Shown here in pieces: positions 1 to 64,000 of a stretch of 64,000 nt of DNA. Position numbers and translations under genes: made by a program. Numbering within the stretch: the stretch's first letter is position 1; each line of letters starts with the position of its first letter. The notes under the pieces were generated by a model that saw only the letters and a program-made list of their open reading frames with translations, searched no databases and was not told the origin of the DNA. The stretch is from positions 5,597,501 through 5,661,500 of the forward strand of contig NZ_PEFF01000001.1 in NCBI RefSeq assembly GCF_002754375.1, given 5' to 3'. The DNA comes from Variovorax sp. 54 (GTDB taxonomy: Bacteria; Pseudomonadota; Gammaproteobacteria; Burkholderiales; Burkholderiaceae_C).

Positions 1-1238
1 CCGCGGCGCGGGCCATGGAAAAACGGCTGGTCGATGCCGGCTTCGCCGCGGGCGACATCCAGATCTTCGAGCCCTTCCCGAAGAAGGGGAACCTGGTGCT
101 GCGCTTCAAGGGCGACGGCAGCAAGAAGCCGCTGCTGCTGCTGGCGCACATCGACGTGGTCGAGGCCCGCCGCGAAGACTGGAAGACCGACCCCTTCAAG
201 CTGCAGGAAACCGGCGGCTACTTCACGGCGCGCGGCGCCATCGACGACAAGGCGATGGCCGCGGCGCTGGTCTCCGTGCTGGGGCAGCTCAAGCAGGAAG
301 GCTTCAAGCCCAAGCGCGACATCATCCTGGCGCTCACGGCCGACGAGGAGCGCGGCGACGCGCTGAGCAACGGCGCCTTCTGGCTCATCAACAACAAGCC
401 CGAGCTGCTGCAGGCCGAGTTCGGCATCAACGAAGGCGGCGGCGGCGAGCTGCGCGGCGGCAAGCCGAACCTGCACCGCATGCAGGTGGCCGAGAAGATG
501 TACACGACCTACATGCTCGAGGCGCGCGACGTCGGCGGCCACAGCTCGGTGCCGACCAAGACCAACCCGATCTACGCGCTCTCGGCCGGCCTGGAGCGCC
601 TGGGCAACTACGCGTTTCCGATCAAGCTCGCGGACGTCACCAAGACCTACTTCGCGCGCAGCGCACCCTTTGCCGCCGGCCAGCTGGCCGACGACATGCG
701 CGCCATCGGCAGCGGCAACCCCGACGCCGGCGTGCTCGAGCGCATGACGGCCAACCCGGCCTACAACGCGCAGCTGCGCACCACCTGCGTGGCGACGATG
801 GTGCAGGCCGGCCATGCCGAGAACGCGCTGCCGCAATCGGCCAAGGCCACGGTCAACTGCCGCATCCTGCCGCACGACGATCCCGAGGAGGTCGAGCGCC
901 TGCTGACCCAGGCGGTGGGCAACGACAAGATCGTGGTGCGCAACATGGGCAAGCCGCTGCGCAGCCCGGCCTCGCCGCTCAACGGCGACCTCGTGAAGAC
1001 GGTCGAGACGCTCACGCAGCAGATGTGGCCCGGCGTGCCCGTGGTGCCCGCGATGAGCACCGGCGCCACCGACAGCCGCTTCCTGCGCAACGCCGGCATC
1101 CCGATGTACGGCGTGACCGGCATGTTCCTCGAGCCGACCGATGCGCGCGCGCACGGGCTGGACGAGCGCATCGAGATCCAGCGCCTGTACGACGGGCGCG
1201 AGTTCCTGTACCGGCTGGTGTCGGAAGTCGCGAAGTAA
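1..1238 (+). CDS. M20 family metallopeptidase (5' partial)
   Basis: This is a zinc-dependent exopeptidase or deacylase of the M20/ArgE-DapE group. The reading frame is open to the window edge (codons before the first ATG at 15 are sense), so the N-terminus, probably with a signal peptide, is missing. Numbered from that ATG, the zinc-site motif AHIDVV is at residues 44-49, the bridging aspartate lies in GAIDDK near residue 77, and the catalytic glutamates are in TADEERGD at 108-115. INEGGG (about 138) and the C-terminal HGLDERI complete the family pattern. The dimerisation domain lies between about residues 170 and 300. The substrate cannot be read from sequence. The gene converges on ggt. Confidence 0.88.
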   Translation, partial: AARAMEKRLVDAGFAAGDIQIFEPFPKKGNLVLRFKGDGSKKPLLLLAHIDVVEARREDWKTDPFKLQETGGYFTARGAIDDKAMAAALVSVLGQLKQEGFKPKRDIILALTADEERGDALSNGAFWLINNKPELLQAEFGINEGGGGELRGGKPNLHRMQVAEKMYTTYMLEARDVGGHSSVPTKTNPIYALSAGLERLGNYAFPIKLADVTKTYFARSAPFAAGQLADDMRAIGSGNPDAGVLERMTANPAYNAQLRTTCVATMVQAGHAENALPQSAKATVNCRILPHDDPEEVERLLTQAVGNDKIVVRNMGKPLRSPASPLNGDLVKTVETLTQQMWPGVPVVPAMSTGATDSRFLRNAGIPMYGVTGMFLEPTDARAHGLDERIEIQRLYDGREFLYRLVSEVAK

Positions 1239-1262
1239 ATAGACAGATCAGTGATCAGGCCG

Positions 1263-1296
1263 AAGGGCCGGCGCGGCGAGGGCTGCGCCGGCCCTT
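1263..1296. terminator. Hairpin between convergent M20 peptidase and ggt
   Basis: A 12-bp perfect stem (AAGGGCCGGCGC with its complement) encloses a 10-nt loop in the 64-bp gap between two convergent genes. There is no long T tract, so it is a terminator-like hairpin rather than a textbook intrinsic terminator. Confidence 0.5.
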
Positions 1297-1302
1297 GGTC
1301 GT

Positions 1303-3387
1303 TCAGGGCGTGAAGGTGTCGCCCAGCACGATGCCCTCGCGGCGCGGGTCTGCACCGCCGGTCAGCGCGGGCTTGCCGCCGACGTTCGTGCGGATGATGG
1401 TGCTCACGCCGCTGGACTGCGCGCCGAAGTTCACCGTGTGACCGAGCGCTCGCAGGCCAGCAATCAGCGGGTCGTTGTTGCCCGCGTTGGAGGTGTCGAT
1501 GGCCGGATGCTCGCCGCCTACGTTGGTGAGGCTGTAGGTGGCGCCGGAGGGCGTTGGTGGTGGGGTGTTGGTGGCACCGAAGTCGACCAGCGACGTGGCT
1601 TGTTGCGCATCGAGTCCCCAGTCGAGCGCGCCAACCAGTGTCTTCACCACGTACTGGATGATCGTGCCGCCGCCCGGCGAGCCGGTGCCCATCACGAACT
1701 CGCCCATGCTGCCGTCGGCGTTCTTCTTGAACACCAGCGTCGGCGCCATCGTGCTACGCGGGCGCTTGCCGGGCGCGACGCGGTTGGCGAACTTCACGTT
1801 CGGGGTCACCGAGGTGTCGATCGGGTTGGGCGCGAAGTCGGTCAGCTGGTTGTTCAGCAGGAAGCCCTGCGTCATGTGGAACGAGCCCATGCTGGCTTCC
1901 ACCGTCGTGGTCATCACGACCACGTTCCCTTGCTTGTCGACGACGGTGAAGTGCGTGGTGCCATGCTCTTCGGTCTTGTCGACGCCCAGCGGCACATCGC
2001 CCCGATCGCCAGCCTTGGCGAGGTTCATGCTCTTCGTCAGGCTGATGAGGCTGGCGCGGCCCTGCAGGTAGGACTTGTCGATCAGCATGGCGGGGCTGCC
2101 GCCGGGCAGCGGCACGAAGTCGGTGTCGGCCACGTACTTGTCGCGGTCGGCATATGCCAGCCGCTCGGCCTCGCTCACCAGGTGCACGCCCATCACGCTC
2201 GGCTTGCCGCCTTCGAGGTCGATGGCGGTCGGCTTGTACAGGCCCAGGTTGAAGGTCTCCAGGATGCCGAGGGTGGCCACCACCGCGATGCCGCCCGAGG
2301 ACGGCGGCGACATGCTGCACACGTAGTAGTCGCGGTACGTGCCGCAGACTGGGTCGCGGCGCTTGGCCTTGTAGTTGGCCAGGTCGGTCAGCGTGGTCTT
2401 GCCGGGCGTGATGGCCGAGCCGTCGCTGGCTGCCGTGGTGACGCCGATCTTGTCGACGATGCCCTTGGCGATGTCGCCCGTGTAGAAGGCGTTGGCGCCT
2501 TGCGTGGCGATGGTGGTGAGCGTCCTGGCGTAGGCCGGGTTCGTGAGCTTGGTGCCCAGCGCCTTGGGCGTGCCGTCGGCGTTGAAGAAATAGGCCGTGG
2601 CGTCGGCGTCTCGCTTCAGGCTCGACGCGGAACCCGCGATGGCGCTCGCCATGCGTCCGCCGATCAGGAAGCCGTCGGACGCGAGCGTGATGCCGTAGCC
2701 GAACAGGTCTTTCCAGGGCAGCTTGCCGTGGTCTTGATACGCGATGTCGAGCATGCGCACGGCGCCGGGCGTGCCGATGGAGCGACCGCTCGCTCGGGCG
2801 CCGCCGGGCTTGGGCGCGGTCTGGTCGTTCGTGTCGTCGATCCAGCGCAGGTAGTTCTCGGTGGCCGCGGCAGGCGCCGTCTCACGCCCGTCGTAGGCCT
2901 GCAGCTTCTTCGTCGCCGCGTCGTAATGGAGCATGAAGGCGCCGCCGCCCAGCCCGCTCGATTGCGGCTCGACCAGACCGAGCACGGCCTGCACCGCCAC
3001 CGCCGCATCGACCGCGCTGCCGCCCGCTTTGAGCACGTCGCAGCCGGCGCGCGTGGCCAGCGGGTGGTTCGCCACCACCATGTAGTTCTTGGCGTAGACC
3101 AGCTTGTGGCCCGGCACATAGCCCGACGCCGGTTCCGGTGCGGCCGGATCGCCCGGGTCGCCCGAGCCGACGACCACGGAGGTGCCGCTGCTCGGAATCT
3201 GGCAGCCGTTGTCTGGGGCGGGCGGGGTGGGCGGCGGCTGGTTGGCCGCGTTGATCGCCGCGATGGCCGCGACGAGCGCGGCGTTGTTCTGCGCGTCGTT
3301 GTTGCTGCTGCCGCCGCAGCCGGCCACGGCCAGGGAGAGCGCGAGGGGCGTCAGGGCCCACCACACGCGCGTGGAGTTTTTCTTCAT
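1303..3387 (-). CDS. ggt: Gamma-glutamyltransferase, lipoprotein form
   Basis: This enzyme hydrolyses or transfers the gamma-glutamyl group of glutathione and related compounds in the periplasm. I chose the ATG at 3387, giving 694 residues that begin [11 protein letters not shown] lipoprotein signal follows with lipobox AVAGC and the lipidated cysteine at residue 24. A Gly/Ser/Asn-rich linker and proline-rich stretch precede the enzyme, which starts near residue 95. The motif [10 protein letters not shown] marks the autoprocessing site, with Thr477 as the predicted nucleophile separating large and small subunits. [10 protein letters not shown] further on matches the oxyanion region. The frame is open upstream to 3459, but that part lacks a signal peptide. 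Gamma-glutamyltransferases are often soluble periplasmic proteins, so lipid anchoring is a mild oddity. Confidence 0.93.
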
Positions 3388-3541
3388 GGAGAGTGCTTCC
3401 CGAGTGCTGTTATTTGAAGGACAACGGGCGCTCCTCGCGCCCGCACCCATCATGAGCACATTTCGTTCCCGCCCGTGTCACGTGCGTGCGGGGTGGCCGG
3501 GTTCGCCGCGGGGCCTCGCGCCGCGCGCCACAATAGCCGCC

Positions 3542-5515
3542 ATGTCCGACGTGCATTCCGATCAATTGCTCAGCGAAGTCGCGGCCCTGCCGCAGCTGCC
3601 GGGCGTCTACCGCTATTTCGACGCGGCCGGCGCCGTGCTGTATGTGGGCAAGGCGCGCAACCTGAAGAAGCGGGTCGCCAACTACTTTCAGAAGAGCCAC
3701 GGGGGCACCCGCATCGGCCACATGATCTCGAAGATCGTGCGCATGGAGACCACCGTGGTGCGCTCCGAAGCCGAGGCGCTGCTGCTCGAGAACAACCTGA
3801 TCAAGACGCTCAAGCCGCGCTACAACATCCTATTTCGCGACGACAAGAGCTACCCTTACCTGAAGATCGCCTCGCACGCCTTTCCGCGGCTGGCCTACTA
3901 CCGCGGCGCGGTCGACAAGAAGCACCGCTACTTCGGGCCGTACCCGAGCGCCTGGGCGGTGAAGGAATCGATCCAGCTGCTGCAGAAGGTGTTCCGCCTG
4001 CGCACCTGCGAGGACACGGTGTACGCCAACCGCACGCGCCCCTGCCTGCTGTACCAGATCAAGCGCTGCAGCGGCCCCTGCGTGGCGCTCATTTCGCCCG
4101 AGGCCTACGCGCAGGACGTGGCCAGCGCCGAGGCCTTCCTGCTCGGCGACACGCAGGGCGTGCTCTCCACGCTGGAGCAGCGCATGACGGCGCACGCCGA
4201 GAAGCTCGAGTTCGAGCAGGCGGCCGAGCTGCGCAACCAGATGTCGGCGATCTCGCGCGTGCTGCACCAGCAGTCGATCGAGGTGGTGTCCGACAAGGAC
4301 GTCGACATCCTCGCGGTCAAGGTGCAGGGCGGCAAGGCCTGCGTCAACCTCGCGATGGTGCGTGGCGGGCGCCACCTGGGCGATCGCGCGTACTTTCCGG
4401 TGCACGTGGACGACGCGGCACAGATCCACCACGGCGAACTCGACGCGGAAGAGGGCGTCGACCCGGTGGCCGCCGACCCGATCGAGGTGCAGGTGCTCGA
4501 GGCCTTCATTGCGCAGCACTACATCGACGTGCCGGTGCCCGCCACGCTGGTGCTGGGCCGGCAGGTGAGCCGCGCGCTCATCGAGGCCATTTCGCAGCAG
4601 GCCGGTGCGCGCGTGACGGCGGTGTTCCAGCCGCACGAACAGCGTCGTCACTGGCTCGAGATGGCCGAGACGAATGCCGGCCTGCAGCTCGCGCGGTTGC
4701 TGGCCGAAGAGGGCTCGCAGCAGGCGCGCACCCGCGCGCTGGCCGATGCGCTCGAGCTGGCGTCGGACGACCTGGACAACTTCCGCGTCGAGTGCTTCGA
4801 CATCTCGCACACGGCGGGCGAGGCCACGCAGGCCTCGTGCGTGGTGTTCGCGCACCACACGATGCAGAACCGCGAGTACCGCCGCTACAACATCGAGGGC
4901 ATCACGCCCGGCGACGACTACGCCGCCATGCGCCAGGTGCTGCACCGCCGCTACGGCAAGCTGGCCGAGGCGATGGCGGCCGAGACCGAGGCGCTGGCTC
5001 CGGGCGACGCCGAGAGCGAAGGGGCCGAAGGCGTCGAGGCACCGCCGCCCAAGACCCCGGCCGCGCGCATGCCCGATCTGGTGCTGGTCGACGGTGGCAA
5101 GGGCCAGGTGTCGATGGCGCGCGAGGTGTTCAGCGAACTGGGCCTGCCGCTGTCGCTGATCGTCGGCGTCGAGAAGGGCGAGGGCCGCAAGGTCGGGCTC
5201 GAAGAGCTGGTGTTCGCCGACGGCCGCGAAAAGGTCTACCTCGGCAAGGATTCGGCGGCCCTGATGCTGGTGGCGCAGATCCGCGACGAGGCGCACCGTT
5301 TCGCCATCACCGGCATGCGGGCCAAGCGCGCCAAGGTGCGCGTGGGCGGCAGCCAGCTCGAAGACATTCCGGGCATCGGCCCGAAACGCCGGGCGCGCCT
5401 GCTGCAACGTTTCGGCGGCATCCGCGGCGTGGCGGCAGCGAGCGTGGAGGACATCGCATCGGTCGAAGGCATTGCCACCGAATTGGCCGAGGAAATCTAT
5501 CGCGCGCTGCGTTGA
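3542..5515 (+). CDS. uvrC: Excinuclease ABC subunit C
   Basis: UvrC makes both incisions in nucleotide excision repair after UvrA/UvrB mark the lesion. The 657-residue protein has the N-terminal GIY-YIG nuclease (about 15-95, with GVYRYF and [12 protein letters not shown]), a UVR motif for UvrB binding ([15 protein letters not shown], about 219), the RNase H-like endonuclease (about 380-570, with DISH and VDGGKGQ), and tandem helix-hairpin-helix motifs at the C-terminus ([13 protein letters not shown]). The ATG at 3542 is preferred because the open frame upstream runs through the antisense of ggt. An acidic, Ala/Pro-rich insertion at about 479-510 sits just before the VDGGKGQ strand. The gene lies directly upstream of pgsA. 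Confidence 0.97.
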
Positions 5516-5572
5516 AGACGGGATTGCCCCCGACCTTCCAGCGCTTCACGCGTGCATGACACAATCGCCCGC

Positions 5573-6139
5573 ATGTTCTGGACCCTACCGACCATCATGA
5601 CCTGGACGCGCATCGTCGCGATTCCGTTGATCGTCGGCGTTTTCTACCTGCCGATCAGCGAGCCGATGCGCAACCTGATCGCCACGGTGATGTTCATCGT
5701 GTTCGCCGCTACCGACTGGCTCGACGGTTACCTGGCGCGCAAGCTCAACCAGACCTCGTCCTTCGGCGCCTTTCTCGATCCGGTGGCCGACAAGTTCCTG
5801 GTGTGCGCCGCCCTGCTGGTGCTGGTGCATCTGCAGCGCGCCGACGTGTTCGTGGCGCTCATCATCATCGGCCGCGAGATCGCCATCTCGGCGCTGCGCG
5901 AATGGATGGCGCGCATCGGCGCCGGCAAGAGCGTGGCGGTCCACATGATCGGCAAGGTCAAGACGACCGTGCAGATGGTCGCGATTCCCTTCCTGCTTTA
6001 TGACGGGCACCTCTTCAAGGTGATCGACACCGGCTTCTGGGGGCAGTGGCTGATCTGGATCTCGGCGGTGCTCACCGTCTGGTCGATGGTCTATTACCTG
6101 CAGAAGGCCATTCCCGAGATCCGGGCCCACTCCAAATGA
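5573..6139 (+). CDS. pgsA: CDP-diacylglycerol--glycerol-3-phosphate 3-phosphatidyltransferase
   Basis: PgsA makes phosphatidylglycerol phosphate, the committed step to phosphatidylglycerol and cardiolipin, in the inner membrane. The 188-residue protein starts MFWTLPTIMTWTR. It has about five to six hydrophobic segments and the CDP-alcohol phosphotransferase signature DWLDGYLAR...FGAFLDPVADK at about 46-75, with all the aspartates of the DxxDGxxAR...GxxxDxxxD pattern. An in-frame ATG seven codons upstream (5552) is possible but gives a less typical N-terminus. The gene follows uvrC by 57 bp, and its stop overlaps the next start (ATGA). Confidence 0.95.
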   Translation: MFWTLPTIMTWTRIVAIPLIVGVFYLPISEPMRNLIATVMFIVFAATDWLDGYLARKLNQTSSFGAFLDPVADKFLVCAALLVLVHLQRADVFVALIIIGREIAISALREWMARIGAGKSVAVHMIGKVKTTVQMVAIPFLLYDGHLFKVIDTGFWGQWLIWISAVLTVWSMVYYLQKAIPEIRAHSK

Positions 6140-7023
6140 CGGCGGCCGTCTCGGCCCGCAACGCAGGCTGGCTGCGGGCGATGCCGGCGGTCTTTGTGCT
6201 GATCTGGAGCACGGGATTCATCGTTGCGCGCTATGGCATGCCCTACGCGCCGCCCCTCAAGTTTTTGGCCGTTCGCTATGCGCTGTCGCTCGCCTGCTTC
6301 GGCCTGTGGGTCATGCTCGCGCGGGTGGCGTGGCCGTCGAAGCGCGCGCAATGGGGGCACCTCGCAGTCACGGGCGTGCTGATGCAGGCCGGCTATCTCG
6401 GTGGTGTCTGGGCTGCGGTGCATGCCGGCATGGGCGCGGGGCTGGTCGCGCTGCTGGTCGGCATCCAGCCGGTGCTCACGGCGGTCTGGCTGTCTTTCAA
6501 TGGCGGGCGCATTTCGGGGCGGCAGTGGACCGGGCTCGCCCTGGGCTTTGCAGGGCTGGTGCTCGTGGTGTCGCGCAAGCTGGGGCAGGGCACCGAGGTC
6601 AACGCGCTGACGATGGGGCTGGCCGTGATGGCGCTGCTGTCGATCACGGCGGGCACGCTGTACCAGAAGCGCTTCGTCGCGCCGTGCGACGTGCGCAGCG
6701 CCAGCGCGGTGCAGATGGCGGCCGCGCTGCTCGTGACTCTGCCTTTTGCCGCGCTCGAGACGCAGGCCATCGAATGGAACACGCATTCGATCGGCGCGAT
6801 GGCGTGGTCGGTGCTGGCGCTGTCGCTGGGCGGCAGCTCGCTGCTTTATATGTTGATCCAGCGCGGCACGGCCACGGCCGTCACCAGCCTGCTGTACCTC
6901 GTGCCGCCGTGCACGGCGCTGATGGCCTGGCTGCTGTTCGCCGAACCGATCACCTGGACCACGGTGCTGGGCATCGGCTTGACGGCCATCGGCGTGAGCC
7001 TCGTGGTGCGCGCCGAGCGCTGA
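6136..7023 (+). CDS. EamA/DMT family transporter
   Basis: This is an inner-membrane permease of the drug/metabolite transporter superfamily, 295 residues long. About ten hydrophobic helices are arranged as two EamA repeats, from about 12-145 and 160-292. LIWSTGFIVARYG near the start and the closing FAEPITWTTVLGIGLTAIGVSLV are typical of the RhaT/RhtA-like branch. The start at 6136 overlaps the pgsA stop by four bases (ATGA), which suggests translational coupling. The substrate cannot be read from the sequence; amino-acid or metabolite efflux is the usual role of the family. Confidence 0.88.
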   Translation: MTAAVSARNAGWLRAMPAVFVLIWSTGFIVARYGMPYAPPLKFLAVRYALSLACFGLWVMLARVAWPSKRAQWGHLAVTGVLMQAGYLGGVWAAVHAGMGAGLVALLVGIQPVLTAVWLSFNGGRISGRQWTGLALGFAGLVLVVSRKLGQGTEVNALTMGLAVMALLSITAGTLYQKRFVAPCDVRSASAVQMAAALLVTLPFAALETQAIEWNTHSIGAMAWSVLALSLGGSSLLYMLIQRGTATAVTSLLYLVPPCTALMAWLLFAEPITWTTVLGIGLTAIGVSLVVRAER

Positions 7024-7041
7024 CGGCGCTTTCTTTTTCTT

Positions 7042-8004
7042 TCAGCGCCCGCCCGGCTTGACCGGCTTCCAGGGCTCCGAGCGGAACTGTTCGACCAGGT
7101 GATCGACCAGCAGACGCACGCGGCGCGGCGTCTTCGGCCGCCAGGGCGCGACCCAGTGGATGTCGGCGTCGGGCATGCCGTACTGCGGCAATACGCGCAC
7201 GAGTTCGCCGCCGGCCAGCTGCGGCGCGATGTCCCAGAGGCTGCGCAGCATGACGCCGTGGCCCGCGAGGCACCAGTCGCGCACCATCTCTCCTGAATTG
7301 CTCGTGAGCGGACCCTGCACCCGCACGCGTGCCGTGCTGCCGTCACGCGCGTGGCGCAGTGTCCAGAGCGCGAACTGGCGCGACTGCGCCGCGTCGCCGT
7401 TCTCACGCGCGATCAGGCAGTCGTGCGTGGCCAGCGCTTCCACCGTGGCGGGCGTGCCGCGGCGTGCAAGGTAGTCGGGCGAGGCGGCCAGCACACGCTG
7501 GTTGCGCGCGATGCGGCGAGTGGTCCAGTCGGCGGCGCGGTGCTGCTGCACCGCCCACAGCCAGACCGCGCCGTCGTAGCCTTCGGCGCCCAGGTCGGGC
7601 AGCTGCTCGGTCAGCAGCAGCTCGACCTGCAGGCCGGGGTGCTGCGCCTGGAAGTCCGCGAGCGCCGGGCCGAGCCAGCGCCGGCCGAAGCCGAAGGTGG
7701 CGGCGAGGCGGACCGTGCCGATCAGCGCGTTCTGCCGTTCGCCGAGTTCGCTTTCGAGCGCCGCGAAGCCGTCGAGCAGCGTGCGCGCATGCAGGCACAC
7801 GGCCTCGCCCTCGGCCGTGACACTGAGCCGCCGCGTCGTGCGATCGAACAGCCGCTGCCCGAGCCGAGCCTCCAGCGCGCCGAGCCGTTTGGTGACGACC
7901 GAGGGCACCACGTCGAGCGTGGCCGCCGCGCCGGCCAGGCTGCCCTGGTCGCGGATGGCCAGCACCAGTTCGAGATCGCCGCGTTCCATCGCGTGGGGAT
8001 TCAT
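7042..8004 (-). CDS. LysR family transcriptional regulator
   Basis: This is a 320-residue DNA-binding regulator. The N-terminal winged helix-turn-helix spans about residues 8-66, with the recognition region AAATLDVVPSVVTKRLGALEARLG. The substrate-binding domain follows from about 95 to 300. The start used here is ATG 8004 (MNPHAMERGD); ATG 7989 five codons later is equally possible. The gene diverges from the hydrolase/tartrate dehydrogenase pair with about 70 bp between starts, the usual arrangement for a LysR regulator and its target, so it probably controls that pair. The inducer is unknown. Confidence 0.9.
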   Translation of the reverse strand: MNPHAMERGDLELVLAIRDQGSLAGAAATLDVVPSVVTKRLGALEARLGQRLFDRTTRRLSVTAEGEAVCLHARTLLDGFAALESELGERQNALIGTVRLAATFGFGRRWLGPALADFQAQHPGLQVELLLTEQLPDLGAEGYDGAVWLWAVQQHRAADWTTRRIARNQRVLAASPDYLARRGTPATVEALATHDCLIARENGDAAQSRQFALWTLRHARDGSTARVRVQGPLTSNSGEMVRDWCLAGHGVMLRSLWDIAPQLAGGELVRVLPQYGMPDADIHWVAPWRPKTPRRVRLLVDHLVEQFRSEPWKPVKPGGR

Positions 8005-8074
8005 GCCAAATCGGAAAGTATGAATTGGCTGATTGTTGCTTGATGGCCGCCGGGGTGCAACGCACAATCGTGGC

Positions 8075-8986
8075 GTGACGGCTTCTTTCCTCGACTTCCC
8101 CCGCTTCGACATCGCCCGCGATGGCGTGCGCATCCATGGTCGCATCGGCGGGCAGGGCGCCCCCTTGCTGCTGTTGCACGGCCATCCGCAGACGCATGCG
8201 ATCTGGCACCGCGTGGCGCCTGCGCTGGCCGAGCGCTTCACGGTGGTTGCCGTGGACCTGCGCGGCTATGGCGACTCGGGTCGCCCGGCGGCCGACGACG
8301 AGCACGCGGTCTACAGCAAGCGGGAGATGGCGCGTGACGCGCTGGCCGCCATGCAACACCACGGCTTCGAACGCTTCGCCGTGCTCGCGCACGACCGCGG
8401 CGCGCGTGTGGCGCACCGGCTCGCAGCCGACCATCCGGGCGCGGTCGAGCGCATGCTGCTGCTCGACATCGCGCCGACGCTGGCGATGTACGAAGGCACC
8501 TCTGAAGCGTTTGCCAAGGCCTACTGGCACTGGTTCTTCCTGATCCAGCCGCCGCCGCTGCCCGAGGCGCTGATTGCCTCCGATCCGGTGCGCTATGTGC
8601 GCAGCGTGATGGGCGGGCGGCACGCGGGGCTCGCGCCGTTCGCGCCCGAGGTGCTGGCCGAGTACGAACGCTGCATCGCCATCGCTGGCACCGCCGAAGC
8701 CATCTGCGAGGACTACCGCGCCTCCGCCACGATCGACCTCGTGCACGACCGCGCCGACATCGCCGCCGGTCGTCGCCTCGCGCAGCCGCTGCGCGTGCTG
8801 TGGGGCGAGCATGGCGCGGTGGGGCGCGCGTTCGACGTGCTCTCGCTGTGGCGCGAGCGGGCCGACGACGTGTCGGGCCACGCGCTGCCCTGCGGCCACT
8901 ACATCCCCGAAGAAGCCCCCGAGGCCTTGCTGGCCGAGGCGCTGAATTTTTTCGTTTCCCCTGAACACCCAGGAGCCACTTCATGA
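8075..8986 (+). CDS. Alpha/beta hydrolase of the fluoroacetate dehalogenase (DehH1) type
   Basis: This is a cytoplasmic alpha/beta-fold hydrolase, 303 residues from the GTG at 8075 (a TTG at 8033 is an alternative). The oxyanion motif LLLLHGHPQTH lies near residue 27. The nucleophile elbow is AHDRGAR with Asp107, followed by Arg108 and Arg111. Asp131, His152-Trp153 (YWHWFF), Tyr214 (EDYRA) and His275 (CGHYIPEE) fall at almost the spacing I recall for fluoroacetate dehalogenase, whose residues are D110, R111, R114, D134, H155, W156, Y219 and H280. Dehalogenation of a 2-haloacid is therefore plausible, but an esterase or epoxide-type hydrolase is not excluded. The stop overlaps the next gene by four bases. 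Confidence 0.82.
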   Translation: MTASFLDFPRFDIARDGVRIHGRIGGQGAPLLLLHGHPQTHAIWHRVAPALAERFTVVAVDLRGYGDSGRPAADDEHAVYSKREMARDALAAMQHHGFERFAVLAHDRGARVAHRLAADHPGAVERMLLLDIAPTLAMYEGTSEAFAKAYWHWFFLIQPPPLPEALIASDPVRYVRSVMGGRHAGLAPFAPEVLAEYERCIAIAGTAEAICEDYRASATIDLVHDRADIAAGRRLAQPLRVLWGEHGAVGRAFDVLSLWRERADDVSGHALPCGHYIPEEAPEALLAEALNFFVSPEHPGATS

Positions 8987-10068
8987 GCACCCACAGAATC
9001 GCAGTCATCGCCGGCGACGGCATCGGCAAGGAAGTCATGCCCGAGGGGCTGCGCGTGCTCGATGCGGCGGCGCGCAAATTCGGCATCGACCTGAAGTTCG
9101 ACCACTTCGACTTCTCGAGCTGGGACTATTGCGAGAAGCACGGCCAGATGCTGCCCGACAACTGGAAAGACCAGATCGGCGGCCACGACGCCATCTTCTT
9201 CGGTGCGGTCGGCTGGCCCGAGAAGATTCCCGACCACGTGTCGCTGTGGGGCTCGCTGCTCATGTTCCGCCGCGAGTTCGACCAGTACATCAACCTGCGC
9301 CCCGCGCGCCTGATGCCCGGCATCATCGCGCCGGTGGTGCGCCGCGACGGCTCGCCGCGTGAACCCGGCGAGATCGACATGTACATCGTGCGCGAGAACA
9401 CCGAGGGCGAGTACTCGAGCATCGGCGGGCGCATGTACCAAGGCACGCCGCGCGAGATCGTGGTGCAGGAAACCGTGATGTCGCGCGTGGGCGTCGACCG
9501 CGTGCTGAAGTTCGCGTTCGAGCTGGCGCAGTCGCGGCCGAAGAAGCACCTGACGAGCGCCACCAAGTCGAACGGCATCTCGATCACCATGCCGTACTGG
9601 GACGAGCGCGTGGTGGAAATGGCCAAGGGCTACCCGGGCATCACGCTCGACAAGTTCCACATCGACATCCTCACGGCGCACTTCGTGCAGCGGCCCGACT
9701 TCTTCGATGTGGTGGTGGCGAGCAACCTGTTCGGCGACATCCTGTCCGACCTGGGCCCGGCCTGCACCGGCACGATCGGCATCGCGCCCAGCGCCAACCT
9801 CAACCCCGAGCGCACCACGCCCTCGCTGTTCGAGCCCGTGCACGGCTCGGCGCCCGATATTGCCGGCCAGGGCATCGCCAACCCGATCGGCCAGATCTGG
9901 TGCGGCGCGATGATGCTGGAGTTCCTCGGCCACAAGGACGCGCACGACGCGATCCTGGCGACCATCGAGAAGGTGCTCGCGCCCCAAAGCGGCGCACCGC
10001 GCACCCCGGACATCGGCGGTCGGGCGGGCACGGCCGACCTCGGAAAGGCAATTGCCGAGGCCCTTTGA
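8983..10068 (+). CDS. ttuC: Tartrate dehydrogenase / D-malate dehydrogenase (decarboxylating)
   Basis: This NAD-dependent beta-decarboxylating dehydrogenase of the isopropylmalate/isocitrate dehydrogenase family acts on tartrate or D-malate. Its 361 residues are the usual length. The N-terminal IAGDGIGKEV and the strongly diagnostic SSWDYCEKHGQMLPDNW separate it from leuB. Also present are the substrate-binding FRREFDQYINLRP, VRENTEGEYSS, the Lys-containing TSATKSNGIS and the nucleotide-binding EPVHGSAPDIAGQGIANP. It is translationally coupled to the hydrolase before it (ATGA overlap). Together they may convert a halogenated or otherwise activated dicarboxylate through a hydroxy acid to a keto acid; this pathway is inference. 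Confidence 0.9.
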   Translation: MSTHRIAVIAGDGIGKEVMPEGLRVLDAAARKFGIDLKFDHFDFSSWDYCEKHGQMLPDNWKDQIGGHDAIFFGAVGWPEKIPDHVSLWGSLLMFRREFDQYINLRPARLMPGIIAPVVRRDGSPREPGEIDMYIVRENTEGEYSSIGGRMYQGTPREIVVQETVMSRVGVDRVLKFAFELAQSRPKKHLTSATKSNGISITMPYWDERVVEMAKGYPGITLDKFHIDILTAHFVQRPDFFDVVVASNLFGDILSDLGPACTGTIGIAPSANLNPERTTPSLFEPVHGSAPDIAGQGIANPIGQIWCGAMMLEFLGHKDAHDAILATIEKVLAPQSGAPRTPDIGGRAGTADLGKAIAEAL

Positions 10069-10132
10069 AAAGTACGTCGCGAAACGCCCCTAAAATCGCG
10101 CGCTCCGCTGGGCTGCAGAGCCTTGTGTCTTA

Positions 10133-10161
10133 TTGACACCCCGCAGACCAGTGGTTGTAAT
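10133..10161 (+). promoter_or_regulatory. Strong sigma-70 promoter for the HU gene
   Basis: A perfect -35 TTGACA (10133-10138) and a -10 TGTAAT (10156-10161) are separated by exactly 17 bp. Transcription would start near 10168, leaving a leader of about 110 nt before the GTG of the HU gene. The promoter may also serve the following tRNA-Val. Confidence 0.75.
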
Positions 10162-10277
10162 CCTCGCTGGCAGTGCGCTGCCGAGGCGTCAGGCCTGCCA
10201 TGTTCTTGAGTCGCACCCGTCGCGGCCAGGTCGCAGCTGACGAAAGCCGACCAACTTTTTTTCGACAAGGGGCCCTT

Positions 10278-10550
10278 GTGAACAAGACCGAACTGATTGA
10301 GCACATCGCAAAGAACGCCGATATTTCCAAAGCCGCAGCGACCCGTGCGCTCGAATCCACCATTGGCGCCATTCGCACCACGCTCAAGAAGGGCGGCTCC
10401 GTGTCGCTCGTCGGTTTCGGCACTTTCGCAGTCGGCAAACGCGCAGCCCGCACCGGCCGGAATCCCCGCACCGGCGAGGCGATTAAAATCAAGGCTGCCA
10501 AGATCCCGAAGTTCCGTCCCGGCAAGGCGCTCAAAGACGCGCTGAACTGA
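10278..10550 (+). CDS. hupB: HU family DNA-binding protein
   Basis: HU is a small nucleoid protein that bends DNA as a dimer. The 90-residue product starts at GTG 10278 with the sequence [21 protein letters not shown]. It shows the conserved core [22 protein letters not shown] (about 46-67), the arm residues RNPRTG, and the closing [14 protein letters not shown]. The length and both helices fit HU rather than IHF. The first ATG in frame lies too far upstream and lacks family similarity. A strong promoter precedes the gene and tRNA-Val follows 29 bp after the stop. Confidence 0.96.
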
Positions 10551-10579
10551 GGCTGTAGACTCGGAGAGTATTTCAGGTG

Positions 10580-10655
10580 GGGTGCTTAGCTCAGTTGGTA
10601 GAGCGGCGCCCTTACAAGGCGTAGGTCGGGGGTTCGAGCCCCTCAGCACCCACCA
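10580..10655 (+). tRNA. tRNA-Val (anticodon TAC)
   Basis: The 76-nt cloverleaf has acceptor stem GGGTGCT/AGCACCC, D arm GCTC-AGTTGGTA-GAGC, and anticodon stem GCGCC/GGCGT with loop CTTACAA. The anticodon TAC at 10613-10615 reads GTA and other valine codons. The T arm contains GGTTCGAGCC and the 3' CCA is encoded. It may be processed from the HU transcript. Confidence 0.97.
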
Positions 10656-10666
10656 CCACCCGATGC

Positions 10667-10693
10667 AAAGGCGAACACCGGTTCGCCTTTTTT
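10667..10693 (+). terminator. Intrinsic terminator after tRNA-Val
   Basis: The stem AAAGGCGAAC/GTTCGCCTTT has an ACCG loop and is followed by a run of Ts. It separates tRNA-Val from ppiD. Confidence 0.85.
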
Positions 10694-10731
10694 ATTGCCG
10701 TCCGGCGCCCGTCGAAAAAGAGTGTTCAAGC

Positions 10732-12651
10732 ATGTTTGATACCTTCCGCAAGTACAACAAAGTCGTGATGATTTTCTTGTTCTTGCTGATCATTCCCTCG
10801 TTCGTCTTCTTTGGTGTCGAGCGCTACCAGGGCATGGGCGGCGACGAGAAGGTGGCCCGCATCCAGGGTCACGACATCACCAAGCCCGAGTGGGATCAGC
10901 AGCACCGCGTCGAGACCGACCGCATCCGCCAGCAGTCGCCCAACGTCGATCCGACGCTGCTCGACTCCGACGCGCTGCGCTACGCCACGCTGGAACGGAT
11001 GGTGCGCGAGCGCGTGCTGGCGGCCGCGGCGGTCAAGTCCAACGTGTCGGTGTCCGAAGACCGCCTCTCGCGCATGTACGCGCAGGATGCCGGCTTGGCC
11101 GCCTTCCGCACACCCAAGGGTGACTTCGACAGCGAGGCTTTCCTTCGCGCCACCGGCCGCACGCCCGCGCAGTACGAAGCCTCGTTGCGCGCCGAGATGG
11201 CCTCGCAGCAGGTGCTGCTGGGCGTGACGGGCACGAGCTTCGCGCCGGCGGCACTGACCGCGGCCACGGTGAATGCCTTCTACGACCGCCGTGAAATCCA
11301 GGTGGCGCGCTTCGCACCCGAGAGCTTTGCGTCGAAGGTGACGGTCAGCGATGCCGACATCGAGACCTACTACAAGGACCACACGGCGCAGTTCCAGGCG
11401 CCGGAGCAGGCCAGCATCGAGTACCTCGTGCTCGACCTCGAAGCCGCGAAGAAGAACATCGTCGCGAACGAAGCCGACCTCAAGACCTACTACGAACAGA
11501 ACACCGCGCGCTTCGGCACCAAGGAAGAGCGCCGTGCCAGCCACATCCTGATCACCGCACCGGCCAGCATGTCCAGCGGCGACCGCGCCAAGGCGAAGGC
11601 CAAGGCCGAGCAGCTGCTGGCCGACGTGAAGAAGGCACCGAACACCTTCGCCGACGTAGCACGCAAGAACTCGCAGGACCCCGGCTCGGCCGAGAAGGGC
11701 GGCGACCTCGACTTCGTCACGCGCGGCGCGATGGTCAAGCCGTTCGAAGACGCGATGTTCGCGCTCAAGAAGGGCGACATCAGCGACCTCGTCGAAACCG
11801 AGTTCGGCTACCACATCATTCAGCTGACCGACATCAAGCCGGCCGTGGTGCCGCCTTTCGAGAAGGTGCGCGCCACCATCGAGAGCGAAGTGCGCGCACA
11901 ACAGGCCACGCAAGAATTCGCGAAGGCTGCGGAAATTTTCACGGACACCGTGTATCAGCAGCCCGAGAGCCTCAAGCCGGCCGCCGAGAAGCTCAAGCTC
12001 ACGATCCAGACCGCCACCAACGTGCCGCGCACGCCCGCGCCGGGTGCCACGGGTCCGCTTGCCAGCCGCAACTTCCTGCAGGCGCTGTATGCCTCCGACG
12101 CGCTGGAGCGCAAGCAGAACACCGAAGCCATCGAAGTCGGCCCGAACCAGCTGGCATCGGGCCGCGTGACGCAATACACGGCCGCGCATCCGATTCCGCT
12201 GGCCGAGGTGAAGGACAAGATTCGCGCACAGCTCATCACCGAGCGCGCTGCTGCATTGGCCAAGGCCGAAGGCGAAGCCAAGCTCGCCGCCTGGAAGGTC
12301 AAGGCCGACGGCGCCACCTTCGGCGCGCCGGTCACGGTGTCGCGCATCGACGCGCAGTCGCAGCCCGCACCGGTGATCGACGCCGCATTGCGCGCCGATG
12401 GCGCCAAGCTGCCCGCGCTGCTCGGCGTGGACCTCGGCATGCAAGGCTACGCCGTGGTCCGCGTGACCAAGGTCGTGCCGCGCACGCCACCGACGGCCGA
12501 ACAGGCACAGCAGGAAAGCATGCAGATCGCTCAGTCGGTGACCGCCGCCGAAGCCGCTGCGTACTACGAGCTGCTGAAGCAGCGCTTCAAGGTCGAGATC
12601 CTCGTGCCGAAGCCGGCCGACACGCTGCCGACCGCTGCAGCGGCTCGCTGA
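10732..12651 (+). CDS. ppiD: PpiD-type peptidylprolyl isomerase / periplasmic chaperone
   Basis: PpiD is an inner-membrane-anchored periplasmic folding factor that contacts proteins leaving the Sec translocon. The 639-residue protein starts [10 protein letters not shown], with one membrane helix at about 11-30 and the rest periplasmic. A SurA-like N-terminal chaperone region (about 35-200) precedes a parvulin domain at about 265-367 ([29 protein letters not shown]). A second chaperone-like half with an Ala/Thr-rich tail follows. The ATG at 10732 is used because the upstream frame overlaps tRNA-Val. The length matches the family. It is a single gene with a terminator on each side. Confidence 0.94.
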
Positions 12652-12679
12652 TACAGACGAGCAACCGCTGCTCGCAACA

Positions 12680-12710
12680 AGCCCGGGTCCGACGACCCGG
12701 GCTTTTTTTG
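12680..12710 (+). terminator. Intrinsic terminator after ppiD
   Basis: The 10-bp stem AGCCCGGGTC/GACCCGGGCT is followed by seven Ts, 29 bp after the ppiD stop. Confidence 0.9.
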
Positions 12711-12759
12711 GTCGCACGAGGGACAAGCGCCGCCCGTGCTTCTTGCCAGAATCCGGCGC

Positions 12760-13434
12760 ATGGGAACCCTTTACCTCGTGCGCCACGGACAGGCCAGCTT
12801 CGGTGCTGCCGACTATGACAACCTGAGTGAGCTCGGCCACCGGCAGGCCGTGCGCCTGGGCGAATACTGGCGCGAGCGCGGCATGCGTTTCGATGCCGTC
12901 ATCACCGGCACGTTGAAGCGCCACAAGCAGACCTGGGAGGGCATCGCGCAGGGGCTCGGGCTGTCGCGCGACGACGTGCTGCCGTGGCCGGGACTCAACG
13001 AGTACGACAGCGAAGCCGTCATTGCCACGGTGCACCAGGGCAAGCTCGAGAAGCCCGATTCACCCGAGATGTACCGGCATCATTTCCGCCTGTTGCGCGA
13101 CGGGCTCGGCGCATGGATGCAGGGGCGCACGGCGCCGGTCGGCATGCCGAGCTACGTCGACTTCCTGGCCGGCGTGACCACGGCGCTCGACCATGTGCGC
13201 GAGCGGCACCACGGCGCGAAGGTGCTGGTGGTGTCGAGCGGCGGGCCGATCAGCACCGCGGTCGGCCATGTGCTGGGCACCAGCGCCGAGACGACCATCG
13301 AACTCAACCTGCGCATCCGCAACAGCTCGGTGACCGAGTTTGCCTTCACGCCGAAGCGGCACATGCTCGTGACCTACAACACCTTGCCGCACCTCGATGG
13401 GCCGGCGTACGAGGATTGGGTCACGTATTCCTGA
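12760..13434 (+). CDS. Histidine phosphatase family protein
   Basis: This 224-residue protein belongs to the phosphoglycerate-mutase-like superfamily. The phosphoacceptor motif LVRHGQASFG is at residues 5-14. A second arginine lies in ITGTLKRHKQTWEG (about 49-62), a glutamate pair near 75-80 (LNEYDSE), and the second catalytic histidine is replaced by or placed within VVSSGGPISTAVGH (about 160-175). That last segment reads SSGGPI where many members have SHG, so the position of the second histidine is not clear. The substrate is unknown. The start at ATG 12760 puts the RHG motif at the expected N-terminal position. Confidence 0.85.
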   Translation: MGTLYLVRHGQASFGAADYDNLSELGHRQAVRLGEYWRERGMRFDAVITGTLKRHKQTWEGIAQGLGLSRDDVLPWPGLNEYDSEAVIATVHQGKLEKPDSPEMYRHHFRLLRDGLGAWMQGRTAPVGMPSYVDFLAGVTTALDHVRERHHGAKVLVVSSGGPISTAVGHVLGTSAETTIELNLRIRNSSVTEFAFTPKRHMLVTYNTLPHLDGPAYEDWVTYS

Positions 13435-13440
13435 ACAGCG

Positions 13441-13773
13441 TCAGGCCTGCCAGACGCCGTAGCCGGCGCGGCGCAGGGCGATGCCCAGGTCGACCTCCAT
13501 CAGCCGCGCATCGTCATACGGCATCGGGTTGTAGCGTTCGTAGAGCGCGGGCAGCAGCCGCAGGCCGAACTCCTGCACGAAGCGGTTGGCCTGGATGCCG
13601 GCCTTGTGCTTGTCGAAACGGATGTCGGGGTCCAGGCCGGTCATGCCGACATAGACGAAGGGCTTGCCGAGTTGGTAGTCGGGGTTGGCGCGCCGGAAGC
13701 GGCCGTTGTTCCAGACGCGATCGTCGAGTTCGACCACATAGACGTGGTGACGGGCGCGTGGTTTGCGGGGCAT
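13441..13773 (-). CDS. Small GIY-YIG-like protein
   Basis: I do not recognise a named family, but this 110-residue protein has the layout of a stand-alone GIY-YIG nuclease domain. HVYVVELD at residues 9-16 would be the GIY strand. KPFVYVGMTGLDPDIRFDKHKAG at about 37-59 carries a YVGMT in the YIG position with the family arginine and histidine. A late glutamate in LMEVDLGIALRRAG (about 91-104) sits where the metal-binding Glu is expected. An insertion of about 17 residues (DDRVWNNGRFRRANPDYQLG) separates the two strands. Function is unknown; nuclease activity is inference. It converges on the histidine phosphatase with six bases between stops. Confidence 0.7.
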   Translation of the reverse strand: MPRKPRARHHVYVVELDDRVWNNGRFRRANPDYQLGKPFVYVGMTGLDPDIRFDKHKAGIQANRFVQEFGLRLLPALYERYNPMPYDDARLMEVDLGIALRRAGYGVWQA

Positions 13774-13869
13774 CGGCGGGGAGGCCTCGCGAGGCTGGCT
13801 GAAGAAGTGCGGGGTTCAGGCAGCCGGAGCCACCGGCCGCATTGCGCGGCACGGCGTCTGGGGCATCAA

Positions 13870-14118
13870 TCAGCTCTTGCGCTTGATGAGACCGTAGAGA
13901 ACCAGCAACACGATCGCACCCAGCACGGAGGCGATGAAGCCGGCGCCCTGGCCGGCGGTGTACCAGCCCATCGCCTGGCCCAGGTAGGTCACGCCCACCG
14001 AACCTGCAACGCCGATCAGCGTGGTGACGATGAAGCCGGCGGAGTCGTCGCCCGGCTTGACGGCCCGCGCCACGAGACCCACGACGAACCCGATCAGGAT
14101 AGTCCAGACGATGCTCAT
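13870..14118 (-). CDS. GlsB/YeaQ/YmgE family stress-response membrane protein
   Basis: The 82-residue protein consists of three hydrophobic helices (about 3-20, 30-48 and 57-77) with the characteristic GFVVGLVARAVKPGDDSAGF turn. It ends in the basic tail KRKS. The family (transglycosylase-associated protein) is often induced by acid, osmotic or general stress, but its molecular role is not established. The start MSIVWT at 14118 follows a plausible Shine-Dalgarno sequence, AAAGGAAC. Confidence 0.88.
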   Translation of the reverse strand: MSIVWTILIGFVVGLVARAVKPGDDSAGFIVTTLIGVAGSVGVTYLGQAMGWYTAGQGAGFIASVLGAIVLLVLYGLIKRKS

Positions 14119-14377
14119 GAAGAAGTTCCTTTGAAGAAGTGAAAGTGGCGGGAGCCGGGCCCGGCCGGGCCGCTCGCATTCATGATAGCGGAGGCATTCG
14201 CGCGTCGGTGTCGGCCAGACACATCGAACGGGCGACTGCGAAGTTATGCCCACGGGGCAGGGCGGATGTGTGGCGGCAGACCATCGCGAACGGCCTGCGA
14301 AGGCGCTGGGTCGCACGTCGATGTGGCATTTCGGCGTCTTTGGTGACCGCGAGATCGAAAGCCGCGATTTTTAACGC

Positions 14378-14383
14378 TACAAT
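14378..14383 (+). promoter_or_regulatory. -10 box upstream of tRNA-His
   Basis: TACAAT lies 13 bp before the tRNA-His 5' end. The matching -35 region (TCGAAA near 14355) is weak. The rest of 14119-14395 shows no gene. Confidence 0.45.
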
Positions 14384-14395
14384 CAGAGGCTCTAC

Positions 14396-14472
14396 GGTGG
14401 CTGTAGCTCAGTTGGTAGAGTCCCAGATTGTGATTCTGGTCGTCGTGGGTTCGAGTCCCATCAGCCACCCCA
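14396..14472 (+). tRNA. tRNA-His (anticodon GTG)
   Basis: The acceptor stem GTGGCTG/CAGCCAC is extended by the histidine-specific G-1 (14396) opposite discriminator C73. The D arm is GCTC-AGTTGGTA-GAGT and the anticodon loop TTGTGAT has GTG at 14430-14432. The T arm contains GGGTTCGAGTCCC and CCA is encoded. Confidence 0.97.
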
Positions 14473-14519
14473 AAAAATTCAGTCCCTGCGCTATTTCTCA
14501 ATAGCACCCAAGGGATTCC

Positions 14520-14541
14520 AACGCCGGGCTTGCCCGGCGTT
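14520..14541 (+). terminator. Hairpin after tRNA-His
   Basis: A perfect 10-bp inverted repeat (AACGCCGGGC/GCCCGGCGTT, loop TT) lies 47 bp after the tRNA. It is followed by only a short T run, so terminator function is likely but not certain. The rest of the gap before the H-NS-like gene (to 14759) shows no gene. Confidence 0.55.
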
Positions 14542-14759
14542 GTCATTTCTGGCTTCGCCGTCGCTTCAAGCGCCAGGTTGCAAGCCGCATTCTTTCCCCC
14601 TGCTACCCTGATTTTGAAAAGTGCCCAAAATGGTGCGCGTGTGTTGCGCCTTGTTGCATTCAACCAATGCGTCTGCATTTTTCTGCTGAAAAGGCGCTTG
14701 TGGCAAAAGTGGTTTGAATTAGAATTCAGCCGTTTTCAATTCACAACAGGAGTCCAACA

Positions 14760-15107
14760 ATGGCTTCGTCACTCGCCGATATCAATTCCCAGATCCAGAA
14801 GCACGACGAGCAGATTGCCCAATTGCGCAAGCAGGCCGAAGACCTGCGTAACCAGGAACGGGCCGGCGTGATCGAAGAAGTGCGCAGGAAGATTGCGGAA
14901 TACGGTTTGACCGCTTCCGATCTGAAGCTGGGTGGTGGCCGTGCCGCCGCAACCAAGCGCAGCGCAGGTCCTGCAGCAGCCAAGGCCGCCGCCAAATACC
15001 GCGGCCCGACGGGCGAAACCTGGTCCGGTGGCCGTGGCCGCAAGCCGCGCTGGGTCACGGAAGCCCTGGCAGCCGGCAAGTCGCTCTCCGATTACGAGAT
15101 CAAGTGA
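14760..15107 (+). CDS. H-NS family nucleoid protein
   Basis: This is a 115-residue xenogeneic-silencer-type protein. The N-terminal coiled coil (about 5-50, with heptads of Ile/Leu and Lys/Glu) mediates oligomerisation. An Ala-rich linker (about 60-80) leads to the DNA-binding tail YRGPTGETWSGGRGRKPRWV at 80-99, whose GRGRKP loop inserts in the minor groove of AT-rich DNA. The form is the short betaproteobacterial version typical of Burkholderiales. The Shine-Dalgarno sequence AGGAG precedes the ATG. A bidirectional terminator follows. Confidence 0.93.
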   Translation: MASSLADINSQIQKHDEQIAQLRKQAEDLRNQERAGVIEEVRRKIAEYGLTASDLKLGGGRAAATKRSAGPAAAKAAAKYRGPTGETWSGGRGRKPRWVTEALAAGKSLSDYEIK

Positions 15108-15134
15108 TTGCCCGCAGAATCAGTTGGACATTCG

Positions 15135-15174
15135 CCCAATAAAAAAGCCCGCTTCGGCGGGCTTTTTTATTGGG
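15135..15174. terminator. Bidirectional intrinsic terminator
   Basis: A 40-nt perfect palindrome (18-bp arms, TTCG tetraloop) has an A tract on one arm and a T tract on the other. It therefore terminates both the H-NS-like gene from the left and the quinone oxidoreductase gene from the right. Confidence 0.92.
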
Positions 15175-15205
15175 AAGCGCGCAGGGTGATGCGCGCGTGC
15201 CCCGG

Positions 15206-16192
15206 TCAGTTCACCATCACGAGTTTTCCCTTGACGCCGCGCGATCCCATGTGCGCATAGGCGGCCTTCAATTCGGCCATCGGCATCGTGCTGTCGATCA
15301 CCGGCTTGATTTTTCCCTGGCCGTACCACTGGGCCAATTCGGCCATCATCTGTGCATTCGCCTTGGGTTCGCGCTTGGCGAAATCGCCCCAGAACACGCC
15401 CACGAGCGACGCGCCTTTGAGCAGCGTCAGATTCAATGGCAGCGACGGGATCGGGCCCGACGCAAAACCGACCACCAAATAGCGACCGCGCCAGCCAATC
15501 GAGCGGAATGCCGGTTCTGCGAAATCGCCGCCCACGGGGTCGTAAATCACATCCGGGCCTTTGCCGTCGGTCGCAGCTTTGATGGCGTCGCGGAAACCAT
15601 TGGGCAGCGCGTGCGTCGTGTAATTGATCGTCACGTCGGCGCCAATCGAGCGGCAGAGTTCGCACTTCTCGTCGGTCGATGCTGCTGCAATCACTTTGGC
15701 GCCCGCCGCCTTGGCGATCTGGATGGCCGCGGTGCCCACGCCGCCGGCCGCGCCGAGCACCAGCACGGTTTCGCCGGCCTTGAGCTGCGCGCGGTCCATC
15801 AGTGCGTGCCACGAGGTGGCGTAGATCATGATGAACGCGGCGGCATCCACGTGGCCGAAGCCTTCGGGCAGCGGCATGCACAGCGCAGCGGGTGCCAGCG
15901 TGTGGGTGCCGAAGCCGCCGGTGCCCGACAGGCACGCCACGTTCTGGCCGACCTTGAGGTGGGTGACGCCTTCGCCCACTGCCTGAATCACGCCCGCATA
16001 TTCCGATCCGGGAACGAAGGGCAGCGGCGGCTTGATCTGGTACTTGTTCTGCACGATCAGCAGGTCGGGGAAATTCAGGCTGGCCGCCTTGATTTCGATC
16101 AGCACCTGGCCCGGGCCCGGTGTGGGGGTGGGCAGTTCTTTCCAGGTCAGCGCGTCGACGCCGGTGGGGTTTTCGCAAAGCCATGCGTGCAT
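15206..16192 (-). CDS. NADPH:quinone oxidoreductase family, zinc-independent MDR protein
   Basis: The 328-residue medium-chain dehydrogenase/reductase has a GroES-like N-terminal half (about 25-110, with ASLNFPDLLIVQNKYQ and FVPGSEYAGV). The Rossmann half has LGAAGGVGTAAIQIAKAAGA at about 145-165. The zinc-ligand cysteines of alcohol dehydrogenases are missing, which fits the quinone oxidoreductase branch. It probably reduces a quinone or enone with NADPH; the substrate is unknown. The start MHAWLCENP at 16192 follows AAAGGAGAC. Confidence 0.9.
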   Translation of the reverse strand: MHAWLCENPTGVDALTWKELPTPTPGPGQVLIEIKAASLNFPDLLIVQNKYQIKPPLPFVPGSEYAGVIQAVGEGVTHLKVGQNVACLSGTGGFGTHTLAPAALCMPLPEGFGHVDAAAFIMIYATSWHALMDRAQLKAGETVLVLGAAGGVGTAAIQIAKAAGAKVIAAASTDEKCELCRSIGADVTINYTTHALPNGFRDAIKAATDGKGPDVIYDPVGGDFAEPAFRSIGWRGRYLVVGFASGPIPSLPLNLTLLKGASLVGVFWGDFAKREPKANAQMMAELAQWYGQGKIKPVIDSTMPMAELKAAYAHMGSRGVKGKLVMVN

Positions 16193-16320
16193 GCTCGGGG
16201 TCTCCTTTGAATGAGTCGTGTGGGCAATGAATTCGGGGCGATGATAGGCGGCGCTGTGGTGCGGCGTTGTCCCTGCTGCGACGCACCCCGCACCTACAAT
16301 CCGCTGCACCCAGAAGCACC

Positions 16321-17079
16321 ATGAAGATACTTATTTCCAATGACGATGGCTTTCAGGCGCCGGGCATCGTCGCGCTGCATGACGCGCTCAAGGACATCGC
16401 CGACGTCGAAGTCGTGGCCCCCGAGCACAACAACAGCGCCAAGTCGAATGCACTGACCCTGGCCGCGCCGCTGTATGTGCACAAGGCGCACAACGGCTTC
16501 CGCTATGTGACGGGCACGCCGGCCGATTGCGTGCACATCGCGCTCAAGGGCCTGCTCGACTACCGCCCCGACCTCGTGGTCTCGGGCATCAACAACGGCG
16601 CCAACATGGGCGACGACACCATTTATTCAGGCACCGTGGGCGCGGCGATGGAGGCCTACCTGTTCGGCATCCCGGCCATCGCGTTCTCGCAGATCGAAAA
16701 GGGCTGGGCGCATGTGGATGCGGCGGCCCAGGTGGCGCGCCGGCTCGTGCAGCAGATCGAGCGCGAAAAGATGCTCGGCGGCCCCGCCTTCCTGCTCAAC
16801 GTGAACGTGCCGAACCGACCGTTCGACGAGCTGAAGCCCGTCAAGGTCTGCCGCCTCGGCCGCCGCCACGCGGCCGAAAAGGTGATCACGCAAGACAGCC
16901 CGCGCGGAGAAACCATGTACTGGATCGCCGGTGCAGGCAGCGCCAAGGACAGCGGAGAGGGCACCGACTTCCACGCGACCGCGGACGGCCACATCGCGCT
17001 GACGCCCTTGCAGATCGACCTGACCGACCACGCCAACCTAGGCCAATGGCGCGAGACGGTCGCCCGTCTCGGCAATTGA
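16321..17079 (+). CDS. surE: 5'/3'-nucleotidase SurE
   Basis: SurE is a metal-dependent nucleoside monophosphate phosphatase linked to stationary-phase survival. The 252-residue protein opens MKILISNDDGF, which supplies the metal-binding Asp-Asp pair at residues 8-9. It also has NNSAKSNALT near 40, VTGTPADCVHIAL near 63 and SGINNGANMGDDTIYSGTVGAAMEA near 90. It heads the conserved surE-pcm-nlpD-rpoS block; pcm starts four bases after its stop. A TACAAT at 16295-16300 may be part of its promoter, although no well-spaced -35 is visible. Confidence 0.96.
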   Translation: MKILISNDDGFQAPGIVALHDALKDIADVEVVAPEHNNSAKSNALTLAAPLYVHKAHNGFRYVTGTPADCVHIALKGLLDYRPDLVVSGINNGANMGDDTIYSGTVGAAMEAYLFGIPAIAFSQIEKGWAHVDAAAQVARRLVQQIEREKMLGGPAFLLNVNVPNRPFDELKPVKVCRLGRRHAAEKVITQDSPRGETMYWIAGAGSAKDSGEGTDFHATADGHIALTPLQIDLTDHANLGQWRETVARLGN

Positions 17080-17083
17080 CGAC

Positions 17084-17860
17084 ATGGCGACCCCTCCACG
17101 GCCCAGTTTCCCGGTTCGACTGACCCCCACTGCCTCGGCCGCCACGCGCGGGCGCATGCCCGCTGTGCCGGTCAAGCCGATGGTGTCGTCCACGCCCTCG
17201 ATGGCCTCCGATGCCGTGCGCGCGCGCATGGTGCAGAGGCTTGCGGCCCAGGGCATCAGCGATGCACGCGTGCTGCGCGCCATGGGCGCGGTCGAGCGGC
17301 ATCGCTTCGTCGACAGCGCGCTGGTCAACCAGGCCTACGAAGACACCAGCTTGCCGATCGGGCTGGGGCAGACCATTTCCAAGCCCAATGTGGTGGCTCG
17401 CATGATCGAGCTGCTGCTGGGCGCGCCGGCACTGGCTGGCAAACCGCAGGACCGCCTCGGCCGCGTGCTAGAGATCGGCACCGGCTGCGGCTACCAGGCC
17501 GCAGTGCTGAACGAAGTGGCCACCGAGGTCTACAGCATCGAGCGCCTGCGCGGGTTGCACGAACGTGCCCGCATCAACCTGCGGCACTTCCGGCTGGCCA
17601 CCGTTCACCTGATGTTGGGCGACGGCATGATCGGTTACGCAAAGGGCGCGCCCTACGCGGGCATCATCGCGGCGGCAGGCGGCGAGGCTGTGCCCGAGGC
17701 CTGGATCACGCAGCTCGCAGTGGGTGGCCGCATCGTCGCGCCGACCCATTCCGCCACCGGTGGACAAGCCCTCGTCGTGATCGATAAGACCCCTCGTGGG
17801 CTCGAGCGGCGCATTCTTGAGGCGGTTCACTTTGTCCCCCTAAAATCGGGCATCGCTTGA
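17084..17860 (+). CDS. pcm: Protein-L-isoaspartate O-methyltransferase
   Basis: Pcm uses S-adenosylmethionine to repair isoaspartyl residues in aged proteins. The 258-residue product has an extra N-terminal segment of about 40 Pro/Thr-rich residues before the usual start. The core follows, with ISDARVLRAMGAVERHRFVD, the PIGLGQTISKP motif (about 91-101) and the SAM-binding VLEIGTGCGYQAAVL (about 128-142). Later in-frame ATGs at about residues 25 and 33 could be the true start. It sits four bases after surE and 11 bases before nlpD, so it is probably cotranscribed. Confidence 0.94.
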   Translation: MATPPRPSFPVRLTPTASAATRGRMPAVPVKPMVSSTPSMASDAVRARMVQRLAAQGISDARVLRAMGAVERHRFVDSALVNQAYEDTSLPIGLGQTISKPNVVARMIELLLGAPALAGKPQDRLGRVLEIGTGCGYQAAVLNEVATEVYSIERLRGLHERARINLRHFRLATVHLMLGDGMIGYAKGAPYAGIIAAAGGEAVPEAWITQLAVGGRIVAPTHSATGGQALVVIDKTPRGLERRILEAVHFVPLKSGIA

Positions 17861-17871
17861 AGGAATAACAA

Positions 17872-18792
17872 ATGCAGGGTTTTGGCAATCGGAGTTTGTT
17901 CGCAGGCATCACGTTGGCAGTTGTGCTCGTGATCGCAGGCTGCTCCGCACCGCGGGGTCCCGCGCCGGTCGAAGACCGGGGCACGATGACGCGCGCACCC
18001 GGGGCGACGGCGCCCGGTGGTCCCCCCATCACGACCGATGCGTCGGGCAAGCCGCTCGCCGGTATCGAGAACTACGGCAAGCCCGGCTACTACGCCGTGC
18101 GCCCCGGTGACTCCATCCGTCGCATCGGCAGCGAAACGGGCCAGCGCTGGCAGGACATCGTGCGCTGGAACAACCTCGACAACCCCGACCTGATCGAAGT
18201 CGGCCAGGTGTTGCGCGTGATTCCGCCAACTGGCGCCAGCGGCAGCACGGCCGTCGCTACGGCACCGTCTTCCTCTTCTTCCTCTGAAGGCGCAACCACG
18301 AAGCCGGTGGCCCCGCAGGCCTCCGTCACGCCGGCCGTGCCGGCCAGCGGTGCGAGCGGCACCAAGTCGCCGGCGCCTGTCACGGCCTCGCCCTCGGGGC
18401 CGAGCAGCGGCAACTCGGGCGACGACGACCTGGGGTGGATCTGGCCCGCGAGCGGTTCGCTGATCGCCGGTTTCGACGAAGCCAAGAACAAGGGCTACGA
18501 CATCAGTGGCAAGGCCGGTGACCCCGTGCTGGCCGCGGCCGACGGCCGTGTGGTCTACGCCGGTGCCGGCCTGCGCGGCTACGGCAACCTGATCATCCTG
18601 AAGCACAACAACACCTACCTCACGGCGTATGCGCACAACCAGACGCTGCTCGTGAAGGAAGACCAGTCGGTTCAGAAGGGCCAGAAGATCGCCGAAATGG
18701 GCAACAGCGACGCCGATCGCGTGAAGCTGCATTTCGAGATCCGCCGCCAGGGCAAGCCCGTCGACCCGTCGCGTTACCTGCCCAATCGGTGA
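17872..18792 (+). CDS. nlpD: NlpD-type lipoprotein, LysM plus degenerate M23 domain
   Basis: This outer-membrane lipoprotein activates a cell-wall amidase (AmiC in E. coli) during daughter-cell separation. The 306-residue protein has a lipobox VIAGC with the lipidated cysteine near residue 24. A LysM domain spans about 64-108 ([13 protein letters not shown]). A long Ser/Ala/Pro linker precedes the LytM/M23 domain at about 185-303. In that domain the first zinc ligand is replaced (NKGYDISG rather than a His-x3-Asp), while YAHN and LHFEIR remain. This is the same degeneracy as in E. coli NlpD and argues for a regulator rather than an active peptidase. Confidence 0.94.
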
Positions 18793-18796
18793 TGCC

Positions 18797-19870
18797 ATGG
18801 CTGCCTCCCGCCCTCGCCGCACACTGCCCGTGCGCGGGCTGGCGGGGCAGGGCAGCCCTTCACCTCGAACCAACGGGGGCCGCAATGGCCACCAGGACAG
18901 CGGCGACGAGCCGCTGAGCACGGACTCTCTTCCCGACGACCCCACCGCGGATCCGTCGATTCCCTCTGCAGCATCGACCCCGCTTCACGGTGCGACCGCC
19001 GAAGTCATGGGCGGCGAGGGTGCCGATGCCCTGACCATCTACCTGCGCCAGGTCCGGCGCACCGAACTCTTTACCCCCGCCGAGGAATACGCCGCCGCCT
19101 GCGCAGCACGTGCCGGCGACTTCGCGGCGCGGCAATCGATGATCGAGCACAACCTTCGGCTCGTGGTCAACATCGCCAAGAACTACCTGGGGCGCGGCAT
19201 GCCGCTGTCCGACCTCATCGAGGAAGGCAACCTCGGGCTGATGCACGCCATCACCAAGTTCGAGCCCGAGCGCGGGTTTCGTTTTTCCACTTACGCGACC
19301 TGGTGGATTCGCCAATCGGTCGAACGTGCCGTCATCACGCAGTCGCGCGCGATTCGCCTGCCAGTGCATGTCGTGCGCGAGCTGCAGCAGGTCCTCAGGG
19401 CGCGTCGCACGCTCGAGGGCGATGCGGAGTTCCTGGCGAGTCGGCCGGACGGCGTGCGCGTCGAAGACGTGGCCGCGCTGCTCGGTCGCGAGGTGCAGGC
19501 CGTGGCCGACCTGCTGGCGCTGGCCGAGACGCCGCGTTCGCTCGATGCAGGCGACGCGCACGGCGAAGAAGGCTTCACACTGGCCGACACCGTGGCCTCC
19601 GACGACGAGCAGGGAAATCCGGCCGGCGTGACGCACACGCACGAGGTCGAGCGCCTGCTCGACCAGTGGGTGCAGGCCCTCAACGCGCGGGAGCGCGAGG
19701 TGCTCGAAGGCCGCTATGGTCTGCACGACCGGGAGCCCGAAACGCTCGAGGTGCTGAGCGTGCGGCTGGGCCTGACGCGGGAGCGCGTGCGGCAGATCCA
19801 GAACGAGGCGCTGGCCAAGATGCGCAAGCAGCTGGCGCGCTCCGGCGTGGGCCGCGACTCGCTGTTCTAG
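18797..19870 (+). CDS. rpoS: RNA polymerase sigma factor RpoS
   Basis: This is the stationary-phase and general stress sigma factor, 357 residues long. An unstructured N-terminal extension (about 1-75) precedes region 1.2 ([22 protein letters not shown]). Region 2 follows ([30 protein letters not shown] with [13 protein letters not shown], about 112-180), then region 3 and region 4.2 ([20 protein letters not shown], about 315-335). Its place directly after nlpD, with four bases between, is the classic arrangement. In enterobacteria much rpoS transcription starts inside nlpD; the same is likely here but I could not identify a promoter with confidence. Confidence 0.96.
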
Positions 19871-19936
19871 AGGCTCAAGAAAAGAAGGTAACCCGTCGCG
19901 GCCGGACCGCCCCGGCCACGCTGAGACAATCGGGGG

Positions 19937-21373
19937 ATGACGGAATCCATCGAAGAAAAGAAAGTCCCCGCGAACCCCGCCGATGAATGGCTCCTGGTCG
20001 AGTCGCTCGACCTGGACGCGCAAGGCGTTTCACACAAGGCCGACGGCATGGTCGTGTTCATCGACGGCGCGCTGCCCTTCGAGGAAGTGCAGTTCAACGT
20101 CCATCGCCGCAAGAACAACTGGGAACAGGGCACGGTCACGCAGATCCGCCGCGAGTCCTCGCAGCGTGTGCGCCCCGGCTGCCCGCATTTCGGCCTGCAC
20201 ACGGGCGCGTGCGGCGGTTGCAAGATGCAGCACCTCGACGCCTCGGCCCAGGTGGCGGTGAAGCAGCGTGCCATGGAAGACAACCTCTGGCACCTCGGCA
20301 AGGTCAAGCCCGAGAACCTGCTGCGCCCGCTCGAGGGCCCGGCCTGGCACTACCGCTACCGGGCGCGCCTGTCGGTGCGCCACGTGGTCAAGAAGGGCAC
20401 GGTGCTGATCGGCTTCCACGAGCGCAAGAGCCGCTACCTGGCCGACATGCAGGTCTGCCCCGTGCTGCCCAAGCAGGTCAGCGCCATGCTGATGCCGCTG
20501 CGCGCGCTGATCGGATCCATGGATGCGCGCGAGACCTGCCCGCAGATCGAGCTGGCCTGCGGCGACGCGCCGGATTCGACCGCGCTGGGCACCATCGCCC
20601 TGGTGCTGCGGCACCTGGAGCCGCTGTCGGGCGCCGACATCGGACGGCTCAAAGCCTTTGCGGCCGAGAACGAGGGCGTTCAATGGTGGCTGCAGGCCAA
20701 GGGCCCGGACACCGTGAAGCTGCTGGAAGAAGGCGGCACACCGCTGGCTTACCGCCTGCCCGCGTTCGGCGTGACGATGCCGTTCAAGCCCACCGATTTC
20801 ACCCAGGTCAACCCGCACATCAACCGCGCGCTGGTCGGCAAGGCACTGCGCCTGCTCGACGTGAAGCCCGAGGAACGCGTGATCGACTGGTTCTGCGGCT
20901 TGGGCAACTTCACGCTGCCGCTGGCCAGCCAGGCGCGCGAGGTGCTGGGCATCGAGGGCAGCGACACGCTGGTGGCGCGCGCGACCGAGAACTTCAAGAG
21001 AAATCAGCCGGCAACGCCCGCGCGGCGTGCGCTGTCGGCCACCCAGTTCGTGACGCGCAACCTGTTCGACATGACGCCCGAGATGCTGGTGGCCGACGGC
21101 AGCGCCGACAAGTGGCTGGTCGACCCGCCGCGCGAAGGCGCCTTTGCGCTGGCCAAGGCGATGGCCGACCTGCACCTGCAACCTGAGCTCCGCACCGGCG
21201 GCTGGACGCCGCCGAAGCGCATCGTGTACGTGAGCTGCAACCCGTCGACGCTGGCGCGCGACGCCGGCCTGCTGGTGCACCAGGCGGGCTACCGCTGCAC
21301 GTTCGCGGGGGTGGTGAACATGTTCCCGCACACCGCGCACGTCGAGTCGATCGCGGTCTTCGAGCTGGAATGA
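19937..21373 (+). CDS. rlmD: 23S rRNA (uracil-5-)-methyltransferase RlmD
   Basis: RlmD methylates U1939 of 23S rRNA using SAM and carries a [4Fe-4S] cluster. The 478-residue protein has an N-terminal TRAM domain (about 15-75). Cluster cysteines are at 82, 92 and 95 (CPHFG...CGGCKMQH) and 174 (VCPVLP). The SAM fold follows with [12 protein letters not shown] near 320. The catalytic region shows DPPREGAF (about 395) and [12 protein letters not shown] with nucleophile Cys434. It lies 66 bp after rpoS and ends in its own terminator. Confidence 0.94.
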
Positions 21374-21398
21374 AAAAAGGCCCGAGAGGGCCTTTTTT
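21373..21398 (+). terminator. Terminator after rlmD
   Basis: AAAAAAGGCCC and GGGCCTTTTTT form an 11-bp stem with a GAGA loop. The symmetrical A and T tracts suit the convergent gene pair rlmD/yccA-like. Confidence 0.9.
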
Positions 21399-21419
21399 CT
21401 TGGGGTCGGGGAAAGCGGC

Positions 21420-22121
21420 TCAGTCGCGCTCGCCGCCGAAGATGCCGAGCAGGGCCAGCAGGCTCTGGAACACGTTGAACATGTCCAGGTACAGGGCCAA
21501 CGTGGCGCTGATGTAATTGGTTTCGCCGCCGTCCATTATCTGCTTCAGGTCATAGAGCATGTAGGCCGAGAAGATGCCGATGGCGGCCACCGAGATCACC
21601 AGCATGCCGGTGCTCGAGCCCACGAAGACGTTGATGACGGCGCCGAGCATCAGCACCAGGGCGCCGACGAACAGGAACTTGCCCATGCCCGACAGGTCGC
21701 GCTTGATGACCGTGGCCAGCGAGGCCATCACGAAGAACACGCCGGCAGTGCCGCCGAAGGCCGTCATGATCAGTTCGGGGCCGTTCTTGAAGCCCAGCAC
21801 CATCGCGAGCAGGCGCGACAGCATCAGGCCCATGAAGAAGGTGAAGCCCAGCAGCACCGGCACGCCGGCGGCCGAGTTCTTGGTCTTCTCGATCGCGAAC
21901 ATGAAGCCGAAGGCGCCGCCGAGGAAGACCATCAGCCCGAGCCCGCCGGTGAGCGAGCGGGTGATGCCGGTGCTCACGCCGATCCAGGCGCCCAGCACGG
22001 TGGGCAGCATGCTCAGCGCCAGCAGCCAGTAGGTATTGCGCAGCACGCGCTGGCGTTCGGCCTGCGGCAGTGTCTGGCCGTAGCCGGTGGAAGTGTCGAG
22101 GGTGGTCACACGGTCGTTCAT
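21420..22121 (-). CDS. Bax inhibitor-1/YccA family membrane protein
   Basis: The 233-residue inner-membrane protein has seven hydrophobic helices from about residue 28 to the C-terminus. The cytoplasmic N-terminus begins MNDRVTTLDTSTGYGQ, followed by LRNTYWLLALSMLPTVLGAWIGV. Family members in E. coli interact with the FtsH quality-control system (YccA) or act as calcium-leak channels; the exact role here is open. The ATG at 22121 follows AGGAGC. Upstream in-frame codons exist but lack a ribosome binding site. Helix 7 is followed by LALLGIFGGERD. Confidence 0.93.
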   Translation of the reverse strand: MNDRVTTLDTSTGYGQTLPQAERQRVLRNTYWLLALSMLPTVLGAWIGVSTGITRSLTGGLGLMVFLGGAFGFMFAIEKTKNSAAGVPVLLGFTFFMGLMLSRLLAMVLGFKNGPELIMTAFGGTAGVFFVMASLATVIKRDLSGMGKFLFVGALVLMLGAVINVFVGSSTGMLVISVAAIGIFSAYMLYDLKQIMDGGETNYISATLALYLDMFNVFQSLLALLGIFGGERD

Positions 22122-22297
22122 GGCCGAAGCTCCTGAGGTTGCTGCATGCATGCAATGACACGCAGTTGGGCGCATTCTAGGGGGCTGCAAGAGGGGGTAT
22201 TGCAAAGACCGTATGCCCGATGTTCTTAAGCCCCGACGGGACGCTGCGGCGCCCCGCCGTTATGCTGTCGGGTTTTCGACGCAACCTGAGCTTATTC

Positions 22298-22705
22298 ATG
22301 AAGACCAAATCATTCCTCGAACTCGCCGACGTCAAGGCCATTGCCGCTGCAGCGGAAGCCGAGGCCCTGAAGAACAACTGGGCCGTGACCATCGCCATCT
22401 CCGACGACGCCGGCAACCTGCTCTGGCTGCAGCGCCTGGACGGTGCCGCCGCGCTGTCCTCGCACATCGCCCCCGCCAAGGCGCACACCGCCGCCATGGG
22501 CCGTCGCGACAGCAAGGTCTATGAAGACATCATCAACGGCGGCCGCACCGCGTTCCTGACGGCGCCCCTGGTGGAAGGCTTGCTCGAAGGCGGCGTGCCG
22601 ATCGTGAAGGACGGCCACGTCATTGGCGCAGTCGGCGTGAGCGGCGTGAAGTCGAACGAAGACGCGCAAATCGCCAAGGCCGGCATCGCCGCGCTCGGCC
22701 TGTAA
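22298..22705 (+). CDS. GlcG/HbpS (DUF336) family protein
   Basis: The 135-residue single-domain protein has the DUF336 signature: WAVTIAISDDAGNLLWLQRLDGA (about 27-49), SHIAPAKAHTAAMGRRDS (about 54-72) and the glycine-rich GGVPIVKDGHVIGAVGVSG (about 98-116). Relatives bind haem (HbpS) or accompany glycolate utilisation (GlcG). No secretion signal is visible, so it is probably cytoplasmic. It lies between the yccA-like gene (divergent) and the iron island, which would suit a haem-related role, but that is only context. Confidence 0.88.
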   Translation: MKTKSFLELADVKAIAAAAEAEALKNNWAVTIAISDDAGNLLWLQRLDGAAALSSHIAPAKAHTAAMGRRDSKVYEDIINGGRTAFLTAPLVEGLLEGGVPIVKDGHVIGAVGVSGVKSNEDAQIAKAGIAALGL

Positions 22706-22727
22706 GCCTTTTCCTTTCGCCCAAAGC

Positions 22728-22755
22728 AAAACGCCGACCATCTGGTCGGCGTTTT
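22728..22755 (+). terminator. Terminator after the GlcG-like gene
   Basis: A 13-bp perfect stem (AAAACGCCGACCA/TGGTCGGCGTTTT) with a TC turn is followed by further Ts. Confidence 0.9.
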
Positions 22756-22889
22756 CTTTTTCGGGGCTTCAGCGTGAAAAAAAGCTTGGCTAGTCGGCGA
22801 ACCGTTGGCTAGCAAAAAACGACCCTTCGGAGATGAATCTCCTCGAGTCGCCCCACGATGAAACTTGCGCGAGGGGCGGGCTGATCGAC

Positions 22890-23102
22890 CTACTTGGTCA
22901 GGATCAGCTTGCCGAGTTTGGTGGCTTGAAGCCGGTAGAGCGAGCCGTTGTGCATGATGCCCACGGTCTTGCTTCCTTTCAGAAGCTCGGTGCTTTCGAC
23001 CATCGGTGCCGGACGCGCCACCTGGATCGATGCATGACCGCCACCCGATTGGTCGAGCGAAGGGTGGTTCAGAACAGAAAAGGCATTCGGGGTGGCTGGC
23101 AT
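22890..23102 (-). CDS. hemP: Hemin uptake protein HemP
   Basis: HemP is a small cytoplasmic protein found in haem and siderophore uptake loci. In Burkholderiales members (where it is also called HmuP) it acts as a transcriptional regulator of haem receptor genes. The 70-residue product has a variable N-terminal half. The conserved core is STELLKGSKTVGIMHNGSLYRLQATKLGKLILTK (about residues 37-70), where the helix-strand pattern is unmistakable. A Fur box lies about 30 bp upstream of the ATG. It follows exbD but has its own control region. Confidence 0.93.
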   Translation of the reverse strand: MPATPNAFSVLNHPSLDQSGGGHASIQVARPAPMVESTELLKGSKTVGIMHNGSLYRLQATKLGKLILTK

Positions 23103-23131
23103 CTGGAGTTCCTTTATGGAAGCGATGAGTG

Positions 23132-23150
23132 AATGATAATGATTCTCAAT
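23132..23150 (-). promoter_or_regulatory. Fur box upstream of hemP
   Basis: Read on the minus strand the site is ATTGAGAATCATTATCATT. This is a near-consensus Fur operator (GATAATGATAATCATTATC type) in an AT-rich stretch between exbD and hemP. Iron repression of hemP is expected. Confidence 0.82.
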
Positions 23151-23205
23151 AAAAAGTCAATCGTCGCGATCAACTTTTTTTCAATCATTTGTTCATTCGT
23201 TCAGA

Positions 23206-23619
23206 TCACTTCGCGTCGGGCTCGGTGATGAAGCCGATCTTGCGCACGCCGGCCTCACGCGCCTCGGCCATGGCCTTGGCCACGCGCTCGTAGCGCACGG
23301 CCTTGTCGCCGCGGATGTGCAGCTCGGGCTGCGGTTCCTTGGCGGCTTCGGCGGCCAGGCGGTTCGGCAGCTGGCTGTCGTCGATCTTCTCTTCGTTCCA
23401 GTAATAGGAGCCGTCGGCCGTGACGCTGAACAGGATGTTCTGCGGCTTGGGCTGCTCGGGCTCGCTGCTGGCACGGGGCAGGTCGATGTTGACCGCGTGC
23501 TTCATGACCGGCACGGTGATGATGAAGATGATCAGGAGCACCAGCATGACGTCGACGAGCGGCGTCATGTTGATCTCGTTCATCACCTCATCGGGTTCGT
23601 CTTGGGTTCCGAAAGCCAT
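23206..23619 (-). CDS. exbD: Biopolymer transport protein ExbD
   Basis: ExbD, with ExbB and TonB, uses the proton motive force to energise outer-membrane receptors. The 137-residue protein has a cytoplasmic N-terminus and one membrane helix (about 20-40). The conserved NEINMTPLVDVMLVLLIIF holds the essential membrane aspartate. A periplasmic domain with PRASSEPEQPKPQNI and ITEPDAK at the end follows. The start lies nine bases after the exbB stop in the same operon as tonB. Confidence 0.95.
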   Translation of the reverse strand: MAFGTQDEPDEVMNEINMTPLVDVMLVLLIIFIITVPVMKHAVNIDLPRASSEPEQPKPQNILFSVTADGSYYWNEEKIDDSQLPNRLAAEAAKEPQPELHIRGDKAVRYERVAKAMAEAREAGVRKIGFITEPDAK

Positions 23620-23627
23620 GATGCTGC

Positions 23628-24344
<717 letters not shown>

Positions 24345-24366
24345 ACGAAGTTGCTCCAGAGAAAAA

Positions 24367-25053
24367 TTAGTTCAGGACGTAGTTGACGGGGGCGTCGTAA
24401 GACATGGCCTGCACCACGCCGTTGACCTTGCCGGGCACGAACCGGCATTTCATGATGTATTCCACGGCCGCCTCGTCGAGGCGATCGAAGCCGCTGGACT
24501 TCTTGACGTCCGCGCTTTTAGGCAGTCCGTCAACGCCCACGAGCACGCGCACGATCACTTTGCCCTGCTCGCCGAGGCGCTTGCTCATGGCCGGGTAAAC
24601 CGGCTTCGGATTTTGTAGATAGTCGGCGTTGCTCGACGGCAATGACACAGCCGGCGGCGCCGGAGGCGACGGCGGCGGTGCGGGAGGGGCTGGCGGCGCG
24701 GGCGGTGCCGGTGGGGCAGGCGGGGGCGGCGGCTCGGTGGTGCCTGCGGGCGCGTTCGGCGCGGGCGTCGGCTTGGGCTCGCGGATGGCCTGCGGGCGCG
24801 GCGGCGGCGGCGCCTTGCTCACCTTGGGTTGCGGCGGCGGAGGAGGCGGGGGCGGCGGGTCGGCCTTGGGTTTTGGCGGCTCGACGAACTGGCTGAGGAT
24901 CTCGACGGGAATCACCACTTCGGCGGCCCGGCGCAGCAGGCCGCTTTGCAGCGCCCACAGCGCGGCGCCGTGAAAGAGGATCACACCGCCGGCAATGACG
25001 ACAGTGCGCGACAGGCCAAGAAAGGAGGGAGGGGGGGCAAAGCGGTCAGACAC
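24367..25053 (-). CDS. tonB: Energy transducer TonB
   Basis: TonB spans the periplasm and couples ExbB/ExbD to outer-membrane receptors. The protein is about 228 residues from the GTG at 25053 (MSDRFAPPPS); a GTG at 25077 would add eight residues. A membrane anchor at about 15-35 (TVVIAGGVILFHGAALWALQ) is followed by a long Pro-rich rod (about 58-140), including nine consecutive prolines and PPAPPAPP repeats. The C-terminal TonB domain contains YPAMSKRLGEQGKVIVRVLV and VEYIMKCRFVPGKVNG. The DNA for the Pro-rich part is strongly strand-asymmetric. Confidence 0.9.
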   Translation of the reverse strand: MSDRFAPPPSFLGLSRTVVIAGGVILFHGAALWALQSGLLRRAAEVVIPVEILSQFVEPPKPKADPPPPPPPPPQPKVSKAPPPPRPQAIREPKPTPAPNAPAGTTEPPPPPAPPAPPAPPAPPAPPPSPPAPPAVSLPSSNADYLQNPKPVYPAMSKRLGEQGKVIVRVLVGVDGLPKSADVKKSSGFDRLDEAAVEYIMKCRFVPGKVNGVVQAMSYDAPVNYVLN

Positions 25054-25160
25054 GATCAACCATTCGAATGCGGGCACTACAAATCGTGCCCCGATTGCAG
25101 CAAAACCGCTACAGAGACGCTACTTGCGAAAAATCCACCAGACAGAGCCGGCGACGAGGA

Positions 25161-25433
25161 TCAGGCTGCCGCCGAGAGCCGAGACGAGTTCCATGCTTTG
25201 CTTTCCTTGATGGAGTTGGCAAGCTGGATCGCTCTCGGCGCCGATTCGCAGTTGAGTGCGGCCACCGGGTGAGAGACGCTGCACTGCGCCACGATGTCGC
25301 GGGCACAACCTTCACACTGGCCACACTGGGTGGCCACGCCGAGTTCGAACTGGACTTCGTCGAAAGTCATGCCCGCGCGCACATGACGTGCGATTTCACG
25401 GTCAGAGACTCGGCGGCAGACGCAAACGATCAT
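25161..25433 (-). CDS. bfd: Bacterioferritin-associated ferredoxin (BFD-like)
   Basis: Bfd is a [2Fe-2S] protein that reduces the haem of bacterioferritin so that stored iron can be released. The 90-residue product has Cys4 and Cys6 in MIVCVCRRVSD and Cys37 and Cys40 in QCGQCEGC, matching the Bfd cluster ligands, plus an extra Cys43. The helical body resembles Bfd, but the C-terminus extends about 20 residues beyond the usual length with no recognisable motif. It lies between piuC and tonB on the same strand. An AT-rich patch upstream (25475-25510) may hold a weak Fur site. Confidence 0.88.
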   Translation of the reverse strand: MIVCVCRRVSDREIARHVRAGMTFDEVQFELGVATQCGQCEGCARDIVAQCSVSHPVAALNCESAPRAIQLANSIKESKAWNSSRLSAAA

Positions 25434-25544
25434 GGCAGTGAAAGCGGCAGTTGGCTGGCTGTTGGATGTGACTCATTATAAATAAGAATCCATCGCATTT
25501 GCAATAACTATGGCTGACATGCGGTCGGAGTTTGCAAGCCGGTG

Positions 25545-26225
25545 TTACACCTCGGCCCAGAGGCGCAGCAGGTTGTGATAGTGGCCGGTGAGCGCCACGG
25601 TTTCCTCGCATTCGCCCAGGCGGGCGCGCAGTTTCTGGATCGTCTGGTCGAGTTCGAACAGCATGCCGCGCTGTGCGTCGTTGCGCACCATGCTCTGCAG
25701 CCAGAAAAATGAGCACACCCGGGCCCCGCGCGTGACCGGGTGCACGCGGTGCAGGCTGCTCGCCGGGTAAAGGATGAGGTCGCCGGCCGGCAGCTTCACT
25801 TCGTGCGAGCCGTAGGTGTCGATCACTTCGAGCTCGCCACCTTCGTAATCTTCCGGATCGCTCAGGAAGAGGGTGCACGACAGGTCGGTGCGCAGCTGCT
25901 GGCTGCTGCCCGGCACGGCGCGCACCGAGCCGTCGACATGCACGCCGTAGTGCTCGCCGCCCTCGTAGCGGTTGAACAGCGGGGGCACGAAACGCGAAGG
26001 CAGCGCCGCCGAGAAGAACAGCGCGTGGCGCGAGAGCGCGGCCAGGATGGTTGCGCCGAGTTCGCGCGAGACGGGTGAAGACTCCGGCAGCTGGCGGTTG
26101 CGCTTCACCTGCGCGCCCTGGTCGCCCACGGTTTCTCGGCCGTCGATCCACTGGGTGGCGTCGAGGGCGGCGCGCATCTCGCGCACCTGGTCGGGGCTGA
26201 GGACGTCGGGAATATGCAGCATCAT
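25545..26225 (-). CDS. piuC: Fe(II)/2-oxoglutarate dioxygenase PiuC (PKHD-type hydroxylase)
   Basis: This is an iron-starvation-linked dioxygenase that usually accompanies siderophore receptors. The 226-residue protein starts [10 protein letters not shown] and is closely similar in length and wording to E. coli YbiX. The iron ligands are His96 and Asp98 (YGVHVDG) and His159 (SSLHRVHPV), with Arg169 (GARV) for 2-oxoglutarate. The N-terminal [20 protein letters not shown] and C-terminal [13 protein letters not shown] are family hallmarks. The frame stays open to 26288, but GGAG spacing and homology favour 26225. It lies 101 bp downstream of the flavoreductase gene. Confidence 0.93.
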
Positions 26226-26326
26226 TTCGAGGAACTCCGGAGAAAGGAATCGCGCCGCGCGCTCACGGCCGGGCCGATGATGCCGCACGGGGAGCGTTGC
26301 GTCGGCGGCGGGCCATCCGGTCCGAT

Positions 26327-27691
26327 TCAGTAGACATCACGCCGGTAGCGTCCGCTGGCGGACAGCTCGGCCCAAAGATCGTCGCCGGCGATCTGTCGCA
26401 GCGCGGCGTCCACGCCCGACGCCATGCCCTGCAGGCTGCCGCAGACATAGACGGCCGCGCCGTCGCGCAGCCAGGCCTGCAGCGTGTCGGCCACCTGCAG
26501 CAGCCGGTGCTGCACGTAGAAGCGCTCGGCCTGGTCGCGCGAGAACACCATGTCGAGCCGCGCGAGCGTGCCGTCGGCCTGCCAGCCTTCGATCTCCTCG
26601 CGGCAAAGGAAGTCGTGGGCGGACTGGCGCTCGCCGAACACCAGCCAGTTGTCTTTCCGGCCGGCGGCGGCGCGCGCGCGCAGATGGGCGCGCAGCCCGG
26701 CCAGCCCGGTGCCGTTGCCGATCAGGATCAGTGGACGGTTCTCGTTGCCCTCGAGCTGGAAGCCGCGGTGCGGCCGCAGGCGCAGCGCGACGGTGTCGCC
26801 GACCGAGAGCGTCGAGGTGAGCAGGCCCGATGCCGCGCCCATGGAACCGTCGGGGTGCTGTTCCTGCCGCACGAGCAACTGCAGTTCGCCATCGGCGGGC
26901 ATGGAGGCGATCGAGTAGTCGCGCGGTCGTGCCGGATCACTCGCGACCGCCACCTGCACCAGGTCGCCCGACGCCCAGTGCGGCAGGGTGCCGGCTGGCG
27001 GTGTCAGGCCGATGTGAAAGACCGGGCCGCCCGTGCTGCCGGCGTTGAGCAGTTCGCGCCGCGTGAGCCGCCAGGGCGCAAAGCTCGCCGGGGCGTCGTC
27101 GGTGTCCTCGGGTGCGTCGCCCCAACGCGAGTGCCAGTCGGCGAGCGCGGCGGGGTCGCTGTTGTCGACCTCGAGGGGGGCGAAGTCGCGCACGGCGCCG
27201 GACGTGTGGAGCCACGCATCGAGTGCGCGGCCGAAGCCGCAGAAGTGGGCGTACTGGCGGTCGCCCAGCGCCAGCACGGCGTAGCGCAGCGAAGGCAACG
27301 CCAGCGGCGTACCCATCACGCGCTCGGCGAACACGCTGGCCCCGTCGGGCGCGTCGCCTTCGCCGTAGGTGCTGGCCACGAAGAGTGCCCGGCGGGCCGA
27401 GGCGAGCGTGGCGCTGTCGAGTGCGTTGAGCGCCATCACGCGCACCGCGGTGCCAGCCGCGCGCAGCCGCCGTGCGGTCTGCCAGGCGATGGTTTCGGCC
27501 TGGCCGGTCTGGCTGGCGAACAGCACGAGGGTGGGCGAGGCTTGCGCGTCGTCACTGGCCGACAGCGCCGCAGCTTCGCGGGCTGCAGTGGCGTGCAGTC
27601 CCCGCTGACGCGCATAGATGCCCAGGCACAGCGCGGCATAGGCCGCGACCGTGGCGCTGGCCCCCAGCGCACGCCACAAGGTCTCGGTCAT
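26327..27691 (-). CDS. Membrane-anchored flavodoxin/sulfite-reductase-alpha-like flavoreductase
   Basis: The 454-residue diflavin reductase has one N-terminal membrane helix (about 5-26). An FMN-binding flavodoxin domain spans about 53-190 ([37 protein letters not shown]). The ferredoxin-reductase half has the FAD motif RDYS at 257-260 and an NAD(P)H region [17 protein letters not shown]. The C-terminus ends in the NADP-type RYRRDVY. It most likely passes electrons from cytosolic NADPH to a membrane partner. Its ATG overlaps the apbE stop (ATGA), and the five upstream-to-here genes form one operon. It lacks the long linker of CysJ. Confidence 0.87.
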
Positions 27692-28701
27692 GCGCCGGCC
27701 TGCGCCTGCCACGCGCGCGTGGCGCGCTCGGTGAGCGATCCGTCGTCGGCGCGGGAGATGAACAAGGCCGCGACGTCGCGCTGCTGCGCAAAGGCCAGGC
27801 CCTCGTCGGGGCCGAGCACGGTCAGCACGGTGGCGAGCGCATCGGCCTGCATGCATTGCGGGTGCAGCACCGTGACGCTGGCCAGTGCATGCGCCACCGG
27901 CTCGCCATCGCGCGGATCGATGGTGTGCGACCAGCTGCGGCCTTCGAGCGCGCGCCGGTGCCAGCGGTCGCCCGAGGTGGCCACGGCCATGTCGGCCAGG
28001 GCGATGCGTTGCGGGAGTGGCATCTCGGTGTCGACCTGCACTTGCCACGGCGCGCCGCCGGGTCGTCGGCCGATGCCGCGCAGCTCGCCGCCGATCTCGA
28101 GCAGCAGGTCGGTGAGGCCGAGTGCGCGCAGCGCGTCGACACCGTGGTCGACTGCGAAGCCTTTGGCGATACCCGAGAGATCGAGCTGCACGCCGCCGGG
28201 TTGCAGCAGCGTGTGATCGGATTCATCGAACGTCAGCCGTTGCCAGCCGACATTCGAGTGGATCACGGCCAGCGCGTCGGGCGAGGGCAGGGTGTTGTCC
28301 TGCGACGCTGCGGGGCCAAAGCCCCAGCGCGCCACCAGTGCGCCGACCGTCGGATCGATCGCACCGCCGCTGGCCTGCGCCCACGCGAGCGCGCACTGCA
28401 TCACCCGCGCAAACTCCGCCGGCAGCGCATGGCGCGAGCCAGCGGGCGCCGCGTTGAAGCGGCTGATGAGGGAGTCGGGCTCCCAATGGCTCATCTGCGC
28501 GATCACGCGCGTGAGCGCGGCTTCGACCGCCTCGCGCATCTGCGCGAGCGGCAGCATCTGCGGGTTGTCGAAGCGCAGCGACCAGGTCGTGCCCATCGTC
28601 TGCCCGCCGAGCTGCTGAAGGCTGGCGGGATCGGCGCGACGGGGGACGGCCGCGTTGGCGTAGCCGCCCACGCGCCAGGTGGTGCTGAACGAAAGGCCCA
28701 A
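27688..28701 (-). CDS. apbE: FAD:protein FMN transferase ApbE
   Basis: ApbE covalently attaches FMN, taken from FAD, to a Thr or Ser of extracytoplasmic proteins. The product is about 337 residues from the TTG at 28701; no clear Shine-Dalgarno is visible, and the true start may be a few codons upstream. Motifs present are GGQTMGTTWSLRFDN (about 32-46), VQLDLSGIAKGFAVDHG (about 175-191), LLLEIGGELRGIGRRPGG and the metal-binding TIDPRDGEP with MQADALATVLTVLG. It lies directly downstream of DUF2271 and DUF4198. The DUF2271 protein carries a matching acceptor motif. Confidence 0.93.
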   Translation of the reverse strand: MGLSFSTTWRVGGYANAAVPRRADPASLQQLGGQTMGTTWSLRFDNPQMLPLAQMREAVEAALTRVIAQMSHWEPDSLISRFNAAPAGSRHALPAEFARVMQCALAWAQASGGAIDPTVGALVARWGFGPAASQDNTLPSPDALAVIHSNVGWQRLTFDESDHTLLQPGGVQLDLSGIAKGFAVDHGVDALRALGLTDLLLEIGGELRGIGRRPGGAPWQVQVDTEMPLPQRIALADMAVATSGDRWHRRALEGRSWSHTIDPRDGEPVAHALASVTVLHPQCMQADALATVLTVLGPDEGLAFAQQRDVAALFISRADDGSLTERATRAWQAQAGA

Positions 28702-28733
28702 GGGAGCGGGTGCTGCCGGTACAGGCGGCAGGG

Positions 28734-29543
28734 TCAGGGCATCACTTCCAGGGTGGCCGCGTAGCTCAGGCGGCGTTCCTTGGCTTGCGGCACGGTGGTC
28801 TTGCTGTCCTTGGTGCTGGCGTCGAGCCAGTACATGCCGGCGCTCGGCCAGGTCACGCTGAACTGGCCCTTGTCGTCGGTCTTGAGCTTGAGCTCTTCGA
28901 GCTTGTCGCGGTACTGGGTGTTGCCGGCGGTCACCGTCACTTCGAGGTCCTTGGCGGGCTTGCCGTCCAGGTGCAGCGTGAAGGTGGCCTTCTCGCCCTT
29001 GGCGAGGTCGGTCGGGCTGCCGGCCGAGATCAGTTCCAGGCCCTGGCCGATGGGCTTGAGCGCCGAGGGCTTGCCGACGGTCACGAAGGTCTCGATGCGG
29101 CCGGCCGATTGCGTGATCGTCACGTCCTGCGCGTCGGCCGGGATTTCCTTGCCGATGGTCTCGGCGGTGCCGCGGGCGCGCTTGTTCTGGCCCGTGGCCT
29201 TGTCCTTCCAGGCGGCGAACGCGCCGTTGTTGACCACCGCGATGCGGTACGTGCCCGGCTGTGCGACGTTCACGTCGAACACGTTGCGCAGCTTGAGCTT
29301 GGCTTCGGATTCGGGCTTCACTGCGCTGCCGTCGGGGGCGGTGATCTGCAGGCCCTCCAGGCGCAGCGGCGCGTGGTTGGCAACGAACAGGTCGTTCGAC
29401 ACGGCGGCGTCGACGCTCACGGTGTCGGCCTTCGACAGTACGGTGGTCGAGGGCAGCAGCCAGGCGTTGTGCGCCTGGGTCACGGAAGCAACGGCCGAAA
29501 GGGCGAGGGCGAGGCCGGCGGCGCGCAGGGTGAAGCGGGTCAT
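28734..29543 (-). CDS. DUF4198 periplasmic protein
   Basis: The 269-residue secreted protein has a signal peptide (1-24, ending SVTQA). The predicted mature N-terminus begins HNAWLLPS; a His-x-x-Trp start is common in this family and could bind metal through the free amino group, which is inference. Two beta-rich Ig-like halves follow, with LRNVFDVNVAQPGTYRIAVVN (about 87-107) and a C-terminal DDKGQFSVTWPSAGMYWLDAS. The biochemical function of DUF4198 is not established. It is the third gene of the PepSY-DUF2271-DUF4198-apbE-reductase operon. Confidence 0.87.
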   Translation of the reverse strand: MTRFTLRAAGLALALSAVASVTQAHNAWLLPSTTVLSKADTVSVDAAVSNDLFVANHAPLRLEGLQITAPDGSAVKPESEAKLKLRNVFDVNVAQPGTYRIAVVNNGAFAAWKDKATGQNKRARGTAETIGKEIPADAQDVTITQSAGRIETFVTVGKPSALKPIGQGLELISAGSPTDLAKGEKATFTLHLDGKPAKDLEVTVTAGNTQYRDKLEELKLKTDDKGQFSVTWPSAGMYWLDASTKDSKTTVPQAKERRLSYAATLEVMP

Positions 29544-29589
29544 GGGGGTCCTTGGAATGAGAGGGCAGGCGGGTGTGTGGAGGCGATGT

Positions 29590-30123
29590 TCAGGGCTTGA
29601 GTTCGAGCTTGATCTCGCCGAGCTCTTCCTTGCCGGCCACGACCGGTTGCGCAGCCGCGGTGGGCGGCCACTGGAACGGGATGGTCACGACTTCGCGGCC
29701 GCCGACTTCACGGGCGGCTTCCACCACCAGTTTGTAGGCGCCGGGGGCGAGCTTCGGCATGGCGCCCGAGCCTTCGGTGAAGCTCAGCTGGTGCTTGCCT
29801 GCGGGCTTGGAGGCGCCGGTCACGCCGTCGACCGGCACGGCCAGTTCACGGCCGCCGCGGCGCCACCACTGGCGCATGTCCTTGAGCCACTTGGTGCCTT
29901 CGCCTTCGGGGTTGTTGGTCTTGGTGCGCACGTCGTACCAGACGGCCAGCGTGCCGGCCATCGTGCTGTCGGCGCGCTCGATCCAGGTCGCCACGTAGGG
30001 ACGGTGGTACTCCGACACGTTGAGCCGGGGGATCTCGATGTTGACCGACAGGCCGGCGGCAATGGCCGGAGCCGCGAACAGCGCTGACATGGCGATCGGT
30101 GCGAGCGAGTAGCGAAGGTGCAC
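29590..30123 (-). CDS. DUF2271 periplasmic protein with flavinylation motif
   Basis: The 177-residue exported protein starts at GTG 30123 behind AGGAAAAGAGG. Its signal peptide (about 1-22) ends APAIAA. A single DUF2271 domain contains YVATWIERADSTMAGTLAVWYD and a tryptophan-rich KDMRQWWRRGGR. At residues 99-105 lies DGVTGAS (DNA 29809-29829), which fits the ApbE target consensus D-x-x-S/T-G-A-T/S. Ser105 is the predicted FMN attachment point. I read it as a periplasmic flavin carrier fed by the PepSY membrane protein and modified by the ApbE two genes downstream; this is inference. Confidence 0.87.
   Translation of the reverse strand: MHLRYSLAPIAMSALFAAPAIAAGLSVNIEIPRLNVSEYHRPYVATWIERADSTMAGTLAVWYDVRTKTNNPEGEGTKWLKDMRQWWRRGGRELAVPVDGVTGASKPAGKHQLSFTEGSGAMPKLAPGAYKLVVEAAREVGGREVVTIPFQWPPTAAAQPVVAGKEELGEIKLELKP
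29809..29829 (-). other. Predicted ApbE flavinylation site in the DUF2271 protein
   Basis: The codons encode DGVTGAS. NqrC/RnfG-type substrates share D-x-x-S/T-G-A-T/S with FMN on the last residue, here Ser105. Confidence 0.7.
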
Positions 30124-30185
30124 GGGAAACCTCTTTTCCTGAATCAACAAAAACAACGTGCCGACTGATCCAGCTATCGAATCGG

Positions 30186-30833
30186 TCAGTGAATGAACAG
30201 CAGCGCGAGCAGCACGGGCACCACCAGCCCCATGCCCACCATGGGCCAAGTGAAGGGGCGGTTGCCTGCATGCATCTTGAGAATGAACAGCCCGGTGACC
30301 GAGAAGACCAGCGTGGCGGCCGCGAAGATGTCGATGAACCAGCTCCAGGCCGTGCCGGTGTTGCGGCCCTTGTGCAGGTCGTTGAAATAGGAGAGCCAGC
30401 CTCGGTCGGTGCGCTCGTATTCGACCTCGCCTTCAGGCAGGCTCAGGCGCAGCCAGGCGTCGCCGCCGGGGCGAGGGAGCGAGAGGTAGATTTCGTCGTC
30501 GGACCACTCGGCCTCGCGGGCGGCGGTGTCGATGTCCCACTGCTTGCGCAGCCAGGCTTGCAGGTCTGCGGGGAGCGGGGCCTTGCCCTGCTGGGCCTTG
30601 GCGGCCGGCAGCTGTTGTTCGAGGCGGGCGCGCAGCGCGTCGTCGACGGTGCCGTTGTGCGTGGTGACCACCGGCTTGGCCTCGATCTGGCCCGCGTGGT
30701 TGAGCGTGAAGCCCGTGACGCTGAACAGAATCATCCCGACAAGACAGATGGCAGAACTGACCCAATGCCACTCGTGGAGGGTCTTGAGCCAATAGGCGCG
30801 GCGGCGGTTGTCGGAACGGGCGGGGGCAGTCAT
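30186..30833 (-). CDS. PepSY-associated transmembrane protein, putative haem/electron conduit
   Basis: The 215-residue inner-membrane protein has helices at about 24-45, 163-185 and 193-214 and a periplasmic PepSY-like region (about 50-150) between the first and second. Histidines 20 and 23 (LHEWHW), 46 (LNHAGQ), 154 (NDLHKG) and 188 (KMHAGN) flank the helices, as expected for b-type haem ligation in PepSY_TM proteins. It leads the operon and has a Fur-box-like operator about 25 bp upstream. Likely role: carrying electrons from the cytoplasmic flavoreductase to the flavinylated DUF2271 protein. Related Pseudomonas proteins such as FpvG take part in ferri-siderophore reduction. Confidence 0.87.
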   Translation of the reverse strand: MTAPARSDNRRRAYWLKTLHEWHWVSSAICLVGMILFSVTGFTLNHAGQIEAKPVVTTHNGTVDDALRARLEQQLPAAKAQQGKAPLPADLQAWLRKQWDIDTAAREAEWSDDEIYLSLPRPGGDAWLRLSLPEGEVEYERTDRGWLSYFNDLHKGRNTGTAWSWFIDIFAAATLVFSVTGLFILKMHAGNRPFTWPMVGMGLVVPVLLALLFIH

Positions 30834-30858
30834 CGAAAGCGCGAATTGTATTCGCGCA

Positions 30859-30877
30859 GATGAGAATGACTGCTATT
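30859..30877 (-). promoter_or_regulatory. Fur-box-like operator before the PepSY operon
   Basis: On the minus strand the site reads AATAGCAGTCATTCTCATC. It matches 14 of 19 positions of the Fur-type sequence AATGATAATCATTCTCATT, with an intact right half. It lies 25-45 bp before the ATG of the PepSY gene. Confidence 0.62.
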
Positions 30878-30904
30878 CAGTGAGGATAAAGTTAAGTAAA
30901 GAGC

Positions 30905-30932
30905 AATAAAAAACGGGACCGAAGCCCCGTTT
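30905..30932 (-). terminator. Terminator after bfr
   Basis: On the minus strand the stem AAACGGG/CCCGTTT with a short loop is followed by TTTTATT. It isolates bfr from the Fur-controlled operon downstream. Confidence 0.8.
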
Positions 30933-30964
30933 GTTTGCAATGCCGTGGCGGCGCTGCGTTGTGC

Positions 30965-31441
30965 TTACTCGAGCTCGCCCACCTGCAACTGCAGGTAGTT
31001 CTGCAGGCCGACGCGGTCGATCAGGTCGATCTGCGTCTCGAGGAAGTCGATGTGCTCCTCGGTGTCGTCCAGGATCTCTTGCAGCAGGTCGCGCGAGACA
31101 TAGTCGCGCACCGATTCGCAATGCGCGATGCCGTCCTTGATGGTCGCTTGCGCGCCGGTTTCGGCGCCGAGGTCGCAGCGCAGCAGCTCGGGCACGTCTT
31201 CGCCGATGTTCAGCTTGCCCAGGTCCTGCAGGTTGGGCAGGCCGTCGAGCATGAAGATGCGGTCCATGAGCTTGTCGGCGTGCTTCATCTCGCCGATGGA
31301 TTCTTCGTATTCCTTCTTTGCCAGCTTGTCCAGGCCCCAGTGCTTGAGCATGCGGTAGTGGAGGAAGTACTGGTTGATCGCAGTCAGCTCGTTCTTGAGC
31401 TGCGCCTGCAGGTGTTCGATGACTTTGGGGTCGCCCTTCAT
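30965..31441 (-). CDS. bfr: Bacterioferritin
   Basis: This is a 24-mer iron-storage protein with a dinuclear ferroxidase site and an inter-subunit haem. The 158-residue product starts [12 protein letters not shown]. Ferroxidase ligands Glu18, Glu51 and His54 lie in [10 protein letters not shown] and IGEMKHADK, and Met52 is the haem ligand, so it is of the haem-binding type. The later Glu and Glu-x2-His ligands are in [10 protein letters not shown] and DTEEHIDF. The ATG at 31441 is preferred over an upstream one at 31489 by family alignment. The nearby bfd gene supplies its reductase partner. Confidence 0.95.
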
Positions 31442-31613
31442 GATTCTTTTCCTTGTTCTGAAAGCGGTGATTGTCGGAGGGGCGAACACGCACTTGCAAG
31501 CAAACCCATGCTGCGCCGGTCTGCATGCGTGTGATGGTGATACACGTTCGTATTGACCTGGCGCAAGGCGATGCGCGAGGCGATGGCAAACATAGGGGGT
31601 TCCAATACTTTCA

Positions 31614-31628
31614 ATAGTTGATATCTAT
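31614..31628 (+). promoter_or_regulatory. OxyR-type site upstream of ahpC
   Basis: ATAGTTGATATCTAT is an exact match to the OxyR element ATAGnTnnnAnCTAT. It is 72 bp before the ahpC start and is followed by a less perfect AT-rich half (to about 31651). Peroxide induction of ahpC is expected. The site is also 173 bp from the bfr start on the other strand. Confidence 0.72.
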
Positions 31629-31700
31629 CAAAAACTACGTATTGGTAGTTATACTCATGGCTCGCACTTTTCTTTCCAACCGCAGCATCCAAGGAATCAC

Positions 31701-32264
31701 ATGTCCCTGATCAACACCGCAGTCCAACCCTTCAAGACCCAGGCTTACCTCAATGGCAAGTTCATCGATGTGTCCGACGAGACGCTCAAGGGCAAGTGGT
31801 CTGTGCTGATCTTCATGCCGGCGGCCTTCACCTTCAATTGCCCGACCGAAGTCGAAGACGCGGCCGACCACTACCCCGAGTTCCAGAAGCTGGGTGCCGA
31901 GGTCTACATCGTGACCACCGACACGCACTTCTCGCACAAGGTCTGGCACGACACGTCGCCGGCTGTCGGCAAGGCCAAGTTCCCCCTGGTGGGCGACCCG
32001 ACCCACACGCTGACCAACGCGTTCGGCGTGCACATCCCCGAAGAAGGCCTGGCACTGCGCGGCACCTTCGTGATCAACCCCGACGGCATCATCAAGACCG
32101 CCGAAGTGCACTCCAACGAAATCGCCCGCGACGTCAAGGAAACCCTGCGCAAGCTGAAGGCAGCTGTCTACACCGCCGAGCACCCGAACGAAGTCTGCCC
32201 GGCCAAGTGGAATGACGGCGACAAGACCATCGCTCCGTCGTTCGACCTCGTCGGCAAGATCTAA
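31701..32264 (+). CDS. ahpC: Alkyl hydroperoxide reductase subunit C
   Basis: AhpC is a typical 2-Cys peroxiredoxin of 187 residues that detoxifies hydrogen peroxide, organic peroxides and peroxynitrite. The peroxidatic Cys47 lies in FTFNCPTE and the resolving Cys166 in NEVCPAKW. The length and spacing are identical to E. coli AhpC. AhpF, encoded 88 bp downstream, reduces it. The Shine-Dalgarno sequence AAGGAA precedes the ATG, and an OxyR-like site lies upstream. A terminator separates it from ahpF. Confidence 0.97.
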   Translation: MSLINTAVQPFKTQAYLNGKFIDVSDETLKGKWSVLIFMPAAFTFNCPTEVEDAADHYPEFQKLGAEVYIVTTDTHFSHKVWHDTSPAVGKAKFPLVGDPTHTLTNAFGVHIPEEGLALRGTFVINPDGIIKTAEVHSNEIARDVKETLRKLKAAVYTAEHPNEVCPAKWNDGDKTIAPSFDLVGKI

Positions 32265-32276
32265 GCGCCCCGCGCA

Positions 32277-32310
32277 AAGCCCGGGCGCTCACGAAGCCCC
32301 GGGCTTTTTT
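32277..32310 (+). terminator. Terminator between ahpC and ahpF
   Basis: The stem AGCCCGGG/CCCGGGCT with a 12-nt loop is followed by six Ts. ahpF therefore probably also has its own promoter. Confidence 0.85.
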
Positions 32311-32321
32311 GTCCCCAGTTG

Positions 32322-32336
32322 ATAGTTTTCAGATAT
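32322..32336 (+). promoter_or_regulatory. Second OxyR-like site, upstream of ahpF
   Basis: ATAGTTTTCAGATAT matches ATAGnTnnnAnCTAT with one mismatch and lies 16 bp before the ahpF start codon. That close to the start it could act as operator or overlap the promoter. Confidence 0.5.
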
Positions 32337-32352
32337 CGAAAGTGAGTCCCTC

Positions 32353-33909
32353 ATGCTTGACGCCAGCACCAAAGCCCAATTGAAAAGTTACCTCGAACGC
32401 GCCACGCAGCCGATCGAGATCGTTGCCTCGCTCGATGACAGCAAGGCTTCGGGCGAAATGCTGTCACTGCTGAAGGACGTTGCCGAAGTCTCGCCGCTGG
32501 TCACGCTGACCGAAAGCCGCGACGACAACCACCGCAAGCCCTCGTTCTCGGTCAATCGCCCGAGCGAAAACCACGGCCCGCGCTTTGCCGGCCTGCCGAT
32601 GGGCCATGAATTCACATCGCTGATCCTTGCGCTGCTGCAGATCGGCGGCTACCCACCCAAGGTCGAGCAGGCCGTGCTCGACCAGATCAAGGCGCTCGAC
32701 GGCGACTTCGAGTTCGAGATCTACGTCTCGCTCACCTGCCACAACTGCCCCGACGTGGTCCAGGCGCTGAACCTGATGGCCATCCAGAACCCGCGCATCC
32801 GCACCACGATGATCGAGGGCGGCACCTTCCAGGATGAGGTCAAGGAACGCCAGATCATGGCCGTGCCGACCGTGTTCCTGAACGGCACCGAGTTCGGCCA
32901 GGGCCGCATGAGCCTGGAAGAAATCCTCGCCAAGATCGACACCAGCGGCGTCGAGCGCGAAGCCGCCCAGATCGCCGCCAAGGACGCGTTCGACGTGCTG
33001 ATCGTCGGCGGCGGCCCCGCCGGCGCCGCCGCTGCGGTGTACGCCGCACGCAAGGGCATCCGCACGGGTGTCGCCTCGGAGCGCTTCGGCGGCCAGGTGC
33101 TCGACACGCTGGGCATCGAGAACTTCATCTCGATCAAGGAAACCGAAGGACCGAAGTTCGCCCACGCCCTCGAAGAGCATGTGCGCGACTACGACGTCGA
33201 CATCATGAATCTGCAGCGCGCCAAGGCGCTGGTGCCGGGCAACGACCTCATCGAGGTGCAACTCGAAAGCGGCGCGTCGCTCAAGAGCAAGACCGTCATC
33301 ATCTCGACCGGTGCCCGCTGGCGCAACATCAACGTGCCGGGCGAGCATGAGTTCAAGAACAAGGGCGTGGCCTACTGCCCGCACTGCGATGGCCCGCTGT
33401 TCAAGGGCAAGCGCGTCGCCGTCATCGGCGGCGGCAACTCGGGTGTCGAGGCCGCCATCGACCTCGCCGGCATCGTCGGCCACGTCACGCTGATCGAATT
33501 CGACACGCAACTGCGCGCCGATGCCGTGCTGCAGCGCAAGCTCAAGAGCCTGAAGAACGTCGACATTTTCACCAACGCGCAGACCACCGAGATCACCGGC
33601 GACCAGAAGGTCAACGGCCTGGTCTACAAGGACCGCGCGACGGGCGAACTGAAGAAGGTCGAACTCGAAGGCGTGTTCATCCAGATCGGCCTCGTGCCCA
33701 ACACCGACTGGCTCAAGGGCACGGTCGAGCTCACGAAGCACGGCGAGATCGTTGTCGATGCGCGTGGCCAGACCTCGGTGCCCGGCGTGTTCGCGGCGGG
33801 CGACGTCACCACGGTGCCGTTCAAGCAGATCATCATCGCGGCCGGCGACGGCGCGAAGGCGGCGCTCGGCGCATTCGACCACCTGATCCGCTCGACGGCG
33901 CCGGCCTGA
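32353..33909 (+). CDS. ahpF: Alkyl hydroperoxide reductase subunit F
   Basis: AhpF is the NADH-dependent flavoprotein disulfide reductase for AhpC. The 518-residue protein has an N-terminal tandem thioredoxin-fold domain with redox pair Cys129-Cys132 (LTCHNCPD). A thioredoxin-reductase-like part follows, with FAD motif [17 protein letters not shown] (about 218), redox pair Cys342-Cys345 (YCPHCDGP) and NADH motif [16 protein letters not shown] (about 358). [13 protein letters not shown] closes the FAD site. All four cysteines are present. The length is normal. Confidence 0.97.
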
Positions 33910-33930
33910 GCCCCGGGGGAGCGCTGAAAG

Positions 33931-33966
33931 AAAAGGGGTGCCATCGAGCAGATGGCACCCCTTTTT
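33931..33966. terminator. Terminator between ahpF and ppsR
   Basis: AAAAGGGGTGCCATC and GATGGCACCCCTTTTT form a 15-bp stem. The A and T tracts on both sides serve the convergent genes ahpF and ppsR. Confidence 0.9.
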
Positions 33967-33990
33967 CTCGTGCGTGACGGGTGAGGCGGA

Positions 33991-34812
33991 TCAGTAGACC
34001 AGCCGCTCAGGCCGCAGCTCTTGCAGGATCGTGGTGGCGATTTCCTCGATCGACTTGGTGGTGGTCGACAGCCAGCGGATGCCGGCGCGCCGCATCATGG
34101 CCTCGGCTTCGCTGATTTCGTGGCGGCAGTTCTCGAGGCTGGCGTAGCGCGAGTTGGGGCGGCGCTCGTTGCGGATCTCGCTCAGCCGCTCGGGCTGGAT
34201 CGTCAGGCCGAAGATCTTCTTGCGGTGCGGGCTCAGCGCGGGCGGGAGCTGGCGGCGGTCGAAGTCTTCGGGAATCAGCGGGTAGTTCGCCGCCTTCAGG
34301 CCGTGCTGCATCGCCAGATAGAGCGAGGTGGGCGTCTTGCCGCTGCGGCTCACGCCGACCAGGATCACGTCGGCGCCTTCGAGGTCGCGGTGGCTCTGGC
34401 CGTCGTCGTGCTGCAGGCTGAAGTCGATGGCCGCGATGCGGTCGTTGTAGGCCTTGCTCTTGCTCACGTCGCTGAAACGGCCGATGCGATGGTTCGACTT
34501 CATGGCCAGCTCGATTTCGAGCGGCCGCACGAAGGTGCCGAACATGTCGAGCAGCATGCCCTTGCAGCCGGTTTCGATCACGCCCAGCACGTCCATGTTG
34601 GCCAGCGTGGTGAAGACGATGGGCCGAACGCCCTCGACCTCGGCTGTGTGGTTGATCTGCCGCACCGCCTGGTGCGCCTTGTCGACTGTGTCGGTGAACG
34701 GCAGCCGCACGTGGCGCGGCTTCATCTCGAACTGGGCCAGAACGGCGTTGCCGAAGGTTTCGGCGGTGATGCCGGTGCCGTCGGAGACGAAGAAAACAGT
34801 GCGTGTATGCAT
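33991..34812 (-). CDS. ppsR: Phosphoenolpyruvate synthase regulatory protein (kinase/pyrophosphorylase)
   Basis: PpsR (DUF299) inactivates PEP synthase by ADP-dependent phosphorylation and reactivates it by Pi-dependent dephosphorylation. The 273-residue protein opens [21 protein letters not shown]. It has the P-loop [15 protein letters not shown] (about 152-166) and ends in [17 protein letters not shown]. It is divergent from its target ppsA with 193 bp between starts, the usual arrangement. Confidence 0.95.
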
Positions 34813-35005
34813 GGTGTTGCTTTTGCGGCGGAGTCCTGCGGCGCGCGCGACCTGCCACGCCTACAATCCGGGCCATTATCGGGAATCCGCTTTCCCCACC
34901 CCCTCGAATTCTTTCCATGCACACCGCGACCGCACCCAAAGCAACGACAACGATCGTGCTGCGCCGTCTGCATGCAGCGCCGGTTTCAACTTCTGGAGCT
35001 TCCCC

Positions 35006-37402
<2,397 letters not shown>

Positions 37403-37410
37403 GCCCGCGC

Positions 37411-37443
37411 GCGGCGGGCATGCCCCAAGGCATGCGCCGCCGC
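37411..37443 (+). terminator. Hairpin after ppsA
   Basis: A GC-rich imperfect inverted repeat around GGCATGCC/GGCATGC lies just after the ppsA stop with no T tract. The remaining bases to 37627 show no gene. Confidence 0.4.
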
Positions 37444-37627
37444 GTGATGCAACGCGGCGAATGGCGGAAATCCCCATCGGGGATTCCCCCGTGCCCGCCC
37501 GTGCAAATGAAACAAAGTGCGTTTCCGGTGTCAGACTCGTGACATTCGCAGGCGGCGCACCCCGGTTGCCTGCCTGAGGCGACGCCGGCCCATCAGGGCC
37601 CGTGTCAGCACTTCGCCGGAGACCCCC

Positions 37628-38089
37628 ATGATTCTTGTCAAGACGGAAGCCGGACAGCAGGTCCTCAAGGACCGCTCGGTGCCGTTGACGCCGCGCCAGC
37701 GCTCGGCGTTCATCCAGTTCGACGGCAAACGCTCGATCGACGACGTGCTGGGCTCGGGCCTGGGCATCGGGCGCGAAGAGGTCGAGCAGATGGTCGCGTT
37801 GGGCCTGCTGGCGCCCTTGGACGGCCAGCCGGCTGCGGCGCCCGCAGCCGTGGCGGCGGCCCCGGCGCCTGCTGCATCTTCCTCTGGCCGCAGTCGGCAG
37901 CAGCGCTACAAGGATGCGTACCCGATCGCCACCCAGCTGACCGGCAGCCTGGGTCTGATGGGCTTCCGGCTCAACCTCCAGGTCGAGGGCACGACCAGCT
38001 ACGAAGACCTCCTGGCGCTGGCGCCCAAGATCCGCGCCGCCGTGGGCACGGAGAAGGCCGCCGCCCTCGACAAGGCCCTCAACGACTGA
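37628..38089 (+). CDS. Conserved-looking protein of unknown function
   Basis: I do not recognise a named family. The 153-residue product from ATG 37628 has an N-terminal alpha/beta region (MILVKTEAGQQVLKDRSVPL..., about 1-68) with a possible small winged-helix shape (RSIDDVLGSGLGIGREEVEQMVALGLL). An Ala/Pro-rich linker follows (about 75-97), then a C-terminal helical part with DAYPIATQLTGSLGLMGFRLNLQVEG. No signal peptide or membrane helix is seen. The start is preceded by GGAGACCCCC. It stands between ppsA and the ribosomal operon, whose promoter begins right after its stop. Confidence 0.75.
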   Translation: MILVKTEAGQQVLKDRSVPLTPRQRSAFIQFDGKRSIDDVLGSGLGIGREEVEQMVALGLLAPLDGQPAAAPAAVAAAPAPAASSSGRSRQQRYKDAYPIATQLTGSLGLMGFRLNLQVEGTTSYEDLLALAPKIRAAVGTEKAAALDKALND

Positions 38090-38095
38090 GCTGCC

Positions 38096-38125
38096 TTGCC
38101 GGATTGCGCAAGACAGGGCTATAAT
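38096..38125 (+). promoter_or_regulatory. Promoter of the rpsF-priB-rpsR-rplI operon
   Basis: A perfect -10 TATAAT (38120-38125) is preceded at 18 bp by TTGCCG (38096-38101). Transcription would start near 38132, leaving a leader of about 75 nt, in which S6/S18 autoregulation could act. Confidence 0.7.
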
Positions 38126-38205
38126 CGCCGGCTTTGCCTTGCCATACCGCGCCCGACGCTGCGGATGGCTTTTCCTCTTCCACGGAAGAATCCACAAGGA
38201 GTGCC

Positions 38206-38580
38206 ATGCGTCACTACGAAATCATCTTGCTCATCCACCCGGATCAGAGCGAACAAGTTCCGGCCATGCTGGAGCGTTACAAGGGCCTGATCACGGCCGG
38301 CGGCGGCAAGGTCCACCGCGTTGAAGACTGGGGCCGCCGTCAGCTGGCTTACCAGATCAACAAGCTCAACAAGGCCCACTACCTGTGCGTCAACATCGAA
38401 GCTGAACAAGCCGTGATGGGTGAACTGGAACACGCGTTCAAGTTCAACGATGCCGTGCTGCGTCACCTGACCGTTCAGAAGAAGAAGGCCGACACCGGTC
38501 CTTCGTCGATGATGAAGACGGTCGAGCGCGAAGAGGCCCGCAAGGCCCAGCAGGCCGAATACGCCGCCAACAACAACTGA
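38206..38580 (+). CDS. rpsF: 30S ribosomal protein S6
   Basis: S6 binds the central domain of 16S rRNA with S18. The 124-residue protein begins [19 protein letters not shown] and has the family core [29 protein letters not shown] (about 42-70). A charged Lys/Glu/Ala tail follows from about 93. It is first in the rpsF-priB-rpsR-rplI operon. The Shine-Dalgarno sequence AAGGAG precedes the ATG. Confidence 0.97.
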
Positions 38581-38584
38581 TGGC

Positions 38585-38899
38585 GTGACGGCTGCCGCTG
38601 CGGCGACCGGGGTCAACCAGCTTCTGCTGACCGCCTCTGTCGCCGAACTCGGAACCCTGCGATACACGCCAGCCGGCCTTCCCGCCCTCGATCTGAAGCT
38701 CGACCATGAGTCGACGCTCCAGGAGGCGGGGAAGCCCCGGCAGGTGAAGACGGCCCTTAAAGCCGTTGCGTTCGGCGCCATCGCCGAGCGACTCGCAGCG
38801 CAGTCGATGGGAAGTCTCTGGCGATTCCAGGGGTTTCTCGCGACACCGGGCAACGGCAAGCATCCGGTCCTGCACATCCAGGATTTTCAGCAAGATTAA
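38585..38899 (+). CDS. priB: Primosomal replication protein N (PriB)
   Basis: PriB is a small OB-fold single-stranded-DNA-binding protein of the replication-restart primosome. The 104-residue product starts at GTG 38585, four bases after the rpsF stop. Its SSB-like pattern includes NQLLLTASVAELGTLRYTPAGLPALDLKLDH (about 11-41) and MGSLWRFQGFLA. The position between rpsF and rpsR is conserved and supports the call. Confidence 0.93.
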   Translation: MTAAAAATGVNQLLLTASVAELGTLRYTPAGLPALDLKLDHESTLQEAGKPRQVKTALKAVAFGAIAERLAAQSMGSLWRFQGFLATPGNGKHPVLHIQDFQQD

Positions 38900-38920
38900 T
38901 TTTCGACAAGAGGTCCCCCA

Positions 38921-39202
38921 ATGGCCACGTTCAAGAAATTCAACAAAGACAAGCGCCCGAAGCGCAACACCCAGTCGCTGCTGTTCAAGCGCAAGCGCTT
39001 CTGCCGTTTCACCGTCGCTGGCGTCGAAGAAATCGACTACAAGGACATCGACACGCTGCGTGACTTCATCAGCGAAAACGGCAAGATCATCCCCGCACGC
39101 CTGACCGGCACGCGCGCGATCTACCAGCGTCAGCTGAACACCGCCATCAAGCGCGCGCGCTTCCTGGCCATGGTGCCGTACAGCGACCAGCACCGCGTCT
39201 AA
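38921..39202 (+). CDS. rpsR: 30S ribosomal protein S18
   Basis: The 93-residue S18 has the family core [21 protein letters not shown] (about 23-43) and [28 protein letters not shown] (about 61-88). It partners S6 on the ribosome. The gene is third in the operon and is preceded by the Shine-Dalgarno sequence AGAGG. Confidence 0.97.
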
Positions 39203-39217
39203 GAAGGAGCACACACC

Positions 39218-39670
39218 ATGCAAATCATTCTTCTGGACAAGGTTCTGAACGTCGGCGGCCTGGGCGACATCGTCAAGGTCAAGGACGGCTACGCACGCAA
39301 CTTCCTGATCCCCTCGGGCCGCGCCCGTCGCGCCACCGCTGCCAACAAGGCCGAATTCGAAGCCAAGCGCGTCGAACTCGAAAAGGCTGCCGCCGTCAAG
39401 CTGGCCGAGTCGCAAGCCCAGGGCGAAAAGCTCGCCGGCTCGACCGTCAAGCTGACCCAAAAGGCTGGCGTGGACGGCCGTCTGTTCGGTTCGGTCACCA
39501 ACGGCGACATCGCCGAAGAGCTGAACAAGCAAGGCTACAAGGTTGCCAAGTCGCAAGTGCGTCTGCCCAACGGCCCGATCAAGGTGGTTGGCGACAACAC
39601 CGTGAGCGTCTCGCTGCACACCGACGTGGTCGTCGAGATCACCGTCACGGTCTACGGCGAAACCGCCTGA
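39218..39670 (+). CDS. rplI: 50S ribosomal protein L9
   Basis: L9 is a two-domain stalk protein of the large subunit. The 150 residues comprise the N-terminal domain ([32 protein letters not shown]), a long connecting helix (about 42-75) and a C-terminal rRNA-binding domain ([13 protein letters not shown]). The Shine-Dalgarno sequence AAGGAG precedes the ATG and a terminator follows. Confidence 0.97.
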
Positions 39671-39698
39671 TCGTTTGCAGCGCCCCGTGCGCTGACGC

Positions 39699-39730
39699 AA
39701 GAAAGCCGCCTTCGGGCGGCTTTTTCTTTT
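39699..39730 (+). terminator. Terminator of the ribosomal operon
   Basis: GAAAGCCGCC/GGGCGGCTTTTTC forms a stem with a TTC loop and a T tract after rplI. Confidence 0.9.
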
Positions 39731-39842
39731 CTGCGCACGAGTTGTCCACCTCGCCGCACCGGAAGTTCACTGTTTATTAACAACCTTGTCCACACACGCT
39801 GCGCTCTGCGCGGCTTAGCATGCAGGGTTGCAAGGGAAGTCC

Positions 39843-41249
39843 ATGTCCGCCGTTTTCTCCTATGCCGACAATGATTCGTCGGCCGACCGCCAGATCGCGC
39901 AACTGCGCATTCCGCCTCATTCCATCGAGGCCGAATCCAGCGTGCTGGGGGGCTTGCTGCTGGACAACGGCGCCTGGGATCGCATGGGCGACCTGCTGGT
40001 CGACGGCGACTTCTACCGTCACGAACACAAGCTGATCTACGCAGCCATCGGCGGGCTGATCAATGCCAGCAAGCCGGCCGACGTGATCACGGTCTTCGAG
40101 CAGCTGCAGAACCTCGGCAAGGCCGACGACATCGGCGGGCTGGTCTACCTGAACTCGCTCGCGCAGTACGTGCCGAGCGCGAGCAACATCCGGCGCTACG
40201 CCGAGATCGTGCGCGAGCGCTCCATCCTGCGCAAGCTGGTGTCCGCCGCCGACGAGATCGCGACCAACGCCTTCAATCCGCAGGGCAAGGCGGTCGACAA
40301 GATCCTGGACGAAGCCGAGCAGAAGATCTTCAACATCGGCGAAGAAGGCACGCGGATGAAGCAGGGCTTCCAGAGCATGGATGCCCTGGTGGTCGAGCTG
40401 CTCGACCGCGTGACCGAGATGGCCGAGAACCCGAACGACATCACGGGCGTGCGCACGGGCTTCCACGACTTCGACAAGATGACCTCGGGCCTGCAGCCGG
40501 GCGACATGATCGTGCTGGCCGCGCGTCCGTCGATGGGCAAGACCTCGCTCGCGATCAACATCGCCGAGCACGTGGCGCTCGAAGAGGGGCTGCCGGTGGC
40601 GGTGTTCTCGATGGAAATGGGCGCCGCCCAGCTGGCGGTGCGTATCGTGGGCTCCATCGGCCGCATCGACCAGGGCCACCTGCGCACCGGCAAGCTCAGC
40701 GACGAAGAGTGGCCGCGCCTGACCGAAGCGATCGAGAAGCTGCGCACGGTGTCGCTGCACATCGACGAGACGCCGGGTCTTTCGTCCAGCGAGCTGCGCG
40801 CCAATGCGCGCCGGCTGGCGCGCCAGTACGGGCGCCTCGGCCTGATCGTGGTCGACTACCTGCAGCTCATGTCGACCAGCAGTTCGGGCGACGAGAACCG
40901 CGCCACGGCCGTGGGCGAAATCTCGCGCGGCCTGAAGATGCTGGCCAAGGAACTGAAGTGCCCGGTGATCGCGCTGTCGCAGCTCAGCCGCGGCGTGGAA
41001 GCGCGAACCGACAAGCGTCCCATGATGAGCGACTTGCGCGAATCCGGCGCCATCGAGCAGGACGCGGACATCATCATGTTCATCTACCGCGACGACTACT
41101 ACAACAAAGAGTCGAAGGAGCCGGGCGTGGCCGAGGTGATCATCAGCAAGCACCGTAACGGCCCGACCGGCACGGTGAAGCTGGCCTTCCTGAAGCCGAT
41201 CACCAAGTTCGAGAACCTGGTCGGCTACAGCAACAACGACGAGTACTGA
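39843..41249 (+). CDS. dnaB: Replicative DNA helicase DnaB
   Basis: DnaB is the hexameric 5'-3' helicase at the replication fork. The 468-residue protein has an N-terminal primase-binding domain (about 25-125: SVLGGLLLDNGAWDRMGDLL). The RecA-like motor follows with Walker A ARPSMGKTS (about 227-235), Walker B LGLIVVDYLQLM (about 333) and the arginine-finger region DLRESGAIEQDADIIMFIYRDDYY. I chose ATG 39843; a TTG five codons upstream (39828) is possible. No intein is present. Confidence 0.97.
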   Translation: MSAVFSYADNDSSADRQIAQLRIPPHSIEAESSVLGGLLLDNGAWDRMGDLLVDGDFYRHEHKLIYAAIGGLINASKPADVITVFEQLQNLGKADDIGGLVYLNSLAQYVPSASNIRRYAEIVRERSILRKLVSAADEIATNAFNPQGKAVDKILDEAEQKIFNIGEEGTRMKQGFQSMDALVVELLDRVTEMAENPNDITGVRTGFHDFDKMTSGLQPGDMIVLAARPSMGKTSLAINIAEHVALEEGLPVAVFSMEMGAAQLAVRIVGSIGRIDQGHLRTGKLSDEEWPRLTEAIEKLRTVSLHIDETPGLSSSELRANARRLARQYGRLGLIVVDYLQLMSTSSSGDENRATAVGEISRGLKMLAKELKCPVIALSQLSRGVEARTDKRPMMSDLRESGAIEQDADIIMFIYRDDYYNKESKEPGVAEVIISKHRNGPTGTVKLAFLKPITKFENLVGYSNNDEY

Positions 41250-41269
41250 CCGGCCCGCGCGGCAGGTCG

Positions 41270-42019
41270 TCAGCCGGCGTCGCTGCCGGGCTCGGGCGTC
41301 GAAGCCGGCGGCTTCTGCGCCCACTCCTTGTGCCGCGCCGCCTCGGCCTTCACCTGCCGCAGCAGGTCGGCCAGCGTCTTGCCGGGTTCGTCCCGGAAGC
41401 GCGTGTCGAGCACCTCCACGGCCTCCATGCGGTCGACCCGGAAGCCGCGGAAATCGTTGCGCAGCTCGCACCACGTCGAGAGCGTCCAGACCTTGCCCCA
41501 ATAGAAGCAGCCCAGCGGCCGCACCGTGCGCTCGCTGGCATCGCCCGAGACGTCGCGGTAGTGCAGCCGCAGCTTCTGGTGAGCCTGCACGGCCTCGCGC
41601 AGCGTTTGCAGCCGGGTGCGCAAAGCGTCGTCGAGACCGAGCGCGGGCGCATACAGCGCCAGCGCCTCGGCCGACACGCGCGCCGCCGGCGGCAGCACCG
41701 ACAGGATCTTTCCAAGGCCCGTTTCGATGTTGCGCGCCATCGCCGGATCGACCCAGCTCTGGGTCATGCGCGCGGCGGCCACGAGTGCCGATGCCTCGTC
41801 TTGCGTGAACATCAAGGGCGGCAGCTCGAAGCCCGCGCCCAGCCGGTAGCCGACGCCGGCCTCGCCTTCGATGGGCACGCCCTGGTGCTGCAGGTCGGCC
41901 ACGTCGCGGTACACCGTGCGCTCCGACACCTCCAGGCGCTGCGCCAAAAAGGCGGCCGTGGTGAGCCGGCGGCCGCGGATGAGCTGCACGAGCTGGAAGA
42001 GGCGGTCGGCGCGGCGCAT
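41270..42019 (-). CDS. WYL-domain (YafY-like) transcriptional regulator
   Basis: This is a 249-residue regulator. The N-terminal helix-turn-helix (about 1-58) has LTTAAFLAQRLEVSERTVYRDVADL. The WYL domain at about 135-215 has CFYWGKVWTLSTWCELRNDFRGFRVDRM. WYL proteins sense nucleic acids or small ligands and are often linked to DNA-damage or phage-defence loci. The ATG at 42019 overlaps the stop of the alkyltransferase-like gene (TGATG), making it the last gene of a five-gene operon that it may regulate. Confidence 0.9.
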   Translation of the reverse strand: MRRADRLFQLVQLIRGRRLTTAAFLAQRLEVSERTVYRDVADLQHQGVPIEGEAGVGYRLGAGFELPPLMFTQDEASALVAAARMTQSWVDPAMARNIETGLGKILSVLPPAARVSAEALALYAPALGLDDALRTRLQTLREAVQAHQKLRLHYRDVSGDASERTVRPLGCFYWGKVWTLSTWCELRNDFRGFRVDRMEAVEVLDTRFRDEPGKTLADLLRQVKAEAARHKEWAQKPPASTPEPGSDAG

Positions 42020-42486
42020 CAACGCGTACCGACGAGTTTTCTGGCGAAGTCCTCGACAAAGTAGCGCTTGCCGCGCTGGACCACCGTGTGGCCTTCGGTC
42101 TCGAGGCGCGACATCTGGGCCTCGATGCTGCCCGGGTATTTGGGATTGAGTTCGCCGCCGATCTTGAGCGTGCGCCAGTAAGGCGTGCGCTCGGTATCGG
42201 TCGTGGCTTCCTCGGTGGCATGGGCCACCATGTGGGCAAAGATGGCAGTGGTCACGGTGCAGCCGATGGTCGCGCGATGCCGCGCCGCGATCTCTTCGCC
42301 GATGCCGAGCACGGTCGTGAGCCGGCCTTCGGGCACGCCGCGCATCGCGTCCTCGACTTCGGCGGGCGAGGGCGTGGCGATGGTGCCCTCGCCGTGCCGC
42401 GCGCGCATGGCCGGGGGAATGGCCTTCACGTTCGGCAGGTTCGGGTAGCCGGCCAGCCTGTCGCGCCAGCCCTTGCGTGTGCTCAT
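42019..42486 (-). CDS. MGMT-like (alkyltransferase-like) protein without active-site cysteine
   Basis: The 155-residue protein resembles the DNA-binding half of O6-alkylguanine-DNA alkyltransferases. VPEGRLTTVLGIGEEIAARH (about 51-70) corresponds to the helix-turn-helix. TPYWRTLKIGGELNPKYPGS (101-120) corresponds to the active-site loop, with PYWR (102-105) where catalytic members have PCHR. That pattern suggests a lesion-binding or non-alkyl-accepting protein; Cys76 in TIGCTV is elsewhere. Both ends overlap neighbouring genes (ATGA upstream, TGATG downstream). I am confident of the family, not of the function. Confidence 0.75.
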   Translation of the reverse strand: MSTRKGWRDRLAGYPNLPNVKAIPPAMRARHGEGTIATPSPAEVEDAMRGVPEGRLTTVLGIGEEIAARHRATIGCTVTTAIFAHMVAHATEEATTDTERTPYWRTLKIGGELNPKYPGSIEAQMSRLETEGHTVVQRGKRYFVEDFARKLVGTR

Positions 42487-42932
42487 GAGACTCCGATATG
42501 GATCGCCACTGCGTCCGGCCCCTCGTAGGCTTCGAAATCGCTGCGGTAGCGGCGAACGATTTCCGGGTGCGCCTCGAAATACTGCCAGATGCGCTGCCAG
42601 GTGGCGATCACCATCTGCGGCATGTCGCCGCGGCCGGTGAAGACGAGGTAATTGCCTGCTTCGATGGCGACGCTGTCCGCGCCATCCGAAACGGCCACGC
42701 CGGCCGTCACGTCGAAGGCGCCGTGCGCATCCGATTCGTAGACGGAGTAAATGCTGAAGATGCGCGTATCGCCGGTGCGGTACGGCGTCGCGTCGTAGGT
42801 CTGCTCGCCGAAGAAGCGGTTCCACAGTGCGCCGATGCGGGCGGTGGCGGGGTCGTTCTCTTCACGGTTGGTCGTGCGTGCCGTGAGGCCGGAGACCCGG
42901 AAGGCGTCTTGGTGTTGGCGGATGGGGTCCAT
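42483..42932 (-). CDS. GyrI-like / effector-binding domain protein
   Basis: The 149-residue stand-alone AraC effector-binding (SRPBCC-like GyrI) domain has the opening FRVSGLTARTTNREE, then IGALWNRFFGE and SIYSVYESDAHGAFDVTAGVAV. NYLVFTGRGDMPQMVIATWQRIWQYF follows near the end. Such domains bind small hydrophobic or cationic molecules without DNA binding. The stop overlaps the next start by four bases. Confidence 0.85.
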   Translation of the reverse strand: MDPIRQHQDAFRVSGLTARTTNREENDPATARIGALWNRFFGEQTYDATPYRTGDTRIFSIYSVYESDAHGAFDVTAGVAVSDGADSVAIEAGNYLVFTGRGDMPQMVIATWQRIWQYFEAHPEIVRRYRSDFEAYEGPDAVAIHIGVS

Positions 42933-42975
42933 GCGTTGTTTCTCCGGAGGTGTCGGATGAGGAGGGCGAAGGCGC

Positions 42976-43425
42976 TCAAAACAGGAGCGCCTTCGGTTCG
43001 GCCTTCATCGTCTGCGCGATCAGTTTCATGTCGATGTCGGTGATGTCGAACAGGCCGAAGCGGAATTTGTAGCCCCATTGCTTCGGGGTTTCGATGAAGG
43101 CGAGGCGTTCGATCAACGGGGCGATGGGCGCCTCGTGCGCGGCGACATAGGCCACGTCGCGACGCCACGGGACGAAGCCGTTGCCCATGTCGAACTCGTA
43201 CGGGTCGCCAGGCTGGACGATGCCGAGCGACACGAAGCTTTGCAGCTTGTCCGTGCCGCCGAACACCGTGGCCGGCGAATAGTAGGCCACGCGGTCGCCC
43301 GCTGCCACGCGCTTGAGCGGTGCGAGCTTGCCGTGGCCCACCTGCATGAACCCGAGCGGCCGGTGGTCCCGGCCGCGCCGGGCATGCTCGGCGCTGGCGA
43401 CCGCAATCCAGTTGCGCTGTGCCAT
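42976..43425 (-). CDS. EVE domain-containing protein
   Basis: The 149-residue protein has the EVE (PUA/YTH-related) fold signature: [14 protein letters not shown] at 5-18, [28 protein letters not shown] (about 43-70) and [15 protein letters not shown] near 120. EVE proteins are thought to recognise modified bases in DNA or RNA. The gene lies six bases after the VOC gene and 43 bp before the GyrI-like gene. Confidence 0.88.
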
Positions 43426-43431
43426 GGCGTG

Positions 43432-43803
43432 TCAGGCCGGGGCGTGCAGGCCGACTTCGTTGCCTTCGGTGTCGCGCAGGTGGGCGATGAAGCCCATGCC
43501 CGGCGGCAGCGCCGACTTGGGCGCCACGATCTGCCCGCCGGCCGCCTCGACGCGCGAGAGCACGGTATCGATGCCGGTGCAGTCCAGGTAGATGCGGATG
43601 CCGCTGCCGGCCTGCGCGCTGGTGTTGGCGCCGGGCTTCAGCGCGCCGCCGGTGGCGGGGTCGTCGTAGGGGAACACGGCCAAGGGGTTGCCGCCGAAGT
43701 CCTCGCGGCGCAGCTTGCGCGCGAGCACGGTTTCGTAGAAGGCCTGGGCGCGGTCCAGATTGGCGACGGGAATCTCGAACCAGGTGATGGCGTGGGTGGT
43801 CAT
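43432..43803 (-). CDS. VOC family protein (glyoxalase/bleomycin-resistance fold)
   Basis: The 123-residue protein shows one vicinal-oxygen-chelate unit: ITWFEIPVANLDRAQAFYETVL (about 6-27) and GFIAHLRDTEGNEVGLHAP at the end. The likely metal ligands are the N-terminal region residue, a central acidic residue and Glu116. The family is broad, so the substrate is unknown. It is the first gene of the VOC-EVE-GyrI-MGMT-WYL operon. Confidence 0.87.
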   Translation of the reverse strand: MTTHAITWFEIPVANLDRAQAFYETVLARKLRREDFGGNPLAVFPYDDPATGGALKPGANTSAQAGSGIRIYLDCTGIDTVLSRVEAAGGQIVAPKSALPPGMGFIAHLRDTEGNEVGLHAPA

Positions 43804-43911
43804 GAAGTGCTCGCTTTCTTTCGTTCGTTGTTGCGTTGGAGGGAGCCTGGATGGTGCGAGCCGCCTCCTGACAACGTCTTGTCAGTAGCCTGTCATGACG
43901 GACGAAAAAAA

Positions 43912-43952
43912 GCCCGCGATGCTCCGGGAGCATGCGCGGGCTCGGGTCGGCC
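43912..43952 (-). terminator. Terminator after phoH
   Basis: AGCCCGCGATGCTC and GAGCATGCGCGGGCT form a long stem. On the minus strand it is followed by seven Ts (43905-43911 region). It separates phoH from the VOC operon. Confidence 0.85.
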
Positions 43953-43965
43953 GGGGCCGACGAAC

Positions 43966-45774
43966 TTAGAGCACGTCGCTCGCGAAATCCGCCAGTCGCG
44001 AGCGTTCGCCGCGCGCCAGCGTGATGTGCCCGCCGTGCGGCCAGCCCTTGAACTTGTCGACCGCGAAGGTCAGGCCCGACGAACCTTCGGTGAGGTAGGG
44101 CGTGTCGATCTGCGCGAGGTTGCCCATGCAGATGATCTTCGTGCCGGGGCCGGCGCGGGTGATCAGCGTCTTCATCTGCTTGGGCGTGAGGTTCTGCGCC
44201 TCGTCGATGATCACGTACTTGTTCAGGAAGGTGCGTCCGCGCATGAAGTTCATGCTCTTGACCTTGATGCGGCTGCGGATCAGCTCGTTGGTGGCCGCGC
44301 GGCCCCACTCGCCGGCACCACCGCCGTCGCCCTTGGCCAGGAACTCGAGGTTGTCGTCCAGCGCACCCATCCAGGGGCCCATCTTCTCTTCTTCGGTGCC
44401 GGGCAGGAAGCCGATGTCTTCACCGACGCTCACCGTCGCGCGGGTCATGATGATCTCGGTGTAGCGGCGGTCGTCGAGCACCTGGGTGAGGCCGGAGGCC
44501 AGCGCCATCAGGGTCTTGCCGGTGCCGGCAGTGCCGGTCAGCGTGACGAAGTCGATCTCGGGGTCCATCAGCAGGTTCATCGCGAAGTTCTGCTCGCGGT
44601 TGCGCGTGTTCACGCCCCACACCGCGTTCTTGCCCGAGCTGTAGTCCTTGAGCGTCTTGAGCACGGCGGTCTTGTCGCGGATCTCGGTGACGCGCGCGTA
44701 CATGCTCGGCTCGCCGGGCGCCTCGAAGAAGACGAACTGGTTGATGTACAGGTTGGGCACGATCGGACCGCTGATTCGGTAGAACGTGTTGCTGCCGCTC
44801 TGCCAGCTTTCGACCGTCTTGCTCTGGCGCGTCCAGAAGTCGGGCGGCAGTGCGAGCGAGCCGGCGTAGAGTAGGTCGCCGTCTTCCAGCGTCTTGTCGT
44901 TCTGGTAGTCGTCGGTGGCCAGGCCCAGGGCGCGCGCCTTGACGCGCATGTTGATGTCTTTCGACACCAGCACCACTTCCTGCTTCGCCTTGCCCGGGCG
45001 GTCTTTCGCGTATTCGTCGCGCAGGGCCTGGACCACGCCCAGGATCTGGTTGTCGGCCTTGCCCTGGGGCAGGCTGACCGGCAGCGAATAGTCGAGTGGC
45101 GCGGTCTGGAAGAACAGCCGGCCGCCGGCCTCGCGATGGCCGGTGGTGTCGAGCTTCAGGCCTTTGTCGATGTCGGCGTCCTGCGCACCGGCCAACGCAT
45201 CGAGCGTGCGGCTGGTCTGGCGGCCGTTGCGGGCGACTTCGGTCGTGCCCTTCTTGTGGCCGTCGAGCTCTTCCAGCACGATCATCGGCAGGAAGATGTC
45301 GTGCTCTTCGAAGCGGAACAGGCACATCGGGTCGTGCAACAGCACGTTCGTGTCGAGCACGAACAGCTTGGCCGGGCCGGTGGATTTGCGCTTGGGGCGT
45401 GCCGGGCTGTGGAGCGACGCGACCGGCGCGACGGCGGCGGGCGGCGGCGTGGGCACGCGCGTCTCGACCTGCACCATCGCGGGTTGTGGTTGCTGCTGCG
45501 GTGCGCTCACCGGTACTGGTGCGGACATGGGCGCCGGGGCGGGCGCAGCCTTCGTTTTCGAGCGGCGTGCCGGTCGCGCGGCCGGTGCATCGCCGCCGCC
45601 TTCCGTGCCGAGGTTGTCGAACAGCTCCAACGGCTGCGGTCCGCTCTTGGCGGGGGCGTCGTCGCGCGAATCGCCGGAACGGCGCGAGTTTCTGTGCGAG
45701 GGACGGGCGGGTGCGTCGATCGCGTCCGGCGAGAGCAATGCGGCGCGTTTCGTGGGGGCGGGAGGCAATGGCAT
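43966..45774 (-). CDS. PhoH family ATPase with PIN domain
   Basis: The 602-residue PIN-PhoH (PhoH2/YlaK-type) protein joins a predicted RNase to a helicase-like ATPase. An unusual 130-residue N-terminal extension rich in Pro, Ala, Gln and Arg precedes the PIN domain (about 135-265, KLFVLDTNVLLHDP with Asp141). The ATPase occupies about 385-602 with Walker A GTAGTGKTLMAL (about 414-425), an acidic box IIDEAQNLTPKQMKTLITRAG and NLAQID. PhoH2 proteins unwind and cleave RNA and may act as toxin-like modules. Upstream is bcp, separated by a terminator. Confidence 0.9.
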   Translation of the reverse strand: MPLPPAPTKRAALLSPDAIDAPARPSHRNSRRSGDSRDDAPAKSGPQPLELFDNLGTEGGGDAPAARPARRSKTKAAPAPAPMSAPVPVSAPQQQPQPAMVQVETRVPTPPPAAVAPVASLHSPARPKRKSTGPAKLFVLDTNVLLHDPMCLFRFEEHDIFLPMIVLEELDGHKKGTTEVARNGRQTSRTLDALAGAQDADIDKGLKLDTTGHREAGGRLFFQTAPLDYSLPVSLPQGKADNQILGVVQALRDEYAKDRPGKAKQEVVLVSKDINMRVKARALGLATDDYQNDKTLEDGDLLYAGSLALPPDFWTRQSKTVESWQSGSNTFYRISGPIVPNLYINQFVFFEAPGEPSMYARVTEIRDKTAVLKTLKDYSSGKNAVWGVNTRNREQNFAMNLLMDPEIDFVTLTGTAGTGKTLMALASGLTQVLDDRRYTEIIMTRATVSVGEDIGFLPGTEEEKMGPWMGALDDNLEFLAKGDGGGAGEWGRAATNELIRSRIKVKSMNFMRGRTFLNKYVIIDEAQNLTPKQMKTLITRAGPGTKIICMGNLAQIDTPYLTEGSSGLTFAVDKFKGWPHGGHITLARGERSRLADFASDVL

Positions 45775-45819
45775 GGGTCAGGTCGCTCGCAAGGAAGAAA
45801 GAGGAGGGCCGGAAAACGA

Positions 45820-45852
45820 AAAAGCCGCCTGTAGACCCAGGCGGCTTCGTTC
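45820..45852 (-). terminator. Terminator after the Bcp peroxiredoxin gene
   Basis: AAGCCGCCTG/CAGGCGGCTT forms a 10-bp stem. Its minus-strand side continues into TTTTCGTTTT. Confidence 0.8.
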
Positions 45853-45991
45853 GGAGGATGCGGTCGTGGAGCTCAACGGCATGAAGCCATTATGCACACC
45901 GCAAAAGACGCACCAGGGGCTCTTTGCACGCCGCGTGGGGCAATTCCCACGACTTGATGCAAAAGCGCACGCCCGGTGCCTTGCGGCGCGG

Positions 45992-46468
45992 TCAGGCAGC
46001 CTTCTTGAGTGCCTTGACGGCCTTGAGGACGTCTTCGACATGGCCCGGAACCTTGAGCCCGCGCCATTCGGCCTTCAGGATGCCGTCGGCGCCGATCAGG
46101 AAGGTGCTGCGCTCGATGCCCTTGACCTTCTTGCCGTACATGATCTTGTTCTTGACCACGCCGAACATGTGGCACATTTTTTCTTCGGTGTCGGCAATCA
46201 GTTCGAACGGGAGTTCGAGCTTGGCCTTGAATTCGTCGTGCGACTTCATGTTGTCGCGCGACACGCCGAAGACGGTGGCACCGGCTTTTTCGAAGTCTTT
46301 GTAATGGTCGCGGAACTGCATCGCTTCGGTCGTGCAACCCGGAGTGTTATCTTTCGGGTAAAAATACATGACCATGACGTGGCCGAGGTGCGAGGTGTTC
46401 GAAACCTTGATGCCGCCCGTGGCGTTGGCGTCGAATTCAGGAATGGGTTTGTTGACAACGATCGCCAT
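45992..46468 (-). CDS. bcp: Peroxiredoxin Bcp/PrxQ
   Basis: This thioredoxin-dependent thiol peroxidase has 158 residues. The peroxidatic Cys45 lies in DNTPGCTTEA. The resolving cysteine found five residues later in many PrxQ proteins is missing (Met50). Cys99 (EKMCHMFGVV), in the position used by other atypical members, could serve. FYPKDNTPGC and GVSRDNMKSHDEF are typical of the family. The start MAIVVNKPIPEF follows GGAGAAAA. It forms no operon with its neighbours. Confidence 0.93.
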   Translation of the reverse strand: MAIVVNKPIPEFDANATGGIKVSNTSHLGHVMVMYFYPKDNTPGCTTEAMQFRDHYKDFEKAGATVFGVSRDNMKSHDEFKAKLELPFELIADTEEKMCHMFGVVKNKIMYGKKVKGIERSTFLIGADGILKAEWRGLKVPGHVEDVLKAVKALKKAA

Positions 46469-46611
46469 GAAACTTGTTTTCTCCGTTAGATTCCGTTCTC
46501 CGAGCCCTCTCAGCCTTTTTCGGGCTTGCTCGATGAACGGAGGATTGGTCGTTGCTAACTTTGGGTAGCTGGCCGGTTCGCAACCCGCTATTTTACCTCG
46601 AAAACCCCCTC

Positions 46612-46995
46612 TCAGTCAGCCGCCGGGCTCTCGACCAGCAAGGCGGCGATCACGTGCCGTCCTTCGCCGGCCAGGATGTTGTAGGTTCGGCAGGCCGCCG
46701 GGGTGTCCATGGTCTCCACGCCGGTGCGCTGCGCCATCAGGGGCTGCAGCCATGCGGGCTGGGGGAAACGGATGCGGGTTCCGCTGCCGAAGATGACCAA
46801 TTCGGCGCCCAAAGAGGCCAATTGCGCGAAATGTTCGGGCCCTAGCTGGTCGAAACGCGTGCAATCCCAGGCAAAGCGTTCGCCGCGCGAACCGACGACC
46901 ACGCTGCCCTCGATCTTTTCGTTGTTGATCGCGACCCAGCCGGGGCCGTGTGCGGTGAGGGTCTGGGCGTCGGATTTGTCAGGCTGGAGCTTCAT
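46612..46995 (-). CDS. Mth938-like domain protein
   Basis: The 127-residue single-domain protein (NDUFAF3/DUF498 family) starts MKLQPDKSDAQTLTAHGPGWVAIN. It contains FDQLGPEHFAQLASLGAELVIFGSGTRIRFP and ends with CRTYNILAGEGRHVIAALLV. A eukaryotic relative assists complex I assembly; the bacterial function is not established. It is divergent from the aminotransferase gene, with about 100 bp between starts. Confidence 0.9.
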   Translation of the reverse strand: MKLQPDKSDAQTLTAHGPGWVAINNEKIEGSVVVGSRGERFAWDCTRFDQLGPEHFAQLASLGAELVIFGSGTRIRFPQPAWLQPLMAQRTGVETMDTPAACRTYNILAGEGRHVIAALLVESPAAD

Positions 46996-47095
46996 CGGGG
47001 CACTGGGAACTGTGGTCAAATTATAGGTTTTCCCTAGTGACACGAGGCCCGCAGGGGCCTTTGACCTTCGAGTAAACCCGCCCGGGAGGGCCCCT

Positions 47096-48328
47096 TTGAA
47101 GCAGCTCAAGAAATCGGCCAAGCTGGCCAACGTCCTCTATGACATCCGCGGTCCCATCATGGACGCCGCCAAGCAGATGGAGGAAGAAGGCCAGAAGATC
47201 ATCAAGCTCAACATCGGCAATCTGGCCGTGTTCGGGTTCGATGCGCCTGAGGAAATCCAGCAGGACATGATCCGCAACCTGCCGACCTCGGCGGGGTATT
47301 CGGACAGCAAGGGTGTTTTCGCGGCGCGCAAGGCCGTGATGCACGAGACCCAGAAGCAGGGCATCGCGGGCGTCACGCTCGACGACATCTACCTGGGCAA
47401 CGGCGCCAGCGAGCTGATCGCCATGTCGACCAACGCGCTGCTCAACGACGGCGACGAGCTGCTGCTGCCGGCCCCCGACTACCCGCTGTGGACCGCCTCC
47501 ACGAGCCTGTCGGGCGGAACGCCGGTGCACTATCTGTGCGACGAGGACAACGGCTGGATGCCGAACCTGGCCGACATCCGCGCCAAGATCACGCCGCGCA
47601 CCAAGGGCATCGTGGTCATCAACCCGAACAATCCGACCGGCGCGCTCTATTCCGACGACCTGCTCAAGAGCCTCGTCGAGATCGCACGCGAGCACGGCCT
47701 CGTGATCTTTGCCGACGAGGTCTACGACAAGGTGCTGTACGACGGCGTCAAGCACACGGCGATTGCCAGCCTGTCGACCGATGTGCTCACGCTGACTTTC
47801 AATTCGCTGTCCAAGAGCTACCGCTCGTGCGGCTATCGCGCCGGCTGGCTCGTGGTGTCGGGCGACAAGCGCAGCGCACGCGACTACATCGAGGGCCTGA
47901 ACATGCTCTCGAACATGCGCCTGTGCGCCAACGTGCCGGGCCAGTGGGCGATCCAGACGGCGCTCGGCGGCTACCAGAGCATCAACGACCTCGTGGGCGA
48001 GGGCGGCCGCCTGCGTCGCCAGCGCGACCTGGCCTACGAACTGATCACCGCCATTCCGGGCGTGAGCTGCGTCAAGCCCAGCGCCGCGCTCTACATGTTC
48101 CCCAAGCTCGATCCTGCGGTCTATCCGATTGCGGACGACCGCCAGTTCTTCCTCGAGCTGCTGAAAGAAACCCGCGTGATGCTGGTGCAGGGCACCGGCT
48201 TCAACTGGGCCACGCCGGACCACTTCCGCATCGTGTTCCTGCCCCATGAAGACGACTTGCGCGAGGCCATCAACCGCATCGCCAAGTTCCTGGAGCAGTA
48301 CCGGTTGCGTCGCAAGACGGGACCATGA
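47096..48328 (+). CDS. alaA: Pyridoxal phosphate-dependent aminotransferase, AlaA-like
   Basis: This class I/II aminotransferase of 410 residues is similar to E. coli AlaA (YfbQ), which makes alanine from pyruvate and glutamate. The start is TTG 47096 behind GGGAGGG. It opens KQLKKSAKLANVLYDIRGPI. PLP-site motifs are VVINPNNPTGALY, IFADEVYDKVLYDG and NSLSKSYRSCGYRAGW with Lys240 as the Schiff-base lysine. It starts a run of seven same-strand genes with small gaps or overlaps; DUF1176 overlaps its stop by four bases. Confidence 0.92.
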   Translation: MKQLKKSAKLANVLYDIRGPIMDAAKQMEEEGQKIIKLNIGNLAVFGFDAPEEIQQDMIRNLPTSAGYSDSKGVFAARKAVMHETQKQGIAGVTLDDIYLGNGASELIAMSTNALLNDGDELLLPAPDYPLWTASTSLSGGTPVHYLCDEDNGWMPNLADIRAKITPRTKGIVVINPNNPTGALYSDDLLKSLVEIAREHGLVIFADEVYDKVLYDGVKHTAIASLSTDVLTLTFNSLSKSYRSCGYRAGWLVVSGDKRSARDYIEGLNMLSNMRLCANVPGQWAIQTALGGYQSINDLVGEGGRLRRQRDLAYELITAIPGVSCVKPSAALYMFPKLDPAVYPIADDRQFFLELLKETRVMLVQGTGFNWATPDHFRIVFLPHEDDLREAINRIAKFLEQYRLRRKTGP

Positions 48329-49359
48329 AATCCGCCTGCGTCGCTGCCGCGCTGTTGCTGGGCGCACTGTCTGTCGGCGCGGCCGAGAAGAAAGAGCTGG
48401 TCTCGTTCTCGCACAACGACTGGGAACTGGTCTGCGACAACACGCGCACCTGCCGCGCCGCCGGCTACCAGTCGGAGAGCGGGCAATCGGAGCCGGTGTC
48501 GATGCTCCTCACGCGCGCCGCGGGGCCTGACCAGGCCATCGAAGTCCAGTTGCAGGTCGGCGGCGAAGGCGAGGCGAAAGGCCCGCTGCGGCTCAAGGTC
48601 GGCAGCGCTACTGTTTCGGGTCTCAAGGCCGACACCGCGACCCTCGATGCCGGGCAGGCCCGCACCGTCCTTCCCGAGCTGCTGAAAAGCAGCGAGGCGA
48701 CCGTCACCGCCAACGGCGGCAAGAAGTGGACGCTGTCGCTCGCCGGCCTCAATGCCGTGCTGCTGAAGATGGATGACACGCAAGGCCGCATCGGCACGCC
48801 GGGCGCGCTGGTGCGCCGTGGCACCAAGCCTGAAGCTTCCGTGCTGCCTCCCGTGCCGGCCCCCGCCGTCAACGTGGTCAAGCCGCCCAAGGCGAAGCCC
48901 GGCGACGCCGGGCTGCCCGCGCGCATCTTTCCGTCGCTCGACGTTGCCGCAGTGAAGGAACAGTGCAACAACAGCACCGACTTCAGCGCCAAGTCGCTGG
49001 AGGTTGTCCGCCTGAGCGGCAGCAAGGTGCTGCTGTCCATGGGCTGCGGCATGGGCGCGTACAACTATTCGAGCCTGCTCTGGATCGCCAACGACAAGCC
49101 GCCCTATGCGCCGGTGTCCCTCGAGGCGAACGGCGACTTCGACGACAGCGACGCCAGCGTCACCTCGGCCATGAAGGGCCGCGGCGTCGGCGACTGCTGG
49201 TCCAGCGAAACCTGGCACTTCAACGGCACGACCTTCGTGCGCACCGGCGCGTCCGGCGACGGCATGTGCCGCGGCTTTGCAGGCGGCGCCTGGAGCCTGC
49301 CGCGCTATGTCAGCCGCATCGTGGACGCTGCACCGTCCGCCACCCCATCCAAACCATGA
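48325..49359 (+). CDS. DUF1176 secreted protein
   Basis: The 344-residue exported protein has a signal peptide (1-19, cleaved near SVGAA-EKK). The DUF1176 pattern follows: FSHNDWELVCDNTRTCRAAGYQSE at about 28-51, a second cysteine-bearing region QCNNSTDF near 213, and the C-terminal CWSSETWHFNGTTFVRTGASGDGMCRG. Six cysteines suggest disulfides. The function is unknown. It lies between alaA and hom with overlapping stop/start codons on both sides. Confidence 0.88.
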   Translation: MKSACVAAALLLGALSVGAAEKKELVSFSHNDWELVCDNTRTCRAAGYQSESGQSEPVSMLLTRAAGPDQAIEVQLQVGGEGEAKGPLRLKVGSATVSGLKADTATLDAGQARTVLPELLKSSEATVTANGGKKWTLSLAGLNAVLLKMDDTQGRIGTPGALVRRGTKPEASVLPPVPAPAVNVVKPPKAKPGDAGLPARIFPSLDVAAVKEQCNNSTDFSAKSLEVVRLSGSKVLLSMGCGMGAYNYSSLLWIANDKPPYAPVSLEANGDFDDSDASVTSAMKGRGVGDCWSSETWHFNGTTFVRTGASGDGMCRGFAGGAWSLPRYVSRIVDAAPSATPSKP

Positions 49360-49382
49360 ACGCCATGAGCGCGACTCTCCCA

Positions 49383-50705
49383 ATGAAACCCATCCAAGTA
49401 GGCCTGCTCGGCGCAGGCACGGTCGGCAGCGGCACCTTCAAGGTGCTCCAGCGCAACCAGGAAGAAATCAAGCGCCGCGCCGGCCGCGGCATCGAGATCA
49501 CCATGGTGGCCGACCTCGACACCGCCCGTGCCCGCGAAGTGGCCGGTGAAGGCGTGACGGTGGTCGCCGATGCGCGCGAAGTCATCGCCAACCCCGACAT
49601 CGACATCGTCATCGAACTCATCGGCGGCTACGGCATCGCCAAGCAGCTCGTGCTCGAGGCCATCGCGGCCGGCAAGCACGTGGTCACCGCCAACAAGGCA
49701 CTGCTCGCCGTGCACGGCACCGAGATCTTCGCCGCCGCCCACGCCAAGGGCGTGATGGTGGCCTTCGAGGCCGCGGTGGCCGGCGGCATTCCGATCATCA
49801 AGGCGCTGCGCGAAGGCCTCACGGCCAACAGCATCCAGTGGCTGGCCGGCATCATCAACGGCACGACCAACTTCATCCTGTCCGAGATGCGCGACAAGGG
49901 ACTGGACTTCGCCACCGTGCTGAAGGAAGCCCAGCGCCTGGGCTATGCCGAAGCCGACCCCACCTTCGACATCGAAGGTGTCGACGCCGCGCACAAGGTC
50001 ACGCTGATGAGCGCCATCGCGTTCGGCATCCCCGTGCAGTTCGACAAGGCGCACATCGAAGGCATCACCAAGCTCGCCGCGCAAGACATCAAGTACGCCG
50101 AGCAGCTCGGCTACCGCATCAAGCTGCTGGGCATCACCAAGCGCACGGCCAAGGGCATCGAGCTGCGCGTGCACCCGTCGCTGGTGCCGTCCAAGCGCCT
50201 GCTGGCCAATGTCGAAGGCGCCATGAACGCCGTGGTGGTGCACGGCGACGCCGTCGGCACCACGCTGTACTACGGCAAGGGCGCGGGCAGCGAGCCCACC
50301 GCCAGCGCCGTGATCGCCGACCTGGTCGACATCACCCGCCTGCACACCGCCGACGCCGCGCACCGCGTGCCGCACCTGGCCTTCCACCCCGACGCCATGA
50401 GCGACCTGAAGGTGCTGCCGATGTCGGAAGTCGTCACCAGCTACTACCTGCGCCTGCGCGTGGCCGACCAGGCCGGCGTGCTCGCCAAGGTGACGGGCCT
50501 GCTGGCCACCGCCGGCATCAGCATCGACGCCGTGCTCCAGCGCGAGGCCGACGAAGTGGGTGGCGAAGGCTCCACGCAGACCGACCTCATCATCCTCACG
50601 CACGACGCGCGCGAGGGCACCGTCGACGACGTCATGGCCGAACTGCAGGCGCTGCCGACCGTGCTCGAACCCATCGTGCGCATCCGCAAGGAAGAGTTGA
50701 AGTGA
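49383..50705 (+). CDS. hom: Homoserine dehydrogenase
   Basis: Hom reduces aspartate semialdehyde to homoserine in threonine/methionine synthesis. The 440-residue protein from ATG 49383 begins MKPIQVGLLGAGTVGSGTF. Motifs include VTANKALLA, the catalytic INGTTNFIL (about 160), and a C-terminal ACT domain for threonine feedback (SYYLRLRVADQAGVLAKV). In-frame ATGs at 49356 (overlapping the DUF1176 stop) and 49365 are alternatives; 49383 puts the Rossmann motif at the expected place. ThrC follows with a GTGA overlap. Confidence 0.95.
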   Translation: MKPIQVGLLGAGTVGSGTFKVLQRNQEEIKRRAGRGIEITMVADLDTARAREVAGEGVTVVADAREVIANPDIDIVIELIGGYGIAKQLVLEAIAAGKHVVTANKALLAVHGTEIFAAAHAKGVMVAFEAAVAGGIPIIKALREGLTANSIQWLAGIINGTTNFILSEMRDKGLDFATVLKEAQRLGYAEADPTFDIEGVDAAHKVTLMSAIAFGIPVQFDKAHIEGITKLAAQDIKYAEQLGYRIKLLGITKRTAKGIELRVHPSLVPSKRLLANVEGAMNAVVVHGDAVGTTLYYGKGAGSEPTASAVIADLVDITRLHTADAAHRVPHLAFHPDAMSDLKVLPMSEVVTSYYLRLRVADQAGVLAKVTGLLATAGISIDAVLQREADEVGGEGSTQTDLIILTHDAREGTVDDVMAELQALPTVLEPIVRIRKEELK

Positions 50706-52117
50706 ACTACCTGAGCACCCGCGGCCACCCCGACCGCAAGCGCTTCTGCGACATCCTCCTCGAAGGCCTCGCGCCTGATGGCGGCCTGTACCTGCCCGAG
50801 ACGTACCCGGAGGTCGACGCCGCCACGCTCGCCAAATGGCGCGCGCTGCCGTACAACGAGCTGGCCTTCGAGATCCTCTCGCTGTACATCGACGACATTC
50901 CTGCGGCCGACCTGAAGGCGATCTGCGCGAAGACCTACACGGCCGAAGTGTTCGGCTCCGACGAGATCGTGCCGCTGCGCGAGCTCGAAGACGGCGTGTA
51001 CCTGGAAGCCCTGTCCAACGGCCCCACGCTGGCCTTCAAGGACATGGCGATGCAGCTGCTGGGCAACCTGTTCGAGTACGAACTGGCCCGCCGCGGCGCC
51101 GAGCTCAACATCCTGGGCGCGACCAGCGGCGACACCGGCAGCGCGGCCGAGTACGCCATGCGCGGCAAGAAGGGCGTGCGCGTCTTCATGACCTCGCCCG
51201 ACGGCCGCATGAGCCCGTTCCAGCAGGCGCAGATGTTCAGCCTGCAAGACGCCAACATCCACAACATCGCCATCACCGGCGTGTTCGACGACTGCCAGGA
51301 CATCGTCAAGGCGGTTTCGAACGACCTGGGCTTCAAGCGCAAGTACCGCATCGGCACGGTCAACTCGATCAACTGGGCGCGCCTGCTGGCGCAGGTCGTC
51401 TATTACTTCGCGGGCTACTTCCAGGCCACGGCGAGCAACGACAAGCCCGTGAGCTTCACCGTGCCTTCGGGCAACTTCGGCAACGTCTGCGCGGGCCACG
51501 TGGCACGCATGATGGGCCTGCCGATCCAGACGCTGGTGGTCGCCACCAACGAGAACGACGTGCTCGACGAGTTCTTCCGCACCGGCGTGTACCGCGTGCG
51601 CGCGGCGGTCGATACGCACGAAACCTCGAGCCCGTCGATGGACATCAGCAAGGCCAGCAACTTCGAGCGCTTCGTGTTCGACCTGGTCGGTCGCGATGCA
51701 GCCCGCCTGCGCCAGCTGTTCGTGGACGACCTGGGCCTGCGGGGCAGCTTCGACCTGAGCGCCGACCCGGCGTTCAAGCAGGCCGCCGAGCGCTTCGGCT
51801 TTCGCAGCGGGCGCAGCACGCACGCCGACCGGCTCGCGATGATCCGCGACACCGAGAAGCGCTTTGCCACGCTGATCGACCCGCACACGGCCGACGGCCT
51901 CAAGGCCGCGCGCGAGCAACTGGTGCCCGGCGTGCCGATGGTGGTGCTCGAAACCGCACTGCCGATCAAGTTCGCATCCACGGTGGTCGAGGCGCTGGGC
52001 GAAGAGCCCACGCGCCCGAAGAAGTTCGAAGGCATCGAAGCCTTGCCCAAGCGCGTGGTCCAGCTGCCGGCCGATGCCGAGGCCGTCAAGGCCTACATCG
52101 CCGAGCACTGCGACTGA
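50702..52117 (+). CDS. thrC: Threonine synthase
   Basis: ThrC converts phosphohomoserine to threonine with PLP. The 471-residue protein starts at GTG 50702, overlapping the hom stop by four bases. It opens NYLSTRGHPDRKRFCDILLEGLAPDGGLYLP, has PLP lysine Lys113 in GPTLAFKDMAMQLL, and the phosphate-binding ILGATSGDTGSAAEYA. The late NFGNVCAGHVARMMG matches the long (E. coli-type) form. No homoserine kinase gene (thrB) is present here. Confidence 0.96.
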   Translation: MNYLSTRGHPDRKRFCDILLEGLAPDGGLYLPETYPEVDAATLAKWRALPYNELAFEILSLYIDDIPAADLKAICAKTYTAEVFGSDEIVPLRELEDGVYLEALSNGPTLAFKDMAMQLLGNLFEYELARRGAELNILGATSGDTGSAAEYAMRGKKGVRVFMTSPDGRMSPFQQAQMFSLQDANIHNIAITGVFDDCQDIVKAVSNDLGFKRKYRIGTVNSINWARLLAQVVYYFAGYFQATASNDKPVSFTVPSGNFGNVCAGHVARMMGLPIQTLVVATNENDVLDEFFRTGVYRVRAAVDTHETSSPSMDISKASNFERFVFDLVGRDAARLRQLFVDDLGLRGSFDLSADPAFKQAAERFGFRSGRSTHADRLAMIRDTEKRFATLIDPHTADGLKAAREQLVPGVPMVVLETALPIKFASTVVEALGEEPTRPKKFEGIEALPKRVVQLPADAEAVKAYIAEHCD

Positions 52118-52133
52118 CGCGGACGGCCACGGC

Positions 52134-52679
52134 ATGAAGGTCGTCGGCTTCGCCGGTTACTCCGGCGCAGGCAAGACCACGCTGGTGGAGCGCCTGATCC
52201 CCGTGCTCAAGCAGCGCGGCCTGCGCGTGTCGGTGGTGAAGCACGCGCACCACAAGTTCGACGTCGACCATCCCGGCAAGGACACCTGGCGCCACCGGCA
52301 GGCCGGGGCCTTCGAGGTGGTCGTCGCGTCCGACAAGCGCCTCGCACTCATGCGCGAGTTCGAGGTGCCGGCGGACCTCACGGTGCACCAGCTGATCGCC
52401 GAGTTGCACCCGGCGGTCGACTGGGTGCTGGTCGAGGGCTTCCGGCACAGCGACGTGCACAAGATCGAGGTCTGGCGCCCGACCGGCGACGGCGAGGCGC
52501 CGCGCCCTGCGCTGTACATCGACGACCCTTTCGTCACGGCCATCGCCACCGACGCACCGGCCGGCCTGCCCGAGCCCACGGCGCGCCCGGTGCTCGACCT
52601 CAACGACGCCGAGGCCATTGCGACGTGGTTGATCGACAGCGGCGAGCGCTTCGACTACAACCCCGAACACCATGGCTGA
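52134..52679 (+). CDS. mobB: Molybdopterin-guanine dinucleotide biosynthesis protein MobB
   Basis: MobB is a GTP-binding helper of MobA in making the bis-MGD form of molybdenum cofactor. The 181-residue protein has the P-loop GYSGAGKTTLVERL (8-21), KHAHHKFDVDHPGKDTWRHRQAGA (about 36-59) and DWVLVEGFRHSDVHKIEV (about 101-118). It starts 16 bases after thrC and overlaps moeA by eight bases, linking threonine and cofactor genes in one run. Confidence 0.94.
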   Translation: MKVVGFAGYSGAGKTTLVERLIPVLKQRGLRVSVVKHAHHKFDVDHPGKDTWRHRQAGAFEVVVASDKRLALMREFEVPADLTVHQLIAELHPAVDWVLVEGFRHSDVHKIEVWRPTGDGEAPRPALYIDDPFVTAIATDAPAGLPEPTARPVLDLNDAEAIATWLIDSGERFDYNPEHHG

Positions 52680-53961
52680 CTCTTCCCCCGTTCCCTTCGC
52701 CGCCTCGTCCTTGCGCCCGCCGCTGATGCCGCTCGATGAAGCGATCGCGGTGCTGCTCGCGAAGGCGCAGCCGGTGCTGTCGACCGAAAGCGTCGGCACC
52801 TTCGACGCCGACGGGCGCGTGCTGGCGCAGGACCTCGTCTCGGGCCTCACCGTGCCGCCGCGCGACAACAGCGCGATGGACGGTTATGCCGTGCGCGCGG
52901 CCGATTGCGCCACGCCCGGTACCGAGCTGGCGGTCGCACAGCGCATCCCCGCAGGCACCGTTGGCACGCCGCTCGCGGCCGGCACGGCGGCGCGCATCTT
53001 CACGGGCGCGCAGATTCCGGAGGGCGCCGACGCGGTCGTCATGCAGGAAGACACGACCGCCACGCCGCAGGAAGGTGGCCTGGGTTCGGTGCGCATCGCC
53101 ATCGCGCCCGTGGCTGGCCAATGGGTCCGCCGCGCGGGTGAAGACGTGGCCTCGGGCGACGTGGTGCTCAAGCGCGGTGAACGCCTCACGCCCGCCGCGC
53201 TCGGCCTGGCCGCCAGCGTCGGCTTCGACACGCTGCAGGTCGCGCGCAAGCCGCGCGTGGCCATGTTGTCCACCGGAGACGAACTGGTGATGCCCGGCGA
53301 GGTCGCACCCGACGCGATGAAGCCCGGCGCGATCTACAACTCGAACCGCTTCTTCATGCGCGCGCTGCTGCATCGCCTGGGCTGCGAGGTGAACGACCTG
53401 GGCATCGTGCCCGACAACCGCGATGCCACCATCGCCGCGCTGCGCGATGCGGCCGAGACGAGCGACCTGATCATCACGACCGGCGGCGTCTCGGTGGGCG
53501 AAGAAGACCACATCCGCGCCGCACTGCAGTCGCTCGGCGAGCTGCAGCTGTGGTCGCTGTCGATGAAGCCCGGCAAGCCTTTCGCCTACGGCTCGATCGC
53601 GCGCAGCAACGAGCAGGGCGCGTGCCATGTCACGGGGCTGCCCGGCAACCCGGTGTCGAGCTTCCTGACCTTCCTGATGCTGGTGCGGCCCTTTTTGCTC
53701 ACGCTGCAGGGAGCCACGCGCGTGACGCCCGAGGCCGTGCCGCTGCGTGCCGATTTCGACTGGCTGCGTGCCGACAAGCGCCGCGAGTTCCTGCGCGTGC
53801 GGCGCAACGCGGCAGGCGGGCTCGACCTGTTCGCCAACCAGAGTTCGGGCGTGCTCACCTCGATGGTCTGGGGCGACGGCCTGGTGGAAAACCCGGCGGG
53901 CCGGACCATCAAGGCCGGCGACACCGTGAACTTCATTCCCCTCGCATCGCTGCTCGGCTGA
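52672..53961 (+). CDS. moeA: Molybdopterin molybdenumtransferase MoeA
   Basis: MoeA inserts molybdate into adenylated molybdopterin. The 429-residue protein has the N-terminal DEAIAVLLAKAQPV, PPRDNSAMDGYAVRA (about 63-77), IFTGAQIPEGADAVVMQED (about 106-124) and the MoCF-binding ITTGGVSVGEEDHI (about 264-277). LPGNPVSSFLTFLMLVRPF and a C-terminal beta domain follow. Its start lies inside the end of mobB (8-bp overlap). Confidence 0.95.
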   Translation: MADSSPVPFAASSLRPPLMPLDEAIAVLLAKAQPVLSTESVGTFDADGRVLAQDLVSGLTVPPRDNSAMDGYAVRAADCATPGTELAVAQRIPAGTVGTPLAAGTAARIFTGAQIPEGADAVVMQEDTTATPQEGGLGSVRIAIAPVAGQWVRRAGEDVASGDVVLKRGERLTPAALGLAASVGFDTLQVARKPRVAMLSTGDELVMPGEVAPDAMKPGAIYNSNRFFMRALLHRLGCEVNDLGIVPDNRDATIAALRDAAETSDLIITTGGVSVGEEDHIRAALQSLGELQLWSLSMKPGKPFAYGSIARSNEQGACHVTGLPGNPVSSFLTFLMLVRPFLLTLQGATRVTPEAVPLRADFDWLRADKRREFLRVRRNAAGGLDLFANQSSGVLTSMVWGDGLVENPAGRTIKAGDTVNFIPLASLLG

Positions 53962-53969
53962 ATCTCTCC

Positions 53970-54221
53970 ATGAAGGTCCGCATCCGTTATTTCGCCTCGG
54001 TGCGCGAGGCACTGTCCAGCAGCGGCGAAACCGTCGACACGCAGGCCGGCACCCTCGCGGCTCTGCGCGACGAACTCATCGCCCGTGGCGGTGCCTACGC
54101 TGCCGCGCTCGCACGCGGCAAGGCCGTGCGCATGGCGCTCGACCAGGCCATGAGCGACGAAGCCGCCGCACTCAGCGACGACTGCGAAGTCGCGTTCTTC
54201 CCGCCCGTCACGGGCGGCTGA
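53970..54221 (+). CDS. moaD: Molybdopterin synthase small subunit MoaD
   Basis: MoaD is a ubiquitin-fold sulfur carrier whose C-terminal Gly-Gly is thiocarboxylated. The 83-residue product opens MKVRIRYFASVREAL and ends PPVTGG. It lies eight bases after moeA. Its last 14 bases overlap, tail to tail, the end of a dapA-like gene on the other strand. Its partner moaE is about 1.1 kb downstream. Confidence 0.93.
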   Translation: MKVRIRYFASVREALSSSGETVDTQAGTLAALRDELIARGGAYAAALARGKAVRMALDQAMSDEAAALSDDCEVAFFPPVTGG

Positions 54222-55107
54222 GCCGCGCGTCCAGCGCCACGAGGCGCTCGCGCAGGCCGTCCGACGCGCGCGTCATCGGCGAGCGCAGCTCGTCACGCAG
54301 TTCGCCCGCATGCGCCAGCAGCGCCTTCAGCGGGCCCGGGTTCGGTTCGGCAAACAGCATCTCCAGCAGCGGTTGCAGCGGCTGCCATTCGGCGCGCGCC
54401 TCGGCCAGCCGGTTCTCGGCCAGCAGGCGCACCAGCCGCACGAGGCGCTTCGTCTGCACATGGCCGCTGGCTGCGATGGCGCCCACGCCGCCTTCGGCCA
54501 TGGTGGCGAAGATCTGGTGGTCTTCGCCCGTGAGCACCTGCAGCCGGCCATCGGCGATCACTGCGCGCGTCTTGGCCATGTCGCCGCCGCAGTCCTTGAT
54601 GCCGCGGATGCGCGGGTGCTCGGCCAGCGCCAGCAGCGTCTCGCGCGCGATGGTCACGCCGGTGCGGTAGGGGATGTCGTAGACCAGCACCGGCACCGTG
54701 CTGGCATCGGCGATGGCGTGGAACCACTCGAGTACGCCGGCTTGCGACGGACGGATGTAGTGCGGTGCGGACACCAGCAGGCCCGCCAGCGGGCGTTCCG
54801 AGAGCTTGCGCGCCCACGCCTTGGCCTTGCCCAGGTGGTAGCCCGACACGCCCATGACGACCGGCAGGCCGCCCGCGGCGGTCAGCACGGTGTCGAGCAC
54901 GGCCAGCTGTTCGGCCTCGTCGAGCGCGGCGGCTTCACCGGTCGAGCCGCAGGGCACGAAGCCGGTCACGCCGTCGTCGGCAAGCCGCCGGACGAGCGCC
55001 GCCAGGGCGGTGTGGTCGACCGCGCCATCACGGAACGGGGTGACGAGGGCGACCCACAGGCCCGAGAAATCGGTGGGGGTGTCGGCGGTTGGTTGTTGAT
55101 GTGGCAC
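54208..55107 (-). CDS. DapA-family aldolase (4-hydroxy-tetrahydrodipicolinate synthase-like)
   Basis: This is a class I aldolase/lyase of the dihydrodipicolinate synthase family, 299 residues long. The Schiff-base Lys171 (GIKDCGGD), Tyr143 (LVYDIPYRTG) and Arg148, which binds carboxylates in DapA, are present. The usual GTTGE is GSTGEAA (54-60). It may be DapA itself or a paralogue acting on another aldehyde; a 14-residue N-terminal extension (PTADTPTDFSG) is present. It interrupts the Moco genes, running opposite to moaD and diverging from moaE. Confidence 0.87.
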   Translation of the reverse strand: MPHQQPTADTPTDFSGLWVALVTPFRDGAVDHTALAALVRRLADDGVTGFVPCGSTGEAAALDEAEQLAVLDTVLTAAGGLPVVMGVSGYHLGKAKAWARKLSERPLAGLLVSAPHYIRPSQAGVLEWFHAIADASTVPVLVYDIPYRTGVTIARETLLALAEHPRIRGIKDCGGDMAKTRAVIADGRLQVLTGEDHQIFATMAEGGVGAIAASGHVQTKRLVRLVRLLAENRLAEARAEWQPLQPLLEMLFAEPNPGPLKALLAHAGELRDELRSPMTRASDGLRERLVALDARLSRP

Positions 55108-55359
55108 GCAGGCTTCCTTTCAGGAATCGACCGATGGAAAGAACCACCGTCCGATGCGCGCGCAACCCAAGAGGGGCCAAAGCCTTGGCAGGGTTCCGTC
55201 GCTCATCCGACGACGGAACCTCGGCTCCGGTCAGACGAGCTTTGGTTTTTTGGCTTTGCAGCCTTGGCGCGCGCAGCGGCTCTCGGGCTGCGACAGCAGC
55301 AGGGAGAACGCGGCGAGGCAAGGCATTGCAGCAGTCTAGCGCGATGCCACAATTCGGAC

Positions 55360-55842
55360 ATGAGCGTTGCGCGTGTTTCGATCCAGACGGCCGATTTCGA
55401 TCTCTCTGAAGAGGTCGCCACGTTGCGCGCTGGCGACAAACGCGTGGGTGCCGTCTGCAGTTTTGTAGGCACGGTCAGAGACCGCAACGACGGCAGCACC
55501 ATCGCGTCGATGGAGCTGGAGCACTACCCCGGAATGACCGAGAAGGCCATCGAGGCCATGATCGACGCCGCCCACAAGCGCTTCGACATCCTCGGCGCGC
55601 GCGTGATCCACCGCGTGGGGCTGCTGCAGCCGCTCGACCAGATCATGATGGTGGCGGTGGTGTCCGCCCACCGCGGCCAGAGCTTCCAGGCCTGCGAGTT
55701 CCTGATGGACTACCTGAAGACCCAGGCGCCGTTCTGGAAGAAGGAGCAGACGCCCGAGGGCGCCCGCTGGGTCGATGCCCGCGTGACCGACGACGAGGCG
55801 CTGGCACGCTGGGGTATCGCGGCCTCGAACAGCGCCACCTGA
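55360..55842 (+). CDS. moaE: Molybdopterin synthase large subunit MoaE
   Basis: MoaE transfers sulfur from MoaD thiocarboxylate to precursor Z. The 160-residue product starts MSVARVSIQTADFDLSEE. It has VGAVCSFVGTVRDRNDGSTI, LELEHYPGMTEKAI and the catalytic PFWKKEQTPEGARWVDA near the end. The start is ATG 55360. The 252 bp upstream, back to the dapA-like gene, show no gene. Confidence 0.95.
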   Translation: MSVARVSIQTADFDLSEEVATLRAGDKRVGAVCSFVGTVRDRNDGSTIASMELEHYPGMTEKAIEAMIDAAHKRFDILGARVIHRVGLLQPLDQIMMVAVVSAHRGQSFQACEFLMDYLKTQAPFWKKEQTPEGARWVDARVTDDEALARWGIAASNSAT

Positions 55843-55867
55843 GCGGCGCGTTCGGCGCGTTCGAGAC

Positions 55868-56704
55868 TTACGGCGCGATCAGCGCCGAGGTCGCCAGTGC
55901 CTTCGCTTCCGCACTGCAATCCTGAGCGGGCACGGCACCCGCCGCGCGTGCCTTCGCAATCTCCGACCGGGCGCCCGCCATCTGCGCCTGGAACACTGGG
56001 TTCGTGTGCAGCTTCGCCACCGTCGCCGCGCCGACCAGCCGTCCGTTCTCGATGTCGCTTTGCCAGTGCACGCCGCAGATCGCGCGGCTCTGTGAGAAGG
56101 CCCGGCCGCGCTGCAGCAGCGCATCGCCGCGTTCGGGCGCGAGTTCCGTCAGCACCAGCGCCCAGGCCCAGCCCACGGCCGAGTGCCCTGAGGGGTAGGA
56201 GCCGTCCTTGGCCAGCGAGGCTTCTTCAGCGGGCGTGCAGCTGCCGGTCTTGAAGGCGACGAAGGGGCGCGTGCGGTTGTAGGTGTTCTTGGCCTTGTAG
56301 GTGGCCGAGCCGGCATCGGCCAGCGTGCGACGCAGCAGCATGTTCAGGTTCGGCGTGGCCTGCTCGGAGATGGGCATGCCCAGCGCGCACGAGAACACCT
56401 CGGCGGCCTTCGGAAACTTGAGGTTGGCGTCCTGCACCGCCAGTGCGCCGCGCGGCGTGCCCTGCAGGGCCGTGAGCGCGCGGAAGGTGGCGCCATCGGC
56501 TGCCAATGCGGCCGAGCCCTCGGCCGGAGGCGCCGGCAGCAGGGCGAGGCTGTCGGGCAGTTCGGCGATGGGCAGGTAGCCCTTGAGGTAGCCCGAGCCC
56601 GGACGCAATTCGCCGACTTCGGCAGGGGAAATGGGGGCGGTGCTGCCGCAGGCGCCAAGCAGCAGCGCGGCCGCCAGGGAGGCGGCGAGGGTCGTGAATT
56701 GCAT
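55868..56704 (-). CDS. PAP2 family class A-type acid phosphatase, lipoprotein
   Basis: The 278-residue periplasmic phosphatase belongs to the PhoN/vanadium-haloperoxidase superfamily. A lipobox LLGAC (lipidated Cys near residue 20) gives an anchored form. The active site follows K-x6-RP (KAKNTYNRTRPF), PSGHS (SYPSGHSAVGWAWAL) and SR-x5-H-x3-D (SRAICGVHWQSD). It probably hydrolyses phosphomonoesters non-specifically. The lipid anchor differs from secreted PhoN proteins. Confidence 0.9.
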   Translation of the reverse strand: MQFTTLAASLAAALLLGACGSTAPISPAEVGELRPGSGYLKGYLPIAELPDSLALLPAPPAEGSAALAADGATFRALTALQGTPRGALAVQDANLKFPKAAEVFSCALGMPISEQATPNLNMLLRRTLADAGSATYKAKNTYNRTRPFVAFKTGSCTPAEEASLAKDGSYPSGHSAVGWAWALVLTELAPERGDALLQRGRAFSQSRAICGVHWQSDIENGRLVGAATVAKLHTNPVFQAQMAGARSEIAKARAAGAVPAQDCSAEAKALATSALIAP

Positions 56705-56827
56705 GAGGGATGTGTCTCCGGCTTTGTTTTTTGAAAGGTGAGGTCCCATCGTAGAGGGACCCCACCGGGCCGGAATATCACCCATGTGACGGAGGCCCCC
56801 TCAGCCCGCCCGTCGTTTCGAAACAGC

Positions 56828-57820
56828 TCAGGGCTTGAAGCCGCTCGCCTGGATGATCTTTTCCCAGGTCTGCGTGTAAGTGCGCACGCGGCCCGCGAAC
56901 TGGCCCTGGGGCTCGTAGCCGACCGTCAGGCCCATGGTGGTGAGCTTCTGCTTCACGTCGGGCATGGCAAGCACCTTCTGCAGCGCGTCGCCGTATTTGT
57001 CGATGACCGCTTGCGGCGTGCCGACCGGCGCGAAGATGCCGTAGTAGGGCAGGTCTTCCAGGTTCGCAAAGCCCAGCTCGGTGAAGGTCGGCACGTTCGG
57101 CAGCAGCGCCTGGCGCTTCGCGCCGATGGAGGCCACGATGCGCACCTTGCCCGCGCGGTGGTTCTCGATGAAGTCCGGCACCGAGGCGATGCCCGCCGTG
57201 ATCTGGTTGCCCAGCATGTCGGCCGTCATGGGCGCGCTGCCGCGATACGGTGCGGGCTGCACGTCGATCTTGTACTTGTCCGAGATCATCTTCACGAGGA
57301 ACTCGGGGATCGACGCCGGTGCCGGCACGCCGATCGTTTCCTTACCGCCCTTTTGCGTGCGAACCCACTTCACGTACTCGTCGATGCTCTTGGCCGGCGT
57401 GCCGCCCGACACCGCCAGCACGTTGGCAAAGGTGGCAAAGCCGGCCACGGGCACGAAGTCAGTGGCCGGGTTGAAGCCCGGGTTCTTCACCACCTGCGGC
57501 AGGATCGAAATGGAGTGGTCATGCGACAGGAACAGCGTGTGGCCGTCGGCCGGTGCGGCCTTCAGCGCCTGCGCCGCAATCTGGCCGCCCGCACCCGCGC
57601 GGTTCTCGACCACCACGGGCACGCCCAGCACGTCCTTGAGCTTTTCGCCCAGGGTGCGCGCAATCGCGTCGGTGCCCGCGCCGGCGGGAAAGCCCACAAG
57701 GATGCGCACCGGCGTGCCGCTCTGGGCCTGTGCCAGCCCGGCCATGCCCAGGGCAGCCGCCAAAAGACCCACGCTGAACGCGCGGCGCATCGGTTGGACG
57801 CGCTGCATTGAAAAAACCAT
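56828..57820 (-). CDS. Bug family tripartite tricarboxylate transporter receptor
   Basis: The 330-residue periplasmic binding protein of the Bug/TctC family has a signal peptide ending AGLAQAQ. The domain starts GTPVRILVGFPAGAGTDAIAR and contains VVVENRAGAGGQIAAQALKAAPADGHTLF; GSAPMTADMLGNQI is also typical. The ligand is usually a carboxylate and is unknown here. No TctA/TctB genes are adjacent, as often in Burkholderiales. I chose ATG 57820 for its GGAG spacing; ATG 57832 is an alternative. Confidence 0.9.
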   Translation of the reverse strand: MVFSMQRVQPMRRAFSVGLLAAALGMAGLAQAQSGTPVRILVGFPAGAGTDAIARTLGEKLKDVLGVPVVVENRAGAGGQIAAQALKAAPADGHTLFLSHDHSISILPQVVKNPGFNPATDFVPVAGFATFANVLAVSGGTPAKSIDEYVKWVRTQKGGKETIGVPAPASIPEFLVKMISDKYKIDVQPAPYRGSAPMTADMLGNQITAGIASVPDFIENHRAGKVRIVASIGAKRQALLPNVPTFTELGFANLEDLPYYGIFAPVGTPQAVIDKYGDALQKVLAMPDVKQKLTTMGLTVGYEPQGQFAGRVRTYTQTWEKIIQASGFKP

Positions 57821-57918
57821 GATCGACTCCATTCGAGATAAAGAGAGAAATGCCTGTGGCAAGAAGGTGCGGGGCCCGGTGCAATACCCGTGCCCAGGGT
57901 GCAAATCCGATTCGCAAC

Positions 57919-57946
57919 CTTGAATCGTGCCCGAACAGCCCTATTT
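57919..57946 (+). promoter_or_regulatory. Sigma-32 heat-shock promoter of clpB
   Basis: CTTGAAT (57919-57925), a 13-bp spacer and CCCTATTT (57939-57946) match the sigma-32 consensus CTTGAAA-N(13-15)-CCCCATnT closely. It is about 20 bp before the clpB ATG, so the leader is short. Confidence 0.7.
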
Positions 57947-57965
57947 TGGATGCAGGAATACCACC

Positions 57966-60587
<2,622 letters not shown>

Positions 60588-60596
60588 AGTCGGATG

Positions 60597-60926
60597 ATGA
60601 ACTTCATTCTTCGCGTCATTCTTCTGCTCCTGGGGCTGGTCTTCGCGGCCAGCCTGGCCGTGGCGGCCCTGCTGCTGGCGGCGGTGTGGGGTGTGCGCTA
60701 CGCCTGGGGGCGTCTCACGGGCAAGCCCGTGACGCCCTGGGTCATGCGTTTCAACCCCCGCTCGGGCTTCGACCGATTTCGCCATGCGGCACAGCAGCCC
60801 GCCGAGCCCACGGCGGCCGACGTGGTCAGCGCCCGTGCGCGCGGCGAGTCGGTGCGCAGCCCGGTCGTGCTGGGCCCGGCCGACGATGTGACCGATGTGC
60901 GGGCCCGGCCCGTGCGCGGCGACTGA
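60597..60926 (+). CDS. Small membrane protein of unknown function
   Basis: I do not recognise a family. The 109-residue product (110 if the preceding ATG at 60594 is used) has one or two adjacent N-terminal hydrophobic stretches (about 3-34, ILRVILLLLGLVFAAS and AVAALLLAAVWGV). A cytoplasmic basic and acidic tail without motifs follows. It starts nine bases after clpB, so it may share its heat-shock transcript. Confidence 0.7.
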   Translation: MNFILRVILLLLGLVFAASLAVAALLLAAVWGVRYAWGRLTGKPVTPWVMRFNPRSGFDRFRHAAQQPAEPTAADVVSARARGESVRSPVVLGPADDVTDVRARPVRGD

Positions 60927-60942
60927 ACCTCTTTCTTCTCGA

Positions 60943-62775
60943 TCAGGCGCTGTACAGCGCCTCGATCTCGTCGGCGTAAGCCTTGTAGATGCTGGAGCGC
61001 CGCACCTTCATGGTCGCGGTGACTTCACCGTCGTCATGGTCCAACTCTTTGGTGAGCAGATGAAAACGTCTGATCTGCGACACCTGCGCCAGCTTCCCGT
61101 TGCCGCGCGCCACTTCGGCCTCGATCAGCGCGCGCACCTTGGGTTCTTCCACCAGTGAGCGAAAGTGCGTGAAGGGCAGGCGCTGGGCCTCGGCCCATTT
61201 GCCGACCGTCTCGTAGTCGATCTGCAGCAGCGCGCCGACGAACTTGCGGCCGTCCGCCACCACGATGCATTCCTTGATGAAGGGGCTGCCCTTCATGGTG
61301 TTCTCGATCTCCGAGGGCGTGAGGTTCTTGCCGCCGGCGGTGATCATGATGTCCTTCAGCCGATCGACGATGCGCAGCTGGCCGCCGGCTTCCTCGCGCA
61401 CCACGTCGCCCGTGTGCAGCCAGCCGTCGCGGATCGATGAGGCCGTGGCCTCGGGGTTCTTGTAGTAGCCCTCGAACACCATGTCGCCGCGCACCAGCAA
61501 CTCGCCCGCTTCGCCCACGCGGTGCTCGGTGCCCTGCGTGGGCGGGCCGACGGTGCCGATGGTCACGGCGTCCGCGCGGTGGCCCGAGACCATGCCGGTC
61601 GATTCGGTGAGCCCATACACCTCGACCAGCGGCACGCCCAGTGTGCGAAAGAAGCGCACCACGTCCGCCGGAATCGGCGCCGCGCCCGTGAGCGCGATGC
61701 GCGCGCGGCGCAGGCCGATGAAGTTCTGCAGCGCGCGCAGCACGGTCCAGTAGGCGAGGGCGAAGCGGCCGCGTTCGGCCAGCGTCCAGGCGCTGCGCGG
61801 CTTCTCGGCCAGCGGTGCGCAGGCCTCGATGGCCTTGCGGAACAGCGCGCGCTGCAATCCGCCGGCTTCCTGCATCTTGATGCTGATGCCCGCGTGCAGC
61901 TTTTCCCAGATGCGCGGCACGCCGAGGAACATGGTGGGCGCGACCTCGCGCAGGTCTTCCTGCACGGTGCGGATCGATTCGCCGAAGTTGACCTGCGAGC
62001 CCAGGTACAGCGGCACGAAGGCCGTGAGCATCTGCTCGGCCACGTGGCACAGCGGCAGGTACGACAGGTGCGTGGTGCCGCCGTCGAGAGCCAGCCGCTC
62101 GACGATGCCGGGCACGACACCGCGGATGTTGCGGTACGAAATCATCGCGCCCTTGGGCTTGCCGGTGGAGCCCGAGGTGTAGATCATCAAACCGATGTCG
62201 GCGAGCGTCTGGCGTTGCAGGGCGGCGTCGATGAGCGCTGTGCCGTCGCGTGCGAGCACGTCGGCGCCGGCCTGCTCAACCTCCGCAAAGGTCGCGATGC
62301 GCTCGCGCACCTCGGGCGGGTAGCTCGCGAGGCCCTTGGTCTCGATCACGATGATCTTGCGCAGGCGCGGCAATTGGTCGAGCGCGTCGAGCACCTTGTC
62401 GGTCTGCTCCTGGTCTTCGCAGACGATCACCTCGATGTCGGCATGGCCGACCACGTAGGCGACCTCGTTGCTCGGGCTGGTGGGGTACACACCCACGGTC
62501 ACGGCGCCGATGAGCCCCGCGCCCATCTGCGCGAGCAGCCATTCGACGCGGTTCTCGGAAATGACGCCCAGGTGCCCGCCCGGTGCGAGGCCCATTGCAT
62601 GCAGGCCCAGGCCGAAGCGGCTGGCGCGCTGCAGGTAGCCGGCCCAGTCCAGCGGGTGCCAGATGCCGAAGTCCTTCTGCCGGATCGCGATGCGCTGCGG
62701 CTGCAGGCGCGCCTGCTCGCGCAGCATCTGCGGCAGCGTGAGCGAAGGGAGCACGTTCGTCGTCGGGGTCGTCAT
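60943..62775 (-). CDS. AMP-dependent acyl-CoA synthetase/ligase
   Basis: The 610-residue enzyme activates a carboxylic acid (long-chain fatty or aromatic) to its CoA thioester. Motifs are MIYTSGSTGKPKGAMISY (P-loop, about 199-216), EVYGLTESTG (about 388) and GWLHTGDVVREEAGGQLRIVDRLKDIMITAGGKNLTPSEIE (about 450-490). The C-terminal Lys-bearing segment is less typical. Its ATG overlaps the livF stop (ATGA), which suggests that the ABC system imports its substrate. Confidence 0.9.
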   Translation of the reverse strand: MTTPTTNVLPSLTLPQMLREQARLQPQRIAIRQKDFGIWHPLDWAGYLQRASRFGLGLHAMGLAPGGHLGVISENRVEWLLAQMGAGLIGAVTVGVYPTSPSNEVAYVVGHADIEVIVCEDQEQTDKVLDALDQLPRLRKIIVIETKGLASYPPEVRERIATFAEVEQAGADVLARDGTALIDAALQRQTLADIGLMIYTSGSTGKPKGAMISYRNIRGVVPGIVERLALDGGTTHLSYLPLCHVAEQMLTAFVPLYLGSQVNFGESIRTVQEDLREVAPTMFLGVPRIWEKLHAGISIKMQEAGGLQRALFRKAIEACAPLAEKPRSAWTLAERGRFALAYWTVLRALQNFIGLRRARIALTGAAPIPADVVRFFRTLGVPLVEVYGLTESTGMVSGHRADAVTIGTVGPPTQGTEHRVGEAGELLVRGDMVFEGYYKNPEATASSIRDGWLHTGDVVREEAGGQLRIVDRLKDIMITAGGKNLTPSEIENTMKGSPFIKECIVVADGRKFVGALLQIDYETVGKWAEAQRLPFTHFRSLVEEPKVRALIEAEVARGNGKLAQVSQIRRFHLLTKELDHDDGEVTATMKVRRSSIYKAYADEIEALYSA

Positions 62776-63605
62776 GACAGCCAGCGCTTGCGGCGCTTGT
62801 AGTGCTTCAGCTCGCGGAAGCTGCGCGATTCGCCGCTGCCGCCCACGCCGAGATAGAACTCGCGCACATCGGGGTCGGCCGCGAGGCGCTCGGCGCTGCC
62901 GTCGATCACGACCTTGCCGCTTTCCATGATGTAGCCCGTGTGCGCAATGGCCAGTGCCACGCTGGCGTTCTGTTCCACCAGCAGCATCGAGGTACCGCGC
63001 TCGGCGTTGATGCGCGCGATGATCGTGAAGATGTCCTCGACCAGCTTGGGCGACAGGCCCAGCGAGGGCTCGTCGAGCAATATCAATTGGGGCTGCGCGA
63101 CCAGCGCGCGGCCGATGGCGAGCATCTGCTGCTCGCCGCCCGAGAGGTAGCCCGCGAGGCCCTTGCGGCGCTCGTGCAGGCGAGGGAAGTAGGCATAGAC
63201 GTCGTCGAAGTTGCGCGACGCGGGCGCGGCGCCCGCGCGCCCCGTCAGCGCATAGGTCGCGGCGACCAGGTTCTCTTCGACCGTGAGGTCTTCGAACACG
63301 CGGCGGCCTTCCATCACATGGCTGAGGCCGCGCCGCACCAGCTGCTGCGGCGCGAGCCGTTCGGTCGGTGCGCCGTCGAACACGATGCGGCCGGCCTCGA
63401 CCTCGCCGTCTTCCAGCGCGAGCAGGCCCGACACCGCCTTCAGCGTGGTCGACTTGCCCGCGCCGTTGCTGCCCAGCAGCGCCACGATCTGCCCGCGCGG
63501 CACGGCCAGCGACAGGCCGCGCAGCACCTGCACGACCTTGTTGTAGACCACCTCGATGTTGTTGACCTCCAACACGAGGTCGGGCGGTGCCGCGCGCGCG
63601 TCCAT
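62772..63605 (-). CDS. livF: Branched-chain amino acid-type ABC transporter ATP-binding protein
   Basis: The 277-residue LivF-like ATPase has Walker A LLGSNGAGKSTTL (about 44-56), signature YLSGGEQQMLAIGRAL (about 153-168), Walker B LILLDEPSLGLSP (about 174-186) and the LVEQNASVA switch region. A 40-residue C-terminal extension with KHYKRRKRW is beyond the normal LivF length. In clusters that also contain an acyl-CoA ligase, such HAAT transporters often carry aromatic or fatty acids. The start is ATG 63605. Confidence 0.93.
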   Translation of the reverse strand: MDARAAPPDLVLEVNNIEVVYNKVVQVLRGLSLAVPRGQIVALLGSNGAGKSTTLKAVSGLLALEDGEVEAGRIVFDGAPTERLAPQQLVRRGLSHVMEGRRVFEDLTVEENLVAATYALTGRAGAAPASRNFDDVYAYFPRLHERRKGLAGYLSGGEQQMLAIGRALVAQPQLILLDEPSLGLSPKLVEDIFTIIARINAERGTSMLLVEQNASVALAIAHTGYIMESGKVVIDGSAERLAADPDVREFYLGVGGSGESRSFRELKHYKRRKRWLS

Positions 63606-63613
63606 CGTGTCGA

Positions 63614-64000
63614 TCAGTTCAGTGCGATCCAGTCCGACGCCGGCACCATCTTCTGCGCCTTCATGTCGGCCTTGTAGACGCGGCCCACGGGGATCGAGTT
63701 TCCCTTGATGGTGATCGGCGTGCCGATGATCCCGCCGGTGTCGAAGTCCTTGATGGTGTTGAGCGCGGCCTTCAGGTTCTTGCCGTCGAGCGGCTTGCCG
63801 GCGTCGAGCGTGCGCTTGGCGGCCTCGGTGAACAGCATCGCCGTGAGGAAGCCCTGCGTGTAGGCCGTGCTCTGGTACTCGGGGCGCAGTGCGCGGATCT
63901 TGTCGAGCATCGGCGCCTTGGCCGTGGTGTCGTAGTAGTAGCGGTAGGGCATGACGCCCATGAAGCCGTCGCCGCCTTCGCCCATCTTCATGACGGTGGA
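63614..64000 (-). CDS. Branched-chain amino acid-type ABC substrate-binding protein (5' partial)
   Basis: Only the last 129 codons are in the window; the frame is open through 64000. The visible part has the LivK-like C-terminal lobe: GVMPYRYYYDTTAKAP, YTQGFLTAMLFTEAAKRTLDAGKPLDGKNL and DFDTGGIIGTPITIKGNS. It matches periplasmic receptors of HAAT transporters for amino, aromatic or related acids. It lies eight bases upstream of livF in the same operon. Confidence 0.88.
   Translation of the reverse strand, partial: STVMKMGEGGDGFMGVMPYRYYYDTTAKAPMLDKIRALRPEYQSTAYTQGFLTAMLFTEAAKRTLDAGKPLDGKNLKAALNTIKDFDTGGIIGTPITIKGNSIPVGRVYKADMKAQKMVPASDWIALN

Follow-up and report, generated by a model that had tools for sequence, protein, structure and literature searches.

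A five-gene operon on the minus strand of the soil bacterium Variovorax sp. 54, at positions 26327-30833 of the 64,000-nucleotide stretch of DNA analysed (the window), belongs to the published class of "PepSY-like" flavinylation systems and probably forms a Fur-controlled unit for periplasmic reductive iron assimilation, comprising both an electron path and the handling of Fe(II). Its most likely role is to reduce ferric chelates in the periplasm so that Fe(II) can be taken up. This proposal draws on gene content, conservation, a Fur-site footprint, the presence of one ApbE and one substrate, conserved His residues and the fold relatives of DUF4198, all obtained here, and it leans by analogy on other species for DUF2271 flavinylation, for the binding of Fur at the operon and its response to iron, and for metal binding by DUF4198. 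The comparison joins two lines of work published separately, one on flavinylated PepSY operons and the other on DUF4198 proteins that bind metal.

Gene Content and Distribution

ORF positions and Pfam matches, all five proteins scoring above the Pfam cut-off, bear out the sequence-only reading of five same-strand genes with small gaps or overlaps. In operon order the gaps are 62, 46 and 32 nt, followed by a 4-nt overlap of ApbE and reductase.

30186-30833, minus strand: PepSY_TM_like_2 membrane protein (Pfam PF16357, 283 bits)
29590-30123, minus strand: DUF2271, exported, presumed FMN carrier, GTG start (Pfam PF10029, 166 bits)
28734-29543, minus strand: DUF4198 periplasmic protein, predicted mature N-terminus H25 (Pfam PF10670, 174 bits)
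27688-28701, minus strand: ApbE FMN transferase, TTG start (Pfam PF02424, 258 bits)
26327-27691, minus strand: N-anchored, CysJ-like diflavin reductase that lacks the helical linker domain (Pfam Flavodoxin_1 and NAD_binding_1)

Operons of this type are common across the Proteobacteria. The complete set was present in 70 of 80 fetched relatives, and because these are the closest 80 of 534 loci found, this and the other conservation counts are weighted to near relatives. At three of the 80 loci (L118, L127 and L129) no reductase homologue lies within the stretch. The best PDB sequence matches of the window reductase are sulfite reductase flavoproteins (E 1.2e-44). An Rfam scan of 25000-31700 gave no match, and large reverse-strand ORFs that cluster across loci were read as shadow ORFs, with no Pfam match in the scanned loci L063, L126, L122 and L057.

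Relation to Described Systems

Meheust et al. (2021) reported 3220 clusters of the PepSY-like system, 2833 with DUF2271 and 1500 with DUF4198, and proposed a link to iron (PMC8238504). That system shares PepSY, ApbE, DUF2271 and often DUF4198 with the window, and nothing in the published account consulted distinguishes the window operon as a system. The class is defined by PF03929 or PF16357 within five genes of ApbE, DUF2271 or FMN_bind, and here PF16357 adjoins PF10029 and PF02424; the export signal looked for in at least one target gene is carried by DUF2271, not by ApbE; and the [S/T]GA[S/T] of DUF2271 appears as TGAS. The sequence-only reading was right that the class is not wholly new, and the literature goes beyond what it stated. 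Added here are the signal-less ApbE, the looseness of GA in the motif, the N-terminal His of DUF4198 and the nearby Fiu/PiuA-PiuC pair.

Caulobacter crescentus carries the identical five genes in identical order (CC_3059-3063, CCNA_03155-03159; PMC3751524, PMC11870441). The promoter of that operon is reported to be bound by Fur and the operon to be up in iron limitation (PMC3751524), and a contribution to fitness in EDTA has been reported (PMC11870441). In Caulobacter the locus numbers of the cciT-cciO pair (CCNA_00027/28) are far from those of the operon, whereas piuC, of the cciO type, lies directly behind the operon in the window.

Promoter and Fur Site

30965-31489, minus strand: bacterioferritin, upstream gene (Pfam PF00210)
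30862-30880, minus strand: Fur-box-like site CTGAATAGCAGTCATTCTC, overlapping the -35 region (consensus match and aligned footprint in Variovorax relatives)
30845-30850, minus strand: -10-like TACAAT (read from the sequence; TAnAAT aligned in relatives)

The Fur-like site sits 28 nt before the PepSY ATG, which lies 11 nt past TACAAT, so that a 5' leader of about 5 nt is predicted. Alone, the window site is weak, with 11 of 19 consensus matches, a level that 23% of 100 shuffled sequences also attain; under a matrix built from 30 sites of other genera it scores 9.4 (equalled by 4% of 200 shuffles). As a set, the upstream regions of 79 loci and the window exceed chance, with at least 13 of 19 matches in 28 of the 80, where shuffles predict about 0.8. 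Throughout the 16 Variovorax/Pseudacidovorax regions, window included, the best site is equalled by at most 4% of shuffles (L060 has none), and their alignment displays a shared Fur box followed by a TAnAAT -10. The Fur box first proposed from the window letters is thus supported as a promoter element by the footprint in relatives and by the excess across the set. A terminator-like site at 30911-30932, found by terminator scan, separates bacterioferritin from the operon, and iron genes flank the operon on both sides.

DUF2271 and ApbE

29809-29829, minus strand: ApbE target motif DGVTGAS, residues 99-105 (motif core kept in relatives)

DUF2271 has a signal-peptide-like score of 2.03 on a simple hydrophobicity measure, not SignalP. 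Since DGVTGAS spans residues 99-105, the earlier numbering of S105 as the presumed FMN residue is right. The conservation expected of this motif holds for its core, as D, G, S/T(-3) and S/T(0) are kept in all 80 relatives in the form D-G-x-[ST]-x-x-[ST], but not for the exact string, in which GA varies (A in 62 of 80, P in 18) and the last residue is T in 79 of 80. ApbE is retained at all 18 loci with the P-type motif. Flavinylation at the motif has been reported for DUF2271 of another species, A. ursilacus (PMC8238504), and covalent FMN is presumed by analogy on Ser105 of the window protein. The genome encodes no FMN_bind protein and no second DUF2271, and a scan of six neighbouring proteins returned a single loose motif-like match, in the reductase. 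A PDB sequence search with DUF2271 gave no match. Tat export of DUF2271 was considered and dropped, most N-termini being by eye free of an SRRxFLK-like motif.

The operon ApbE is the sole ApbE of the genome. Within the family sample, ApbE occurs in 44 of 44 genomes with DUF2271 against 73 of 156 without it (Fisher p 8e-13, kinship ignored), and 41 of 45 DUF2271 places have a same-strand ApbE within 5 kb; the co-occurrence on which the sequence-only reading had staked its proposal therefore holds. The scheme of that reading leaves unexplained an operon ApbE with no visible export signal (score 0.66, versus 2.03 for DUF2271 and 2.16 for DUF4198). A clear signal is found in only 6 of 75 relatives' ApbEs. 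An RVLIP-like N-terminus, present in 26 of the 75 with 8 of these 26 above a score of 1.7, was weighed as a weak export signal and dropped. The Caulobacter segnis ApbE is ambiguous, since it is of the RVLIP type and scores 1.81, above 1.7; the window ApbE, at 0.66, is not.

Because the ApbE has no visible export signal, FMN attachment is probably cytoplasmic and precedes export of DUF2271. A review describes cytosolic ApbE paired with a soluble substrate (PMC12052999), and the parts of the literature on cytosolic or cytoplasmic ApbE consulted yielded no signal-less ApbE with an exported substrate. A fuller scheme may be offered tentatively, with the balance against it, in which across this operon family cytoplasmic ApbE flavinylates DUF2271, the flavinylated chain leaves by Sec-type export, and DUF4198 then acts as an N-terminal-His Fe(II) carrier of released iron. 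The question raised is whether a protein with covalent FMN can be exported, or whether ApbE reaches the periplasm without a known signal. A signal-less ApbE does not fit the usual periplasmic flavinylation scheme.

The PepSY Membrane Protein

PepSY has three predicted TM helices, one small periplasmic domain and six conserved His that are distributed over the two faces of the membrane (of 79 proteins, H20 in 72, H23 in 79, H46 in 70, H154 in 79, H188 in 77 and H215 in 79); helix count and His placement, as modelled, fit a haem conduit. FoxB, HiuB and PiuB are likewise described as PepSY membrane proteins with His near both faces and a place beside iron receptors, whereas the window protein has three helices and one small domain, and its model gave no FoxB match. 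The His pattern is compatible with the FoxB type, which has two PepSY domains and two haems, although the 50 fold-search matches listed for the model in a second look include no FoxB. Foldseek with the AF2 monomer model (pLDDT 84.6, pTM 0.61), which may be a poor query at that pTM, returned zero PDB matches at E <= 0.001, and a PDB search by PepSY sequence profile likewise found nothing, FoxB included.

DUF4198 as a Probable Metal Protein

29469-29471, minus strand: codon of H25, predicted mature His1 (His in 80 of 80, A at -1 in 79 of 80)
29373-29375, minus strand: codon of H57, mature His33 (His in 79 of 80)

DUF4198 has a signal-like score of 2.16, and H25 follows an AxA-like site, so that His would stand first after a cleavage that is itself predicted, as in N-terminal-His metalloproteins. 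Its AF2 model (pLDDT 93) has the two-domain beta-sandwich fold of 9GCB and matches solved metal-binding proteins, Ni-DUF4198 (9GCB) and "Zcp"; a metal site is therefore likely, with His1 and conserved His33 as candidate ligands. By sequence, a PDB search found only Zcp, with modest E, and did not reach 9GCB at E <= 10. Going by entry titles alone, Zcp entries bind Cu, Zn and Co. The 9GCB structure is IsDUF4198 of Ideonella sakaiensis, for which nickel is reported as the best stabiliser by thermal shift, with a Kd of 18 nM, in a metal screen that included FeCl2; its authors tie the protein to nickel (PMC12537917). The second ligand there is His18, in place of the conserved His33 of the window protein, and the main text of that study does not mention PepSY, ApbE, DUF2271 or iron. 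With a solved Ni-binding homologue (PMC12537917), the role of DUF4198, which the sequence-only reading called not defined, is no longer so. The metal in the window protein would perhaps be Fe(II), and the prediction is that it is handled via His1 and His33.

Proposed Electron Path and Alternatives

What follows on this operon is inferred, from the binding of haem and the route and acceptor of the electrons to the handling of Fe(II) and the site of flavinylation. Electrons from NADPH would enter the membrane-anchored diflavin reductase at the cytoplasmic face and pass to a first PepSY haem, close to the cytoplasm (H20/H23 with H188), to a second one towards the periplasm (H46, H154, H215), and on to FMN on Ser105 of DUF2271, which ApbE would have attached, probably in the cytoplasm ahead of export. 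The FMN of DUF2271 could then reduce ferric chelates in the periplasm, and the freed Fe(II) would be bound by DUF4198 at its His1/His33 site and handed to inner-membrane importers, possibly FeoB and an FTR1 protein, both encoded elsewhere in the genome.

The chain could instead serve copper or nickel, with DUF4198 as a Ni/Cu/Zn carrier and the reductase acting on that metal, as the metals of 9GCB and (by titles) Zcp might suggest, and as the assignment of another PepSY_TM protein, CrpH, to copper supply might too (PMC13038864). This is unlikely, as CrpH is reported as its own PepSY_TM cluster (PMC13038864) while the window PepSY best matches PF16357, and as the Fur-type footprint, the iron genes on both sides and the matching Caulobacter operon, which responds to iron and matters for fitness in EDTA (PMC3751524, PMC11870441), argue against it. 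Between the acceptors first suggested, iron or a siderophore on one hand and copper on the other, iron is the better supported.

It is also quite improbable that ApbE and DUF2271 never meet, such that a cytoplasmic ApbE modifies some other, unrecognised protein while DUF2271 functions with no FMN attached covalently. The low ApbE signal score would be accounted for, but the invariant motif core, the ApbE of every DUF2271-bearing genome in the family sample, the lack of any FMN_bind protein or second DUF2271, and the lone loose match in the reductase among neighbouring proteins all speak for their pairing. Very improbable, finally, is a PepSY whose main task is to carry ferric siderophores across the inner membrane as a permease, with the flavin parts only in support: Alteromonas PepSY proteins beside iron-regulated receptors have been predicted to be siderophore permeases (PMC7190382), but the three helices, small periplasmic domain and six His at both faces fit a haem conduit, and FoxB-type proteins are now regarded as ferrisiderophore reductases (PMC13038864, PMC12424826, PMC9426570).

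Downstream Iron Genes and a Lost Receptor

26239-26317, minus strand: stretch in place of about 2.7 kb with the TonB-dependent receptor of the nearest relative (L057, where 11785 joins 14488)
25545-26288, minus strand: PiuC/CciO-type 2OG-Fe(II) dioxygenase (Pfam; PDB PiuC, E 5e-82)
25161-25433, minus strand: bacterioferritin-associated ferredoxin, BFD-like (Pfam PF04324)
24367-25077, minus strand: TonB (Pfam PF03544)
23628-24344, minus strand: ExbB (Pfam PF01618)
23206-23619, minus strand: ExbD-like (named from its translation and place after ExbB, outside the Pfam scan)

Most Variovorax relatives carry a Fiu/PiuA-type receptor between reductase and piuC. The receptor holds this place at 14 loci, and in 33 of 37 it immediately precedes piuC. 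The true start of PiuC in the window is probably the ATG at 26228. Going by the comparison with the nearest relative, the genome of Variovorax sp. 54 has lost the receptor.

Conservation and layout of the operon

The operon is real and well conserved and belongs to a system already published; its modest novelty lies in the pairing of two literatures via DUF4198, in the position of ApbE, in a looser motif and in the loss of a receptor.

26327-30833, minus strand: five-gene operon, PepSY > DUF2271 > DUF4198 > apbE > diflavin reductase
30911-30932: terminator-like site between the operon and the upstream bacterioferritin gene

Relatives were compared across the best 80 of 534 loci, the scope of every locus count given here, and because only these were kept the counts tilt toward near relatives. 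The full five-gene set is found in 70 of the 80 and the window's exact gene order, judged by ORF start, in 63, with at least one of the order exceptions (L089) produced by stop-to-stop ORF starts. Ten loci are incomplete, and contig ends explain L060, L082, L107, L110 and L111; no ApbE lies within the locus stretch of L095 or L102, both of whose genomes carry one elsewhere, and no reductase homologue within that of L118, L127 or L129. Among named relatives, Variovorax boronicumulans NBRC 103145 is the closest (DUF2271 identity 99%). DUF2271 occurs in 70 of 398 sampled genomes of the phylum and in 44 of a family sample of 200, where ApbE occurs in 117 and accompanies DUF2271 in 44/44. At the 5' end, a -10-like TACAAT (region 30831-30850) stands so near the ATG that the mRNA leader would be about 5 nt, without a ribosome-binding site.

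Flavinylation motif and electron path

The exact DGVTGAS motif, which the sequence-only reading had singled out in DUF2271 as a clean ApbE target, varies among the 80 loci, although its core is kept: D and G occur in all 80, followed by V, I or L (80), S (48) or T (32), G (66), S (11) or Q (3), A (62) or P (18), and T (79) or S (1). The window's terminal serine recurs in one related locus only, L057. The motif as given in PMC8238504 is [S/T]GA[S/T]; loci with the P-type motif retain ApbE in 18/18, Caulobacter segnis included. Since the source genome (complete, 6.64 Mb) holds one ApbE and one DUF2271, and no FMN_bind protein was found in it, these two look, from gene content, like a dedicated pair. 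TGAS or SGAS motifs also occur in a second DUF2271 clade of this bacterial family, a divergent one (L050, L053-L056).

Within PepSY, H23, H154 and H215 are each conserved in 79/79, H188 in 77/79, H20 in 72/79 and H46 in 70/79. With the N-terminus taken as inside, three helices and their order would place H20, H23 and H188 on the cytoplasmic side of the membrane, with H46, H154 and H215 on the periplasmic side, a layout that would suit a pair of haems like the one published for FoxB. FoxB is absent from the matches listed in fold searches with the PepSY model, and the FoxB-like two-haem reading is therefore unproved. H215 is the final residue of the window PepSY (30186-30188), in an alignment column that is His throughout (79/79). 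The N-terminus of the reductase is hydrophobic; a flavodoxin domain follows, and the C-terminal part is CysJ-like (SiR-FP match, E 1.2e-44). Unlike full CysJ or P450 reductase, the protein appears, from its length and Pfam, to lack the helical connecting domain. Within its flavin motif, R257, Y259 and S260 are retained in 72/73.

ApbE export signal

Export was assessed by a simple hydrophobicity score at every in-frame start within 70 codons, with a cut-off of 1.7. This was reached by DUF2271 in 71/80 loci (the nine below scored 1.58-1.68), DUF4198 in 79/80 and the reductase in 69/73, and was exceeded by the negative controls PiuC and Bfr in 1/37 and 0/12 and by ApbE in 15/75. The window proteins scored 2.03 (DUF2271), 2.16 (DUF4198), 2.01 (reductase) and 0.66 (ApbE). 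In six of the 15 passing ApbEs the signal is apparently genuine (L083, L087, L092, L109, L125 and L127; scores at least 2.2), the remaining nine being eight of the RVLIP kind and L104. On a 76-row ApbE tree, whose bootstrap values are not settled, the six rows with a signal cluster and require a minimum of three changes, an equally low count arising in 0/500 shuffles. L095 has lost its operon ApbE, and the ApbE elsewhere in its genome starts lipoprotein-like. The portion of PMC8238504 consulted does not discuss the question of ApbE export. A short RVLIP-like N-terminal motif is common to 26/75 ApbEs (loci L077-L136).

The missing receptor

Located 3' of the operon are piuC, bfd, tonB and exbB, plus an exbD-like frame. 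According to PMC9426570, PiuA of P. aeruginosa transports Fe(III)-catechols, and Fur boxes lie at piuA/piuC. A receptor-like ORF is present in 45/80 loci overall and in 36/37 that bear piuC, standing immediately upstream of piuC in 33/37; in 14 loci it lies between piuC and the reductase gene. Among 16 Variovorax/Pseudacidovorax loci, piuC falls within the stretch in 13, with a receptor between in 12/13; L066 is a piuC-bearing locus of this group without one. The L057 receptor (L057:11786-14487) is of the Fiu/PiuA TonB-dependent type, matching Fiu at 6.9e-206, and in the window about 80 nt (26239-26317) occupies the place of this ~2.7 kb stretch; of the receptors that the genome still has, the best is 44% identical. 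Two DUF4198 paralogues, G000:C1:5327238-5327819 and G000:C1:2689026-2689232 (L144 and L145), adjoin receptor-like genes, and both also have a His behind the AxA site.
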